Shown: piece after piece, positions 1 to 46,735 of the stretch | Numbering within the stretch: the first letter of the stretch is position 1 | How the letters are laid out: each line of letters starts with the position of its first letter | NCBI GenBank assembly: GCA_016182495.1 | Contig: JACPGK010000033.1 | Span: 1 to 46,735, forward strand | Source: Candidatus Kerfeldbacteria bacterium | Lineage (GTDB): Bacteria; Patescibacteriota; Patescibacteriia; UBA9570 | Length of the DNA stretch: 46,735 bases | Direction of reading: 5' to 3' | The notes under the pieces: generated by a model | Told to the model about the DNA's origin: nothing | Database searches by the model: none | Seen by the model: the letters and a program-made list of their open reading frames with translations, nothing else | Position numbers and translations under genes: made by a program

Positions 1-125
1 ACCTGTTATGGGGAGTGACTGATGCCATCCTGCACGACAAAACTACCAAGAAAACCATCAAACTGCGTTCGCCAGTGAATGATGAGCTAAAAAAACTGCT
101 ACGGAAATTGGGTGTGCCATACTAA
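1..125 (+). CDS. 3' end of a truncated CDS (C-terminus ...KLRSPVNDELKKLLRKLGVPY*)
   Basis: Open frame from the window edge to TAA at 123-125; convergent with the TrmB-like gene. Confidence 0.45.
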   Translation, partial: LLWGVTDAILHDKTTKKTIKLRSPVNDELKKLLRKLGVPY

Positions 126-799
126 TTGGCAGAAGTCAGGACGGAAAAAATAATCAAGGTATCGCCATACATCATATTATCGGTTTGCAAAAAGGCCCCA
201 TCGTTGTGAATTAAGCGAATGTCATGATTCGGATTTAGGCGGCGCGATGCTCGGTAGTAACGGCGCGTTTCTGGATCATCATTACCAATTTCGCGAATGG
301 CATTGCGTGATCGGGCCATCATATTATAAAAATAATCAATCACTTCAATTTCAAAATTGGCCACGGCATCTTTTAACGATCCAAAAATCAATAACTCTTC
401 ACCGGGATGATGTGATAAGTACGAAAAAATGGCATTGTACACCGTGCGCACGCCATCTACCCGCTCGGCAATTTTAATGGTTGGTTTTTCAGGGTCAACG
501 TTATAAATCGCTTCCAAACTGGGCAAGATGGCTTGAGCCAACTGTTGTTTAGCCTGAATGTTTCTAATTAATTGCTGGGGTGGCTCGGCCGTAAAAACGG
601 TCCGATTATTTTGAGTGCTTTTATTGACCAAACCCATTTTTTCTAAATCATCTAACACTAAATACACGGTTGGTCGCTTGAGATTCGCCCAGCGGGCAAT
701 TTGTTGCACCGTATTGTGACCTAATTGCAGACAGGTTAAGTACACCCGGCTTTGGTTAAGAGATAAGCCCATAGTAGTTAAATTGGCTTGCAGATCCAT
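122..799 (-). CDS. TrmB-family HTH transcriptional regulator
   Basis: N-terminal winged HTH (MGLSLNQSRVYLTCLQLGHNTVQQIARWANLKRPTVYLVLDDLEKMGLV) typical of TrmB-like regulators. Confidence 0.8.
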   Translation of the reverse strand: MDLQANLTTMGLSLNQSRVYLTCLQLGHNTVQQIARWANLKRPTVYLVLDDLEKMGLVNKSTQNNRTVFTAEPPQQLIRNIQAKQQLAQAILPSLEAIYNVDPEKPTIKIAERVDGVRTVYNAIFSYLSHHPGEELLIFGSLKDAVANFEIEVIDYFYNMMARSRNAIREIGNDDPETRRYYRASRRLNPNHDIRLIHNDGAFLQTDNMMYGDTLIIFSVLTSAN

Positions 800-914
800 A
801 GCCGTAGTATAGCTATTTTTTAAAAAAATGTCAATTATTATGACAACATTTTTTATTATTTTTGGCTAATATTAGTAAAATTATTTTATAATATATCAAT
901 TTATGAAGAATTAA

Positions 915-943
915 TTGACATATACATATCAAACAGCTACAAT
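915..943 (+). promoter_or_regulatory. sigma70-type promoter TTGACA-N17-TACAAT
   Basis: TTGACA 915-920, TACAAT 938-943, ATG at 955. Confidence 0.7.
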
Positions 944-954
944 CGCCCATCACT

Positions 955-1587
955 ATGAAACAGCATATCTACCAATTCCTTGAACAGCCTGCTACCCCAG
1001 CAGCCAAACTAGTGCGTCGGGCTATTGTTATCTTAATTATGATATCGGGCGTGATTATCTATATTGAGTTTGCTCACAATAATTTTTTTGTTCAGCACCA
1101 TAACGTATTTTATAACTTGGAATTAGCCATTGTGCTTATTTTTACAGCTGAATATTTGCTGCGGTTATGGGCAGCACCATCGCGCTGGAAGTTTATTTTT
1201 AATTTTTATAATGTTATCGACCTGTTGGCGATTATACCGTTCTATTTTCATATTCTCAATTCATCGATTTTTCGATCGGTGCGATTACTGCGCTTGGCCC
1301 GCATTAGTAAATTATTCCGTTTGACCAGATTGTTTCGGTTTGCTTGGCTGAAGCGCGCTAACACAGTGAGCCGAGTAGTACAAGAAAACGTTATTAAAAA
1401 TTTGGTAGTGATTATTGCTTTGTATGTGATGGCGCATCCTACCCAAGAATTTTTTCAAGCCGTGCCGGTGGCAGTGTTACCAGATATTTTATTGGCTGTG
1501 AGTGTTTTGGCGGTGGCTGCTATGTTTGGTTTTTTTCGTTATCGTATGGTGAACTCAAACCACACAATACGTTTGATCGATTTTTGA
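955..1587 (+). CDS. Voltage-sensor-like membrane protein (S1-S4 with Arg-rich S4), 5' part of a possibly frameshifted gene
   Basis: TM helices and S4-like SVRLLRLARISKLFRLTRLFRFAW; no TVGYGD-type filter. Confidence 0.65.
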   Translation: MKQHIYQFLEQPATPAAKLVRRAIVILIMISGVIIYIEFAHNNFFVQHHNVFYNLELAIVLIFTAEYLLRLWAAPSRWKFIFNFYNVIDLLAIIPFYFHILNSSIFRSVRLLRLARISKLFRLTRLFRFAWLKRANTVSRVVQENVIKNLVVIIALYVMAHPTQEFFQAVPVAVLPDILLAVSVLAVAAMFGFFRYRMVNSNHTIRLIDF

Positions 1588-1778
1588 TTCACCTGACTAC
1601 CGGTATGTTAATGTTGCCGATTGGGTTGATGTTTTTGATTATCCAAATTGTGTTAACCGTGGAGCTCGAGCGCGCTCCCAAAATTATTGTGGCAACAATT
1701 TGGCTGGTGTATGGCGCCATTGTACTGTGGGATTTTTGGAATGTGCGCCGGGTGGAACAGAAATTGTTGCCCAGTTGA
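1584..1778 (+). CDS. C-terminal membrane segment, likely the continuation of the 955-1587 ORF through a -1 shift
   Basis: Two TM helices; the frame is open back to the T7 run at 1530-1536; the only in-frame start is TTG. Confidence 0.5.
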   Translation: MIHLTTGMLMLPIGLMFLIIQIVLTVELERAPKIIVATIWLVYGAIVLWDFWNVRRVEQKLLPS

Positions 1779-1832
1779 GTTGGCTAGTTCTTTGTTAAGC
1801 TTCCAGGCCATCGCAAAATATGGAGGAGCCAG

Positions 1833-2900
1833 ATGAATCGTCTCCAGCTGTTCCTGACATCTTTGGTTGGGTTGATGTTCGTTGGAGTGGTTGGGCTCAA
1901 GTTGATTGAGCCAGCCGCCACCTGGCACGATGCTGTGCTGTGGATGTTGACGGCTTTTGCGACGTTTGGGATGGATATGTATCCGCCAACGTCGCTGCTG
2001 TCGAAGTATTTCCAGACACTCTTTGTGTTTGCCTCCTTCGTACAAACCGGCTTTGCTCTTACTATCGTTATCCCGCCGTTCTTGCAATGGTGGGAGGCGC
2101 CGCGTAAGGGCCTGGCTACGATAGCCAAAACCAAGCGGGCTAGCTACCTGTTGGTTGGACCGGTGGACTGGGAGAAGGTACTCTCGGTTTATCGTGCCCT
2201 CCAAACACGTAGGCAAAACACCTGTTTGGTGGTGATGTCGGAGACATTCACGGAGATTCCAGAATACTACCGCAACTTAAATATCAAGTTCGTGTATGGG
2301 TCCTTGCGACAGCAAGAAACCTATCAGCGAGCTGGTATCGAGTTTGCGGCGGGAGTATTTGTATGTTCTCCGTCCTACCAAAATCCTGACTCCGATGTGA
2401 TCACGTCGGGGATCGCGCAATGGGTAGAACAGCACCACCCTAGCGTGCGCACCGTAGCCGAGGTTGTCAGCCGTGATAACTTCGACTTATTCGAAGGTAC
2501 CAATGGCGTTGATGCCATTGTGACCTTTGATCCGGTGACGTTACGTCAGGTAGCACAAGTCATCGCCCGGCAATTGCCGCTCGGACAGTGTGTTCGAGTT
2601 GAGGCCAATGTGGTTGATGCTGCTCAACAGCAGGAGCTGGATCGTCAGCTGGCCGAAGTTGGCGTGCAGCAGGGCGATACTGGCGTAAGTGTCAAGGTTA
2701 TCTTGCCCAGAAATCTGGATGATCCCAATGGGTCAGATTTCAGGGTTAAGGCTGATTTGTACCGCGCCCAAGGAACAGAAACTGTTGGCATGTACTTAAG
2801 TGTACTGTCACAGGATCTGTTTGTTGGATGTGCCAAGGTTGTTTGCGCCGACGCGGTGGTAGCCGAAGCGTTGGTGCAAGCGATGCTTGGTGAGGAGTGA
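1833..2900 (+). CDS. Two-TM pore-loop ion channel with TrkA-N/RCK-like C-terminal domain
   Basis: M1, pore helix (TWHDAVLWMLTAFATFGMDMYPPTS), M2, then Rossmann-like RCK segment; strong SD GGAGG before ATG. Confidence 0.7.
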   Translation: MNRLQLFLTSLVGLMFVGVVGLKLIEPAATWHDAVLWMLTAFATFGMDMYPPTSLLSKYFQTLFVFASFVQTGFALTIVIPPFLQWWEAPRKGLATIAKTKRASYLLVGPVDWEKVLSVYRALQTRRQNTCLVVMSETFTEIPEYYRNLNIKFVYGSLRQQETYQRAGIEFAAGVFVCSPSYQNPDSDVITSGIAQWVEQHHPSVRTVAEVVSRDNFDLFEGTNGVDAIVTFDPVTLRQVAQVIARQLPLGQCVRVEANVVDAAQQQELDRQLAEVGVQQGDTGVSVKVILPRNLDDPNGSDFRVKADLYRAQGTETVGMYLSVLSQDLFVGCAKVVCADAVVAEALVQAMLGEE

Positions 2901-2926
2901 GATTCAGTGAAATTCAAGGAGGAGGT

Positions 2927-2957
2927 TCGGCCAGCGCATCTGATGATCACTGGCCGA
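2927..2957 (+). terminator. Hairpin downstream of channel gene
   Basis: Inverted repeat TCGGCCAG (2927-2934) / CTGGCCGA (2950-2957); no T-run, so terminator role is uncertain. Confidence 0.35.
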
Positions 2958-3012
2958 CTCCCTAATATTAGGCAACCCCAGCTGGTTGGCTGGTAACAGT
3001 GAGTATGATTAT

Positions 3013-3429
3013 TCAACTAGCTAACGTAACATCTCCACCCCAGTAACATTTTTTGGTGGTGTGAATGTATACACCGGTGATAGCATGCTTGGTTATTTTT
3101 CCGGTTAAACGGTACCAGGATTTACCCCCGCCTGAATAATCAATTTTTAATTTTCGACTACTGCCCGATTTGGTAATTTTACCACTGCCAAACATAGCCG
3201 AAGCATCCGAGAAGGTGATCACGGCAGTACTGACGGTACCGTTACGTTTTATCTGATTTAACTGTACGGTGAGTATGCCAGTTTGGCCAACTGGACCACA
3301 GCTATCAAAGGTATTCGTCCAGCTGCCAGTATAGGTTTTTTCAAAATTACTGGGTTGTATCGCCAAGGCCGGACTGGTCAGCAATTCAGCCAGTATAATT
3401 GTGGTAATGAGTACAGTAGTAAAACGCAT
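3013..3429 (-). CDS. Secreted hypothetical protein (signal peptide, beta-rich)
   Basis: N-terminal signal peptide MRFTTVLITTIILAELLTSPALA; TATACT box upstream. Confidence 0.55.
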   Translation of the reverse strand: MRFTTVLITTIILAELLTSPALAIQPSNFEKTYTGSWTNTFDSCGPVGQTGILTVQLNQIKRNGTVSTAVITFSDASAMFGSGKITKSGSSRKLKIDYSGGGKSWYRLTGKITKHAITGVYIHTTKKCYWGGDVTLAS

Positions 3430-3485
3430 AGCTATGTATAGTATAGAAGTTCCATAGTATACTTCAAGTATATGACATCAAGCCC

Positions 3486-3842
3486 ATGGAAATTGTAATC
3501 AAACTCATTTTAATTGGCTTGTTCGCTTGGGTAGATTTTATTTTAGTGCGATCAGTGTGGGGTGGAGCACCGTATGCTCCCACTACGCCGCGTAATTTAG
3601 AATTAATGGTTGGCTTGGCTAAACGAGCGATTATACACCAAGGTAGTTACTGGCCAGTTGATCTTAGTCAGTTTTCGATTGTCATGGTATTCGGCAGACA
3701 GCAGATCATGAAGCGGCTAGAAGGTAAATTACAGCGAGAATTATTACCTGGCGCCAGAGTAATCGCCAATACGTTTCCATTTCCTAATTGGCAATCACAG
3801 CACGTTGAACAGCGGGTATACGTGTATTGCTGTGCAGACTAA
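3486..3842 (+). CDS. Hypothetical protein with N-terminal TM segment
   Basis: Complete ORF, one predicted N-terminal TM helix, no recognised family. Confidence 0.5.
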   Translation: MEIVIKLILIGLFAWVDFILVRSVWGGAPYAPTTPRNLELMVGLAKRAIIHQGSYWPVDLSQFSIVMVFGRQQIMKRLEGKLQRELLPGARVIANTFPFPNWQSQHVEQRVYVYCCAD

Positions 3843-3894
3843 CAGGCTTGTGTTACACTAATTGTAATTAAATTTTAGTGTTCTTGGCACAACT

Positions 3895-6800
3895 ATGATT
3901 CAACTTTTTTCCTGGCGGGCTACCTTTATTTGGCTGGTAGTAGCGTTGGCTTTGATCGTATCAGCCGCCCCATTGCGAGCAGTTACTAATCAGCCGGATC
4001 GTTTGTGGCAAAGCACCGAACGTACTGTGCAGAGCTATGATGCCAGTCGAGTGTATGCTACTGATCATATTATTGTGAAAAAAGTGACTGGAGAAGTTGA
4101 GCGTGTAGCCGTAGTCGAAGGTGCCACTGTAGAAAGCACCCTAGATTTATGGGCGAACGATCCAACAACAGCCTTTGCCGAACCTGATGGATTAGTGCGA
4201 GCCTTGGCCCAAGAAACATCCTGGGGCTGGACCACCCTGCAGGCGGGTGAGGCTGCTACCACCAATGGGGCCACTGGTGCCGGGGTGATTGTAGCTGTGG
4301 TTGATACTGGAGTAGATTATAATCACGAAGATTTAGATGCCAACAACTGGGTCAATACTGATGAAAGTGACGGTAATAACGTTGACAATGATAGTAATGG
4401 TTTTGTTGATGATGCTTTAGGCTATGATTTTATTGGTAGTTTGTATACCGCTGTTACTCCCGATAACGATCCGCAAGATGAGCATGGTCATGGTACTCAT
4501 GTGGCTGGCATTATCGCTGCTGAAAATAACACCGTTGGTACTCGTGGGGTAGCGCCATCAGCCACGATTATGCCGGTAAAAGTGCTGGATAGTGAAGGCG
4601 TTGGTTTTGATAGTACGGTAGCTGATGGCATTCGCTATGCGGTTGATAATGGCGCTGATATTATTAATTTAAGTTTAGGCAGCTCATTTGCTTCAAACAC
4701 CGTAAAAGAAGCGGTTGATTATGCCGAAACCAACGGTGTGTTAGTGATTGCCGCGGCTGGCAATAGCGGCACATTTTCTGGTTTATCGTATCCAGCCGGT
4801 TACAGCAATGTGATTTCAGTAGCCGCCAGTAATGAAGATGGCTATAAAGCCTACTATTCTAATTGGGGTAAAATTGATGTGATCGCTCCGGGTGATGATA
4901 TTTTATCAACTACCCCTGGTAATACTTACGATCGTTATTCTGGTACCAGCATGGCGGCTCCACATGTGGCTGGCTTAGCCGCTTTGATTCAACAGAAACA
5001 AGGCCTGACTAATATATACGCCATTCGTCATGCCCTCGAAACCACCACGGATGATTTTGGCACTCAAGTTGGGCCCGATTACGTGACTGGACAAGGCATG
5101 GTGAATGCGCTGTCTGCTACTGGTACCTTGCCGACTGAAGCCTTGGTGTATGCTGATAGTGGTACAGTCGTTGCCGATAGCTCTGATTTAATTACAATAT
5201 ACGCTTCAGTACGCACGGCCGCTGGCGTAGCCGTGACTGGTGATACGGTTACTTGGTCAACTACCAAAGGAACAGTATCGGCTAGTACGAGCACCACCAA
5301 TGCCAATGGGATTGCTAGTATTACTATCACCGCGGATGATGTTGCTGGCTTAGCCGTAGTAACAGCCGATGCCACTACTGCCGCTGCCGCTACTATGCAA
5401 TTTGCTATACTTGATGATACTGTCCAACCGGAAAATATTGGAGTCAGTCCATATACCGAAGGAGAAGAAGAATTGGTTGAAGAAGGCACTGATGAAGAAA
5501 ACAGCGATGAAGTAACTTTAGCCAATGCCAGTAGTGCTACCAGCTTATCAACTAATGTATACAGCGCTGGAGATAAACTAGTAGCGTGGTCGTACCCATT
5601 TGCCCGCGATCGTTTAGCCCATGATGTGACCATGACTTACAGCGTTACCGATCCAGCTGGCACAGCAGTGGCTGATTTATCGGGCACCAGCGAAGAAGTA
5701 ACTGTGGGGCAGCTATTTTGGGGAATATTTTTTGTACCACAAACTCGTATTACTTCTAAGCCACTTACTATTCCCACCACGGCGGCTACCGGAGAATATA
5801 CTCTTACAGTCACTATTAACGATGTTGATTCCAATGAAACGGCTACGCGCACGACCAACTTTTGGGTGAACGATTTACCTGATTTGCTGTTAGTGGATAA
5901 TATGGCTAGCTGCGGTGATACTCCGGTTGAAGGGTGGGATCTTGGTGGTTGGCCAGCCTGTTCGCGCGCCGGGCACGTTTTGGCTGACGAATTGACGGCT
6001 TTGGGATATACAGTAATGCTGTGGAACACGACTGATCTGGGCTATCCAACAGTTGATGATCTAAAATTATTTTCGGCTGTTATTTGGGCTGATGCTGGCT
6101 TAACTGCCGGTGATAGTTATACTCTGCAGACCTATTTAGAGGCTGGTGGTAATGTATTGTTGACTTCTGAACAAACCGCTAGTTACAATGATTACAGTAC
6201 GCCGACTGATTTTCTGTGGAATTATTTACATGCTCGTCGAGTATCTACACTATTTCATCCCGATGCAGTGGTTGGGGTAGCCGACGGCGTGTTCACTGGG
6301 GAAAGCTTCAATATGGATTTTTTTGATTTAAACGGCGATGGTGCTCATACCAGTTTTTATGCGGATGAACTAGAATTAAATGAAGCCGATGAGGCCGAAG
6401 CCATCTTGAGTTATAACGTTGGTCAATCGACTGCCAAAACTGCTGGCGTGCGAGTAGATAACGATACCTATCGAGCGGCGTATTTGGGCTTTGGTCTAGA
6501 ATCCATTAATGATGGCAGTGATAACGCTACTAAGGCCTATGTCCTCACCACGCTGTTGGATTGGTTACTGGGTGATAAGCCAACTATCTCCACTGTCAGT
6601 CCAACTAAAGTGGCTAATAATATAGACCGCACCATTACTATCACCGGAGATAATTTTTCTGTCGTTGGTACAACCGTAGTAAAATTAGGTAATACCAGAT
6701 TAAGCAGTGTCACCGTGCTTAACCGTCAAACTATTCAAGCTATTGTGCCGGCTGGTACCACTGCTAAACAATATAAAGTAAAAGTAATTAATCCGAATGA

Positions 6801-7317
6801 TCAGCGGGTTGGTTTAGCCAATGGGTTGCGGGTGACTAAAGGTGCTCCGATGGTTGATAGTGCTACTCCAGGGTACGCTTCTAATAATGTCGATCGAGTG
6901 ATCACGTTAGCTGGGCAAAATTTTAAAGCCTCATCAAAAGTATTCTTAGGTAAACAACGTTTACATAATGTTACCTTCGATAACGCTAACCAACTACAGG
7001 TGACTATACCGAAAGGTTTTACAGTTGGACAGTATGTTTTAAAAGTAAAAAGTTCTTCGGGTAAAGTTGGTACATTAGCTGATGATTTCACTGTGCGTTA
7101 TGGTTTTACTGAAGAATGGACTAGTGGAGCCAGTGCGGCCGGTGTGTTGGCCCTAGAACGACGCCTGCACATTTATGGTTACTTTAATGATACACCTGAT
7201 AATGATTTCACTGCCACCACCAGTAACGCTCTGCTTCAATTCCAGCACAGTCAGGCAATTACTGAAACCGGCGTTACCGATTTTTTGACTCGTTACTACT
7301 TAAACATCAATCAATAA
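3895..7317 (+). CDS. Secreted S8 subtilisin-like serine protease with Ig-like, IPT/TIG and C-terminal peptidoglycan-binding-like domains
   Basis: Catalytic motifs VAVVDTGVDYNHEDL, HGHGTHVAGI, GTSMAAPHVAG; two repeats PTISTVSPTKVANNIDRTITITGDNF / PMVDSATPGYASNNVDRVITLAGQNF; C-terminal ALERRLHIYGYFN...FQHSQAI. Confidence 0.9.
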   Translation: MIQLFSWRATFIWLVVALALIVSAAPLRAVTNQPDRLWQSTERTVQSYDASRVYATDHIIVKKVTGEVERVAVVEGATVESTLDLWANDPTTAFAEPDGLVRALAQETSWGWTTLQAGEAATTNGATGAGVIVAVVDTGVDYNHEDLDANNWVNTDESDGNNVDNDSNGFVDDALGYDFIGSLYTAVTPDNDPQDEHGHGTHVAGIIAAENNTVGTRGVAPSATIMPVKVLDSEGVGFDSTVADGIRYAVDNGADIINLSLGSSFASNTVKEAVDYAETNGVLVIAAAGNSGTFSGLSYPAGYSNVISVAASNEDGYKAYYSNWGKIDVIAPGDDILSTTPGNTYDRYSGTSMAAPHVAGLAALIQQKQGLTNIYAIRHALETTTDDFGTQVGPDYVTGQGMVNALSATGTLPTEALVYADSGTVVADSSDLITIYASVRTAAGVAVTGDTVTWSTTKGTVSASTSTTNANGIASITITADDVAGLAVVTADATTAAAATMQFAILDDTVQPENIGVSPYTEGEEELVEEGTDEENSDEVTLANASSATSLSTNVYSAGDKLVAWSYPFARDRLAHDVTMTYSVTDPAGTAVADLSGTSEEVTVGQLFWGIFFVPQTRITSKPLTIPTTAATGEYTLTVTINDVDSNETATRTTNFWVNDLPDLLLVDNMASCGDTPVEGWDLGGWPACSRAGHVLADELTALGYTVMLWNTTDLGYPTVDDLKLFSAVIWADAGLTAGDSYTLQTYLEAGGNVLLTSEQTASYNDYSTPTDFLWNYLHARRVSTLFHPDAVVGVADGVFTGESFNMDFFDLNGDGAHTSFYADELELNEADEAEAILSYNVGQSTAKTAGVRVDNDTYRAAYLGFGLESINDGSDNATKAYVLTTLLDWLLGDKPTISTVSPTKVANNIDRTITITGDNFSVVGTTVVKLGNTRLSSVTVLNRQTIQAIVPAGTTAKQYKVKVINPNDQRVGLANGLRVTKGAPMVDSATPGYASNNVDRVITLAGQNFKASSKVFLGKQRLHNVTFDNANQLQVTIPKGFTVGQYVLKVKSSSGKVGTLADDFTVRYGFTEEWTSGASAAGVLALERRLHIYGYFNDTPDNDFTATTSNALLQFQHSQAITETGVTDFLTRYYLNINQ

Positions 7318-7332
7318 ACATCAATCAAGCCG

Positions 7333-9891
7333 GTGTCGATTCATCGTTTTGCTGAATATACCAACCAAAGCACTCAAGCCGCTGCTAGCCAACTGCAGGG
7401 TAATCTAACGAGCGGCTTGAGTACTGGTCAGGTACAAGAACGCAGTCAACGTTACGGCGCTAATCGCTTACAAGAACACGTTGTTACTTGGTGGCAGATT
7501 TTGTTACGCCAATTTCGTTCGTCCTTCATTTATTTAATGGTGGGGGCCGGAGTCTTGGCCATAGCGTTAGGTGAAATCATCGATGGCGGCATGATTTTTT
7601 TGTTTATTCTGATTAATGCCGCACTAGGGTTTTATCAAGAATTTCATTCCGAAAAAACTTTTCAATTATTGAAGCACTTTATTAGCATAAAATCTAAAGT
7701 CCGGCGTAATGGATTAGAAGAATTTATTGATAGCGCGGCCATTACCGTTGGCGATATAGTGATTGTTGAATCGGGCGATGTATTACCGGCTGACGTTCGT
7801 TTTATCAAAACGCATGATTTGTTAATTGATGAATCGGTGCTTACTGGTGAAGCGGTGCCAGTAGACAAGATGACTGAAGCATTACCCGAGCAAGTGAATG
7901 AAATTTATCAAGCCAGCACCATTGGTTTTTCAGGAACCACGCTGGTGAGTGGTTGGGCTGAAGGCATTGTGCTGGCGATTGGTAATCAAACTATGCTGGG
8001 TGATATTGCTCAAGCCACCACTGAAACAACAAAAATTAGTGACTTTGAGCGCAATATCAAAAAATTCAGCAGTTTTATTCTGCGCTTAGTGATTATTACA
8101 TTAGGATTGGTCGTATTGTTGAATGTCCTCATTAAAGGCGATCGAGCCAACCTACCTGATCTAGCCATTTTTTCCATCACCCTGGTGGTGGGAGTAATTC
8201 CGGAAGCGTTACCAGTAGTTACTACCTTTTGTTTATCACGCGGAGCGTTGCGTTTAGCTAAGCGCAAAGTAGTGGTAAAACGTTTATCGGCCGTGGAAGA
8301 TTTAGGAAGCATTGAAATTTTATGCAGTGATAAAACTGGCACCCTAACAGAAAATAAAATGACCGTGGCTGACACTATGGCTGATGATGTCACTCAATTG
8401 GTGCAGTTGGCAGCTTTAGCCAACGCCGTTGTCACCGATACGCTGCATCGTTCAATTAATTCGTTTGATTTGGCCATTACGCAAAAAGCCGCCGCTCTCG
8501 GGCTAGTGGCTGATAGTAACCCGGCCGAACGGTTGAATGAAATTCCGTTTGATCCAAATCGGCGCTGTAATAGTGTGCTCATCAAACAAGCCAATACCAC
8601 TACCCTGATTGTGCGTGGTGCTCCGGAAGTAATTATGGCAGCCAGCCAGTTAGGGCACGAGCAGCAACAACGATTGCAGGCCTGGATCACTGCCCAAGGT
8701 AAGCAAGGCCGGCGCATACTAGCCATTGCTAGCAAAACCGGAGTTACTATCAATTATAATGTTGCTGAAGAGACTAGTGGTTTGCAATTCATTGGTTGTT
8801 TAGCCTTGGCTGATCCAATTAAAGCCAGCACCATTCATGCCATTCGCCGGGCTCGCCAATTAGGTGTTAGCATTAAAATATTAACCGGTGACAGTAAAGA
8901 AGTGGCTGGAGCAGTGGCTCATCAAGTGGGTTTAATTAAACAACCTGATGCAGTAATAACCGGAGCCGACTTTGCTCGGTTATCGCATGATGAGCAACTA
9001 CTCACAGCTAAACAGCATCACGTTTTTGCTCGACTATCTCCCGAGCAGAAATATCAGTTGATTAAACTGTATGAAACCAATCACGACGTTGGTTTTTTAG
9101 GCGATGGTATTAACGATGCCCCGGCTTTAAAAGCCGCTAATGTTGCTTTAGTGGTGCAAGGTGCCACCGATATTGCTCGCGAGGCAGCCGATATTATTTT
9201 GTTAGAGCAGAGTTTAGATACCATTATTACTGGTATTCAAGAAGGTCGAGGAGTGTTTACCAATACCATAAAATATATCAAAGCTACGCTAGCTTCGAAC
9301 TATGGTAATTTTTATTCGGTAGCGATTGCCTCCTTGTTTATTGATTTTTTACCAATGTTACCGTTGCAAATTTTGTTGGTGAATTTGTTATCGGATTTTC
9401 CGATGATTGCTATTGCTACCGATAGTGTTGATCAAGAAGAATTACGTCGGCCACGCAGTTATGATATCAAGGAGATTTTTTTACTGTGTACCATTTTAGG
9501 GGTCATTAGCACGTTGATTGATTTTGTGTTTTTTGTTTTATTTTATAAAATGGGCCCAGCCATACTGCAAACCAATTGGTTTATTGGTTCAATTTTAACG
9601 GAATTGGTCTTTATTTTTTCTATTCGCACCCATCGGTTTTTCTTACGTTCTCGTCGCCCATCAGGCAGTTTAATTGCGTTATCATTGGCCGGTGTTATTG
9701 GTACCATTGTTATTCCATTTACTGCTCTTGGTCAGTCGTTGTTTCATTTTGTTACTCCTAGCTGGAATCATTTGATGATTATCTTTACTATTGTGGCGGT
9801 GTATTTTGTTTTAACCGAACTAGTAAAATTTTTATATTACTCTCATTTGGGCAATTCAAATTATGGCACGGCTATTACACCTCGATCATAA
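7333..9891 (+). CDS. Cation-transporting P-type ATPase (P2/P3-like)
   Basis: CSDKTGTLTEN phosphorylation motif, LTGEAVP, GDGINDAPALK, GVIPEALP; GTG start. Confidence 0.92.
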   Translation: MSIHRFAEYTNQSTQAAASQLQGNLTSGLSTGQVQERSQRYGANRLQEHVVTWWQILLRQFRSSFIYLMVGAGVLAIALGEIIDGGMIFLFILINAALGFYQEFHSEKTFQLLKHFISIKSKVRRNGLEEFIDSAAITVGDIVIVESGDVLPADVRFIKTHDLLIDESVLTGEAVPVDKMTEALPEQVNEIYQASTIGFSGTTLVSGWAEGIVLAIGNQTMLGDIAQATTETTKISDFERNIKKFSSFILRLVIITLGLVVLLNVLIKGDRANLPDLAIFSITLVVGVIPEALPVVTTFCLSRGALRLAKRKVVVKRLSAVEDLGSIEILCSDKTGTLTENKMTVADTMADDVTQLVQLAALANAVVTDTLHRSINSFDLAITQKAAALGLVADSNPAERLNEIPFDPNRRCNSVLIKQANTTTLIVRGAPEVIMAASQLGHEQQQRLQAWITAQGKQGRRILAIASKTGVTINYNVAEETSGLQFIGCLALADPIKASTIHAIRRARQLGVSIKILTGDSKEVAGAVAHQVGLIKQPDAVITGADFARLSHDEQLLTAKQHHVFARLSPEQKYQLIKLYETNHDVGFLGDGINDAPALKAANVALVVQGATDIAREAADIILLEQSLDTIITGIQEGRGVFTNTIKYIKATLASNYGNFYSVAIASLFIDFLPMLPLQILLVNLLSDFPMIAIATDSVDQEELRRPRSYDIKEIFLLCTILGVISTLIDFVFFVLFYKMGPAILQTNWFIGSILTELVFIFSIRTHRFFLRSRRPSGSLIALSLAGVIGTIVIPFTALGQSLFHFVTPSWNHLMIIFTIVAVYFVLTELVKFLYYSHLGNSNYGTAITPRS

Positions 9892-10891
9892 AAAAAGTCA
9901 TCATAGTGTTAGCACCGATATTTCCGCCTACCAATATAATGCTGACCATTTTTCAAAGCACCAGGGTCTGGCCGCTCATCGTTTAGCTGATTTACAACAG
10001 CGCACTGGTGTACTGTGGCTCACCGTCACCGGCAGCTGTACACCCGAATTACTACAAACCGTTAGCACGTTGTATCAGTTGCATCCCTTGGTGCAAGAGG
10101 GAATTCGTACCCCAGAACAACGCCCCCGTACTCAAAACTTTGGTGAATACATTTATATTAGTTTTTATATTCCTAGTTACCGCCAGTCCAACCACACCAT
10201 CGATATGCATCACGCCGTTATTATTTTAGGGAGTGATTATGTGTTGACCTTTGTGGAACAGCCCACTGCCATTATGGAGCAAATTCAAGGCTTGATTGAA
10301 CAGGCCAACAGCCAATTACGTCGACAAGGAGCCGATTATTTAACCTACACGATTTTGGATCACGTGGTGGATCAGTATTTTGATATTCTTGATGCTTGGT
10401 CTGGATTGGTTGAAACGTTTGAAGGTAAAGTGGTTACTGAACCAAAGCCCACTACATTGCAACAGGTGAATGCCTTACGTCGTGAGATGATTATTTTTCG
10501 CAAATCAGTTTGGCCATTACGCGAAGCTATCGCCGATTTAGAACGCGACGACTCAAATTTAATTCAGTCTAGCACCCGTCTACATCTGCGCGATGTGCAT
10601 GATCATGTGTATCAAGTGATTGATACTATTCAAACATTTTGGGATATTATGTCGGGTCTGGCTGAAGTGTATTTATCGAGTGTCAGTAATCGTTTGAATG
10701 AGATTATGAAAGTACTAACAGCCATTTCGACTATTTTTATTCCACTGACGTTTATTGCCGGAGTGTACGGCATGAATTTTAAATATATGCCAGAACTCAA
10801 TTGGCACTGGGGCTATTTTGTGGTCATCAGCCTGATGCTAGTGGTTGGCGGAGGATTAGCCGTGTACTTCCGTAATCGTAAGTGGTTATAA
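9863..10891 (+). CDS. corA: CorA-family divalent cation transporter
   Basis: C-terminal TM pair with GMNF signature (YGMNFKYMPEL); overlaps the ATPase gene by 29 nt. Confidence 0.9.
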   Translation: MARLLHLDHKKSHHSVSTDISAYQYNADHFSKHQGLAAHRLADLQQRTGVLWLTVTGSCTPELLQTVSTLYQLHPLVQEGIRTPEQRPRTQNFGEYIYISFYIPSYRQSNHTIDMHHAVIILGSDYVLTFVEQPTAIMEQIQGLIEQANSQLRRQGADYLTYTILDHVVDQYFDILDAWSGLVETFEGKVVTEPKPTTLQQVNALRREMIIFRKSVWPLREAIADLERDDSNLIQSSTRLHLRDVHDHVYQVIDTIQTFWDIMSGLAEVYLSSVSNRLNEIMKVLTAISTIFIPLTFIAGVYGMNFKYMPELNWHWGYFVVISLMLVVGGGLAVYFRNRKWL

Positions 10892-10947
10892 TTATCCACA
10901 TCTACTACAGTTGATAGTATTTGCCAGGGTTGTATAATGCAATCACT

Positions 10948-12168
10948 ATGACACAATTTACCAAATCAGCTTGGTTAGGGGCCTTGTTTGGCCTTTTAGC
11001 CGGTGGTAGTATCACCGTTATTTTAATCGCTGGGTGTATTGGGTTGGTTATGTTCAAACCGACTTTGCTTACGCAAGCACTTCAATTACCTACTACAGTA
11101 ACCACTAACTCGAGTGGTGCAGCTACTATTTTACCAGCTAACGAAGAAAATTTAGTGGTTCAAACCGTTAAACAGGTTAAGCCAGCGGTGGTTTCAATTG
11201 TGGCTACAGCCGATGTACCGGTGTTTGAGCAGTACTACGAACAATTTGATCCGTTTGGACTACAATTTCCACAATACCGACAAAAGGGCACAGAAAAACA
11301 AGAAATTAGCAGCGGCTCTGGTTTTATTGTGTCGGCTGATGGATATGTTGTCACCAATAAACACGTGGTTGAGAATGATCAGGCCGATTACACTGTATTT
11401 TTAAATGATGCTCAAAAGTATCCGGCTACTGTAGTGGCGCGTGATCCGGCTAATGATATTGCCATTCTTAAAATTGAGGCAACTGATTTACCGTATCTTG
11501 AATTTGGCAACTCGGATGACTTGCAGGTTGGGCAAACTACTATTGCTATAGGCAATGCTTTGGGTGAGTTTAGTAATTCGGTATCTGTTGGGGTGATTTC
11601 TGGATTATCACGTTCCATTGTGGCTGGTGATGGTTTTGGTGCCACCGAGCAACTTGAAGGAGTTATTCAAACGGATGCCGCTATTAATCAAGGCAATTCT
11701 GGCGGGCCGTTATTAAATTCGCAGGGCCAGGTGATTGGCGTAAACGTGGCTATGGCTTTAGGCAGTGCTGAAAATATTGGTTTTGCTTTACCAGCCAATT
11801 TAGTGCAAACAGTAGTTGAATCAGTCAAGACCACCGGTACAATAGTGCGACCATATTTAGGAGTACGTTATATTGCCGTGACTCCAGCATTACAAGAAAA
11901 AAATAGTTTAACGGTTGATTACGGTGCCTTAGTATTACGTGGCCAAGAACCCGGTGATTTAGCAGTGATTCCCGGATCACCAGCTGATAAAGCCGGCATT
12001 GAAGAGAATGATATTATTTTAGAAGTTGATGGGCAAAAATTAACTGATGAAGTGCAGTTAGCTAGTGTGGTGGCTAAAAAACAAGTTGGTGACACATTGC
12101 AGTTGAAAATTTTACACGACGGCGCAGAACAAACTGTAACGGTTACTTTGGAACAACGTGGCGAATGA
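10948..12168 (+). CDS. HtrA/DegP-like trypsin-type serine protease with PDZ domain
   Basis: NKHVVEN, DIAILKIEA, GNSGGPLLN catalytic motifs plus PDZ; start placed at ATG after TATAAT 10933-10938. Confidence 0.9.
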   Translation: MTQFTKSAWLGALFGLLAGGSITVILIAGCIGLVMFKPTLLTQALQLPTTVTTNSSGAATILPANEENLVVQTVKQVKPAVVSIVATADVPVFEQYYEQFDPFGLQFPQYRQKGTEKQEISSGSGFIVSADGYVVTNKHVVENDQADYTVFLNDAQKYPATVVARDPANDIAILKIEATDLPYLEFGNSDDLQVGQTTIAIGNALGEFSNSVSVGVISGLSRSIVAGDGFGATEQLEGVIQTDAAINQGNSGGPLLNSQGQVIGVNVAMALGSAENIGFALPANLVQTVVESVKTTGTIVRPYLGVRYIAVTPALQEKNSLTVDYGALVLRGQEPGDLAVIPGSPADKAGIEENDIILEVDGQKLTDEVQLASVVAKKQVGDTLQLKILHDGAEQTVTVTLEQRGE

Positions 12169-12204
12169 ATCGTACCGCTATCCTTGCTTGGGCTAATGAG
12201 CCGC

Positions 12205-12222
12205 AGTATACTATAGTATACT
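12205..12222. promoter_or_regulatory. Perfect 18-bp palindrome AGTATACTATAGTATACT containing opposed TATACT boxes
   Basis: Read directly; upstream of the 12249 gene. Confidence 0.6.
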
Positions 12223-12248
12223 TAATAGCTTAATTAATACTTTGTTTT

Positions 12249-13292
12249 ATGCCCACTGTTATTACAACATCACGCCATTGGATCATGGTTAGTTTAATAG
12301 CCATAATGATTGCTGCTGCTGTTACTGTTACTATGGCTTCAGCCAATAATGATAACGACTCCATGCCCAATGATCACGATAATGATGGCTTAATTGATAG
12401 TGAAGACGTTGATGATGATGGTGATACCTATCCTGATTGCGTAGAGAAAGGTAAGTATGTGTTAGATGGCGATAACGATGGCCTGCGTGATGACAAGGAT
12501 GAAGAGTTGGATGATAGTGATTTGGATACTACTGATCGAGATGCTGATAGTATTCCCGATGAGCTAGAACGTGGCAAATTTCGACGCAATCACGATAATG
12601 ATGGCAAAAAAGATGCTCCTGATTTAGATGATGACAATGATGCCATTGGTGATAAAGATGAAACTACTGTCAATAAGCTAAACCATGATAACGACAGCCA
12701 GAAGGATAAAAAAGATAGTGACGATGATAATGATGGAATCATGGATTATGACGAGGCTAGTTGTCACGCTCATTATGATCATGACAATGATGATGACACC
12801 GATAAACATGATGACGATGATGATAATGATGGTATACTAGATGATAGTGATGAGCATGATTTTGATCATGATAACGATGGCAGTGATGATGTAGACGATA
12901 GTGATGATGATAATGATGATATCGACGATAGCGAAGATGAACATATGAATGATAACGATAATGACGGAATAGATGATGATGAAGATAACAATGATGACGA
13001 TACTGATGAAGAAGATACTGATGAAGACGACGAAGACGAACCAGAAACAGTAGATATTAGTATTGATAATTTTGCCTTCTCACCTGAAGAAATCACCGTG
13101 AATGTTGGCGATACAGTAGTATGGACCAATAACGACTCATCGAGTCATACAGCTTCCGAAGAGAATGGCCTATTTAATACCGGTACCTTAAATCCGGGTG
13201 AATCTGAAGGCATTGTTATGACTACCGCTGGCAGTTTTGATTATTTTTGTGCCTTCCATCCATCAATGCAAGGTACAGTAGTGGTAGAGTAG
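12249..13292 (+). CDS. Secreted Asp-rich (Ca-binding type-3-repeat-like) protein with C-terminal type-1 copper cupredoxin domain
   Basis: Dense D/N/E repeats (DNDNDGIDDDED) then ITVNVGDTVVWTNNDSSSHTAS...YFCAFHPSMQGTVVVE with Cys-x2-His-x2-Met. Confidence 0.85.
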   Translation: MPTVITTSRHWIMVSLIAIMIAAAVTVTMASANNDNDSMPNDHDNDGLIDSEDVDDDGDTYPDCVEKGKYVLDGDNDGLRDDKDEELDDSDLDTTDRDADSIPDELERGKFRRNHDNDGKKDAPDLDDDNDAIGDKDETTVNKLNHDNDSQKDKKDSDDDNDGIMDYDEASCHAHYDHDNDDDTDKHDDDDDNDGILDDSDEHDFDHDNDGSDDVDDSDDDNDDIDDSEDEHMNDNDNDGIDDDEDNNDDDTDEEDTDEDDEDEPETVDISIDNFAFSPEEITVNVGDTVVWTNNDSSSHTASEENGLFNTGTLNPGESEGIVMTTAGSFDYFCAFHPSMQGTVVVE

Positions 13293-13395
13293 TTTTCCAC
13301 AATACCATCAGCTGATATTCCAAAAATAAGCCAAATAGTGTATACTGCACACCGATCTCAATAATTAAACTAATTACTATTAAGCATTTGTATCT

Positions 13396-13680
13396 ATGGG
13401 AAAACCAATGACCAAAAGCCAATTTGTTGCCATGTTGGCTGATAAAGCCGGTTTAAGTAAAAAAGAGGTTGCCACCATGTGGGAAATGTTGGTGGCTGCT
13501 GTATATAAGCACACCAAAGAAGACGGTGAAGTGACCTTGCCTGGTATTGGTAAATTGCAAAAGAAGCATCGATCTGCGCGAATGGGTCGTAATCCTGCCA
13601 CTGGTCAGCAAATTCAAATTCCAGCCAAAACTGTGTTGAAATTTCGAGTGGCCAAATCAGCTAAAGACGCTATTCTGTAA
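13396..13680 (+). CDS. HU/IHF-family DNA-binding protein
   Basis: MTKSQFVAMLADKAGLSKKEV...GEVTLPGIGKL...RMGRNPATGQQIQIPAKTVLKFR. Confidence 0.92.
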   Translation: MGKPMTKSQFVAMLADKAGLSKKEVATMWEMLVAAVYKHTKEDGEVTLPGIGKLQKKHRSARMGRNPATGQQIQIPAKTVLKFRVAKSAKDAIL

Positions 13681-13708
13681 TATTTTTATTGTCTAAGAAA
13701 ATGTAGGG

Positions 13709-13748
13709 AACAGTAGGTACGTGCCGCGACACATACCTACTGTTTTAA
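13709..13748 (+). terminator. Rho-independent terminator after HU gene
   Basis: AACAGTAGGTA (13709-13719) / TACCTACTGTT (13734-13744) perfect arms followed by T-rich tract. Confidence 0.85.
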
Positions 13749-13777
13749 TTTACAGATTGTCATCAACTCTGTATACT
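13749..13777 (+). promoter_or_regulatory. Promoter TTTACA-N17-TATACT
   Basis: TATACT 13772-13777, ATG at 13785 (7 nt gap). Confidence 0.65.
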
Positions 13778-13784
13778 GTGGTAT

Positions 13785-14234
13785 ATGCATAAACTATTAT
13801 CAATCAGTGCAACGGCGATAGCCACCCTGGCATTATTAGGTGCTGGCTGCACTAGTGGTACTACCACAACCAATACAGCTGCCACAAATATCGCACCAAC
13901 TACCACTACTACCAATACTGCTACCACCACAACTACCATTACCAATACTGTCACTGCTGCTACTAAAACCTTTGATATTAGCGCTAGTCAATTTACCTTC
14001 GAACCCAGTACTATTACTGTGAATACCGATGATACGGTAGTGTTAAATATTACCAGTCAAGATGTACCCCATGGCTTTAGCTTACCCGATTTTGGAGTGA
14101 GTGAAACTTTAACTCCTGGCAAAACTACCACTGTCGAATTTGTGGCTGATAAAGCCGGCACCTATTCCTTTAGCTGCTCGGTGGTATGTGGCAGTGGTCA
14201 CGCCACTATGAAAGGTACTTTAGTAGTGGAATAA
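13785..14234 (+). CDS. Lipoprotein with CuA-type (COX2-like) cupredoxin domain
   Basis: Lipobox LLGAGC, Thr-rich linker, then cupredoxin with C-SVV-C-GSG-H-AT-M (CxxxCxxxHxxM). Confidence 0.8.
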   Translation: MHKLLSISATAIATLALLGAGCTSGTTTTNTAATNIAPTTTTTNTATTTTTITNTVTAATKTFDISASQFTFEPSTITVNTDDTVVLNITSQDVPHGFSLPDFGVSETLTPGKTTTVEFVADKAGTYSFSCSVVCGSGHATMKGTLVVE

Positions 14235-14247
14235 TTTTATTATATCT

Positions 14248-14829
14248 ATGCGTATTTCTTTTCAAATTGGCGTCACATTAGTTGCAGTCATAGTATTGGC
14301 TGGGGCCGGCTGTATTGACGGATCAAATTCTAAAACGAATGCTCCAACCAGAACTAATCCCACAAACGCTACTAGTCAATCAACCCCAAAAACGTATCAA
14401 ATTAGCGAGGCTGCTTCAGCGGGTGATATTGTGCATACAATTACTTCGGTAGAGGCGCTTGATACCATTCCATCATCATACACTTTACCGGAGTGGGAAA
14501 TTATCGCCGAAGAATTACCAGCTGACGAAGGTTTTCAGTGGCTACACATTAAAGGAGAAGTGACTAATAATACCAAAGAATCGCAATCGGTTGATTCAAC
14601 TAATGTCTATGTGATGGATGCTGATGGTAATAAATTTGATGTCTCCACCGATACCACCATTTATGTGCCAGATGATGCTTCGCCGGTGTATATCAGCGTG
14701 CAACCTACCCAAACCATTGAATGGGAAGGCTATTTTATGGTGCCACAACAGGCCGAAGGATTAGTATTCGTAGGCAATGATTTATCATTTTTACCCGAAG
14801 CCGAAGTACAGGTAGATTTAGAATTGTAA
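14248..14829 (+). CDS. DUF4352-like lipoprotein
   Basis: Lipobox VLAGAGC; beta-rich region with FQWLHIKGEVTNNTKESQSVDSTNVYVMDADGNKF. Confidence 0.6.
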   Translation: MRISFQIGVTLVAVIVLAGAGCIDGSNSKTNAPTRTNPTNATSQSTPKTYQISEAASAGDIVHTITSVEALDTIPSSYTLPEWEIIAEELPADEGFQWLHIKGEVTNNTKESQSVDSTNVYVMDADGNKFDVSTDTTIYVPDDASPVYISVQPTQTIEWEGYFMVPQQAEGLVFVGNDLSFLPEAEVQVDLEL

Positions 14830-14848
14830 TATTGAATAACAGAACGTT

Positions 14849-15628
14849 TTATTCATCGGTTGCTGGGTCATCTTCTTCAGTATCATCTGTCTCATTGTCT
14901 GTCACGGTCCCTACCACTACCTGACCGGTAGTATCTTCTGGTAAATCAAACATGGCATTAGCCGTTTTAATCAATTGGTTACTGACAGTGGTTTGATCAC
15001 AGCTATCAAGTTCAGCAAAGGTTTCGTTTACGGTAATCACTGGGCCATCGGCCGTATATTGAACTTGGCGTAGATACAGTCCAGCTGGAATACTAGAACT
15101 ATAGCCGGCTTCGTCAGTGGTGGGGCCATGCATCACTTCTAAAATAACCTGACCATAAAAATCTTCCGCTGGTTCAATATCACGTTCTACCGGATATACT
15201 TCGCCACAATCCGTTCCAGCTTTGGTAAAGTACAATGTCACAGTTTCTTTAGTGTCATCAGTGTTCGTATTGTCATCGCTGTTGTTGTTTTCATTACTGT
15301 TGGTTGGCTCCACTAAACCCGGATCAGTATTAGCATTGCTATTATCGTTAACAGTATTGTTAGCATTGTTCGTAGTAGTATTAGTATTGGCGGTGTTTGT
15401 ACTATTGGTAGTTTGTTTTTTATTTTTCTTTTTGTCGCCAGTTACGGTAGTGTTAGCCGAGTTGGTGGTTGATTTGTTGGTTGGCGACGTGGTCGGTTTA
15501 GCGAGCAAATAGATAAACCAACTAATCAGCAGTACCAAACCAATAATAATAAGCGTTAGCACTATATATACTGGCTTACGTTCTGGTTGAGAGCCGTTTG
15601 AGCGGCGTTGGGGGGTAGTAGTTTTCAT
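14849..15628 (-). CDS. Membrane-anchored GerMN-domain protein
   Basis: N-terminal TM, N/T-rich linker, GerMN-like VTLYFTKAGTDCGEVYPVERDIEPAEDFYGQVILEVMHGPTTDEAGYSSSIP. Confidence 0.75.
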   Translation of the reverse strand: MKTTTPQRRSNGSQPERKPVYIVLTLIIIGLVLLISWFIYLLAKPTTSPTNKSTTNSANTTVTGDKKKNKKQTTNSTNTANTNTTTNNANNTVNDNSNANTDPGLVEPTNSNENNNSDDNTNTDDTKETVTLYFTKAGTDCGEVYPVERDIEPAEDFYGQVILEVMHGPTTDEAGYSSSIPAGLYLRQVQYTADGPVITVNETFAELDSCDQTTVSNQLIKTANAMFDLPEDTTGQVVVGTVTDNETDDTEEDDPATDE

Positions 15629-15634
15629 AATATT

Positions 15635-15660
15635 AGTATACCCGAGGTGTATGGTATACT
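15635..15660. promoter_or_regulatory. Divergent back-to-back promoters (AGTATA ... TATACT)
   Basis: Minus-strand TATACT at 15635-15640, 6 nt before ATG of the GerMN gene; plus-strand TATACT at 15655-15660, 7 nt before ATG 15668. Confidence 0.6.
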
Positions 15661-15667
15661 ACAAGCT

Positions 15668-16399
15668 ATGACTCATGTATATTGGGTAATGATCAGTTTG
15701 TTAGTCGTTGTTGCTAGTAGTGGAATTGGTTGTACTACTCCTGATATGAACAAGCTAGCAACTACCAACGGTGCTGATTTTGATTGGTTGAATGAAACAA
15801 CTAACCTGGCAGCTGAATTGGATCAAACGGAAAAAACAACTACGATTAGTGCTATTTTACAAAATCAAATTCAGCAAGTAGCCGCTCAACCGATATATTA
15901 TCCCATAGCTGAATACCAAACCAAGCGTACTAAAAAAGTGTTTGGTCAGTATATAACTGCGAATAGTGGCGATCGTTTCCAAGGCTACCATACTGGCGAC
16001 GATATTGAAGTGGCTGATACCACAGTTGTTCTACCGGTATATGCTGTAACAGCTGCAACAATCGTGCGTAAACAAGTTGTGTCGGGATATGGCGGAGTAT
16101 TAATAGTTGAATTTAAGTGGAACGATACTTTGTATCATGCCTTATACGGACACCTCGACATTGCTTCGGTGCAGTGGCAACCTGGTGATACCGTGACCGC
16201 CGGGCAACGTTTAGGCGAATTAGGCGATCATGAATCTTCAGAAACTGATGGTGAACGCAAACATTTACATTTTGGACTGTATCAATTTACCGGAGCAGAG
16301 TTATTTGCTGGGTATGTACCAACAGAGGCTGAATTAACGGCCTGGCAGAATCCAGCTGATTTTTTCGAAAGTTATCAGGCCCTCACCCCAAGCAGTTGA
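15668..16399 (+). CDS. M23-family metallopeptidase (LytM-like) lipoprotein
   Basis: GYHTGDDIEVADT and HLHFGLY zinc-site motifs; lipobox-like SSGIGC. Confidence 0.85.
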   Translation: MTHVYWVMISLLVVVASSGIGCTTPDMNKLATTNGADFDWLNETTNLAAELDQTEKTTTISAILQNQIQQVAAQPIYYPIAEYQTKRTKKVFGQYITANSGDRFQGYHTGDDIEVADTTVVLPVYAVTAATIVRKQVVSGYGGVLIVEFKWNDTLYHALYGHLDIASVQWQPGDTVTAGQRLGELGDHESSETDGERKHLHFGLYQFTGAELFAGYVPTEAELTAWQNPADFFESYQALTPSS

Positions 16400-16423
16400 C
16401 AGAAAAAAATGAAGCGGTACACT
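16396..16423 (+). promoter_or_regulatory. Promoter TTGACA-N16-TACACT for the riboswitch transcript
   Basis: TTGACA 16396-16401 overlapping the M23 stop codon; TACACT 16418-16423. Confidence 0.6.
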
Positions 16424-16429
16424 ACCCTA

Positions 16430-16560
16430 GTACCTTTAACAATTCAGCAGGGGAACACCGGTTAAAATCCGGGGCTGTGCCGCAACTGTACATTTTGAGC
16501 AAACCTAGTGCATTGACTAGGCTCAAGATAAGCCAGATTACCTGCTTTTAAGTCACTTTT
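16430..16560 (+). ncRNA. Cobalamin (AdoCbl/B12) riboswitch aptamer
   Basis: GCAGGGGAACACCGGTTAAAATCCGGGGCTGTGCCGCAACTGTA ... AAGCCAGATTACCTGC matches the conserved cobalamin riboswitch core and B12 box. Confidence 0.93.
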
Positions 16561-16618
16561 TAATCCTCGAGCAAGGGGTAGTGGCACGTGATTCTTTAGC
16601 GATTACGTTGACCTATTC

Positions 16619-16642
16619 ACCCTGCTCATTAGCAGGTTTTTT
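16619..16642 (+). terminator. Riboswitch expression-platform intrinsic terminator
   Basis: CCTGCT (16621-16626) catt AGCAGG (16631-16636) TTTTTT (16637-16642), 4 nt before ATG 16647. Confidence 0.85.
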
Positions 16643-16646
16643 ATTT

Positions 16647-17216
16647 ATGCAACCGCGTCTACATCATTATATTTCTTGGGCAGCTTTAGGCAGTATTATT
16701 ATGGCTAGTGCCATAGTATGGCTATGGCGACCACAATTGCAACCGTATCAACCACCAGAGCTGATTGTTCCCACCACTGTAGCCGTTGACCAAGATACTG
16801 TACCAGTAGTGACTTCATCAGTCGTTACTACTCCCCCAGTGTCATCGATAGCTAAAGCTGATGGCACCACTACTATTGAACCAACCAAACCGATTGCTGA
16901 TGGCATCACTACCGCAGTCCAATTAATCATCATTGGGCCAGGAGTGAATTTCAATGAGATAATCACGGTAACTGATGCTATCACCGTTCATCGCTTAATG
17001 AAGCAAGCCAGCACCCAGTTTAGTTTTACCTATCATACAAAAACGTTCTCTGATTTAGGAGTATTTGTTGACGGCTTAGCCGGTGTACAATCAAATGATC
17101 TGCCGGGCCGGTATTGGATTTATTCAGTGAACGGTAAAAAAGCCACCGTTGGAGTTGATCAAAAAACAGTCACTGCCGGTGATACTATTCAATGGAAATA
17201 TGAAGCCGAATATTAA
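16647..17216 (+). CDS. Membrane-anchored DUF4430 (transcobalamin C-terminal-like) protein
   Basis: N-terminal TM, then DUF4430-type domain ...GRYWIYSVNGKKATVGVDQKTVTAGDTIQWKYE; directly behind a B12 riboswitch. Confidence 0.8.
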   Translation: MQPRLHHYISWAALGSIIMASAIVWLWRPQLQPYQPPELIVPTTVAVDQDTVPVVTSSVVTTPPVSSIAKADGTTTIEPTKPIADGITTAVQLIIIGPGVNFNEIITVTDAITVHRLMKQASTQFSFTYHTKTFSDLGVFVDGLAGVQSNDLPGRYWIYSVNGKKATVGVDQKTVTAGDTIQWKYEAEY

Positions 17217-17249
17217 TAATTTTAATCTAACGTACTAACACATTTATTT

Positions 17250-18812
17250 ATGAGAAAAATTTTTTTCTTGTTCAATCTGTTGCTCGCTGCTCCGGTCGCG
17301 GCCCAGGCTACCACCTATACCAGCGTTACCATGCGGATTGAAGCGCCTGATGACACAGTGTATAACGATACGGTGTATATTGCTGATGATGGTTGTACGG
17401 TTACAGATAATAGTGGCGCCGAGCATGATATCATTGGACCAAAAGCGATCTGTGCGTTAGCGGCAGCAGCCGGAGCGGGAGATTTTTCATACGAATTAAT
17501 CGATAGTGACTATGGTTTGTATCTTAATGGTATTAATGATGATACTGGATCGGCCAGTGATTATTGGTCATTCGCGGTTGATTATGTGTTAGCCAGTGTT
17601 GGACTAGCCGATTATGATTTAACTGAAGGCCAAGCGGTGTTGTTAAGCTATGGTGGGTATCCCAACACGCCATTGCAGCTGACTGTTGAAAAAAAACAAC
17701 TGTATACTAAGCAACGATTAGTGGCTCGCGTGACTAAGTATAACGATACTACTGCTACATTTGAACCGGCGGCTGGAATCGCAGTATTGTTTGGTAATCA
17801 TCAGCGTATTACCAATCAAGCTGGTAAAGCTAGCTTTCACCCGCAACAACCAACCGAAGCATTCACTATCGTGGCCAGTGCGGCTGGCTATAGTCAATCA
17901 AATTCAGCCGAAGTACGAGTGTATCAGCATCATCAATCAACTCAAACCATACTGCGTACTGAACGGGAACAACTGGCTCAAACTGGTATGGCCTATTTAT
18001 TGGATAACGCCAGTGATAGTCAATCAATCACCGAATGGTCAGCCGTAGCCTATGGGGCGTTGTTAACCGCTGGGTTAAAAACTGAAGTGAATGCTACTGT
18101 GCAAGCAGCAGTATTAGCCAGTCAGCCAACTGTCAGTGATGGTGCCTCTACCTTGGCGCGGCATATTTTAGCGTTACAAGCATTGAAGATTGATGCTCGA
18201 GCAGCTGATGGCATTGATTATGTGGCGCGTTTAAAAAAAACCGAGAGTAACAATCAGTTTGGTTCGGTTGATTTCGTGAATGATGATATTTATGCCGGAC
18301 TAGCTTTATTAGCTGCTGGTGAAGCTTATACGTCACCAGCCTTAGCGACTGCCTTACAAGCGGCTAAAGCGGGCATTAATGCCGATGGTGGAGCATCCTA
18401 TGCTGTTAGTTTGCCAACCAGCGATGTGGATACCACAGCAGCGTTAGTACAGTTATATGCCGCTGTGCAGGGTGAAGACGATAGTACTGGTGTATATACT
18501 AATGTCGCTCGTCAAGCGGCCGTGCGCTATTTACTTGAGCAACAAAATTATGATGGTGGCTGGGGGTACGCTAATCACGATGATTCCAATACTTCCAGTA
18601 CGGCTCTCGCCGTACAGGGTTTAGCGGCTAGTCAGCACGCCCCACGGTTGATAATGAAAAATAAACGGACAGGGTATAATTTTTTAGAAAATCAACAGCG
18701 TACTTCAGGTGCTTTTCAGTACAACACCGCCGGTGACGCCAGTGTGGAAAGTTTGAATACAGCGTACGCTGTGCCAGCCTTGCTCAATATACCACTACCA
18801 GTCACCCCATAA
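17250..18812 (+). CDS. Secreted protein: DUF4430-like domain + Ig/CarboxypepD_reg-like domain + alpha/alpha-toroid (prenyltransferase/squalene-oxidase-repeat-like)
   Basis: Signal peptide; SDYWSFAVDYVLASVGLADYDLTEGQAVLLSYGG; C-terminal helical repeats QQNYDGGWGYANHDDSNTSSTALAVQGLAA. Confidence 0.75.
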   Translation: MRKIFFLFNLLLAAPVAAQATTYTSVTMRIEAPDDTVYNDTVYIADDGCTVTDNSGAEHDIIGPKAICALAAAAGAGDFSYELIDSDYGLYLNGINDDTGSASDYWSFAVDYVLASVGLADYDLTEGQAVLLSYGGYPNTPLQLTVEKKQLYTKQRLVARVTKYNDTTATFEPAAGIAVLFGNHQRITNQAGKASFHPQQPTEAFTIVASAAGYSQSNSAEVRVYQHHQSTQTILRTEREQLAQTGMAYLLDNASDSQSITEWSAVAYGALLTAGLKTEVNATVQAAVLASQPTVSDGASTLARHILALQALKIDARAADGIDYVARLKKTESNNQFGSVDFVNDDIYAGLALLAAGEAYTSPALATALQAAKAGINADGGASYAVSLPTSDVDTTAALVQLYAAVQGEDDSTGVYTNVARQAAVRYLLEQQNYDGGWGYANHDDSNTSSTALAVQGLAASQHAPRLIMKNKRTGYNFLENQQRTSGAFQYNTAGDASVESLNTAYAVPALLNIPLPVTP

Positions 18813-18830
18813 CTGTGCTATAGTAATACT

Positions 18831-19418
18831 ATGATTCATATTGCTAAAGATTTTTCACACCTGATTGGCCAGTTGCCTGGCATGACTGATAAACAAGTTG
18901 AAACTCATCTGGGATTGTATGCTGGCTACGTAAAAAAATTAAATGAAATTGAAGAAAAATTAAAACTCACTGACCCAGTCGATAGTAACTATTCCTACGG
19001 TGTTTTTTCGGAGTTAAAACGTCGAGAAACAGTCGCCTTTAATGGTTCGTATTTACATCAAAGTTATTTTGAGAACATGACTCCGCAACCATCAGCGGCG
19101 CGTGATGAATTAGATAAAGCTATTATCGAGGCCTGGGGATCACGTGAAAAGTTTGAGGCCGATATTAAAGGTTCAGCTGCATCTACCCCTGGTTGGGTAA
19201 TTTTGACCAAAAATCAAGTCGATGGTCGGTTACATACCTATATTATGTATGAGCATCATATTGGTTTTCCAATTAAGAACGATGTTTTAATGGCACTCGA
19301 TTGCTGGGAACATGCTTTTGCGATTGATTACGGAACTAATAAAGCTGCTTACGTGGATAATTTTTTGAAGGTGGTCGATTGGGAAGTAGTGGCCCAGCGT
19401 TATCAAACATTGCGTTAG
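18831..19418 (+). CDS. Fe/Mn-family superoxide dismutase
   Basis: LHQSYFENM, LDCWEHAFAIDYG metal-ligand signature; TATAGT 18819-18824 just before ATG. Confidence 0.88.
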   Translation: MIHIAKDFSHLIGQLPGMTDKQVETHLGLYAGYVKKLNEIEEKLKLTDPVDSNYSYGVFSELKRRETVAFNGSYLHQSYFENMTPQPSAARDELDKAIIEAWGSREKFEADIKGSAASTPGWVILTKNQVDGRLHTYIMYEHHIGFPIKNDVLMALDCWEHAFAIDYGTNKAAYVDNFLKVVDWEVVAQRYQTLR

Positions 19419-19476
19419 TTTTTGTGTTGGGCAGTTGTTATGTTTTTTTGAAAAATGTGTTATAATATGACACATT

Positions 19477-20571
19477 ATGTCTACGGTAGACCATGATTGC
19501 TTGATTGATTGTAAACTTGAAGAGGCTTCGTTTGAAGTGCTGATTGATAGCATCGATGAGGCTGTGATTATTTTACAAAATGATCACACGATTTATCACG
19601 CCAATCAAGCTGCTTTAAAACTCACTGGCTATCATATTAATGCCATCAAACAGAAAAATATTGATGCGGTATTACCGTTACAAGCCAATGATGAAGGGGT
19701 AAAAATTCCTTGGCCAATTCGGCATCCCAGTAATGGAAATGCTCGGCTGGTGATAAAAAATAACACCTCTTTGCCAATCAGTTACACGGCTTCAATCATT
19801 CAAAATACCAGTGGTGCAGCTATTGGTATTATGGTATTGATTCGAGATATTCGGCCAGCCAAAGAACTCACCAGATTAAAATCTGAATTTGTTTCAGTGG
19901 TATCACATCAGTTACGCACACCAGCCTCGGCGGTGAAATGGTATTTAGAGACGCTTATTGAAAATCGCCATGGCAACCCCATTAATCATTGGCAAGAAGA
20001 ACGGTTAAAACAAACCTATCAAAGCAATGAGCGAATGATTCATTTAATTAATGATTTATTGAATGTATCGCGAATTGATTCCGGCCGGTTTAATTTAAAA
20101 ATTGTGCCAGCAGCCCTGAAACCAATGATTATTGATGTCAGTAATGAATTAGTGCACTTTGCTCATGCTCATAATGTGAGCATTATCAACAGATTGGCTG
20201 ATAGTTTGCCATTGGTACAAGCTGATATCGATAAAGTACGAGAGGTGATTATGAATTTGTTAACTAACGCTATTAAATATACCAGCCCAGGACATCATGA
20301 AGTGTTGGTGACTGCCGAGGTGAAAGATCCACACGTGGTGTTTGCGGTGCACGATCAAGGTATTGGAGTGCCAGATAAAGATTTAGAACACATGTTTCAG
20401 AAATTTTATCGAGCTGATAATGCCGTAGAATCGCAAACCGAAGGTTCTGGTTTGGGGTTATATATCGCTCGAGAAATTATTCGCTTGCATGGCGGTGATA
20501 TTTGGCTAGAATCAAAATTAAGCCAAGGTACCACTGTATTTTTTTCTTTACCAATTAGTTCTAAAGCTTAA
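19477..20571 (+). CDS. PAS-domain sensor histidine kinase (no TM segments seen)
   Basis: PAS (EAVIILQNDHTIYHANQAALKLTGY), H-box FVSVVSHQLRTPASAVKWYLE, N/G boxes. Confidence 0.9.
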   Translation: MSTVDHDCLIDCKLEEASFEVLIDSIDEAVIILQNDHTIYHANQAALKLTGYHINAIKQKNIDAVLPLQANDEGVKIPWPIRHPSNGNARLVIKNNTSLPISYTASIIQNTSGAAIGIMVLIRDIRPAKELTRLKSEFVSVVSHQLRTPASAVKWYLETLIENRHGNPINHWQEERLKQTYQSNERMIHLINDLLNVSRIDSGRFNLKIVPAALKPMIIDVSNELVHFAHAHNVSIINRLADSLPLVQADIDKVREVIMNLLTNAIKYTSPGHHEVLVTAEVKDPHVVFAVHDQGIGVPDKDLEHMFQKFYRADNAVESQTEGSGLGLYIAREIIRLHGGDIWLESKLSQGTTVFFSLPISSKA

Positions 20572-20579
20572 ATTACTTT

Positions 20580-20987
20580 ATGCCTATTCAAGCAGATCAA
20601 TGCAGTGTTATCGTGGTAGAAGATGAAGCCTTTCTTTCTAAAATACTCTCTGAACGATTAGTCGACGAAGGTTTTCAACGAGTGGATGTAGCCGGTAATG
20701 GAGAAGAGGCTCTGCAAAAAATTAGGTCAAATCCGCCAGATATTGTGTTGCTCGATATGATCTTACCAAAATTAAATGGTTTTGAAGTATTACAAACTTT
20801 GAAGGCCGATGCCAAATTGAAAACCATTCCAGTATTGATTTTATCTAATCTCGGACAAGATCAAGATATTGAGCAAGCTAAGCGTTACGGCGCTAGTGAT
20901 TATATTGTGAAAAGTAATTTTTCCATTCAAAAGGTAATTAATAAAATTTATTCAATTCTCAATGCTCAAGGCCGACCAGTTGAGTAA
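20580..20987 (+). CDS. Stand-alone response regulator receiver (REC) protein
   Basis: VVEDEAFLSKIL, DIVLLDMILPKLNGFEVL, no output domain. Confidence 0.9.
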   Translation: MPIQADQCSVIVVEDEAFLSKILSERLVDEGFQRVDVAGNGEEALQKIRSNPPDIVLLDMILPKLNGFEVLQTLKADAKLKTIPVLILSNLGQDQDIEQAKRYGASDYIVKSNFSIQKVINKIYSILNAQGRPVE

Positions 20988-22638
20988 AATTTTGCGCGAG
21001 GCCGATTTAATCAACGTTACTGATTTAACGCAAGCGTTAGCCTATGCTGAACATGAACAACGCTCGTTGAATGATATATTAGTTGAGCGTGATCTTATTT
21101 CTGATGAACATTTAGGGCAATTGATCGCTGAATATTCTGGGTATACCTTTGTGAATTTGCGTAAAACCAGTATCACTGATGAAACGTTGCAGATTATTCC
21201 TGAAACCATGGCTAAAACAGCCAATGTGCTAGTGTTTGGTGCTACTACCGATGCTATTCAGATAGCCATGTCTAACCCAACCGATTTAGCCACAGTGCAC
21301 TTGTTGGAAAAGAAAACTGGCAAAACTGCTCAAGTATTTTATGCTACCGAGCGCGATTTACACGATGCCATGAATTTATATCGTAAAGGCCTAGCTTTTG
21401 AATTTGCTGATGTGATTCATTCCGAAGTTGGTCACGCTACTTCAACCGCCGCCGCTAATTTATCCGTGATTAAAATTTTAGACACTATTATTCAATACGC
21501 CTATCAGCAAAAATCTTCAGATATTCATATTGAACCAACCAGCGATACTGTGGTGGTACGGTTTCGGATTGATGGCGTGTTACATGATATGGTATCACTG
21601 CCGAAGCAGTTATTGGATTTATTAATTACCCGTATTAAAATTTTGGCTCGCTTGCGTACCGATGAACACCGAGCGGCGCAAGATGGTAAATTAGTGCAAA
21701 AATTGGAAGAAGAAGATCTCGATGTGCGAGTATCAATTTTACCGGTGGCCGAAGGGGAAAAGGCCGTGTTGCGTTTGTTATCCAGTCGATCACGTCAATT
21801 TGCCTTAGAAGATTTAGGCTTCAGCGAAGATGACATTGTGATTGTACGACAGTATATTAAACGGCCACATGGCATGATTTTGGTCACCGGTCCAACTGGC
21901 TCCGGAAAAACCACTACCTTGTACGCCATTTTAAAAATTTTGAATCGGCGCGAAGTGAACATTTCCACCATTGAAGATCCGATTGAATACGCCATTGAAG
22001 GGATTAATCAAATTCAGGTGAACGAAGCCACCAATTTAACCTTTGCTAAAGGGTTGCGTTCGGTGGTACGGCAAGATCCAGATATTATTATGATTGGTGA
22101 AATTCGTGATGAAGAAACTGCCAGTATTGCCGTAAATTCGGCCATGACTGGGCATTTAGTGTTATCAACCTTACATACCAATGATGCTGCCACCACCTTA
22201 CCGCGTTTATTGGATATGAACATTGAGCCATTTTTAGTAGCCTCCACTGTTAATATTGCCATCGGACAGCGTTTAGTACGGCGCATCTGTAGCCAATGCG
22301 TGATGAGTGTAGTGTTGACTGGAGCAGAACTGGAGGCATTAAAAAAGCAAATTGATTTGAAACGCCATTTAAGAAAAGATCCAAAAGAGTTACGCCTTTA
22401 TCAAGGCAAAGGCTGTGTGGCTTGTCACCACACCGGCTATAAAGGTCGGTTAGGAGTGTTTGAAGTAATGCAGATGAGTCGTACACTGCGAGATTTAATT
22501 ACCAATCAATCCGATGCTGATATTCTGCGACAGGCGGCTATTGCGGCAGGCATGACAACTATGTTTGAGGATGGCCTACGCAAAGCTTTACTTGGTGAAA
22601 CTACTTTAGAAGAAGTTATGCGCGTGTTAGTGGAATAA
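20962..22638 (+). CDS. pilB: Type IV pilus assembly/type II secretion ATPase PilB/GspE
   Basis: N-terminal MshEN-like domain, Walker A GPTGSGKTTTLYA, Asp box, C-x2-C...C-x2-C zinc motif. Confidence 0.93.
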   Translation: MLKADQLSKILREADLINVTDLTQALAYAEHEQRSLNDILVERDLISDEHLGQLIAEYSGYTFVNLRKTSITDETLQIIPETMAKTANVLVFGATTDAIQIAMSNPTDLATVHLLEKKTGKTAQVFYATERDLHDAMNLYRKGLAFEFADVIHSEVGHATSTAAANLSVIKILDTIIQYAYQQKSSDIHIEPTSDTVVVRFRIDGVLHDMVSLPKQLLDLLITRIKILARLRTDEHRAAQDGKLVQKLEEEDLDVRVSILPVAEGEKAVLRLLSSRSRQFALEDLGFSEDDIVIVRQYIKRPHGMILVTGPTGSGKTTTLYAILKILNRREVNISTIEDPIEYAIEGINQIQVNEATNLTFAKGLRSVVRQDPDIIMIGEIRDEETASIAVNSAMTGHLVLSTLHTNDAATTLPRLLDMNIEPFLVASTVNIAIGQRLVRRICSQCVMSVVLTGAELEALKKQIDLKRHLRKDPKELRLYQGKGCVACHHTGYKGRLGVFEVMQMSRTLRDLITNQSDADILRQAAIAAGMTTMFEDGLRKALLGETTLEEVMRVLVE

Positions 22639-22644
22639 TACGAT

Positions 22645-23859
22645 ATGCCCCGATATACGTATCAGGCGTTTAATACTCAAGGTGAGCCAGTCACTGGTGG
22701 TATTGAGGCCAGTAGTGCCGTAGAAGCGAAACAGGCCTTAGAACAAAAAAATGTCGTCGTACAATCACTGCGCGAAGTAGGCGCTCGGCAACGTTGGTTG
22801 TCGTTGCACCTATCGTTTTCAATTTCTACTCGTGAGCTAACCTTTTTTACTAAAAATTTTGCGGTAATGTTAAATGCCGGCCTAACGGTGGTGGAGGCTT
22901 TGATTATTGCCGAAGCGCAATCGACTGGTAAATTAAAAACAGTGTTACATAATGTATTGCGTCAGGTAGAATCGGGCCATTCATTAGCTGATAGTTTTGG
23001 TCGTTATCAGCGTTATTTTTCAGCTATCTATATTGATGTGATTCGGACCGGTGAATTATCCGGTAGACTGGCTCGTAATTTTGATCAATTAGCTAATCAG
23101 TTAGAAAATGATTTAGCGTTGCGTAAAAAAATTCAAGCCGCTTTAATTTATCCTATCATCGTACTGGCCGCCATTATTGGTTTGGGGATTATTCTATCAG
23201 TGTTTGTATTACCACGACTGACTCGTTTATTCGTATCGCTCCAAGTGCCAATTCCCCGTTCCACTGAAGTGTTATTGTGGATAGCTGACGCTATGTCTCA
23301 TTATTGGTATTGGTGGTTAGCGTTTGGCATTATGCTGGTAGTATTGACTCGATTAGCACTGATGCTACCAACCGTAAAAAACATTTGGCATCATTTGATA
23401 TTGTGGCTGCCGATTGTGGGCCCAATTGTACGCAATGTGAATATCAGTCGTTTTACCGCTACGTTAGGCTCATTGTTGCAAAGCGGCGTGCCGATTGCTG
23501 AAAGTTTAACCTCGGTGATGCATTCCTCAACTAGCTTGGTGTATCGTCGAGTGTTACGTCTGGCTTTACAACATATTGAACAAGGCGGTAACTTAGCCTC
23601 ATTTTTAAGCGACTATCCTCGCTTGTTTCCACCGATTGTTACCCGCATGGTGGCTGTTGGTGAACGGACTGGTCGTTTGGAGGGCATTTTACAATATTTA
23701 GGCAAATATTTTGATTTAGAAGTTGATGCTGCCACAAAACAATTAAGCGTCACGCTTGAGCCGGTGTTATTATTGGTGATTGGAGCAGTGGTGTTATTTG
23801 TTGGCATTTCTATCATCACGCCAATTTATCAATTTACAGCATCAGTCGGTAAACTGTAA
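22645..23859 (+). CDS. pilC: Type IV pilus inner-membrane platform protein PilC/GspF
   Basis: T2SSF-like repeats (ELTFFTKNFAVMLNAGLTVVEAL; TATLGSLLQSGVPIAESL). Confidence 0.92.
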   Translation: MPRYTYQAFNTQGEPVTGGIEASSAVEAKQALEQKNVVVQSLREVGARQRWLSLHLSFSISTRELTFFTKNFAVMLNAGLTVVEALIIAEAQSTGKLKTVLHNVLRQVESGHSLADSFGRYQRYFSAIYIDVIRTGELSGRLARNFDQLANQLENDLALRKKIQAALIYPIIVLAAIIGLGIILSVFVLPRLTRLFVSLQVPIPRSTEVLLWIADAMSHYWYWWLAFGIMLVVLTRLALMLPTVKNIWHHLILWLPIVGPIVRNVNISRFTATLGSLLQSGVPIAESLTSVMHSSTSLVYRRVLRLALQHIEQGGNLASFLSDYPRLFPPIVTRMVAVGERTGRLEGILQYLGKYFDLEVDAATKQLSVTLEPVLLLVIGAVVLFVGISIITPIYQFTASVGKL

Positions 23860-24275
23860 TGAACTATCTGCAAGTATTATTAGTATTTGCGATTATTGCC
23901 ATTTTAGCGGCTGTCGCTTCGCCATTTTATCTTCAATTTCAATCGCGGCAACAGTTACAAGCTGCTGCTCAAACCCTGTTATCAGATGTACGGGTCACTC
24001 AAGCCAAAGCCATGGAACGGTATCAAAACACTAGTTGGGGAATACGCTTAGAGGATAGCAATAAACAGTACGTGGTATTTTCCGATGCAAACAATTTTAC
24101 CATACCGTATGCCAATAGCATTACCATTAGTTCTCCTGACCAAGATGTTCAATTTAGTGCTGTTACTGGTGAGCCAAGTAATGGCAGTACTACAATTACA
24201 ATCAGTTCTAGTTGGTTACCGGATGAACCATATACTATTACCATCAATGAAGCTGGCAATACCGAACTTAACTAA
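23859..24275 (+). CDS. GspH-like pseudopilin lacking a canonical leader
   Basis: Hydrophobic N-terminus MNYLQVLLVFAIIAILAAVASPFYLQFQSRQQLQAAAQTLLSDVRVTQ. Confidence 0.7.
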   Translation: MNYLQVLLVFAIIAILAAVASPFYLQFQSRQQLQAAAQTLLSDVRVTQAKAMERYQNTSWGIRLEDSNKQYVVFSDANNFTIPYANSITISSPDQDVQFSAVTGEPSNGSTTITISSSWLPDEPYTITINEAGNTELN

Positions 24276-27200
24276 ACAGCCAGCTGGCATACTGCTGGTT
24301 GAATTGATTATTACCATGGCTGTGTTTGCAGTGTTGGCCACGGGAGCAATTTATTTTTTAACAGCCACGTTATATAGTAGTCAATCCAGTGCCCAACGAG
24401 CGGTAGCGTCGCACTATCTACAAGAAGGGCTCGAAGCCGTTCAACAAATTGATCAGATAGCTTGGAATTATTTAGCCGACCTTCCTAATGTTGAATATGG
24501 CTTGGCACAACGTGAAGGCGTATGGGAACTGGTCACTACACCTGATCACCCGGAAGATAATTCACGCTACACCCGAACTATTATATTTACTGATGTTTAT
24601 CGTGATACCGCTGGCGACATTGTACCGAGCACTGATGATGAAGCGACCTTTGATCCTCATACGCGCGGCGTCACCGTAACCATTGCTTGGGAAAATAGCG
24701 TGCTTGATACCAGTACTATCAGCGCTGATACCTACGTGACTGATTGGATTGCGACCAGCACAACCACTACTACAGCTAGTGCCTGGGCCAATGGTACACT
24801 CACCAACTTACGGATTAGTGCCATTGCTGATGGTGAGTTGCAAATTATTCAATCTCCATTAGAAATTGATAACATCACCATTAACGATACTTGGCAAACG
24901 TTTCCATTTGATAATACCTTTGATCACCCAGTGGTGCTTACCGCCATAGCATCAGCCAATAATCCTAATTCCCCAGTGACTGTCCGAGTGCGTAATATCA
25001 CTGCTACTGGTTTTGATATAAAATTAGATTTTCCGACTGATAACACCACACCGAGTACAACCAATTCAGAAATAGTCACTTATTTGGCTATTGAACCAGG
25101 CATCTGGGAACTGGGTGATGGTGCCACTAAACTGGAAGCCGGTGTGGTTGAAGATGTGTCGGCTTTAAATTGCCAAACTTGTGGTAGTTGGAATCGTGGT
25201 ACTGATATTACCTACCAGCATATCTATTCGACCAATCCAATAGTGTTTCATCAAATTGTGACCGATAATGATTCTGATTGGATTACCTCATTTGTATCTG
25301 ATGATACTTCGGCTACAGCCCCACCTGGCATCGATGGTTTCCAAGTAGCCTTGAACGGGGCAGAAGTAGTTACTGTAGATGATAGCCACGGGGCTGAAGA
25401 TATTGCTTATTTGGTGATTGAGCGTGAAAGAACCGATAGTTTTGAACATATTAAATTTGAAACCGATGCTACTGGTGATACTGTGCGTGGTTTTGATAAT
25501 ACTCCATATCGTCGAGAAAATTTTGATCAAACCTATTTTGGCGCTCCCCTGGTGTTAGCCACTCAAATGAGCATGGATGCTACGGATGGCAGCTGGGGCA
25601 AGGTTACCGGTATCACCGCCAGTCGGCTAGATTTGTATGTTGATGAAGATCAAACCAATGATGCTGAACGATCTACTACCACTGAAGATATGGGCTACAT
25701 GGCGTTTGCTCAACCAGGCACATACTATCTCAATGACGCTGATGTGGTGTACGATGCCCCACCGTTTGAAGTAGGCGTGGTTACTGGTACTACCACTGCC
25801 AACCTTGAGGTCGGTATCACCACTGCCTCTACCAGTTGGTCAACGGTTAACTTGACCAATACCTATACTACCCCAGTGGTCGTTGCCACCATTCAGGATG
25901 GCAACAATCCTGCTACCCCAGTGACTGTGCGGGTGCGTAATGCCACGGTCAATAGTTTTGAAGTACGGTTAGATATTCCACCAGATAATTTTAACCCAAC
26001 CAGTAGTAATGCCGAAACCGTCAATTATCTTGTGGTCGAAGCTGGGGTATGGCGCTTAGGCAATAGCGGTATTAAGCTCGAAGCTGGTGTGCAAGATAAT
26101 GTTAGTCGGGTGAACTGCTTTTCTTGCGGCGGTTGGAATAACGGCGTTGATGTGAGTTATACCAATGGGTATAGTGCTGCTCCAGTGGTGCTGCATCAAG
26201 TGATGAGCGAGCATGATAGTAGTTGGATTACCTCATTTGTATCTGATGATACTTCGGCTACAGCCCCACCTGGCACCGATGGTTTCCAAGTAGCCTTGAA
26301 CGGGGCAGAAGTAACGGCTAGCCATGAGGCAGAAGATATTGGCTATGTGGTGATTGAAGCCGAAAAAACGGCTACGGCCAATAGCGTGGCTTTTGAAACT
26401 GATACTACTGGCGACATTGTGCGCGGGTTCGACGATACGCACTACACCGATACATTCGATCATACCTACATAACTGCCCCAATCGTACTGGCCGCTCAAA
26501 CCACCAGTGATGCTACCGAAGGCAGTTGGGCAATGCTCGATAGTGTAACACCAACCCAAGTCACTTTGTATGCAGATGAAGATCAAACTCGTGATCGAGA
26601 ACGATCACATACGTCGGAAGATTTTAGTTACCTTGCTTTTGGCCAAGCTGGATCATTCACTCTCACTGACAATAATTTTTTGCGTAACCCTGTTACCGTT
26701 AATTTGGCACAATCCTATACTAATCCGGTGGTAATCACTTCACCCTGGTTAACCAGTGATACTAATTCACCGGTGTCTACCCGAGTGTATGATGTCACTT
26801 CTACCGCTTTTACTGTGCAATTTGATTTTCCAACTGATAATTTTTCACCTCGTAACACGACCTTTTCTGACCAAGTATATTATTTAGTGATGGAGGAAGG
26901 AGATTGGCAAATTGGTGATATGAAAATCGAAGCCCATCGCGATACCAGTAGTACAGTGGCGTCATCTATTTCCTGGACGGGTGATACTAAAAATTTTAAT
27001 CACCACTATAGTAACGCTCCAATTGTACTACATCAGGTAATGAGTCGTAATGATCCAACCTGGATTAGTTCATGGGTGAGTCAGCCGAGCAGTCGCACTA
27101 ATCCACCAACGCGCACTAGCCTACAAATTGCCATGAATGCAGCCCAAGTGGTGCCGAGCCGAACGCATGGCCCAGAAACCATTGGTTGGATTGCCTTTGA

Positions 27201-27849
27201 AAATATTGGTACTGGAGTAGTTGATACCACCGAATTTCGTACTATGTGGAATACTGAATTTGCTGGCGGGCATAGTAATGGTTGCTATAATTATAGCCAT
27301 GGTGGTAATTACGCTAACGCGCGAGCCGTAGTGAGCCAAATGAGCATGGATAATAGTGATGGCAGTTGGGCGGCGCTTTGTAATATTACCACTACCGATA
27401 TTAGTATGCATTTTGAAGAAGATCAGTATAGTGATAGCGAGCGGTCACATCAAAATGAGGCCGTTGGGGCAGTGATATTTGCCGATGACATTGTGTTTCC
27501 TGGAGCGGTTGATACCTCTCACCATACCATTGGCACATACCAATCAGAGATTTTTGGTAGCAATACCGAGCGCAATTATAATATTATTGAATGGTTCAAT
27601 CAGATCGATTGTAGCAACTGTACGGTGAGTGTTCAACTACGCACCGCTGATACAGTTGATAATTTGGCCTTGGCCGGTTTTGTTGGCCCGGATGGTACCA
27701 CTGCTACTATCTATAGCAATGCCAGCGGAGATTTATTATCACTCAATAGCCTTAATCAGCGATACCTTCAATATGTTATGACCATCACCGGCACTACAGC
27801 CGAATCACCAAAAGTTGAAGCCACTACCATTACGTTGTATGAACGCTAA
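24247..27849 (+). CDS. Giant prepilin-like protein (~1200 aa) with three tandem modules of H-type-lectin-like repeats
   Basis: Prepilin motif G|ILLVELIITMAVFAVLATGAIYFL; repeats such as PVVLTAIASANNPNSPVTVRVRNITATGFDIKLDFP; start re-placed from 24085 to ATG 24247. Confidence 0.75.
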   Translation: MKLAIPNLTKQPAGILLVELIITMAVFAVLATGAIYFLTATLYSSQSSAQRAVASHYLQEGLEAVQQIDQIAWNYLADLPNVEYGLAQREGVWELVTTPDHPEDNSRYTRTIIFTDVYRDTAGDIVPSTDDEATFDPHTRGVTVTIAWENSVLDTSTISADTYVTDWIATSTTTTTASAWANGTLTNLRISAIADGELQIIQSPLEIDNITINDTWQTFPFDNTFDHPVVLTAIASANNPNSPVTVRVRNITATGFDIKLDFPTDNTTPSTTNSEIVTYLAIEPGIWELGDGATKLEAGVVEDVSALNCQTCGSWNRGTDITYQHIYSTNPIVFHQIVTDNDSDWITSFVSDDTSATAPPGIDGFQVALNGAEVVTVDDSHGAEDIAYLVIERERTDSFEHIKFETDATGDTVRGFDNTPYRRENFDQTYFGAPLVLATQMSMDATDGSWGKVTGITASRLDLYVDEDQTNDAERSTTTEDMGYMAFAQPGTYYLNDADVVYDAPPFEVGVVTGTTTANLEVGITTASTSWSTVNLTNTYTTPVVVATIQDGNNPATPVTVRVRNATVNSFEVRLDIPPDNFNPTSSNAETVNYLVVEAGVWRLGNSGIKLEAGVQDNVSRVNCFSCGGWNNGVDVSYTNGYSAAPVVLHQVMSEHDSSWITSFVSDDTSATAPPGTDGFQVALNGAEVTASHEAEDIGYVVIEAEKTATANSVAFETDTTGDIVRGFDDTHYTDTFDHTYITAPIVLAAQTTSDATEGSWAMLDSVTPTQVTLYADEDQTRDRERSHTSEDFSYLAFGQAGSFTLTDNNFLRNPVTVNLAQSYTNPVVITSPWLTSDTNSPVSTRVYDVTSTAFTVQFDFPTDNFSPRNTTFSDQVYYLVMEEGDWQIGDMKIEAHRDTSSTVASSISWTGDTKNFNHHYSNAPIVLHQVMSRNDPTWISSWVSQPSSRTNPPTRTSLQIAMNAAQVVPSRTHGPETIGWIAFENIGTGVVDTTEFRTMWNTEFAGGHSNGCYNYSHGGNYANARAVVSQMSMDNSDGSWAALCNITTTDISMHFEEDQYSDSERSHQNEAVGAVIFADDIVFPGAVDTSHHTIGTYQSEIFGSNTERNYNIIEWFNQIDCSNCTVSVQLRTADTVDNLALAGFVGPDGTTATIYSNASGDLLSLNSLNQRYLQYVMTITGTTAESPKVEATTITLYER
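25278..25368 (+). repeat. 91-bp near-identical direct repeat, copy 1
   Basis: Matches 26223-26313 with one mismatch (GGCATCG vs GGCACCG). Confidence 0.9.
26223..26313 (+). repeat. 91-bp near-identical direct repeat, copy 2
   Basis: See copy 1 at 25278-25368. Confidence 0.9.
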
Positions 27850-28342
27850 AACACCAACTGGTTTCTCATTATTCGAAGTAGTGGTGTACCTGGCGGTATT
27901 TGCCTTGGTGATGGTAGCAATTTTGACCATTTCGGCTCAAAGTGTCCGCAGTAAAACTAAAGCCGTAGCCATTCATAATGTCAATCATGCCGTCACTTTT
28001 GTATTGCATCGTATCAGCAGCGATGTCCGTTCGGCCAAAACCATTGATGCGAACGATTTTGAAGATGGCCTATTAACTCTTACGCTGGCTGATAACTCAA
28101 CGCGACAATACCAATTTACAGCTGGCGCTATCACCCTAGCAAACAATGGCGGGTCACCCCTAACACTAACGCCGAGTAATGTGACAATTGATCAATTTAC
28201 CGTAGTGAATCGTACTCATACTAATTTTAATACCATCCGAACCATCAGCATAACAGTGCAAGCCTCAATCGGCAGTAGTAGTAATCGACCCGAATTTGAG
28301 GCTGATGCCGCTGGTACTACCACTATCACATTACGACAATGA
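27842..28342 (+). CDS. Prepilin-like protein (GspJ-like)
   Basis: MNAKTPTG|FSLFEVVVYLAVFALVMVAILTI prepilin cleavage motif. Confidence 0.75.
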   Translation, partial: NAKTPTGFSLFEVVVYLAVFALVMVAILTISAQSVRSKTKAVAIHNVNHAVTFVLHRISSDVRSAKTIDANDFEDGLLTLTLADNSTRQYQFTAGAITLANNGGSPLTLTPSNVTIDQFTVVNRTHTNFNTIRTISITVQASIGSSSNRPEFEADAAGTTTITLRQ

Positions 28343-28731
28343 AACCAGCACCCGGCTACATTGCTTTAATTAGTGTGACCATTATTTTATCGGTTGTGGT
28401 GGTGATAGGCGTTTTAGTCACCGTGTTAACCGCTAATGGATTAGTGGCTGCCTTTACCACCGATCAAGGTATGCGGGCATTCTATGTGGCTGATAGTTGC
28501 GCCTATGAGGCCATGGTACGCATCAAACGAATTGGTTTGGGTTACATTGGTACTCATACGCTAACAGTTGTGACCGAAGGTAATTACTGCACTATTATCG
28601 CCACCGCCGGACCCGGCACTACAATAAATGTCCAAGTGACTGGAGTATTTCGTGAGAATTATTATCATGCAATTGCTTTACAATTAGAAACTAATCCATT
28701 TACGCTAATCAGTTGGCAAGAGACAGAATAA
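28339..28731 (+). CDS. PilX-like minor pilus-associated membrane protein
   Basis: N-terminal G-YIALISVTIILSVVVVIGVLVTVL; location in pilus operon; 4-nt overlap with upstream gene. Confidence 0.55.
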   Translation: MKPAPGYIALISVTIILSVVVVIGVLVTVLTANGLVAAFTTDQGMRAFYVADSCAYEAMVRIKRIGLGYIGTHTLTVVTEGNYCTIIATAGPGTTINVQVTGVFRENYYHAIALQLETNPFTLISWQETE

Positions 28732-28755
28732 TTATAATAGGCTACACTACACACC

Positions 28756-29817
28756 ATGCGTAGTATTGGAGTGAATTTGTCGGATTATTCAGTTGAAGCG
28801 GTTGAATTACACCGGGGTATATTTTCTCGTTTGCCAGCTGTTACGGCAATCAGTCGAATAACCTTAGCCGACGGCATTGTCAATAATGGTATCATTCTCG
28901 ATCAGCCCGCTTTGATTGCTCAATTACAAGTACTATGGCAACAGGCTCGGCCAACACCGTTTCAGGCTAAGGCCGTAGTGGTGTCGTTACCTGAAAGCCA
29001 AGTATTTACCAGGTTATTAAGCTTTCCGGTAGGAGTGAGCCGAGATCATATCGCTGCTACTTTACAACAACAGCTGGGACATTATTTGCCATTTACGAAC
29101 AACGATGTCGGCCATAATTTTATTCAATTGGGTCAGCGGGGCCAGCAGCAAGATATTTTGTTAGTGGCTGTGCCCCGGACTATTTTACAAAGTTATCGTA
29201 CATTGGCTCAAACCATGCAATGGAAGTTAGTAGCCATTGAATTAGAATCAATCAGTTCGGCTCGCGCGGTGTTATCAGCCGTTACTCCCGGCACCGCTCA
29301 ATTGCTATTAGATATTGGAGCTCGTACTACCATTGTCAGTTTTTTTAATCATACTGGCTTACTGTTTACTTTTAATATTCCAGTAGCCGGGCAACAACTG
29401 ACGCAACAGATTATGAAAACCGCTAAACTCACTGCGGCTTTGGCAGAACAATTGAAATGTCGTGATGGTATCACCGGTAAAAATGCAACCGTGACAACCG
29501 CCTTAACCACCGTATTGGCCAGCATTGTTAGTAAAATTCAGGAAGCCAAGCAGTATGTAGAAAACAATTACGGTCACACTGTCGAACGTATTTATTGCAT
29601 TGGTGGTACAGCCAATTTACCGGGTTTAATGGATTGGTTACAGCAACAACTCGGTCAGCCTTGTGGCGTTGCTCAACTGTTGGCAAGTTTACGAAAAAAT
29701 AGTACACTGGCACTATTGCAAGATGATGGTTTAGTGTATAGTAATGCGGTTGGTTTAGCCCTGGGGGTAGTGGCTAAAGAACAATCATTTTCAGGAGTTA
29801 ATTTAAATACTTTATAA
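28756..29817 (+). CDS. pilM: PilM, type IV pilus actin-like assembly protein
   Basis: MRSIGVNLSDYSVEAVEL, LLLDIGARTTIVSFF, IYCIGGTANLPGLMDWL. Confidence 0.88.
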   Translation: MRSIGVNLSDYSVEAVELHRGIFSRLPAVTAISRITLADGIVNNGIILDQPALIAQLQVLWQQARPTPFQAKAVVVSLPESQVFTRLLSFPVGVSRDHIAATLQQQLGHYLPFTNNDVGHNFIQLGQRGQQQDILLVAVPRTILQSYRTLAQTMQWKLVAIELESISSARAVLSAVTPGTAQLLLDIGARTTIVSFFNHTGLLFTFNIPVAGQQLTQQIMKTAKLTAALAEQLKCRDGITGKNATVTTALTTVLASIVSKIQEAKQYVENNYGHTVERIYCIGGTANLPGLMDWLQQQLGQPCGVAQLLASLRKNSTLALLQDDGLVYSNAVGLALGVVAKEQSFSGVNLNTL

Positions 29818-29821
29818 TATT

Positions 29822-30322
29822 ATGTCACAACTCAACGATCATCGGCGTACAATGTCAGCTGGATTCACCTTAGTTGAATTATTAATTGTGATTGCGGTGA
29901 TTTCAATTTTAGCCGCGGTCGCCTTTGTAGCGATTGATCCTGCCACCCGTATTAACGAAGCGCAAGATTCTGAACGATGGAGCGCCGCCAATGCTTTGAT
30001 GGATGCATTTTTACAATCAACCGTTGATAACGATGGCACCTATCCAGCCGGAATAGCCGCTAATGGTACTGTGCATATGATTTCTAGTACTACCGATGCC
30101 AGTTGTACCCCAACTTGTCCATCAGCCACGGTGACTAGCTGTACTGATTTTGATGATTTGGTTGGCCAAGGTTATATTGCCAGTTTACCGCAAGATCCCG
30201 ATGGCGTTGGTACCTTTGATGGCGGTAATGGCTACACCTTGAGCGTTGCTTCAACTGGTATCGTCACCGTCACTGCCTGTGGTGCTGAAGAAGCGGAAGA
30301 CGGTATTACTGTAGCTCGTTAG
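29822..30322 (+). CDS. Type IV pilin/prepilin (major-pilin-like)
   Basis: SAG|FTLVELLIVIAVISILAAVAFVAIDP class III signal. Confidence 0.9.
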   Translation: MSQLNDHRRTMSAGFTLVELLIVIAVISILAAVAFVAIDPATRINEAQDSERWSAANALMDAFLQSTVDNDGTYPAGIAANGTVHMISSTTDASCTPTCPSATVTSCTDFDDLVGQGYIASLPQDPDGVGTFDGGNGYTLSVASTGIVTVTACGAEEAEDGITVAR

Positions 30323-30337
30323 TACACAAACTGTTAG

Positions 30338-30421
30338 TGCCGATGGACGGAATCGAACCGTCATGAGGTTGCCCTCACAGGTTTTTGAGACCTGCGTGTC
30401 TACCAGTTCCACCACATCGGC
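30338..30421 (-). tRNA. tRNA-Leu (anticodon CAA), CCA not encoded
   Basis: Minus strand GCCGATGTGGTGGAACTGGTAGACACGCAGGTCTCAAAAACCTG...GGTTCGATTCCGTCCATCGGCA; acceptor GCCGATG/CATCGGC; anticodon loop CUCAAAA. Confidence 0.95.
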
Positions 30422-30478
30422 GTAAACCGGATAGTACTGATTTTCCAAGAACGTGTCAATACGGTATACTGAACAATT

Positions 30479-31243
30479 ATGGCACGAATTATTGCCTTTG
30501 CCAATCAAAAAGGCGGCGTTGGAAAAACTACTTCGGCTATTAATGTGGCCAGTTTTTTAGCATTGGGCGGCAAACACGTGTTGGTGGTAGATATTGATCC
30601 CCAAGCCAATGCCACTCAAGGATTTGGGATTAATCCGCGACAACTTGAGCGTGGTATTTATAACGTGTTGGTTGGTCAAGATAATATTCGTAACACCTTG
30701 TTTCAAACTGAACTTGAACAACTCCATATTGCCCCAGCAACCATTGCGTTAGCTGGTGCTACTATCGAGCTCGTCAATGTGGCTGAACGTGAATATAAAC
30801 TGGATCAGGCTTTACAATCGATTCAAATGTACTATGACTATATTATTGTGGATTGCCCGCCATCGTTAGATTTACTCACTCTTAATGGCCTGGTAGCCGC
30901 CCGGTGGATTATGATCCCAGTGCAATGTGAATACTATGCCTTAGAGGGGCTGGGTCAATTATTGGCTACGATTGAATTAGTGCAACAGAATTTACAATCA
31001 CAGTTGCAAATTGGTGGTGCCATTGTTACGATGTTTGATCGTCGTAATGCCTTATCGCGCCAGGTGATACAAGAAGTACAACAGCATTTCCCCTTTCATG
31101 TATTTGAAGCTGTTATCCCAAGAAATGTTACCCTAGCCGAAGCTCCATCGTATGGTAAACCGATTGCTTTGTACGAACCGCGCTCAACTGGTGGCAAAGC
31201 CTACCGCCGGTTAGCTGATGAAATTATCCAGCGTGTGATATAA
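30479..31243 (+). CDS. parA: ParA/Soj chromosome-partitioning ATPase
   Basis: MARIIAFANQKGGVGKTTSAINVA deviant Walker A. Confidence 0.95.
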   Translation: MARIIAFANQKGGVGKTTSAINVASFLALGGKHVLVVDIDPQANATQGFGINPRQLERGIYNVLVGQDNIRNTLFQTELEQLHIAPATIALAGATIELVNVAEREYKLDQALQSIQMYYDYIIVDCPPSLDLLTLNGLVAARWIMIPVQCEYYALEGLGQLLATIELVQQNLQSQLQIGGAIVTMFDRRNALSRQVIQEVQQHFPFHVFEAVIPRNVTLAEAPSYGKPIALYEPRSTGGKAYRRLADEIIQRVI

Positions 31244-31250
31244 TATAGTC

Positions 31251-32132
31251 ATGGCTTTAGGACGAGGACTCGATTCATTAATCCCACCGCGCAATTCTGC
31301 ATCGAATATTGCTAATCAGGCAGCGGCTTCTTCGTTAACAGCAGCTCAACACGAGACTTGGCAGGTTCCAGTCACAGCCATTAGCGTTAATCCACATCAA
31401 CCGCGTCGACATTTTTCTCACCAAGCGTTAGAAGAATTGATTAATTCTATCCGCGAACATGGCATACTGCAGCCATTATTAGTGAGTGGTATTGATACTA
31501 ATCACTATCAATTAATTGCCGGTGAAAGGCGCTTACGAGCTGCTCGCATAGCTGGGCTAATCCAGGTACCGGTGATAGTACGTGATGTCAATGAGTTAGA
31601 GAAGCTAGAATTAGCCTTGATTGAAAATGTACAACGGTCTGATTTGAATCCGGTGGAACGAGCTGATGCCTATCACAAACTGATTAATGAATTTGGTTTA
31701 AATCATGATGAAGCTGCCAAAAAGGTGGGTATTTCTCGATCGAGTTTTACCAATACTATGCGTCTGCTCGATTTACCAGGAGATATTCAGCAAGCCTTAG
31801 CTGATGGGAAAATTACGGAAGGTCATGCCAAAGTGTTGTTGGGTTTACCAACGGTAACTGCTCAATTAGAGCAGTTGCAGCTGATTTTGAACCAGCAATT
31901 AACGGTACGCGATTTGCTGAATCAGGTACAGGGTCATACTAAACAGCCACACTTTCGCCAGCGCCGCCGGCAGCAATTACTGCAGCCGCATCTAGCGGCT
32001 ATGCAGAATGATTTAGTGGGTGCGCTTGGTACTAAAGTGGTCATTAAACCCAAAGGCGACGAAGGTACCATTACTATTACGTATTACTCGGCTGAAGAGC
32101 TAGCCGAGTTGTTGCGTAAGATAATAGGTTAA
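31251..32132 (+). CDS. parB: ParB/Spo0J partition protein
   Basis: NPHQPRRHF, GERRLRAA, ALIENVQRSDLNPVERADAY, HTH. Confidence 0.95.
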   Translation: MALGRGLDSLIPPRNSASNIANQAAASSLTAAQHETWQVPVTAISVNPHQPRRHFSHQALEELINSIREHGILQPLLVSGIDTNHYQLIAGERRLRAARIAGLIQVPVIVRDVNELEKLELALIENVQRSDLNPVERADAYHKLINEFGLNHDEAAKKVGISRSSFTNTMRLLDLPGDIQQALADGKITEGHAKVLLGLPTVTAQLEQLQLILNQQLTVRDLLNQVQGHTKQPHFRQRRRQQLLQPHLAAMQNDLVGALGTKVVIKPKGDEGTITITYYSAEELAELLRKIIG

Positions 32133-32139
32133 CGACTGG

Positions 32140-33603
32140 CTATTTTTTATCAAGCAATTTTTTGCGATCTTGATCGTTACGCTTATTGAGCCAGGCTTGC
32201 ACATGACGTTTAGCACTATGTGTTTTAACAATGTTTAACCAATCGGAGTTGGGTCCTTGGCGGTGTTTATCAACCATCACCTCAACCACATCACCAGATT
32301 TTAAGCGAGTATCTAACGGTACGAGTTGGTCGTTCACTTTAGCGCCGCTACATTTATGACCAATATCGGTATGAATATGATAGGCAAAATCAATTGGCGT
32401 GGCGTCTTCTGGCATATCAATCACATCACCGCGTGGTGTAAACACAAAGATACGAGTTTGAAAAATATCAATTTTTAATGATTCTAAATATTGCTCTTCA
32501 TCTTGAATTTCTTTTTGCATTTTAGCTAACTGTTGTACCCAAACATACCGCTCTTTTGACATTGATGCTCCCGGAGTTTCTTTATAATGCCAATGAGCGG
32601 CAATGCCATATTCGGCTTCTTCGTGCATGCCAGCCGTGCGAATCTGCATTTCAACAATTTCGCCAGCGTCTGTAAATACTGTAGTATGCAGTGATTGATA
32701 GCCATTTGGTTTTGGTTGAGCAATGTAATCTTTAATACGGCCTTTCAGTGGCGGGCAAAATTTATGAATAATGCCTAAAGTTTCATAACAATGTGATACA
32801 TTATCAACGATGATACGCAAAGCCACTAAATCATAAATTTGGCTTAAGTCGCGATTATGGCGCAGCAATTTTTTGTACAAACTATATAAATGTTTAGCCC
32901 GACCATGTACCGAGATATATGGGATATGATGTTCAGTTAAAATGTGTTCAATTTCACCACTAAAGATTTGAACATATTTTTCTTTTTGTCGACGAGTGAC
33001 ACTAACTTTATCAATCAACCAATCATATTCTTCGGGGTATACATACGGAAAGGCTAAATCTTCAATTTGACCTTTAATATCGCCAATGCCTAAACGGTTA
33101 GCGATTGGTGCGTAAATTTCCAATGATTCTAAAGCGATCCGGCGACGCTTATCGGGTGGCAAGGCTGACAAGGTTTCTAAATTATGAATGCGGTCAGCAA
33201 ATTTAATCACAATCACTCGAATATCTTGAGCCATCGCTACAAACATGCGCCGCAAATTTTCTAAATAACGCTGAATGCCACGATATTTTAATTGACCTAA
33301 TTTAGTGACCCCCTCTACTAAAAAACCGACTTCTTTCCCAAATTGTTGGCGGACTTCATCAAGCGTACGATTGGTATCTTCCGGCACATCATGTAATAAG
33401 CCAGCGGCAATGGCAGCATCATCTAAGCGCAGGCCCGCTAATTTATAGGCAGTGGCTTGAGGGTGTTCAAAATATGGGGCGCCAGATTTACGTAACTGTC
33501 CTTGATGGGCTGTTTCGGCAAAATCGTAGGCGCGCTCAATTAAAGCCATATCAGCATCCGAGCGCTGTTCTTTGATAAAATGGAGGAACTCTTCACGTTT
33601 CAT
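32140..33603 (-). CDS. RelA/SpoT-family (p)ppGpp synthetase/hydrolase (HD, synthetase, TGS; no C-terminal ACT)
   Basis: HDVPEDT, RAKHLYSLYKKL, YDLVALRIIV, PKPNGYQSLHTTV, TGS. Confidence 0.93.
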   Translation of the reverse strand: MKREEFLHFIKEQRSDADMALIERAYDFAETAHQGQLRKSGAPYFEHPQATAYKLAGLRLDDAAIAAGLLHDVPEDTNRTLDEVRQQFGKEVGFLVEGVTKLGQLKYRGIQRYLENLRRMFVAMAQDIRVIVIKFADRIHNLETLSALPPDKRRRIALESLEIYAPIANRLGIGDIKGQIEDLAFPYVYPEEYDWLIDKVSVTRRQKEKYVQIFSGEIEHILTEHHIPYISVHGRAKHLYSLYKKLLRHNRDLSQIYDLVALRIIVDNVSHCYETLGIIHKFCPPLKGRIKDYIAQPKPNGYQSLHTTVFTDAGEIVEMQIRTAGMHEEAEYGIAAHWHYKETPGASMSKERYVWVQQLAKMQKEIQDEEQYLESLKIDIFQTRIFVFTPRGDVIDMPEDATPIDFAYHIHTDIGHKCSGAKVNDQLVPLDTRLKSGDVVEVMVDKHRQGPNSDWLNIVKTHSAKRHVQAWLNKRNDQDRKKLLDKK

Positions 33604-33657
33604 AGAAATACTATAAGAATACCCTAGTTGGGGCTAGAATTCAAGGGCCCACCTTCT

Positions 33658-36264
33658 TTATTTGGCTTGTTTGGCAGTTACTAATTCAGCAGCTTGTTCT
33701 AGTGTAATGGTGTCGGGCGCAAGGTGTTTTGGTATGGAAACATTGATTTTTCCACACTTTAAGTACGGTCCAAATTTTCCGGTACGTACTTCAATAGGCT
33801 GATTGATGGTGGGATGATCACCCAGTGCTTTTAAAGCAGCCGACCGCCGCCCACGACCTTTAGGTGTATCTAATAATTCAATGGCTCTGGCTAACGTGAT
33901 AGTCAAAATATTATCAGTGGACGGAATACTACGGGTATCATTGCCGGCTTTGATATACGATCCAAAGCGACCAATATCTATCATCACGTCGGCTCCGGTT
34001 TTTTCATAAACACCCAAATTTTTTGGTAAAGTTAATAGCTGAAGAGCAATATCGAGCGTAACATCTGCTACGTTCATGCCTTTGGGCAAACCTTTCATTT
34101 TGGGTTTAATCACTTTTGGTTTTTTCGGTTTCTTTTTTTTATTCTTACCATCGTCGGCCAGTAGAGAGGTTGTGATCTGTTTATCACCACGTTGCACATA
34201 TGGCCCAAACCGACCCTCAATACTATAAATATTTTCAGCAGTGACGGGATCTTGACCCAACACAGCTGGTCCACCAGCTTTTTTTTCAATAAATTCAAGC
34301 GCTTTATTTAAAGTGAGTTGATCGGGGGCTAGGTTTTCTGGCAAGCTGGCAGTTTGACTAGTATCTCCATCAATTAATTCTACGAATGGTCCAAATCGTC
34401 CGATGCGAATATTGACTGGCTTACCATCGGCTGTTTTACCAAGGGCAATGGTGCAGGCGACCCGAGCATCAATGTCAACCTGGAGTTGTTGATGCAAGCC
34501 GGGCTGTTGATCGGATCCAAAATAAAATGATTTTAAATAGGGGATGGCTTGTTTATCACCAGTAGCAATAGCATCAAGATCTTCTTCCATGGCGGCTGTA
34601 TAGGTGGTGTCCACTAGATTACGGAAATTATTATGTAGTAAGGCCACCACCGCAAAGGCGACAAAGCGGGGAACCAGCGCGCTGCCTTCTTTATATACAT
34701 AGCCGCGATATTGAATGGTATCAATGATACTGGCGTAGGTACTGGGCCGGCCAATACCTTTGGTTTCGAGTTCTTTCACTAATGAGGCTTCTGTATATCG
34801 AGCCGGTGGTTTGGTAATGTGTTCTTCTGGAGTAAGGCTATCAGCGGTAACAGCCTCGTTCATTTTTAATGGAGGCAGAATCGTTTCACGGTCAGTTAAA
34901 TCGGCTTCGGGGTCATCGGCCCCTTCAACATAGGCACGAAAATAACCAGGAAATTCAATGGTGCGCCCAGAAGCTTGAAATACAACAGTATCATGCTGCA
35001 GTTGCACGGTGGTTTGTTGTAATCGGGCATCGGCCATTTGCGAGGCGACTGTGCGTTTCCAAATTAATTCGTATAATTTTAATTCAGTGCTTTCCAGTTC
35101 ACCAGCTAATTCATCAACCGTGCGCATAGTTGTACCGGCTGGCCGAATGGCTTCGTGAGCTTCTTGAGCCGTTTTATTTTTAGTTTTATATAAACGCGGC
35201 TGCTGGGGAATATAATCTGCCCCAAACAAACTGACAATTTTGGCCCGAGCTGCTTGAATAGCCTCGGCCGACAAAGTGACTGAATCCGTGCGCATGTACG
35301 TGATGTAGCCTTTTTCATACAGGCGTTGGGCAGTACGCATTGTTTGACTAGCTGGCCAACTTAATTTTCGACCAGCTTCTTGTTGCAGCGTACTGGTAAT
35401 AAATGGTGGCCGCGGACTAGAATTAATTGGTTTTTGTTGCACTGAACTCACCTGCCAATCAGCTCCAGCGTGAGCTTGGGCTATGGTAGTAGCCTGGGCA
35501 CTGGTTAACGCCATAATGCCTTTGGTTTGAGCGACCGTACTCAATTGGCCAGTGTGACCATCGAAATCTACCCCTGAAGCGATCCGTTGATTATCAAGGC
35601 TATACAGTTTAGCGATAAAGGCCTCGTTGGTTTTGGTATGAAATTTACCAACCACATCCCAGTACGATCGGGTTTGAAAGAGTATGCGTTGTTTTTCACG
35701 CTCTACAATTAATTGCAAGGCGGCGCTTTGTACTCGGCCAGCCGAGAGTTTTGGCGCCACTTTGCGCCATAACACCGGCGATACTTCGTAGCCATACAAC
35801 CGATCCAACAAGCGGCGAGCCTCTTGAGCTTCTACTAAATGCATATCAATATCACGCGGCTGGGCTAGGGCTTGACGAATGGCCGGTTCAGTAATTTCAT
35901 GAAACACCATTCGTTTTACTGGCACGGTTGGTTTGAATACTTGTAACAAATGCCAACTGATGGCTTCGCCTTCACGATCTTCATCAGTGGCCAGATACAA
36001 TTCGTCAGTTTCGGCTATCAATTTTTTTAATTTATCAATGTGTTTCTTTTTATCTTTTGGAATAATGTACAGCGGAGCGAAATCATGTTCAATATCTACT
36101 CCTAACCGAGCCCACTTGGCCGATTTGTATTTGGCGGGTATTTCAGCAGCCGCCTTGGGTAAATCGCGAATATGACCCAAGCTAGATTCCACTACAAAAT
36201 CAGGCGGTAAGAAGCGCTTAATGGTTTTAGCTTTAGTTGGGCTTTCAACGATAACTAATTTCAT
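33658..36264 (-). CDS. topA: DNA topoisomerase I with C-terminal repeat domains
   Basis: MKLVIVESPTKAKTIKRFL, YLATDEDREGEAISWHL, YITYMRTDS; start placed at internal Met (ORF begins at 36276). Confidence 0.95.
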   Translation of the reverse strand: MKLVIVESPTKAKTIKRFLPPDFVVESSLGHIRDLPKAAAEIPAKYKSAKWARLGVDIEHDFAPLYIIPKDKKKHIDKLKKLIAETDELYLATDEDREGEAISWHLLQVFKPTVPVKRMVFHEITEPAIRQALAQPRDIDMHLVEAQEARRLLDRLYGYEVSPVLWRKVAPKLSAGRVQSAALQLIVEREKQRILFQTRSYWDVVGKFHTKTNEAFIAKLYSLDNQRIASGVDFDGHTGQLSTVAQTKGIMALTSAQATTIAQAHAGADWQVSSVQQKPINSSPRPPFITSTLQQEAGRKLSWPASQTMRTAQRLYEKGYITYMRTDSVTLSAEAIQAARAKIVSLFGADYIPQQPRLYKTKNKTAQEAHEAIRPAGTTMRTVDELAGELESTELKLYELIWKRTVASQMADARLQQTTVQLQHDTVVFQASGRTIEFPGYFRAYVEGADDPEADLTDRETILPPLKMNEAVTADSLTPEEHITKPPARYTEASLVKELETKGIGRPSTYASIIDTIQYRGYVYKEGSALVPRFVAFAVVALLHNNFRNLVDTTYTAAMEEDLDAIATGDKQAIPYLKSFYFGSDQQPGLHQQLQVDIDARVACTIALGKTADGKPVNIRIGRFGPFVELIDGDTSQTASLPENLAPDQLTLNKALEFIEKKAGGPAVLGQDPVTAENIYSIEGRFGPYVQRGDKQITTSLLADDGKNKKKKPKKPKVIKPKMKGLPKGMNVADVTLDIALQLLTLPKNLGVYEKTGADVMIDIGRFGSYIKAGNDTRSIPSTDNILTITLARAIELLDTPKGRGRRSAALKALGDHPTINQPIEVRTGKFGPYLKCGKINVSIPKHLAPDTITLEQAAELVTAKQAK

Positions 36265-37117
36265 AGCTACTATCAATATTCCTCCGTACTATTCCTGTAA
36301 TTTCTAATTCTGTCAAGTGATGCATAATTTCAGGAGTAGATTGTTGTGTGTTTTGAATAATATCTTCCAGTCGATTATCGCCTGCGGTGATGGCCTGAAT
36401 AATAGCTTGTTGGTTGATAGATAATTGTAAGGCTGGGCTAGCTAGCTGAGCAATAGGGTTGATGCCTAATTCAGAGATAATATCATCAAGCTGGTACACT
36501 AGTTTAGCACCATATTGAATCAAGTGATGCGTACCAGCCGAGCGGCTGCTAAAGATAGAACCCGGCACAGCAAATACTTCACGATTATAATCCATGGCAT
36601 AGTGAGCGGTCATTAAAGCGCCCGATTTAGCTCGTGCTTCAATCACAATGGTGCCCAGGCTTAAACCAGCAATAATACGGTTACGAGCCAAAAAATGATG
36701 GCGGCGAGCTGGAACGGCAGGTTCGTATTCTGATAGCAGTAATCCTTGAGCTGTTACAATGTGTTCAGCTAACGATTGGTGTTCAGTTGGAAACATTCGG
36801 TTAGGGTGCAAACCATTCGCTAACACGGCAATGGTTTTTCCGGCATGAGTTAAAGCGGTGCGATGAGCCACCGCATCAATACCAGTAGCTAAACCACTCA
36901 CAATCGTAAAGCCATATTGCACCAAACCAGTCACTAATTCAGTGCATGCCCGCCGACCATAATCCGTCATCGCTCGACTACCCACTACGGCTATGGCTGG
37001 GGTAGCGGTGCATGTCCAATCACCGGCATAGTATAGTTGTTGAGGCGGTTGCGGCAGCTGCTTGAGCAATGGCGGATAGTTACTATCTGCCAGAGTAACT
37101 GTTTGTAGAGTATTCAT
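36245..37117 (-). CDS. dprA: DNA processing protein DprA
   Basis: GSRAMTDYGRRACTELVTGLVQYGFTIVSGLATGIDAVAHRTAL Rossmann signature plus C-terminal winged-helix. Confidence 0.93.
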   Translation of the reverse strand: MNTLQTVTLADSNYPPLLKQLPQPPQQLYYAGDWTCTATPAIAVVGSRAMTDYGRRACTELVTGLVQYGFTIVSGLATGIDAVAHRTALTHAGKTIAVLANGLHPNRMFPTEHQSLAEHIVTAQGLLLSEYEPAVPARRHHFLARNRIIAGLSLGTIVIEARAKSGALMTAHYAMDYNREVFAVPGSIFSSRSAGTHHLIQYGAKLVYQLDDIISELGINPIAQLASPALQLSINQQAIIQAITAGDNRLEDIIQNTQQSTPEIMHHLTELEITGIVRRNIDSSYEISYR

Positions 37118-37133
37118 ACTTCTTAATTCATAT

Positions 37134-37157
37134 AAAAAAACGCCTACGGGGCGCTCA
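37134..37157 (-). terminator. Short hairpin + T7 in the dprA leader
   Basis: Minus strand AGCGCC-CCGTA-GGCGTT followed by T-run, right after the promoter. Confidence 0.55.
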
Positions 37158-37165
37158 TGGCTGAC

Positions 37166-37194
37166 ACTATACCACAGTGGTCGAGCCAGTGCAA
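37166..37194 (-). promoter_or_regulatory. Promoter TTGCAC-N17-TATAGT for dprA/topA
   Basis: Minus strand, -35 at 37189-37194, -10 at 37166-37171. Confidence 0.65.
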
Positions 37195-37220
37195 GTTTGA
37201 TATACTAGGTTGGCAACATT

Positions 37221-37313
37221 ATGCAGATTCTAGTGACCTGGATAGAAAATAATGGCGGGCGATTAGGTGCATTGATTATTATCATTGTGATTGGTACCAA
37301 CATTGCTGTATGA
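37221..37313 (+). CDS. 30-aa single-TM microprotein MQILVTWIENNGGRLGALIIIIVIGTNIAV
   Basis: ATG 15 nt after TATACT (37201-37206); stop TGA overlaps the macro-domain ATG (ATGA); not in the supplied ORF track. Confidence 0.5.
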   Translation: MQILVTWIENNGGRLGALIIIIVIGTNIAV

Positions 37314-37813
37314 TTATTAAAATTATTCAAGGAGATATTACCACCGCTACAGCTGATGCCATAGTGAATCCGGCTAACAGTTATGGCACTATGTCTGGGG
37401 GAGTAGCCTTAGCCATTAAGCGAGCTGGTGGAGCAAGTATTGAGCAAGCGGCCAAGGCGCACGGCCTGTGTCCAGTTGGGCAAGCCTATAGTACGCCAGC
37501 CGGCCAATTATCGGTGCGTGCCATTATTCATGCTCCTACCATGACGCATCCGGCCGAACCAATTCCGGCTAAGCAGGTTGAATTAGCCACCACCGCAGCT
37601 TTGCGGCTGGCTGATGATAGTGGTTTTGAAACTGTAGCTCTGCCCGGCATGGGTACTGGGGCTGGCGATGTGGCAGTTGATGAAGCAGCTAGAATCATGA
37701 TTGAAACCATTGCCATGTACATGGTGGATCAGCGTTTGCGAGAAGTACAACTGTATGCTTTGACGGACGAATTATATCAAGCTTTTTTGAAACACTATGA
37801 CGCCCAAAGCTAA
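37310..37813 (+). CDS. Macro domain protein (ADP-ribose binding/hydrolase-like)
   Basis: IIQGDITTATADAIVNPANSYGTMSGGVALAIKRAGG...PGMGTGAG. Confidence 0.93.
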   Translation: MIIKIIQGDITTATADAIVNPANSYGTMSGGVALAIKRAGGASIEQAAKAHGLCPVGQAYSTPAGQLSVRAIIHAPTMTHPAEPIPAKQVELATTAALRLADDSGFETVALPGMGTGAGDVAVDEAARIMIETIAMYMVDQRLREVQLYALTDELYQAFLKHYDAQS

Positions 37814-38942
37814 ATTTGCCGTTATTTTTTTTCTGGGAGTAGTGTTAGTGGCTTTAGGCATGCAACTAGTATGGCGGTTGTATCCACAATTAAAACCCAA
37901 ACAAGATTGGGAAGAAATACTCACAGTCAATACCAATATCGCGCCACTACTCAACTTAGCCACTACCAATACCACCACTACTGCAACTGATGACAACATC
38001 ACCGTCACGGCCACAGCAATTGACCAAGCAGTACTAGAGTTTGTTGGCACAAACAATTTGCCGCATAGTTTGCAGCCGACTATTGTAGTATTGCCGCAGG
38101 GCTATTTGTTAGGCTGGCTTGATGGCACGAATTATTTTGTGCAACAGTACGATACCAACTGGCAAGCACAAGGCGACCAACATACCTTGGCCGAACAGTT
38201 GCCGTTGTATCAACAAGATCGACCACAACCGCAATTGTATCTGTATCAGGATCAAGTATACCTGTTGATTATTCTTGAACAGGATGGAAAATTTCAGCAA
38301 CAGCTTAAGCAGTTTGTTCTGACTGATTTCAGCCCGCAACATGATATACGATTAATTGATGAAACCTGGAATACGACCAAGCAACAGTATTATCTCAACC
38401 AATCTCGGCTAGCTATTACTACTGCCGGTACTATTGTTTTGGCAACTATGATGACGAACGATACTATTAGTGTAAGTAGCTTTACAGCGACTGGCCAATT
38501 ACTGCAAGAACAACAATTTTCAAATCACGGTCAATTGATCGACCTTTATAGTGATCGTAATAGTGAACCAGTGGTGATTAGTTATGCCCAAGGCATCATA
38601 TCGTTTACTACCACACGCAAGCAATATCAATTAGCCTTACCAACCAATCTGGCTCCAATACCAGAACACTTAATCGGCTTTATTCATACCCCGGAGTATT
38701 TATTGTTTGTTGACGCTACAACGATATGGACTGTAACTGAAGATTTATTGCACTGGTATAGCCCGATTATCTTACCAGCCAGCGTAGCTCACCCCCAGTT
38801 GAGTTTTTATGACAAAACTGTAATGATAGCCTACGATCAAGCTGCTACCAGTATTGTTGATAATACTACAGTCACTAATTATAGTAGTGCGTACACTCAA
38901 TATATTATTTTGCCGTTACCTGATCAGACTGTAATTGAGTAA
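37797..38942 (+). CDS. Membrane-anchored hypothetical protein, probable beta-propeller-like ectodomain
   Basis: N-terminal TM then repeated beta-rich segments; no firm family. Confidence 0.45.
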   Translation: MTPKAKFAVIFFLGVVLVALGMQLVWRLYPQLKPKQDWEEILTVNTNIAPLLNLATTNTTTTATDDNITVTATAIDQAVLEFVGTNNLPHSLQPTIVVLPQGYLLGWLDGTNYFVQQYDTNWQAQGDQHTLAEQLPLYQQDRPQPQLYLYQDQVYLLIILEQDGKFQQQLKQFVLTDFSPQHDIRLIDETWNTTKQQYYLNQSRLAITTAGTIVLATMMTNDTISVSSFTATGQLLQEQQFSNHGQLIDLYSDRNSEPVVISYAQGIISFTTTRKQYQLALPTNLAPIPEHLIGFIHTPEYLLFVDATTIWTVTEDLLHWYSPIILPASVAHPQLSFYDKTVMIAYDQAATSIVDNTTVTNYSSAYTQYIILPLPDQTVIE

Positions 38943-41232
38943 TAGCGTGTTGTAACAGACGGGTATATAAATTTAAGCCAATGTGTTGCACATGACCATG
39001 CTGTTTTTTTCCTAAAATATCACCCACCCCGCGAATTTCTAAATCTTTCATGGCTAATTCAAAACCGCCGCCTAATTCTTTAACGCTATGCAACGCTTTT
39101 AAACGCCGTTTCGCTGACACCGTTAAATGGTCGCTCTGATACAGTAAGTAGGCATACGCCTGGGTAGCACTACGACCGATCCGGCCACGTAGTTGATACA
39201 GTTGGGCTAAGCCAAAATCTTCGGCTTGTTCTACAATTAAGGTGTTAGCGTTAGCGATATCTAACCCATTTTCAATAATGGTGGAAGCCAGCAATACATC
39301 AATTTGCCCAGCATGAAATTGACGCATGGTTTTTGCTAACACCACGGGCTCCATTTGACCATGCGCAATAGCAATGGTGGCGGTTGGTAATTGTTGACGC
39401 AACCAAGCTTGACGAGCGTAGATGGTGATGAGGTTATTATGCACAATGTACACTTGGCCATGACGCTCTAATTCTTCCGTCACGGCTTGTAGTTCTAATT
39501 CTGGTACAAATACATTAATAATAGTTTTTACGCCGCGGCGATTTGCTGGAGCCGTGTTCAGCACTGAAATACTACGCAAACCTGATAAAGCTAAATTGAG
39601 AGTACGAGGAATAGGCGTAGCCGTCATTGTTAAAACATGGGCCGCCGCTCGCATCGTGCGCAACCGTTCTTTATGTTTTACCCCAAAGCGTTGCTCTTCA
39701 TCAATAATCACCAAATTGAGTTTGGGAATAGTAATATCGTTGGATAATAATCGATGCGTGCCAATCACAATATCAATTTGGCCTTTGGCTAATTGGCGCA
39801 CCGTATTGGTCTGCTCTTTAGCGCTGTGTAACCGGGATAGGCTGGCCACTACAATACCATAGGCGGTTAAGCGTTGTTGAAAGGTTTCGAAATGTTGTTG
39901 CACTAAAATAGTAGTTGGAGCCAACAGGGCCACTTGACCACCATGCAACACTACGTGGGCAGCGGCTCGCAGGGCAATTTCAGTTTTACCAAAACCAACA
40001 TCACCACACAGTAATCGATCCATCGGCGTCGTTTTCGTTAAATCATCGCGCACATCTGTGATTGCTTGAATTTGATCGGCTGTCAGTTCAAAATTAACAT
40101 CGCCGGCAATATGATCTTCTTCGGTAGTGGCGTGGTCGGTTAAACTCACTGCTGTAGCCACCTCACGTTCAGCTTGTAATTCAAGCAATTCACGAGCCGT
40201 CTGTTGGACATCTTCTTCTACTTTATGAATAATGGTTTCCCATTGTGCTCCAGATAACCGCGTGAGCTTTGGTCGGTCAGAGCCAATGTATTTTTCTACT
40301 CGATTAGCTTTAGTGAGCGGTACATATAATTTATCACCTTTGTCGTAGTGCAGTTCAAAAAATTGTTCGCCATCAAGGGTAGTGAGTTTATCAAACAGGG
40401 CAATGCCATGGTCAATATGCACTACGTAATCTCCAGGTTGAAGATCAGTAACATCGAGGGGTTCAGCAAATACTAATTCAAGGTCTTCTTGTCCAAAAAT
40501 ATGGTCATCGGTTAGAAATAAAAAATGGTCTTGCGGAATAATAAAACCTTCCAACTGGCGCCGCCAACTGGTGAGTTGAGCATCAGGTAAAATGGCTCGC
40601 ACCCGATCGGGATACCGTGTCGCCACTTGAATTTTTAAAAAACCGCCAGCTTCTTTTTTCAGTAAGGCAAAGCGTTTGTGATAGTATTTTGGTGTCACAA
40701 ATTGATACTGTAGGTTTTGTTCATGCCATAATGGCAGGTGTGAGGCATAGGCCAGTGGCCACAGACGATACTGCTTCATGGGTGTGCCGCTTTGTTGCGT
40801 GTTGGGATTAAACAGGTTAACAGCAGCAATACGGTTATCGTCAAATTCTACGCGCACGGCTTGGCGATCAATCACATCAAGCACATTACCACGCACCGCG
40901 AATGACCGCGCGCTCACTGCTCGTGGCCACCGTTCAAAACCCAGTTGTGTTAACCGTTGTACTAGATGAGTGATAGTGAGTGATTGATGCAGTCGCACAT
41001 CGCAACACTGTTTTTCCCAAGCGGTTGGCGTGACAGTGTGTTGATCAAGAAAAAAACTTGAAATAATTATTCCATCAGGAAACGCCGGATTCCAGTATTG
41101 GCATAACTCCAACAGTAAGCGAGCCTCTTTTTCGTTTTGAGCCAAAAAGAAAATTGGCCCAGTGTGATACAGTGGGGGTAAGCGTACAGCCAGTTCATAA
41201 CTGATTTCTGTTAGTGTCCGAAAATGTGACAC
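38905..41232 (-). CDS. mfd: Short Mfd-like transcription-repair coupling factor (775 aa)
   Basis: RID-like GDYVVHIDHGIALFDKL...KLYVPLTKANRVEKYIG; helicase motifs LLCGDVGFGKTEIALRAA, IIDEEQRFGVKHKERLR, TATPIPRTLNLAL, QLRGRIGRS; GTG start. Confidence 0.88.
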   Translation of the reverse strand: MSHFRTLTEISYELAVRLPPLYHTGPIFFLAQNEKEARLLLELCQYWNPAFPDGIIISSFFLDQHTVTPTAWEKQCCDVRLHQSLTITHLVQRLTQLGFERWPRAVSARSFAVRGNVLDVIDRQAVRVEFDDNRIAAVNLFNPNTQQSGTPMKQYRLWPLAYASHLPLWHEQNLQYQFVTPKYYHKRFALLKKEAGGFLKIQVATRYPDRVRAILPDAQLTSWRRQLEGFIIPQDHFLFLTDDHIFGQEDLELVFAEPLDVTDLQPGDYVVHIDHGIALFDKLTTLDGEQFFELHYDKGDKLYVPLTKANRVEKYIGSDRPKLTRLSGAQWETIIHKVEEDVQQTARELLELQAEREVATAVSLTDHATTEEDHIAGDVNFELTADQIQAITDVRDDLTKTTPMDRLLCGDVGFGKTEIALRAAAHVVLHGGQVALLAPTTILVQQHFETFQQRLTAYGIVVASLSRLHSAKEQTNTVRQLAKGQIDIVIGTHRLLSNDITIPKLNLVIIDEEQRFGVKHKERLRTMRAAAHVLTMTATPIPRTLNLALSGLRSISVLNTAPANRRGVKTIINVFVPELELQAVTEELERHGQVYIVHNNLITIYARQAWLRQQLPTATIAIAHGQMEPVVLAKTMRQFHAGQIDVLLASTIIENGLDIANANTLIVEQAEDFGLAQLYQLRGRIGRSATQAYAYLLYQSDHLTVSAKRRLKALHSVKELGGGFELAMKDLEIRGVGDILGKKQHGHVQHIGLNLYTRLLQHAITQLQSDQVTAK

Positions 41233-41280
41233 ATTGTTACTGTACCATTAGTTAAATAACCAGGCAATCTTGTAATATTT

Positions 41281-41309
41281 TTGACAAAATGCATTTTTTT
41301 TGATAAATT
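41281..41309 (+). promoter_or_regulatory. Promoter TTGACA-N17-TAAATT
   Basis: -10 ends 6 nt before ATG 41316. Confidence 0.65.
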
Positions 41310-41315
41310 TTTTCT

Positions 41316-41696
41316 ATGGATTTGAATCAATCAAGAAAACAACTTGAAGAATTAGGTGTCGATAGTCTCATTAAATTTGGTTCACAAGTTAACGGTACCG
41401 CCCGACCGGATAGTGATTGTGATATTGGTGTAGTATTTTCAGCTCAAACCAAAGTACAGCCGCGTCGCTATGGACAAGTGTATGCTATTTTACAACAAGC
41501 CTATCCGCAATTTCGTGTTGATTTAGTTGATCTCTACCAAGCACCGCCGGCTTTGCAATATCACACAGCACAGCACGGAGAAGTATTGTATCAGGCCTCA
41601 ACCCATAGTTTTGCTGATTTTCGTGAACGAGCCATGGCTACGTATCATGATTTTTTACCGATCATTCACATTCAAGAGCAGGCTTTACAGATATGA
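41316..41696 (+). CDS. MNT-type minimal nucleotidyltransferase (MntA-like antitoxin)
   Basis: GSQVNGTARPDSDCD = GSx10DxD. Confidence 0.85.
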   Translation: MDLNQSRKQLEELGVDSLIKFGSQVNGTARPDSDCDIGVVFSAQTKVQPRRYGQVYAILQQAYPQFRVDLVDLYQAPPALQYHTAQHGEVLYQASTHSFADFRERAMATYHDFLPIIHIQEQALQI

Positions 41697-42151
41697 TACA
41701 ACTTGCCCCACTGAATCGAGATAAATTGCGCAGTTTAATTGCAGATATAGAATCCTCTCGCCAAGAGTTGACTCACTTATTGACACAACCGAAAGACGTT
41801 TTTGTGAATGATCGTAAACTCTATGCTCAACTCGAGCATTATTTTCGGCGTGCATTGGAAGGAATTTTAACTGCTGGGACTCATATTTTATCGAGACTTC
41901 CATTAGAAGCAAAAGATTACGCAGCTATTATTCAATCACTCGGAACGGCTGGTATTATTCCTGTAGAATTTGCTAAGCACAACTTAGGTTTGGCGGGATA
42001 TCGTAATCGGTTGGTTCACATTTATTGGGAAGTTTCTCCGGCAGAATTGTATGATACGACTAAAGAACACGTAAACGACATAGGTGCCTTCGCTGAATAT
42101 TTTCAAATCGTCTTGCAATATCCTGAACGGTTTAAGCTGACGGTTGAATAG
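41693..42151 (+). CDS. HEPN/HepT-like (DUF86) putative RNase toxin
   Basis: RNRLVHIYW matches Rx4HxY; 4-nt overlap with MNT gene. Confidence 0.85.
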   Translation: MIQLAPLNRDKLRSLIADIESSRQELTHLLTQPKDVFVNDRKLYAQLEHYFRRALEGILTAGTHILSRLPLEAKDYAAIIQSLGTAGIIPVEFAKHNLGLAGYRNRLVHIYWEVSPAELYDTTKEHVNDIGAFAEYFQIVLQYPERFKLTVE

Positions 42152-42156
42152 AATTT

Positions 42157-42185
42157 TTGACAAGACTGAATTTTTTTGTTATAAT
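42157..42185 (+). promoter_or_regulatory. Consensus sigma70 promoter TTGACA-N17-TATAAT
   Basis: TTGACA 42157-42162; TATAAT 42180-42185; ATG 42196. Confidence 0.8.
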
Positions 42186-42195
42186 TATTACCATC

Positions 42196-43173
42196 ATGGA
42201 TGATTTAGTGTCGTTTTTTAATGTAACATCATTACTCCCGATGGTTGTAGTCACTATAATCATAGGGGCTTTTTTGTATCAACGAAATCGACAACAACAA
42301 AGAACCGATAGCCATGCCGGTCGATCAGTGTTACAACAATATTCTACTAATTTTACGGCCTTAGCCCAGCAAGGTAAACTTGACCCAGTGATTGGTCGGC
42401 AACGCGAGGTGGATCAACTGATTCGGGTACTATCACGGAAAACGAAAAATAACGCTTTATTATTGGGCGAACCTGGGGTGGGTAAAACGGCCGTAGTGGA
42501 ACGGTTAGCTTTGCTGATTGAGCAGGGTAGTGTGCCAGAAACCTTGCAACATAAACAGGTGATTGCCCTAGATTTAGCCTCGCTGGTAGCGGGTACTAAA
42601 TATCGCGGCGAGCTGGAACAACGTTTAGACGCTTTGCGTAAAGAATTTCAAGATAGCCGCAGTAACGTGATTTTGTTTATTGATGAAATTCAAGAACTAG
42701 CCCAGGCTAAAGGTACGGAAGGTGGCTTAAACCCGGGTGATATTTTGAAACCAGAATTAGCCCGTGGTTATTTGCAGGTGATTGGTGCTACCACGTACGA
42801 TGATTACGAAAAATATATTTTACCGGAGGAAAGTTTAGAACGACGTTTTCAGCCGATTCATATACACGAAGCCACTCGTGAAGAAACTTTAGCTATTCTC
42901 ACTGGCGTAAAAAGTGTCTTTGAACAGTTTCATCATGTGCAGTATCCGGCCGACGTGCTGACAGCTATTGTTGACCTATCACAGAAACATGTAGTAAAAC
43001 GATACCTGCCTGATAAAGCCATTGATGTGTTGGATGAAGCCGGTGTGCGTACTCGAATAGAGAACCTTAAACAAAAAAACACTACTACTAGTATCCAGCC
43101 AGCGGTTAGCTTAGACATCGTGCGTGAAGTCATTGCCGATTGGATAGATAAACCCATTGAACAAATTAATTAA
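42196..43173 (+). CDS. Membrane-anchored AAA+ ATPase related to ClpA/B/C D1 domain only
   Basis: N-terminal TM, DPVIGRQREVDQLIRVLSRKTKNNALLLGEPGVGKTAVVE, VILFIDEIQEL, ESLERRFQPIHI; no N-domain or D2. Confidence 0.85.
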   Translation: MDDLVSFFNVTSLLPMVVVTIIIGAFLYQRNRQQQRTDSHAGRSVLQQYSTNFTALAQQGKLDPVIGRQREVDQLIRVLSRKTKNNALLLGEPGVGKTAVVERLALLIEQGSVPETLQHKQVIALDLASLVAGTKYRGELEQRLDALRKEFQDSRSNVILFIDEIQELAQAKGTEGGLNPGDILKPELARGYLQVIGATTYDDYEKYILPEESLERRFQPIHIHEATREETLAILTGVKSVFEQFHHVQYPADVLTAIVDLSQKHVVKRYLPDKAIDVLDEAGVRTRIENLKQKNTTTSIQPAVSLDIVREVIADWIDKPIEQIN

Positions 43174-43214
43174 GTACAAATACGATATATCGCGTTTGTA
43201 ATACAACTATCACT

Positions 43215-46200
43215 ATGTCCCAAGCTATACTCACCAAATCCTCTATCACTACCAAAACTGCCGCTACCATATCGGTGCTAGCTTTAGCGGCAGTGCTAGC
43301 GGCTGGGTTTGTTGGCAGTCAACTTACCAGCACCACTCTAAAAAAACCTACCAAACTGGTGATTGGTCAAGCCACCAGCAAAAATCTATTGGCTAGTGCT
43401 TCGCAAGCCACGAGTGATAACTTGAACACGCTTCTTCCGGAAATACTTGGAGATGAAATGAGTCTGCCGCCAAATTTTAATATTGCTCAAGCTTCTTTTG
43501 ATACGAACAAAACAGCTACTGCCACCACTGCTTACAGTATACAAGCTTCGTCTGATCAGCCTATTTATTTTGCAGCTAATCCTAGAAACCACTTCAACGC
43601 CAAGCAAGAAAATAACAGTTTTACGATCAACTCATCAGATTCCAGTAAGGATTGGTCTGTCACGTTTGAACTGCAAAGCATACAAAAAGATAAAGACGCG
43701 AACAAGGCTCTTCGACCCAAAGATCAAGCCGAAGCTCAAAAACAAGAATATCGCATTGAACGAAAACACGAGGGCTTCAAGGCCGAATACAAAAACACGG
43801 AAAAAGGCTGGGAGGACACTTATACCGTAGAGAAAAAACCTACTGGCGATGATAAGCTTGAAGTAGTTCTGAAGGTTGATAAGAAGAATCTTCTCATGGA
43901 GCAGAAAAAAGATTATTTTCTTTTTAAGAATGCAGCCACTCAAGAACCCGTGCTGCAATACGGCGATCTCAAAGCCACGGATGCCGCAGGAAAACTCCTC
44001 TCCTCAACTCTCACCCAGAAAGATGATTTCATATTTTTGATTATTGATGACGTGAATGCCACCTATCCCATTATTGTCGATCCATTAGCCGCAGCACCGG
44101 GTTGGACTGTGTATGGGGAGCAGGAGTACTCGAATTTTGGATACTCTACTACGGCTTCTGCCGATGTAAATGGCGATGAGTACGACGATATTATCATAGG
44201 AGCTTTCCGATATGATCACGACGAAGGCGATGAAGGTAAAGTTTATGCGTTTTATGGTGCTGCTGCTCCGGATACAATTGCCGATTGGACATACGAACCG
44301 AATATAGAAGATAGATATTTTGCTAACTACATCTTTGCTTTAGGAGATATCAATGGCGATGGATATGATGAGATCGGTATTGAAAGTGATCAATTTAGCT
44401 ATGAAGGAGGAGCCTATACGTATTATTATTATTTTGATATTTTTTATGGCAGTGCCTCTGGATTAAACACAACGCCAGGATGGTCGAAGGCTTTTGGAAT
44501 TTTGGACTCTATGCTTGAGGCTCAAGGAGCCGATTTTAATGGCGATGGGTATATTGATGTTTTGTTTTGGACACAAGATCAAGACCCCTTATTAGAAGAC
44601 TTCCAGCCACTGGCCTATATATATTATGGTTCGTCAAGTGGAATAAGCCCAAATCCAGATTGGGAACAAGCAGAACTTGCAGCCACTTACTATCAATCTG
44701 CCGATATGAATGGGGATGGATATAGTGATATACTTATGTTTGGTGGTTCTTCCAGTACTTTGTATTATGGTTCAGTCTTGGGTATAACAAATGATAACAC
44801 AATTGAAATCCCTTCTCTTACAGGCAATAGTGCACTTGGCGGTTCAGGAGATATCAATGGCGATGGGTATGATGACATTTTAATTACTGTTACTGACGGT
44901 ACCCCCTCGCTGTATATGAAAGCTGTGTATGGATCTGCTAGCGGAACAGTCAATGAATCTGCTTGGTCTATAGAAATAACTTCTTCAGCACACATCCTTT
45001 CAGCAGGAGATATTAATATGGATGGCTTCGATGATATTATGGTAGGTGATGCTAGTTACGATGGACTCGATACAAATACCGGGAAGGTAGAGGTGTATCG
45101 AGGTTCAGCCATAGAGCCTGATCTTACTCCGTACTGGATATTTGAAGGTACGAATTATTTTGATCAAGTGGGTATTTCAGGAGATTTAGGCGGCGACATT
45201 GATGGTGATGGCACGAATGATATTGTGGTAGGAGCTCATTCCTATAAAGTAGATGGATTGAGCATGGGTGCCGTGTTTATGTTCCGCGGTGAAGGCCCTT
45301 GTCAGCCAACCTTAGCTTCCACTTGGTCTGCTGCTGGCAATCAAAACAGCGCCTTGCTTGGCTGGAGCACAGATTCAGCCGGCGATGTGAACGGTGATGG
45401 TAAGGATGATGTGATTGTTGGCGCGCCGTTATTTGATAATGGCCAAGTGAATGAAGGCATAGCTGTAGTACACTATGGCAGTGATGGTTTGTCGATCACC
45501 CCAGATTGGTTTGCCGAGGGTAATCAGAAAAATTTACATTTTGGGTACGATGTGGCTGGGTTAGGCGATGTGAATGGTGATGGCTTTGCTGATATCGCCG
45601 TCAGCACACCAGAGTATTATGAGGGTTCGGCTCGACACTATGGTGCTGTGTTCATCTACAAAGGTTCCGCCACAGGTTTAGTATCTACTCCTAGTTGGAC
45701 GATATATGGCAATCAAGAATTTGCAAAATTTGGTGCCAGTATTGCCGGTGATGATGTCACAGCTGATCAATTAGGAGATTTACTGGTGGGTGCACCACGG
45801 TATGATAACGATGAAACCGATGAAGGTGCAGCCTTTATGTATGCTGGATCAGTCACTGGCGTAACTACTACACCAACCTGGTCAACTGAAAGCAATCAAA
45901 CTGATGCTTGGCTTGGTACGAGTGTGGCTGTAGTGGGAGATGATGTGATAATTGGCGCACCACGGTATGATAACGGTGAAACCGATGAAGGCGTAGCACT
46001 AGGATACTATAGTGAATTGGGTAGTTTGCCAGCTGTGTACAGTTGGTTGGCAGAAAGCAATCAAGCCAATGCTAAACTGGGCTTTAGTGTGGCTTCGGCT
46101 GGTGATGTGAATGCTGACGGTTTTAGTGACGTGATCGCTGGTGCTCCACAGTATGATAACGGTGAGATTGATGAGGGTGCTGCCTTTGTTTACCATGGTT

Positions 46201-46589
46201 CAGCTTCCGGTTTCATGACTACACCCAATTGGAGCGCGGAAAGCGATCAGTTGTTTGGTTGGTTTGGGTTTAGTGTGGCTGGCCTTGGCAGATTAAGCAG
46301 TGATACTGATTTTGACAGTGTTATAGTTGGCAGCCCGCTGTTTACCAATGGTGAAAATTTTGAAGGCCAAGCTACAGTGTATACTGCTACGGCTGGTGGT
46401 TTAAACACCACGGCCTATTGGACCACAGAATCCAACCAAGCCAATGCTGGTTTGGGTTGGAGTGTAGCCAGTGCGGGTGATTACGATGGTAATGGTCAGG
46501 ATGATCTCATGATTGGTACGCCATTGAACGATGCTGGCATCTATACTAATGACGGTAAAGCTGAAGTATATACGACCAGTTGTTTATAA
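43215..46589 (+). CDS. Secreted/anchored FG-GAP repeat (integrin-alpha-like) protein with two predicted seven-bladed beta-propellers
   Basis: Repeated GDVNGDGxxDVIVGAP motifs; N-terminal TM/signal. Confidence 0.88.
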   Translation: MSQAILTKSSITTKTAATISVLALAAVLAAGFVGSQLTSTTLKKPTKLVIGQATSKNLLASASQATSDNLNTLLPEILGDEMSLPPNFNIAQASFDTNKTATATTAYSIQASSDQPIYFAANPRNHFNAKQENNSFTINSSDSSKDWSVTFELQSIQKDKDANKALRPKDQAEAQKQEYRIERKHEGFKAEYKNTEKGWEDTYTVEKKPTGDDKLEVVLKVDKKNLLMEQKKDYFLFKNAATQEPVLQYGDLKATDAAGKLLSSTLTQKDDFIFLIIDDVNATYPIIVDPLAAAPGWTVYGEQEYSNFGYSTTASADVNGDEYDDIIIGAFRYDHDEGDEGKVYAFYGAAAPDTIADWTYEPNIEDRYFANYIFALGDINGDGYDEIGIESDQFSYEGGAYTYYYYFDIFYGSASGLNTTPGWSKAFGILDSMLEAQGADFNGDGYIDVLFWTQDQDPLLEDFQPLAYIYYGSSSGISPNPDWEQAELAATYYQSADMNGDGYSDILMFGGSSSTLYYGSVLGITNDNTIEIPSLTGNSALGGSGDINGDGYDDILITVTDGTPSLYMKAVYGSASGTVNESAWSIEITSSAHILSAGDINMDGFDDIMVGDASYDGLDTNTGKVEVYRGSAIEPDLTPYWIFEGTNYFDQVGISGDLGGDIDGDGTNDIVVGAHSYKVDGLSMGAVFMFRGEGPCQPTLASTWSAAGNQNSALLGWSTDSAGDVNGDGKDDVIVGAPLFDNGQVNEGIAVVHYGSDGLSITPDWFAEGNQKNLHFGYDVAGLGDVNGDGFADIAVSTPEYYEGSARHYGAVFIYKGSATGLVSTPSWTIYGNQEFAKFGASIAGDDVTADQLGDLLVGAPRYDNDETDEGAAFMYAGSVTGVTTTPTWSTESNQTDAWLGTSVAVVGDDVIIGAPRYDNGETDEGVALGYYSELGSLPAVYSWLAESNQANAKLGFSVASAGDVNADGFSDVIAGAPQYDNGEIDEGAAFVYHGSASGFMTTPNWSAESDQLFGWFGFSVAGLGRLSSDTDFDSVIVGSPLFTNGENFEGQATVYTATAGGLNTTAYWTTESNQANAGLGWSVASAGDYDGNGQDDLMIGTPLNDAGIYTNDGKAEVYTTSCL

Positions 46590-46671
46590 TTCCATGTAGT
46601 CAATCAGCAAAGATGACCTCTTGACGGTCGAGCACCGTGTCCTCTTGGAGTAAAGCACGGAGATGAATGAA

Positions 46672-46735
46672 TTAGGTTGTGACGGTAGTTTTACGCTCCA
46701 AACATTCCACAAACTGGTCACGGTGGTAGACTTCA
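46672..46735 (-). CDS. Possible 3' end of a truncated CDS (...EVYHRDQFVECLERKTTVTT*)
   Basis: Open frame from window edge to TAA on minus strand; short. Confidence 0.25.
   Translation of the reverse strand, partial: EVYHRDQFVECLERKTTVTT

Follow-up and report, generated by a model that had tools for sequence, protein, structure and literature searches.

In Bacteroidetes, vitamin B12 (cobalamin) is captured at the cell surface by BtuG together with BtuB and BtuFCD, an outer-membrane route that is often controlled by riboswitches. Bacterial fusions of an alpha/alpha toroid with an SLBB domain of the transcobalamin-like clade have been described in Gram-positives; Burroughs et al. (2007; PMC1796856) reported both domain orders in bacteria and proposed that the two domains bind B12 jointly. 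Riboswitches are not mentioned in the text of that paper (term count 0). The transporter ECF-CbrT of Lactobacillus delbrueckii carries cobinamide as well as B12, and solitary CbrT without the ECF module did not support growth (PMC5997447). BtuM of Thiobacillus denitrificans is a solitary B12 S-component encoded beside btuR, and trapping of the vitamin has been proposed for it (PMC6072759). Our literature search found no B12-uptake system in Patescibacteria and no paper naming DUF6580.

The window analyzed in the present study is a stretch of 46,735 nucleotides from a Candidatus Kerfeldbacteria genome. A preliminary description of this window placed a cobalamin riboswitch upstream of two exported proteins (ORF A and ORF B) and read the locus as a surface system for cobalamin capture. 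The arrangement was confirmed, and the reading is supported. We consider the locus to encode a module that captures cobalamin at the surface under riboswitch control and feeds a DUF6580 importer, with a probability of approximately 0.75; binding and transport are both predictions. An episymbiotic lifestyle, also part of the earlier description, may be presumed from the phylum. Elsewhere in the window, a cluster of type IV pilus-like genes contains a 1254-aa ORF without a Pfam match (24085-27849).

The riboswitch aptamer (RF00174) occupies positions 16401-16563 of the plus strand, which also carries the promoter-like site, the hairpin, and both ORFs. It was detected using cmscan in a relaxed Rfam search (25.5 bits, E=1.2e-4, full-length match to model positions 1-189). 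This score is below the RF00174 gathering score of 31.5, which several relatives exceed, and Rfam at the gathering threshold missed the element. It is the only RF00174 match in the genome (1.3 Mb, 96% complete), and it recurs upstream of homologous genes. A consensus scan found a promoter-like site, TTGACA-16-TACACT (16396-16423; 10/12), immediately 5' of the aptamer; TTGACA also precedes the riboswitch at the related loci L133 and L134 and, by eye, at L135. An intrinsic-terminator-like hairpin, CCTGCTCATTAGCAGG-TTTTTT (16621-16636; 16621-16646 for hairpin and T-run), was found by a terminator scan, and its six T residues end directly 5' of ATG 16647. This hairpin is a likely expression platform of the riboswitch, for which switching is predicted. 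The 3' arm of the terminator contains AGCAGGT (16631-16637), the exact complement of ACCTGCT in the aptamer (16540-16546), which fits a presumed ligand-dependent termination. The pairing may act as an antiterminator; AGCAGG at 16446 is an alternative possible partner of the aptamer segment. GTG 16581 was rejected as the start of ORF A because the terminator lies between it and ATG 16647, which is most likely the start codon.

ORF A (16647-17216) encodes 189 aa with a hydrophobic N-terminal transmembrane anchor, as judged by eye, and a DUF4430 domain at aa 130-186 (17034-17204; PF14478, E=2.9e-14), in agreement with its earlier designation as a membrane-anchored DUF4430 protein. When its family profile (A9) was compared with the PDB, the only matches were transcobalamins (transcobalamin-2 and haptocorrin) and intrinsic factor, the best being transcobalamin-2 (E=3.1e-9).

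ORF B (17250-18812) encodes 520 aa with a signal peptide, again judged by eye. Its transcobalamin beta-domain-like (DUF4430) domain spans aa ~22-146 (17313-17687) and matched Pfam above the cut-off (E=4.8e-5). The Ig-like domain at aa ~150-225 (17697-17924) forms beta strands in the structural model, and its match to CarboxypepD_reg was weak (E=0.02). The toroid at aa ~236-511 (17955-18782) matched Prenyltrans (2.2e-5) and SQHop_cyclase_C (5e-5), both slightly below the cut-offs. The AlphaFold2 model, built from seven sequences, had a mean pLDDT of 86.9 and a pTM of 0.71, and its parts follow one another as beta domain (aa ~23-146 in the model), Ig-like domain, and helical toroid. Foldseek matched the model with squalene-hopene cyclases at a TM of 0.57 on the target, as well as with barrels of GH88/GH105 and toroids of the complement type. 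The proposed domain composition was borne out by Pfam, AlphaFold, and Foldseek, including the alpha/alpha toroid in the C-terminal region. An Fe/Mn superoxide dismutase gene (18831-19418) starts 19 bases 3' of ORF B and is perhaps co-transcribed; a thioredoxin/peroxiredoxin-like gene takes its place in the related genomes G001 and G003.

A kinship of DUF4430 to the C-terminal beta domain of transcobalamin and intrinsic factor had been stated at the outset, and it was recovered for both proteins. Profile A8, built from eleven beta domains of ORF B and related proteins, matched ten PDB sequences, namely, transcobalamin-2, transcobalamin-1, intrinsic factor, and one DUF4430 protein, with transcobalamin-2 as the best match (E=1.9e-7). 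Judged by these profile matches, the beta domains of ORF A and ORF B are homologous to those of transcobalamin and intrinsic factor. In the beta-domain alignment, one cysteine column is invariant in both domain orders, and the position of a second cysteine is shifted between the orders; the two may form a disulphide.

In sequence, the toroid of ORF B resembles squalene cyclases more closely than it does the alpha domain of transcobalamin. Its best sequence matches are squalene and drimenyl cyclases, transcobalamin was absent among the top 50 Foldseek matches of the model, and Pfam Cobalamin_bind (PF01122) gave no match in ORF B at E<=1. ORF B might accordingly be an enzyme resembling terpene cyclases or prenyltransferases, or a thioester protein with nothing but the toroid in common, since complement and alpha2-macroglobulin were also ranked by Foldseek. 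However, the DxDD motif of cyclases is degenerate, reading DVDT in the window and DIDM, DTND, DSNS, or DVDM in relatives; among the relatives compared, only G029 has an intact motif (DVDD). The toroid also lacks a cysteine for a thioester, the only cysteines of ORF B being Cys49 and Cys68 in the beta domain. Furthermore, ORF B is exported, its toroid is joined to a transcobalamin beta domain, and B12 riboswitches precede it. The cyclase and thioester readings were rejected in the absence of their motifs, and we regard both as highly improbable.

The reversed domain order that had been noted in the window, with the beta domain first and the toroid last, is real according to Pfam and AlphaFold, although it was already reported for bacteria in 2007 (PMC1796856). 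In most relatives of the class outside the taxonomic order, the toroid precedes the beta domain, as it does in animals. In a quick tree of 43 toroids with moderate support, a single change between the two orders suffices for the rows of known order. An AlphaFold model of the toroid-first homologue at L138, which was built from a two-sequence alignment, reached a pLDDT of 36 and was set aside. In riboswitch operons, an exported Ig-like protein of ~170-200 aa recurs 3' of the toroid-first gene (L093:7171-7746, L094:1778-2383, L098:8477-9019, L096:10803-11321, and L099:9087-9656), in some cases with a C-terminal transmembrane stretch.

The survey of relatives showed that the linkage of riboswitch, DUF4430, and toroid recurs. 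Homologues of ORF B were present in 13 of 57 related genomes; records of Ca. Kerfeldbacteria, Ca. Magasanikbacteria, and Parcubacteria are among the named relatives. For 12 of these 13 relatives, all from the class, Rfam placed RF00174 shortly 5' of the gene for the toroid protein, and in the remaining one, G001, the riboswitch core is readable by eye. Homologous proteins are preceded by different cobalamin riboswitch subclasses, as illustrated by AdoCbl-II at L138 (66.5 bits) and L140 (58.8 bits) and AdoCbl at L137 (52.1 bits), all above gathering scores. Across the phylum, 100 of 380 genomes matched the profile, a count that takes in lone DUF4430 and toroid-only matches. A riboswitch lies directly 5' of the toroid gene in 21 of 28 genomes checked phylum-wide. 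The protein of L139 is identical to that of G306 and was counted once. The other seven loci have no adjacent detected riboswitch: the locus of G336 is cut at a contig end, G166 and G095 carry a riboswitch elsewhere, and none was detected in G399, G369, G194, or G273. Cobalamin riboswitches without a DUF4430 match were observed in G002 (L100) and G007 (L101); a 123-aa lipoprotein-like ORF follows that of G002, and the contig of G007 ends at this point.

The genome of the window encodes NrdR, CobA, NrdJ, and a DUF6580 protein contiguously on a contig other than that of the operon (C16), and no riboswitch was detected with this DUF6580 gene. In many relatives, a riboswitch lies directly 5' of DUF4430-DUF6580; the operon often has this composition, with NrdJ and CobA or a PduO-type adenosyltransferase adjoining. 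DUF6580 was present in all 27 DUF4430 genomes (Fisher p=2.9e-13) and all 22 riboswitch genomes (p=1.7e-9) among the 57, and DUF4430 occurred in none of the 12 genomes with class III NrdD (p=1.2e-4); these p-values overstate independence because the genomes are related. The same distribution bears on whether ORF B is a surface adhesion or host-contact protein tuned by B12 status, in which DUF4430 would be structural filler. Ig-like modules and the large multidomain relatives at L137 and L139 would suit such a role, but DUF4430 genes stand alone with a riboswitch and DUF6580 in many relatives, and no DUF4430 genome lacks DUF6580. We find a role in adhesion very hard to credit and favor cobalamin capture.

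The DUF6580 profile (15 rows) had a single, weak PDB match, 6fnp_A (E=8.1e-4). This entry is the B12 transporter ECF-CbrT (PMC5997447), and chain A is presumably CbrT, judging from its size and name. Family searches with matching positive controls found no CbiQ/EcfT in the 57 genomes. No BtuC-type permease was found in the genome of the window by a FecCD family search, in which the sole match was sub-threshold and was rejected as BtuC, being a ZnuB-type permease. The earlier statement that BtuCDF and ECF-type transporters are missing from the window therefore holds for the genome as searched. The chances appear about even that DUF6580 is a solitary, ATPase-free B12 importer that forms, with the transcobalamin-like surface proteins, a distinct uptake route of Patescibacteria supplying a B12-dependent ribonucleotide reductase.

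B12-dependent NrdJ is the only ribonucleotide reductase detected in the genome. With the NrdJ model, to which genomes carrying class I enzymes (E. coli, for example) respond as well, one reductase was found, and no class III NrdD was detected; these absences rest on family searches. Among relatives, NrdJ of G004 has ~1174 aa (L123:5828-9352), and the match to the NrdJ family breaks in two at model position ~282 both there and in G009:C161, suggesting an intein or a large insert at the same site. In G001, a TAA interruption divides nrdJ (L121:5823-8207) into two ORFs of 242 and 549 aa.

These observations support the extension of the two-protein operon to a predicted pathway of capture, import, adenosylation, and use. 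When B12 is scarce, the riboswitch would let transcription through. ORF B may hold cobalamin between its beta domain and toroid, like animal transcobalamin, and the membrane-anchored ORF A may help to hand it on. DUF6580, as a CbrT-like S-component without an ECF module, would move cobalamin through the membrane, and CobA would adenosylate it and thereby trap it. NrdJ, which most likely is what the captured B12 serves, would use the adenosylated form in deoxyribonucleotide synthesis. NrdJ requires an adenosylated cobamide that need not strictly be DMB-cobalamin, and this latitude would also suit a module that captures another corrinoid or tetrapyrrole (cobinamide, pseudo-B12, or heme) under cobalamin control. 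B12 riboswitches and transporters often tolerate several corrinoids, as ECF-CbrT does cobinamide (PMC5997447), and our search for cobamide-assembly genes covered CobA only. However, the relatives of the beta domains with structures are cobalamin carriers, and we consider a ligand other than cobalamin unlikely.

If cobalamin is captured as proposed, the bacterium appears to need B12 from outside for the essential step of dNTP synthesis. The proteins presumed to bring it in are bacterial kin of intrinsic factor, and B12 itself regulates them. DUF6580 thereby gains a testable function, and the gene set offers a signature of B12 scavenging for uncultured genomes. The window module resembles BtuG/BtuB/BtuFCD in its role, whereas the folds are unrelated and a BtuC-type permease was undetected here. 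DUF6580 is a small membrane protein whose profile matches the CbrT entry weakly (PMC5997447). Similar to BtuM (PMC6072759), it lacks an ECF module and adjoins a CobA/BtuR gene; unlike BtuM with its cobalt-ligating cysteine, it has no conserved cysteine in our alignment (A4). It differs from BtuM and CbrT as a predicted importer tied to transcobalamin-like exported binders. The SLBB toroid fusions (PMC1796856) likewise carry the toroid at either terminus and were proposed to bind B12, whereas the present proteins are from Patescibacteria, are linked to riboswitches, and have DUF6580, CobA, and NrdJ as their context; for them, the change of domain order was also traced on a tree of toroids. The protein architecture has been known since 2007; the riboswitch linkage, the phylum-wide spread, and the assignment of DUF6580 as an importer appear to be new relative to the literature searched. 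Animal transcobalamin, intrinsic factor, and haptocorrin share with ORF B an alpha/alpha toroid, a homologous beta-grasp domain, export, and, as a prediction, B12 binding. The window protein differs in being bacterial and riboswitch-controlled, in its reversed domain order, and in the Ig-like domain between the two parts, and its toroid is not detectably nearer to theirs than to cyclases. That one phylum holds both transcobalamin domain orders is relevant to the proposal that the animal B12 carriers arose in bacteria.

Follow-up and report, generated by a model that had tools for sequence, protein, structure and literature searches.

Modular pilins, in which extra non-pilin domains follow the pilin module, are an established class. 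The published survey counts 264 architectures, gives as the most extreme multi-domain case an 860-residue protein from Falkowbacteria, and already records modular pilins from Patescibacteria and modular pilins with LamG (PMC8179133). In S. sanguinis, PilC carries an Ig-like domain plus a ConA-like lectin and PilB a vWA domain (PMC8179133, PMC9934059), and in Nanosynbacter lyticus TM7x deletion of PilX2, which bears a beta-propeller, reduces host binding (PMC12206443). The foot of the R2 pyocin has a trimeric discoidin-like lectin fold, and in fibre feet with a discoidin-like fold three single units work together as a trimer (PMC6363177). Little is known of the means by which ultra-small bacteria without cultures recognise their partner cells; the locus described here is a matter of one gene per genome and can be located through synteny.

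The window, that is, the whole 46,735-nt stretch of DNA that was analysed, contains a pilus operon with one giant pilin gene. With a probability of about 0.62, we read its product as a modular minor pilin of a type IV pilus, whose ectodomain, held at the tip, would display three multivalent carbohydrate-binding heads as an exchangeable cargo in the middle of the protein, with gene conversion acting within the gene. The gene order is histidine kinase, response regulator, PilB, PilC, H-like pilin, giant gene, J-like pilin, K-like pilin, PilM and probable major pilin, and it is kept in about 20 genomes:

20580..20987, forward strand: response regulator (Pfam Response_reg; immediately precedes pilB in most relatives)
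20962..22638, forward strand: PilB-type assembly ATPase (PF00437, 425 bits; synteny)
22645..23859, forward strand: PilC-type platform protein (ORF, synteny; named from sequence inspection and position)
23859..24275, forward strand: H-like minor pilin (Pfam GspH, 21.4 bits, cut-off 21), overlapping the start of the giant gene
24247..27849, forward strand: giant modular minor prepilin, 1200 aa plus stop (ORF; one orthologue at 52% and one at 57% identity, from two genomes within the family)
27839..28342, forward strand: J-like minor pilin (prepilin N-terminus; position)
28339..28731, forward strand: K-like minor pilin without Glu5, G/YIALISV (sequence; eleven relatives)
28756..29817, forward strand: PilM (Pfam PilM_2, E 3e-29)
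29822..30322, forward strand: probable major pilin, a putative role (Pfam N_methyl, E 9e-8)

The frame of the giant gene stays open in the 5′ direction as far as 24085. We place the start at 24247, so that 29 nt are shared with the pilin gene before it, because the leader peptide sits there (the slash marks the cleavage site here and below). The parts of the protein that flank its cargo are:

24247..24288, forward strand: class III leader peptide MKLAIPNLTKQPAG, cleavage ahead of ILLVE (sequence; conservation among homologues; prepilin peptidase elsewhere in the genome)
24289..24795, forward strand: pilin module of about 170 aa, GspI/PilV/ComGE-like (NCBIfam matches in homologues from the same operon slot; kept in about 20 genomes)
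27532..27846, forward strand: conserved C-terminal domain of about 105 aa, residues 1096-1200 (iterated HMM; common to slot proteins with other cargo)

The original prediction had overlooked this C-terminal domain, as it had a 91-nt near-identical tract that is treated below. Its proposal that the protein is a prepilin is borne out by the class III leader (G/ILLVE), the pilin module and the pilus-gene neighbours. The junction reads MKLAIPNLTKQPAG/ILLVELIITMAVFAVLATGAIYFL, ending the leader in glycine and placing glutamate at +5; in an alignment of 20 homologues G-1 is invariant and E+5 nearly invariant, and an assembly ATPase, a platform protein and other pilins are encoded alongside. Against Pfam N_methyl the giant prepilin scores 11.0 bits, under the cut-off of 21.2, in a comparison of the window copy alone. 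The best match of the window's pilin module is a weak one to GspJ, no curated or equivalog cut-off being reached, and the weak NCBIfam matches of the pilin modules in 20 slot homologues are to ComGE (15), GspI (8) and PilV (6). The genome carries a prepilin peptidase and five good matches to T2SS/T4P-type ATPases, while a search for PilY1 (PF05567) matched neither this genome nor the control genomes; the genome is small (1.3 Mb, 96% complete), as are those of its relatives, which is compatible with Patescibacteria.

The matches to GspI and ComGE, like the number of T2SS/T4P-type ATPases, would also suit a filament that serves as a type II-like secretion pseudopilus or as a DNA-uptake pilus, its large subunit binding cargo such as polymers for degradation or DNA. 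We consider this very unlikely: PilM in the operon fits a type IV pilus, and the cargo of the giant subunit is of lectin type, not DNA-binding.

For a type IV pilus, the giant gene would take position I in a minor-pilin operon of the H-I-J-K kind, which suits both the gene order and the Glu5-less K-like pilin. At +5 this K-like pilin has I, not E, and E is also absent in the 11 relatives inspected; a missing Glu5 is the mark of the K minor pilin (PMC9934059). According to two published accounts (PMC8179133, PMC9934059), it is with the I subunit that the H-I-J-K tip complex begins to form, and modular pilins expose their adhesive modules most likely at the tip, where modelling puts bulky modular pilins; in the first account such a pilin clashes inside the filament. 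Of the pilus-tip adhesin that had been predicted, the tip location gains indirect support from position I in the operon and from this published modelling; sugar binding by the triplets is a prediction from their fold, described below, and the host glycans and episymbiotic life proposed at the outset are hypothetical.

Between the pilin module and the C-terminal domain lie nine units, arranged in three super-modules (residues 205-495, 520-806 and 809-1085):

24859..25731, forward strand: super-module 1, three H-type lectin units at 24859-25155, 25156-25422 and 25423-25731 (H_lectin match on unit 1)
25804..26664, forward strand: super-module 2, three units at 25804-26100, 26101-26358 and 26359-26664 (AlphaFold2 pLDDT 85.6, pTM 0.89)
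26671..27501, forward strand: super-module 3, three units at 26671-26949, 26944-27201 and 27202-27501 (unit-level models)

This is the architecture that had been read from the sequence at the outset, and self-comparison, unit models and orthologues reproduce it with coordinates that agree within a few tens of bases. Comparing the giant protein with itself gives off-diagonals at 315/311, 279/280 and 591-600 residues, and the super-modules are pairwise 55%, 34% and 35% identical. Two full-length orthologues from the same family (52% and 57% identity) contain the same nine units, so that misassembly does not account for the architecture; these orthologues and the diagonals of the self-comparison also lead us to reject chance repeats. 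Within the super-module, profile-profile comparison puts the homology of units 2 and 3 at 94% probability and that of units 1 and 2 at 74%, the link between units 1 and 3 being weak (14%).

Unit 1 is assigned to the H-type lectins via the Pfam cut-off, and units 2 and 3 via homology and fold. Against Pfam H_lectin (PF09458, curated cut-off 24 bits), unit 1 scores 20.1 bits in the protein scan and 26.5 bits, above the cut-off, in the whole-genome scan; the orthologue scores 26.5 bits, and 5 of 13 super-modules are matched, with a best E of 3e-6. The AlphaFold2 model of super-module 2, built from 13 alignment rows, is nearly all beta and consists of three beta-sandwiches with 6-7 strands per unit (pLDDT 85.6, pTM 0.89), in line with the beta units expected; the model of the full-length giant protein reached a pLDDT of 30, the confident model being limited to the super-module. 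Foldseek of this model against the PDB gave zero matches under E 0.001. The R2 pyocin fibre structures 6ct8 and 6cl6 match at probabilities of 0.98 and 0.97 (rmsd 2.7-3.5 Å, 89 columns), and discoidin II and Helix pomatia agglutinin (HPA) are found among the lower-ranked PDB matches, that to HPA being weak (TM 0.46 of HPA's own length, E about 1). One viral model aligns with the entire three-unit module (E 1e-15, TM 0.79, 301 columns), and many single viral tail-fibre or H-type lectin domains match its units at probabilities of about 0.97-1.0.

At the sequence level, no relatives of the super-module were found in viral contigs and phage DNA, and PDB searches with the full protein and with the super-module profile returned nothing useful. 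By tblastn, super-module 2 finds haloarchaeal plasmid proteins (E 9e-12, with about 95% of the super-module aligned), annotated as 'H-type lectin domain-containing protein' and as S8 peptidases; the match from Halocatena marina reaches 39.9 bits against H_lectin on its middle unit, and the three haloarchaeal proteins examined have exactly three units each. The H-type lectin fold first suggested by a residue pattern is supported by the score of unit 1 over the cut-off in the whole-genome scan, the confident model, Foldseek probabilities of 0.97-0.99 and the haloarchaeal tblastn matches.

HPA and the discoidins act as trimers of single H-type units. In 22 of 24 triplet-type proteins, unit-level models delineate arrays of 3, 6 or 9 units in one chain, within a set that was partly gathered with a three-unit profile; the two exceptions are a partly masked sequence with two separate units and a protein with two units and a weak third. 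When Pfam H_lectin was the sole search model, the proteins found had either three recognisable units or no more than one, the masked sequence excepted. A structural rule is suggested for prokaryotic H-type lectins, by which they come either as one unit per chain or as triplets in one chain. The arrays in threes suggest that the super-module may be a covalent, single-chain counterpart of the usual H-lectin homotrimer, and its pTM of 0.89 is compatible with a pseudo-trimer, though no proof of it. Such triplets also suggest themselves as a natural multivalent lectin scaffold.

More distantly related triplets belong to proteins without these pilus neighbours, and other H-lectin triplets of the phylum to large proteins that lack a pilin part. 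Proteins of this kind, and the use that repeated sandwiches could find as a stalk, are what a structural or surface protein would predict, one that sits along the pilus shaft or remains on the cell surface and employs the lectin-type fold as a spacer. Position I in a minor-pilin operon runs counter to a role at the shaft or surface, the clash of bulky modular pilins within the modelled filament (PMC8179133) to one in the shaft, and a spacer would sit poorly with the polar and aromatic residues that are conserved in nearly every triplet (ND..W, DG.DGSW, DEDQ..D.ER.H..E); we regard this explanation as improbable.

A tip-held lectin-type ectodomain also has to be considered alongside TcpB and CofB, tip-located trimeric minor pilins in which an H-type lectin-like third domain binds peptides of TcpF and CofJ (PMC9565799). 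By analogy, the ectodomain could be a protein-binding adaptor that holds a secreted protein, not a sugar, at the pilus tip, and this is the main rival to carbohydrate binding. It appears unlikely to us, since an adaptor would presumably need fewer than nine units, and since homologues in the same slot bear LamG and CBM5/12, further domains of carbohydrate-binding type, which makes sugar a common theme, with no obvious common protein partner.

These slot homologues, a sample drawn through similarity to the window protein and not a census, differ chiefly in their cargo. In about 20 relatives, the pilin module, the C-terminal domain and the slot are kept and the middle differs: it consists of H-lectin triplets, LamG in one to four copies, DUF4082, a YCF48/BNR-type propeller with or without CBM5/12, or unassigned sequence. 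By iterated HMM, the C-terminal domain stands at the C-terminus of 21 of the 24 slot sequences, one of the three exceptions being cut by a contig end. One relative of 320 aa has a pilin module and a C-terminal domain with almost nothing in between, an empty carrier. Triplet relatives were sought in two samples, one with 383 genomes from the class and one with 381 from the phylum, and in all nine genomes with a close one (E < 1e-80) the triplet lies in the pilin slot, two of the nine being outside the class. The best explanation as we see it includes an I subunit that acts as a cargo slot, its contents exchanged between lineages and its pilin module and C-terminal domain retained. A possible but doubtful extension is that the phylum as a whole reserves the I subunit at the pilus tip for recognition, with lineages trading its carbohydrate-binding cargo and gene conversion reshuffling it, which would leave this one gene largely in control of the attachment targets.

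Exchange within the gene is indicated by a tract shared between super-modules 1 and 2:

25278..25368, forward strand: 91-nt tract in super-module 1, 90/91 identical to 26223-26313
26223..26313, forward strand: its 91-nt counterpart in super-module 2, 90/91 identical to 25278-25368

The DNA of the two super-modules is 65% identical overall, and the edges of the tract are sharp. Within it 53 consecutive nt are identical, and no exact run in 2000 codon shuffles exceeded 39; selection at the protein level is no explanation, because synonymous sites agree throughout. To judge from the sequence, this indicates gene conversion between super-modules 1 and 2; other within-genome pairs of super-modules have at most weak signs of conversion. 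A diversity-generating retroelement was rejected as the source of the tract, the single mismatch being T versus C with no further copy in the genome, as were silent donor cassettes, no third copy of the tract being found in the genome. In a tree of the super-modules, the third super-modules of three genomes cluster apart from the first and second (support 100 and 98), and hence at least the first duplication is older than the split of the family. The split between the first and second super-modules is less well resolved, as would be expected if these convert each other.

On our favoured reading, then, the prepilin peptidase would cleave the leader, and the I subunit would join the minor-pilin complex that initiates and caps the filament, leaving the long ectodomain displayed at the pilus tip. 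Each triplet would fold as a single-chain substitute for an H-lectin homotrimer, so that one pilus tip might offer three multivalent carbohydrate-binding heads, and retraction would draw the cell toward the bound target, be it a partner cell or a surface. The super-modules, meanwhile, may swap sequence inside the one gene through gene conversion. The protein is therewith a good candidate for how the cell recognises what it adheres to.

Among known systems, a search of open-licence papers brought up none that describes a pilin bearing triplets of H-type lectin units or an I subunit with an exchangeable slot. The minor pilins PilX1 and PilX2 of N. lyticus TM7x resemble the giant pilin in being patescibacterial and in having extra C-terminal domains (PMC12206443), but their pilin position is named PilX and their cargo is different. 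CofB and TcpB, minor pilins of the tip, deploy an H-type lectin-like domain in trimeric form (PMC9565799), as the giant pilin would; there, however, each chain has one domain and three chains trimerise, whereas the giant pilin has three units per chain-borne triplet and three triplets, and searches of PDB sequences with the full protein, the super-module profile and the pilin-module profile gave no match to them. With Helix pomatia agglutinin, the discoidins and the feet of R-pyocin and phage tail fibres, the giant pilin shares a beta-sandwich unit of a kind used as a trimer (PMC6363177), but those lectins and feet have one unit per chain, while its triplet is covalent and pilus-borne. The modular pilins of S. 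sanguinis are alike in their lectin-type cargo, in being encoded with other minor pilins and in their proposed tip location (PMC8179133, PMC9934059). Unlike PilB and PilC, the giant pilin carries nine H-type lectin units in triplets, is the putative I subunit of an H-I-J-K set, ends in a conserved C-terminal domain and extends to 1200 aa.

Within the gene of the giant modular minor prepilin (window 24247-27849, + strand), a 91-nt tract at 25278-25368 recurs at 26223-26313, in another of the three super-modules, with 90 of 91 positions identical and sharp edges against a background identity of 65% between the two super-modules. On this sequence pattern, the tract is best read as gene conversion within the putative tip-adhesin gene.

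Two relatives of the giant pilin, one at the same operon position (the slot) and one sharing its C-terminal domain, and two other large proteins of the window are as follows.

L047:9601-10560 (genome G014), slot protein without cargo, 320 aa, pilin module plus C-terminal domain; apparently an empty carrier
L045:1826-14581 (genome G030), open frame matching the giant pilin's C-terminal domain, 4252 aa, reaching the contig end
window 3895-7317, subtilase with Big_1, TIG and a peptidoglycan-binding domain, 1140 aa
window 43215-46589, FG-GAP repeat protein (integrin-like propeller repeats), 1124 aa

Directly upstream of pilB, a stand-alone response regulator is found in most loci examined (window 20580-20987; L029-L048, L120-L125), and this placement suggests a conserved signalling input to the pilus. 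The GspH-type minor pilin of the window (23859-24275, + strand) lacks a canonical leader, its frame reading stop-T-V-M-N-Y-L-Q, and its orthologues at the same place read M-R-G|FSYIQ or R-G|YSYIQ; all three H-like pilins, the window copy included, carry Q in place of the usual E. The leader signal of the window copy may be unprocessed or decayed.

H-lectin units also occur outside pilins. At the non-pilin loci L066-L080, the class has very large proteins with just one H_lectin unit, which lies close to the C-terminus and often precedes a Pro/Glu/Thr-rich tail; several of these proteins start with a YQGK/YQGR-type motif. On the haloarchaeal plasmids L141, L142, and L143, H-lectin triplets are fused to an S8 peptidase or a GINT1_N-like domain.
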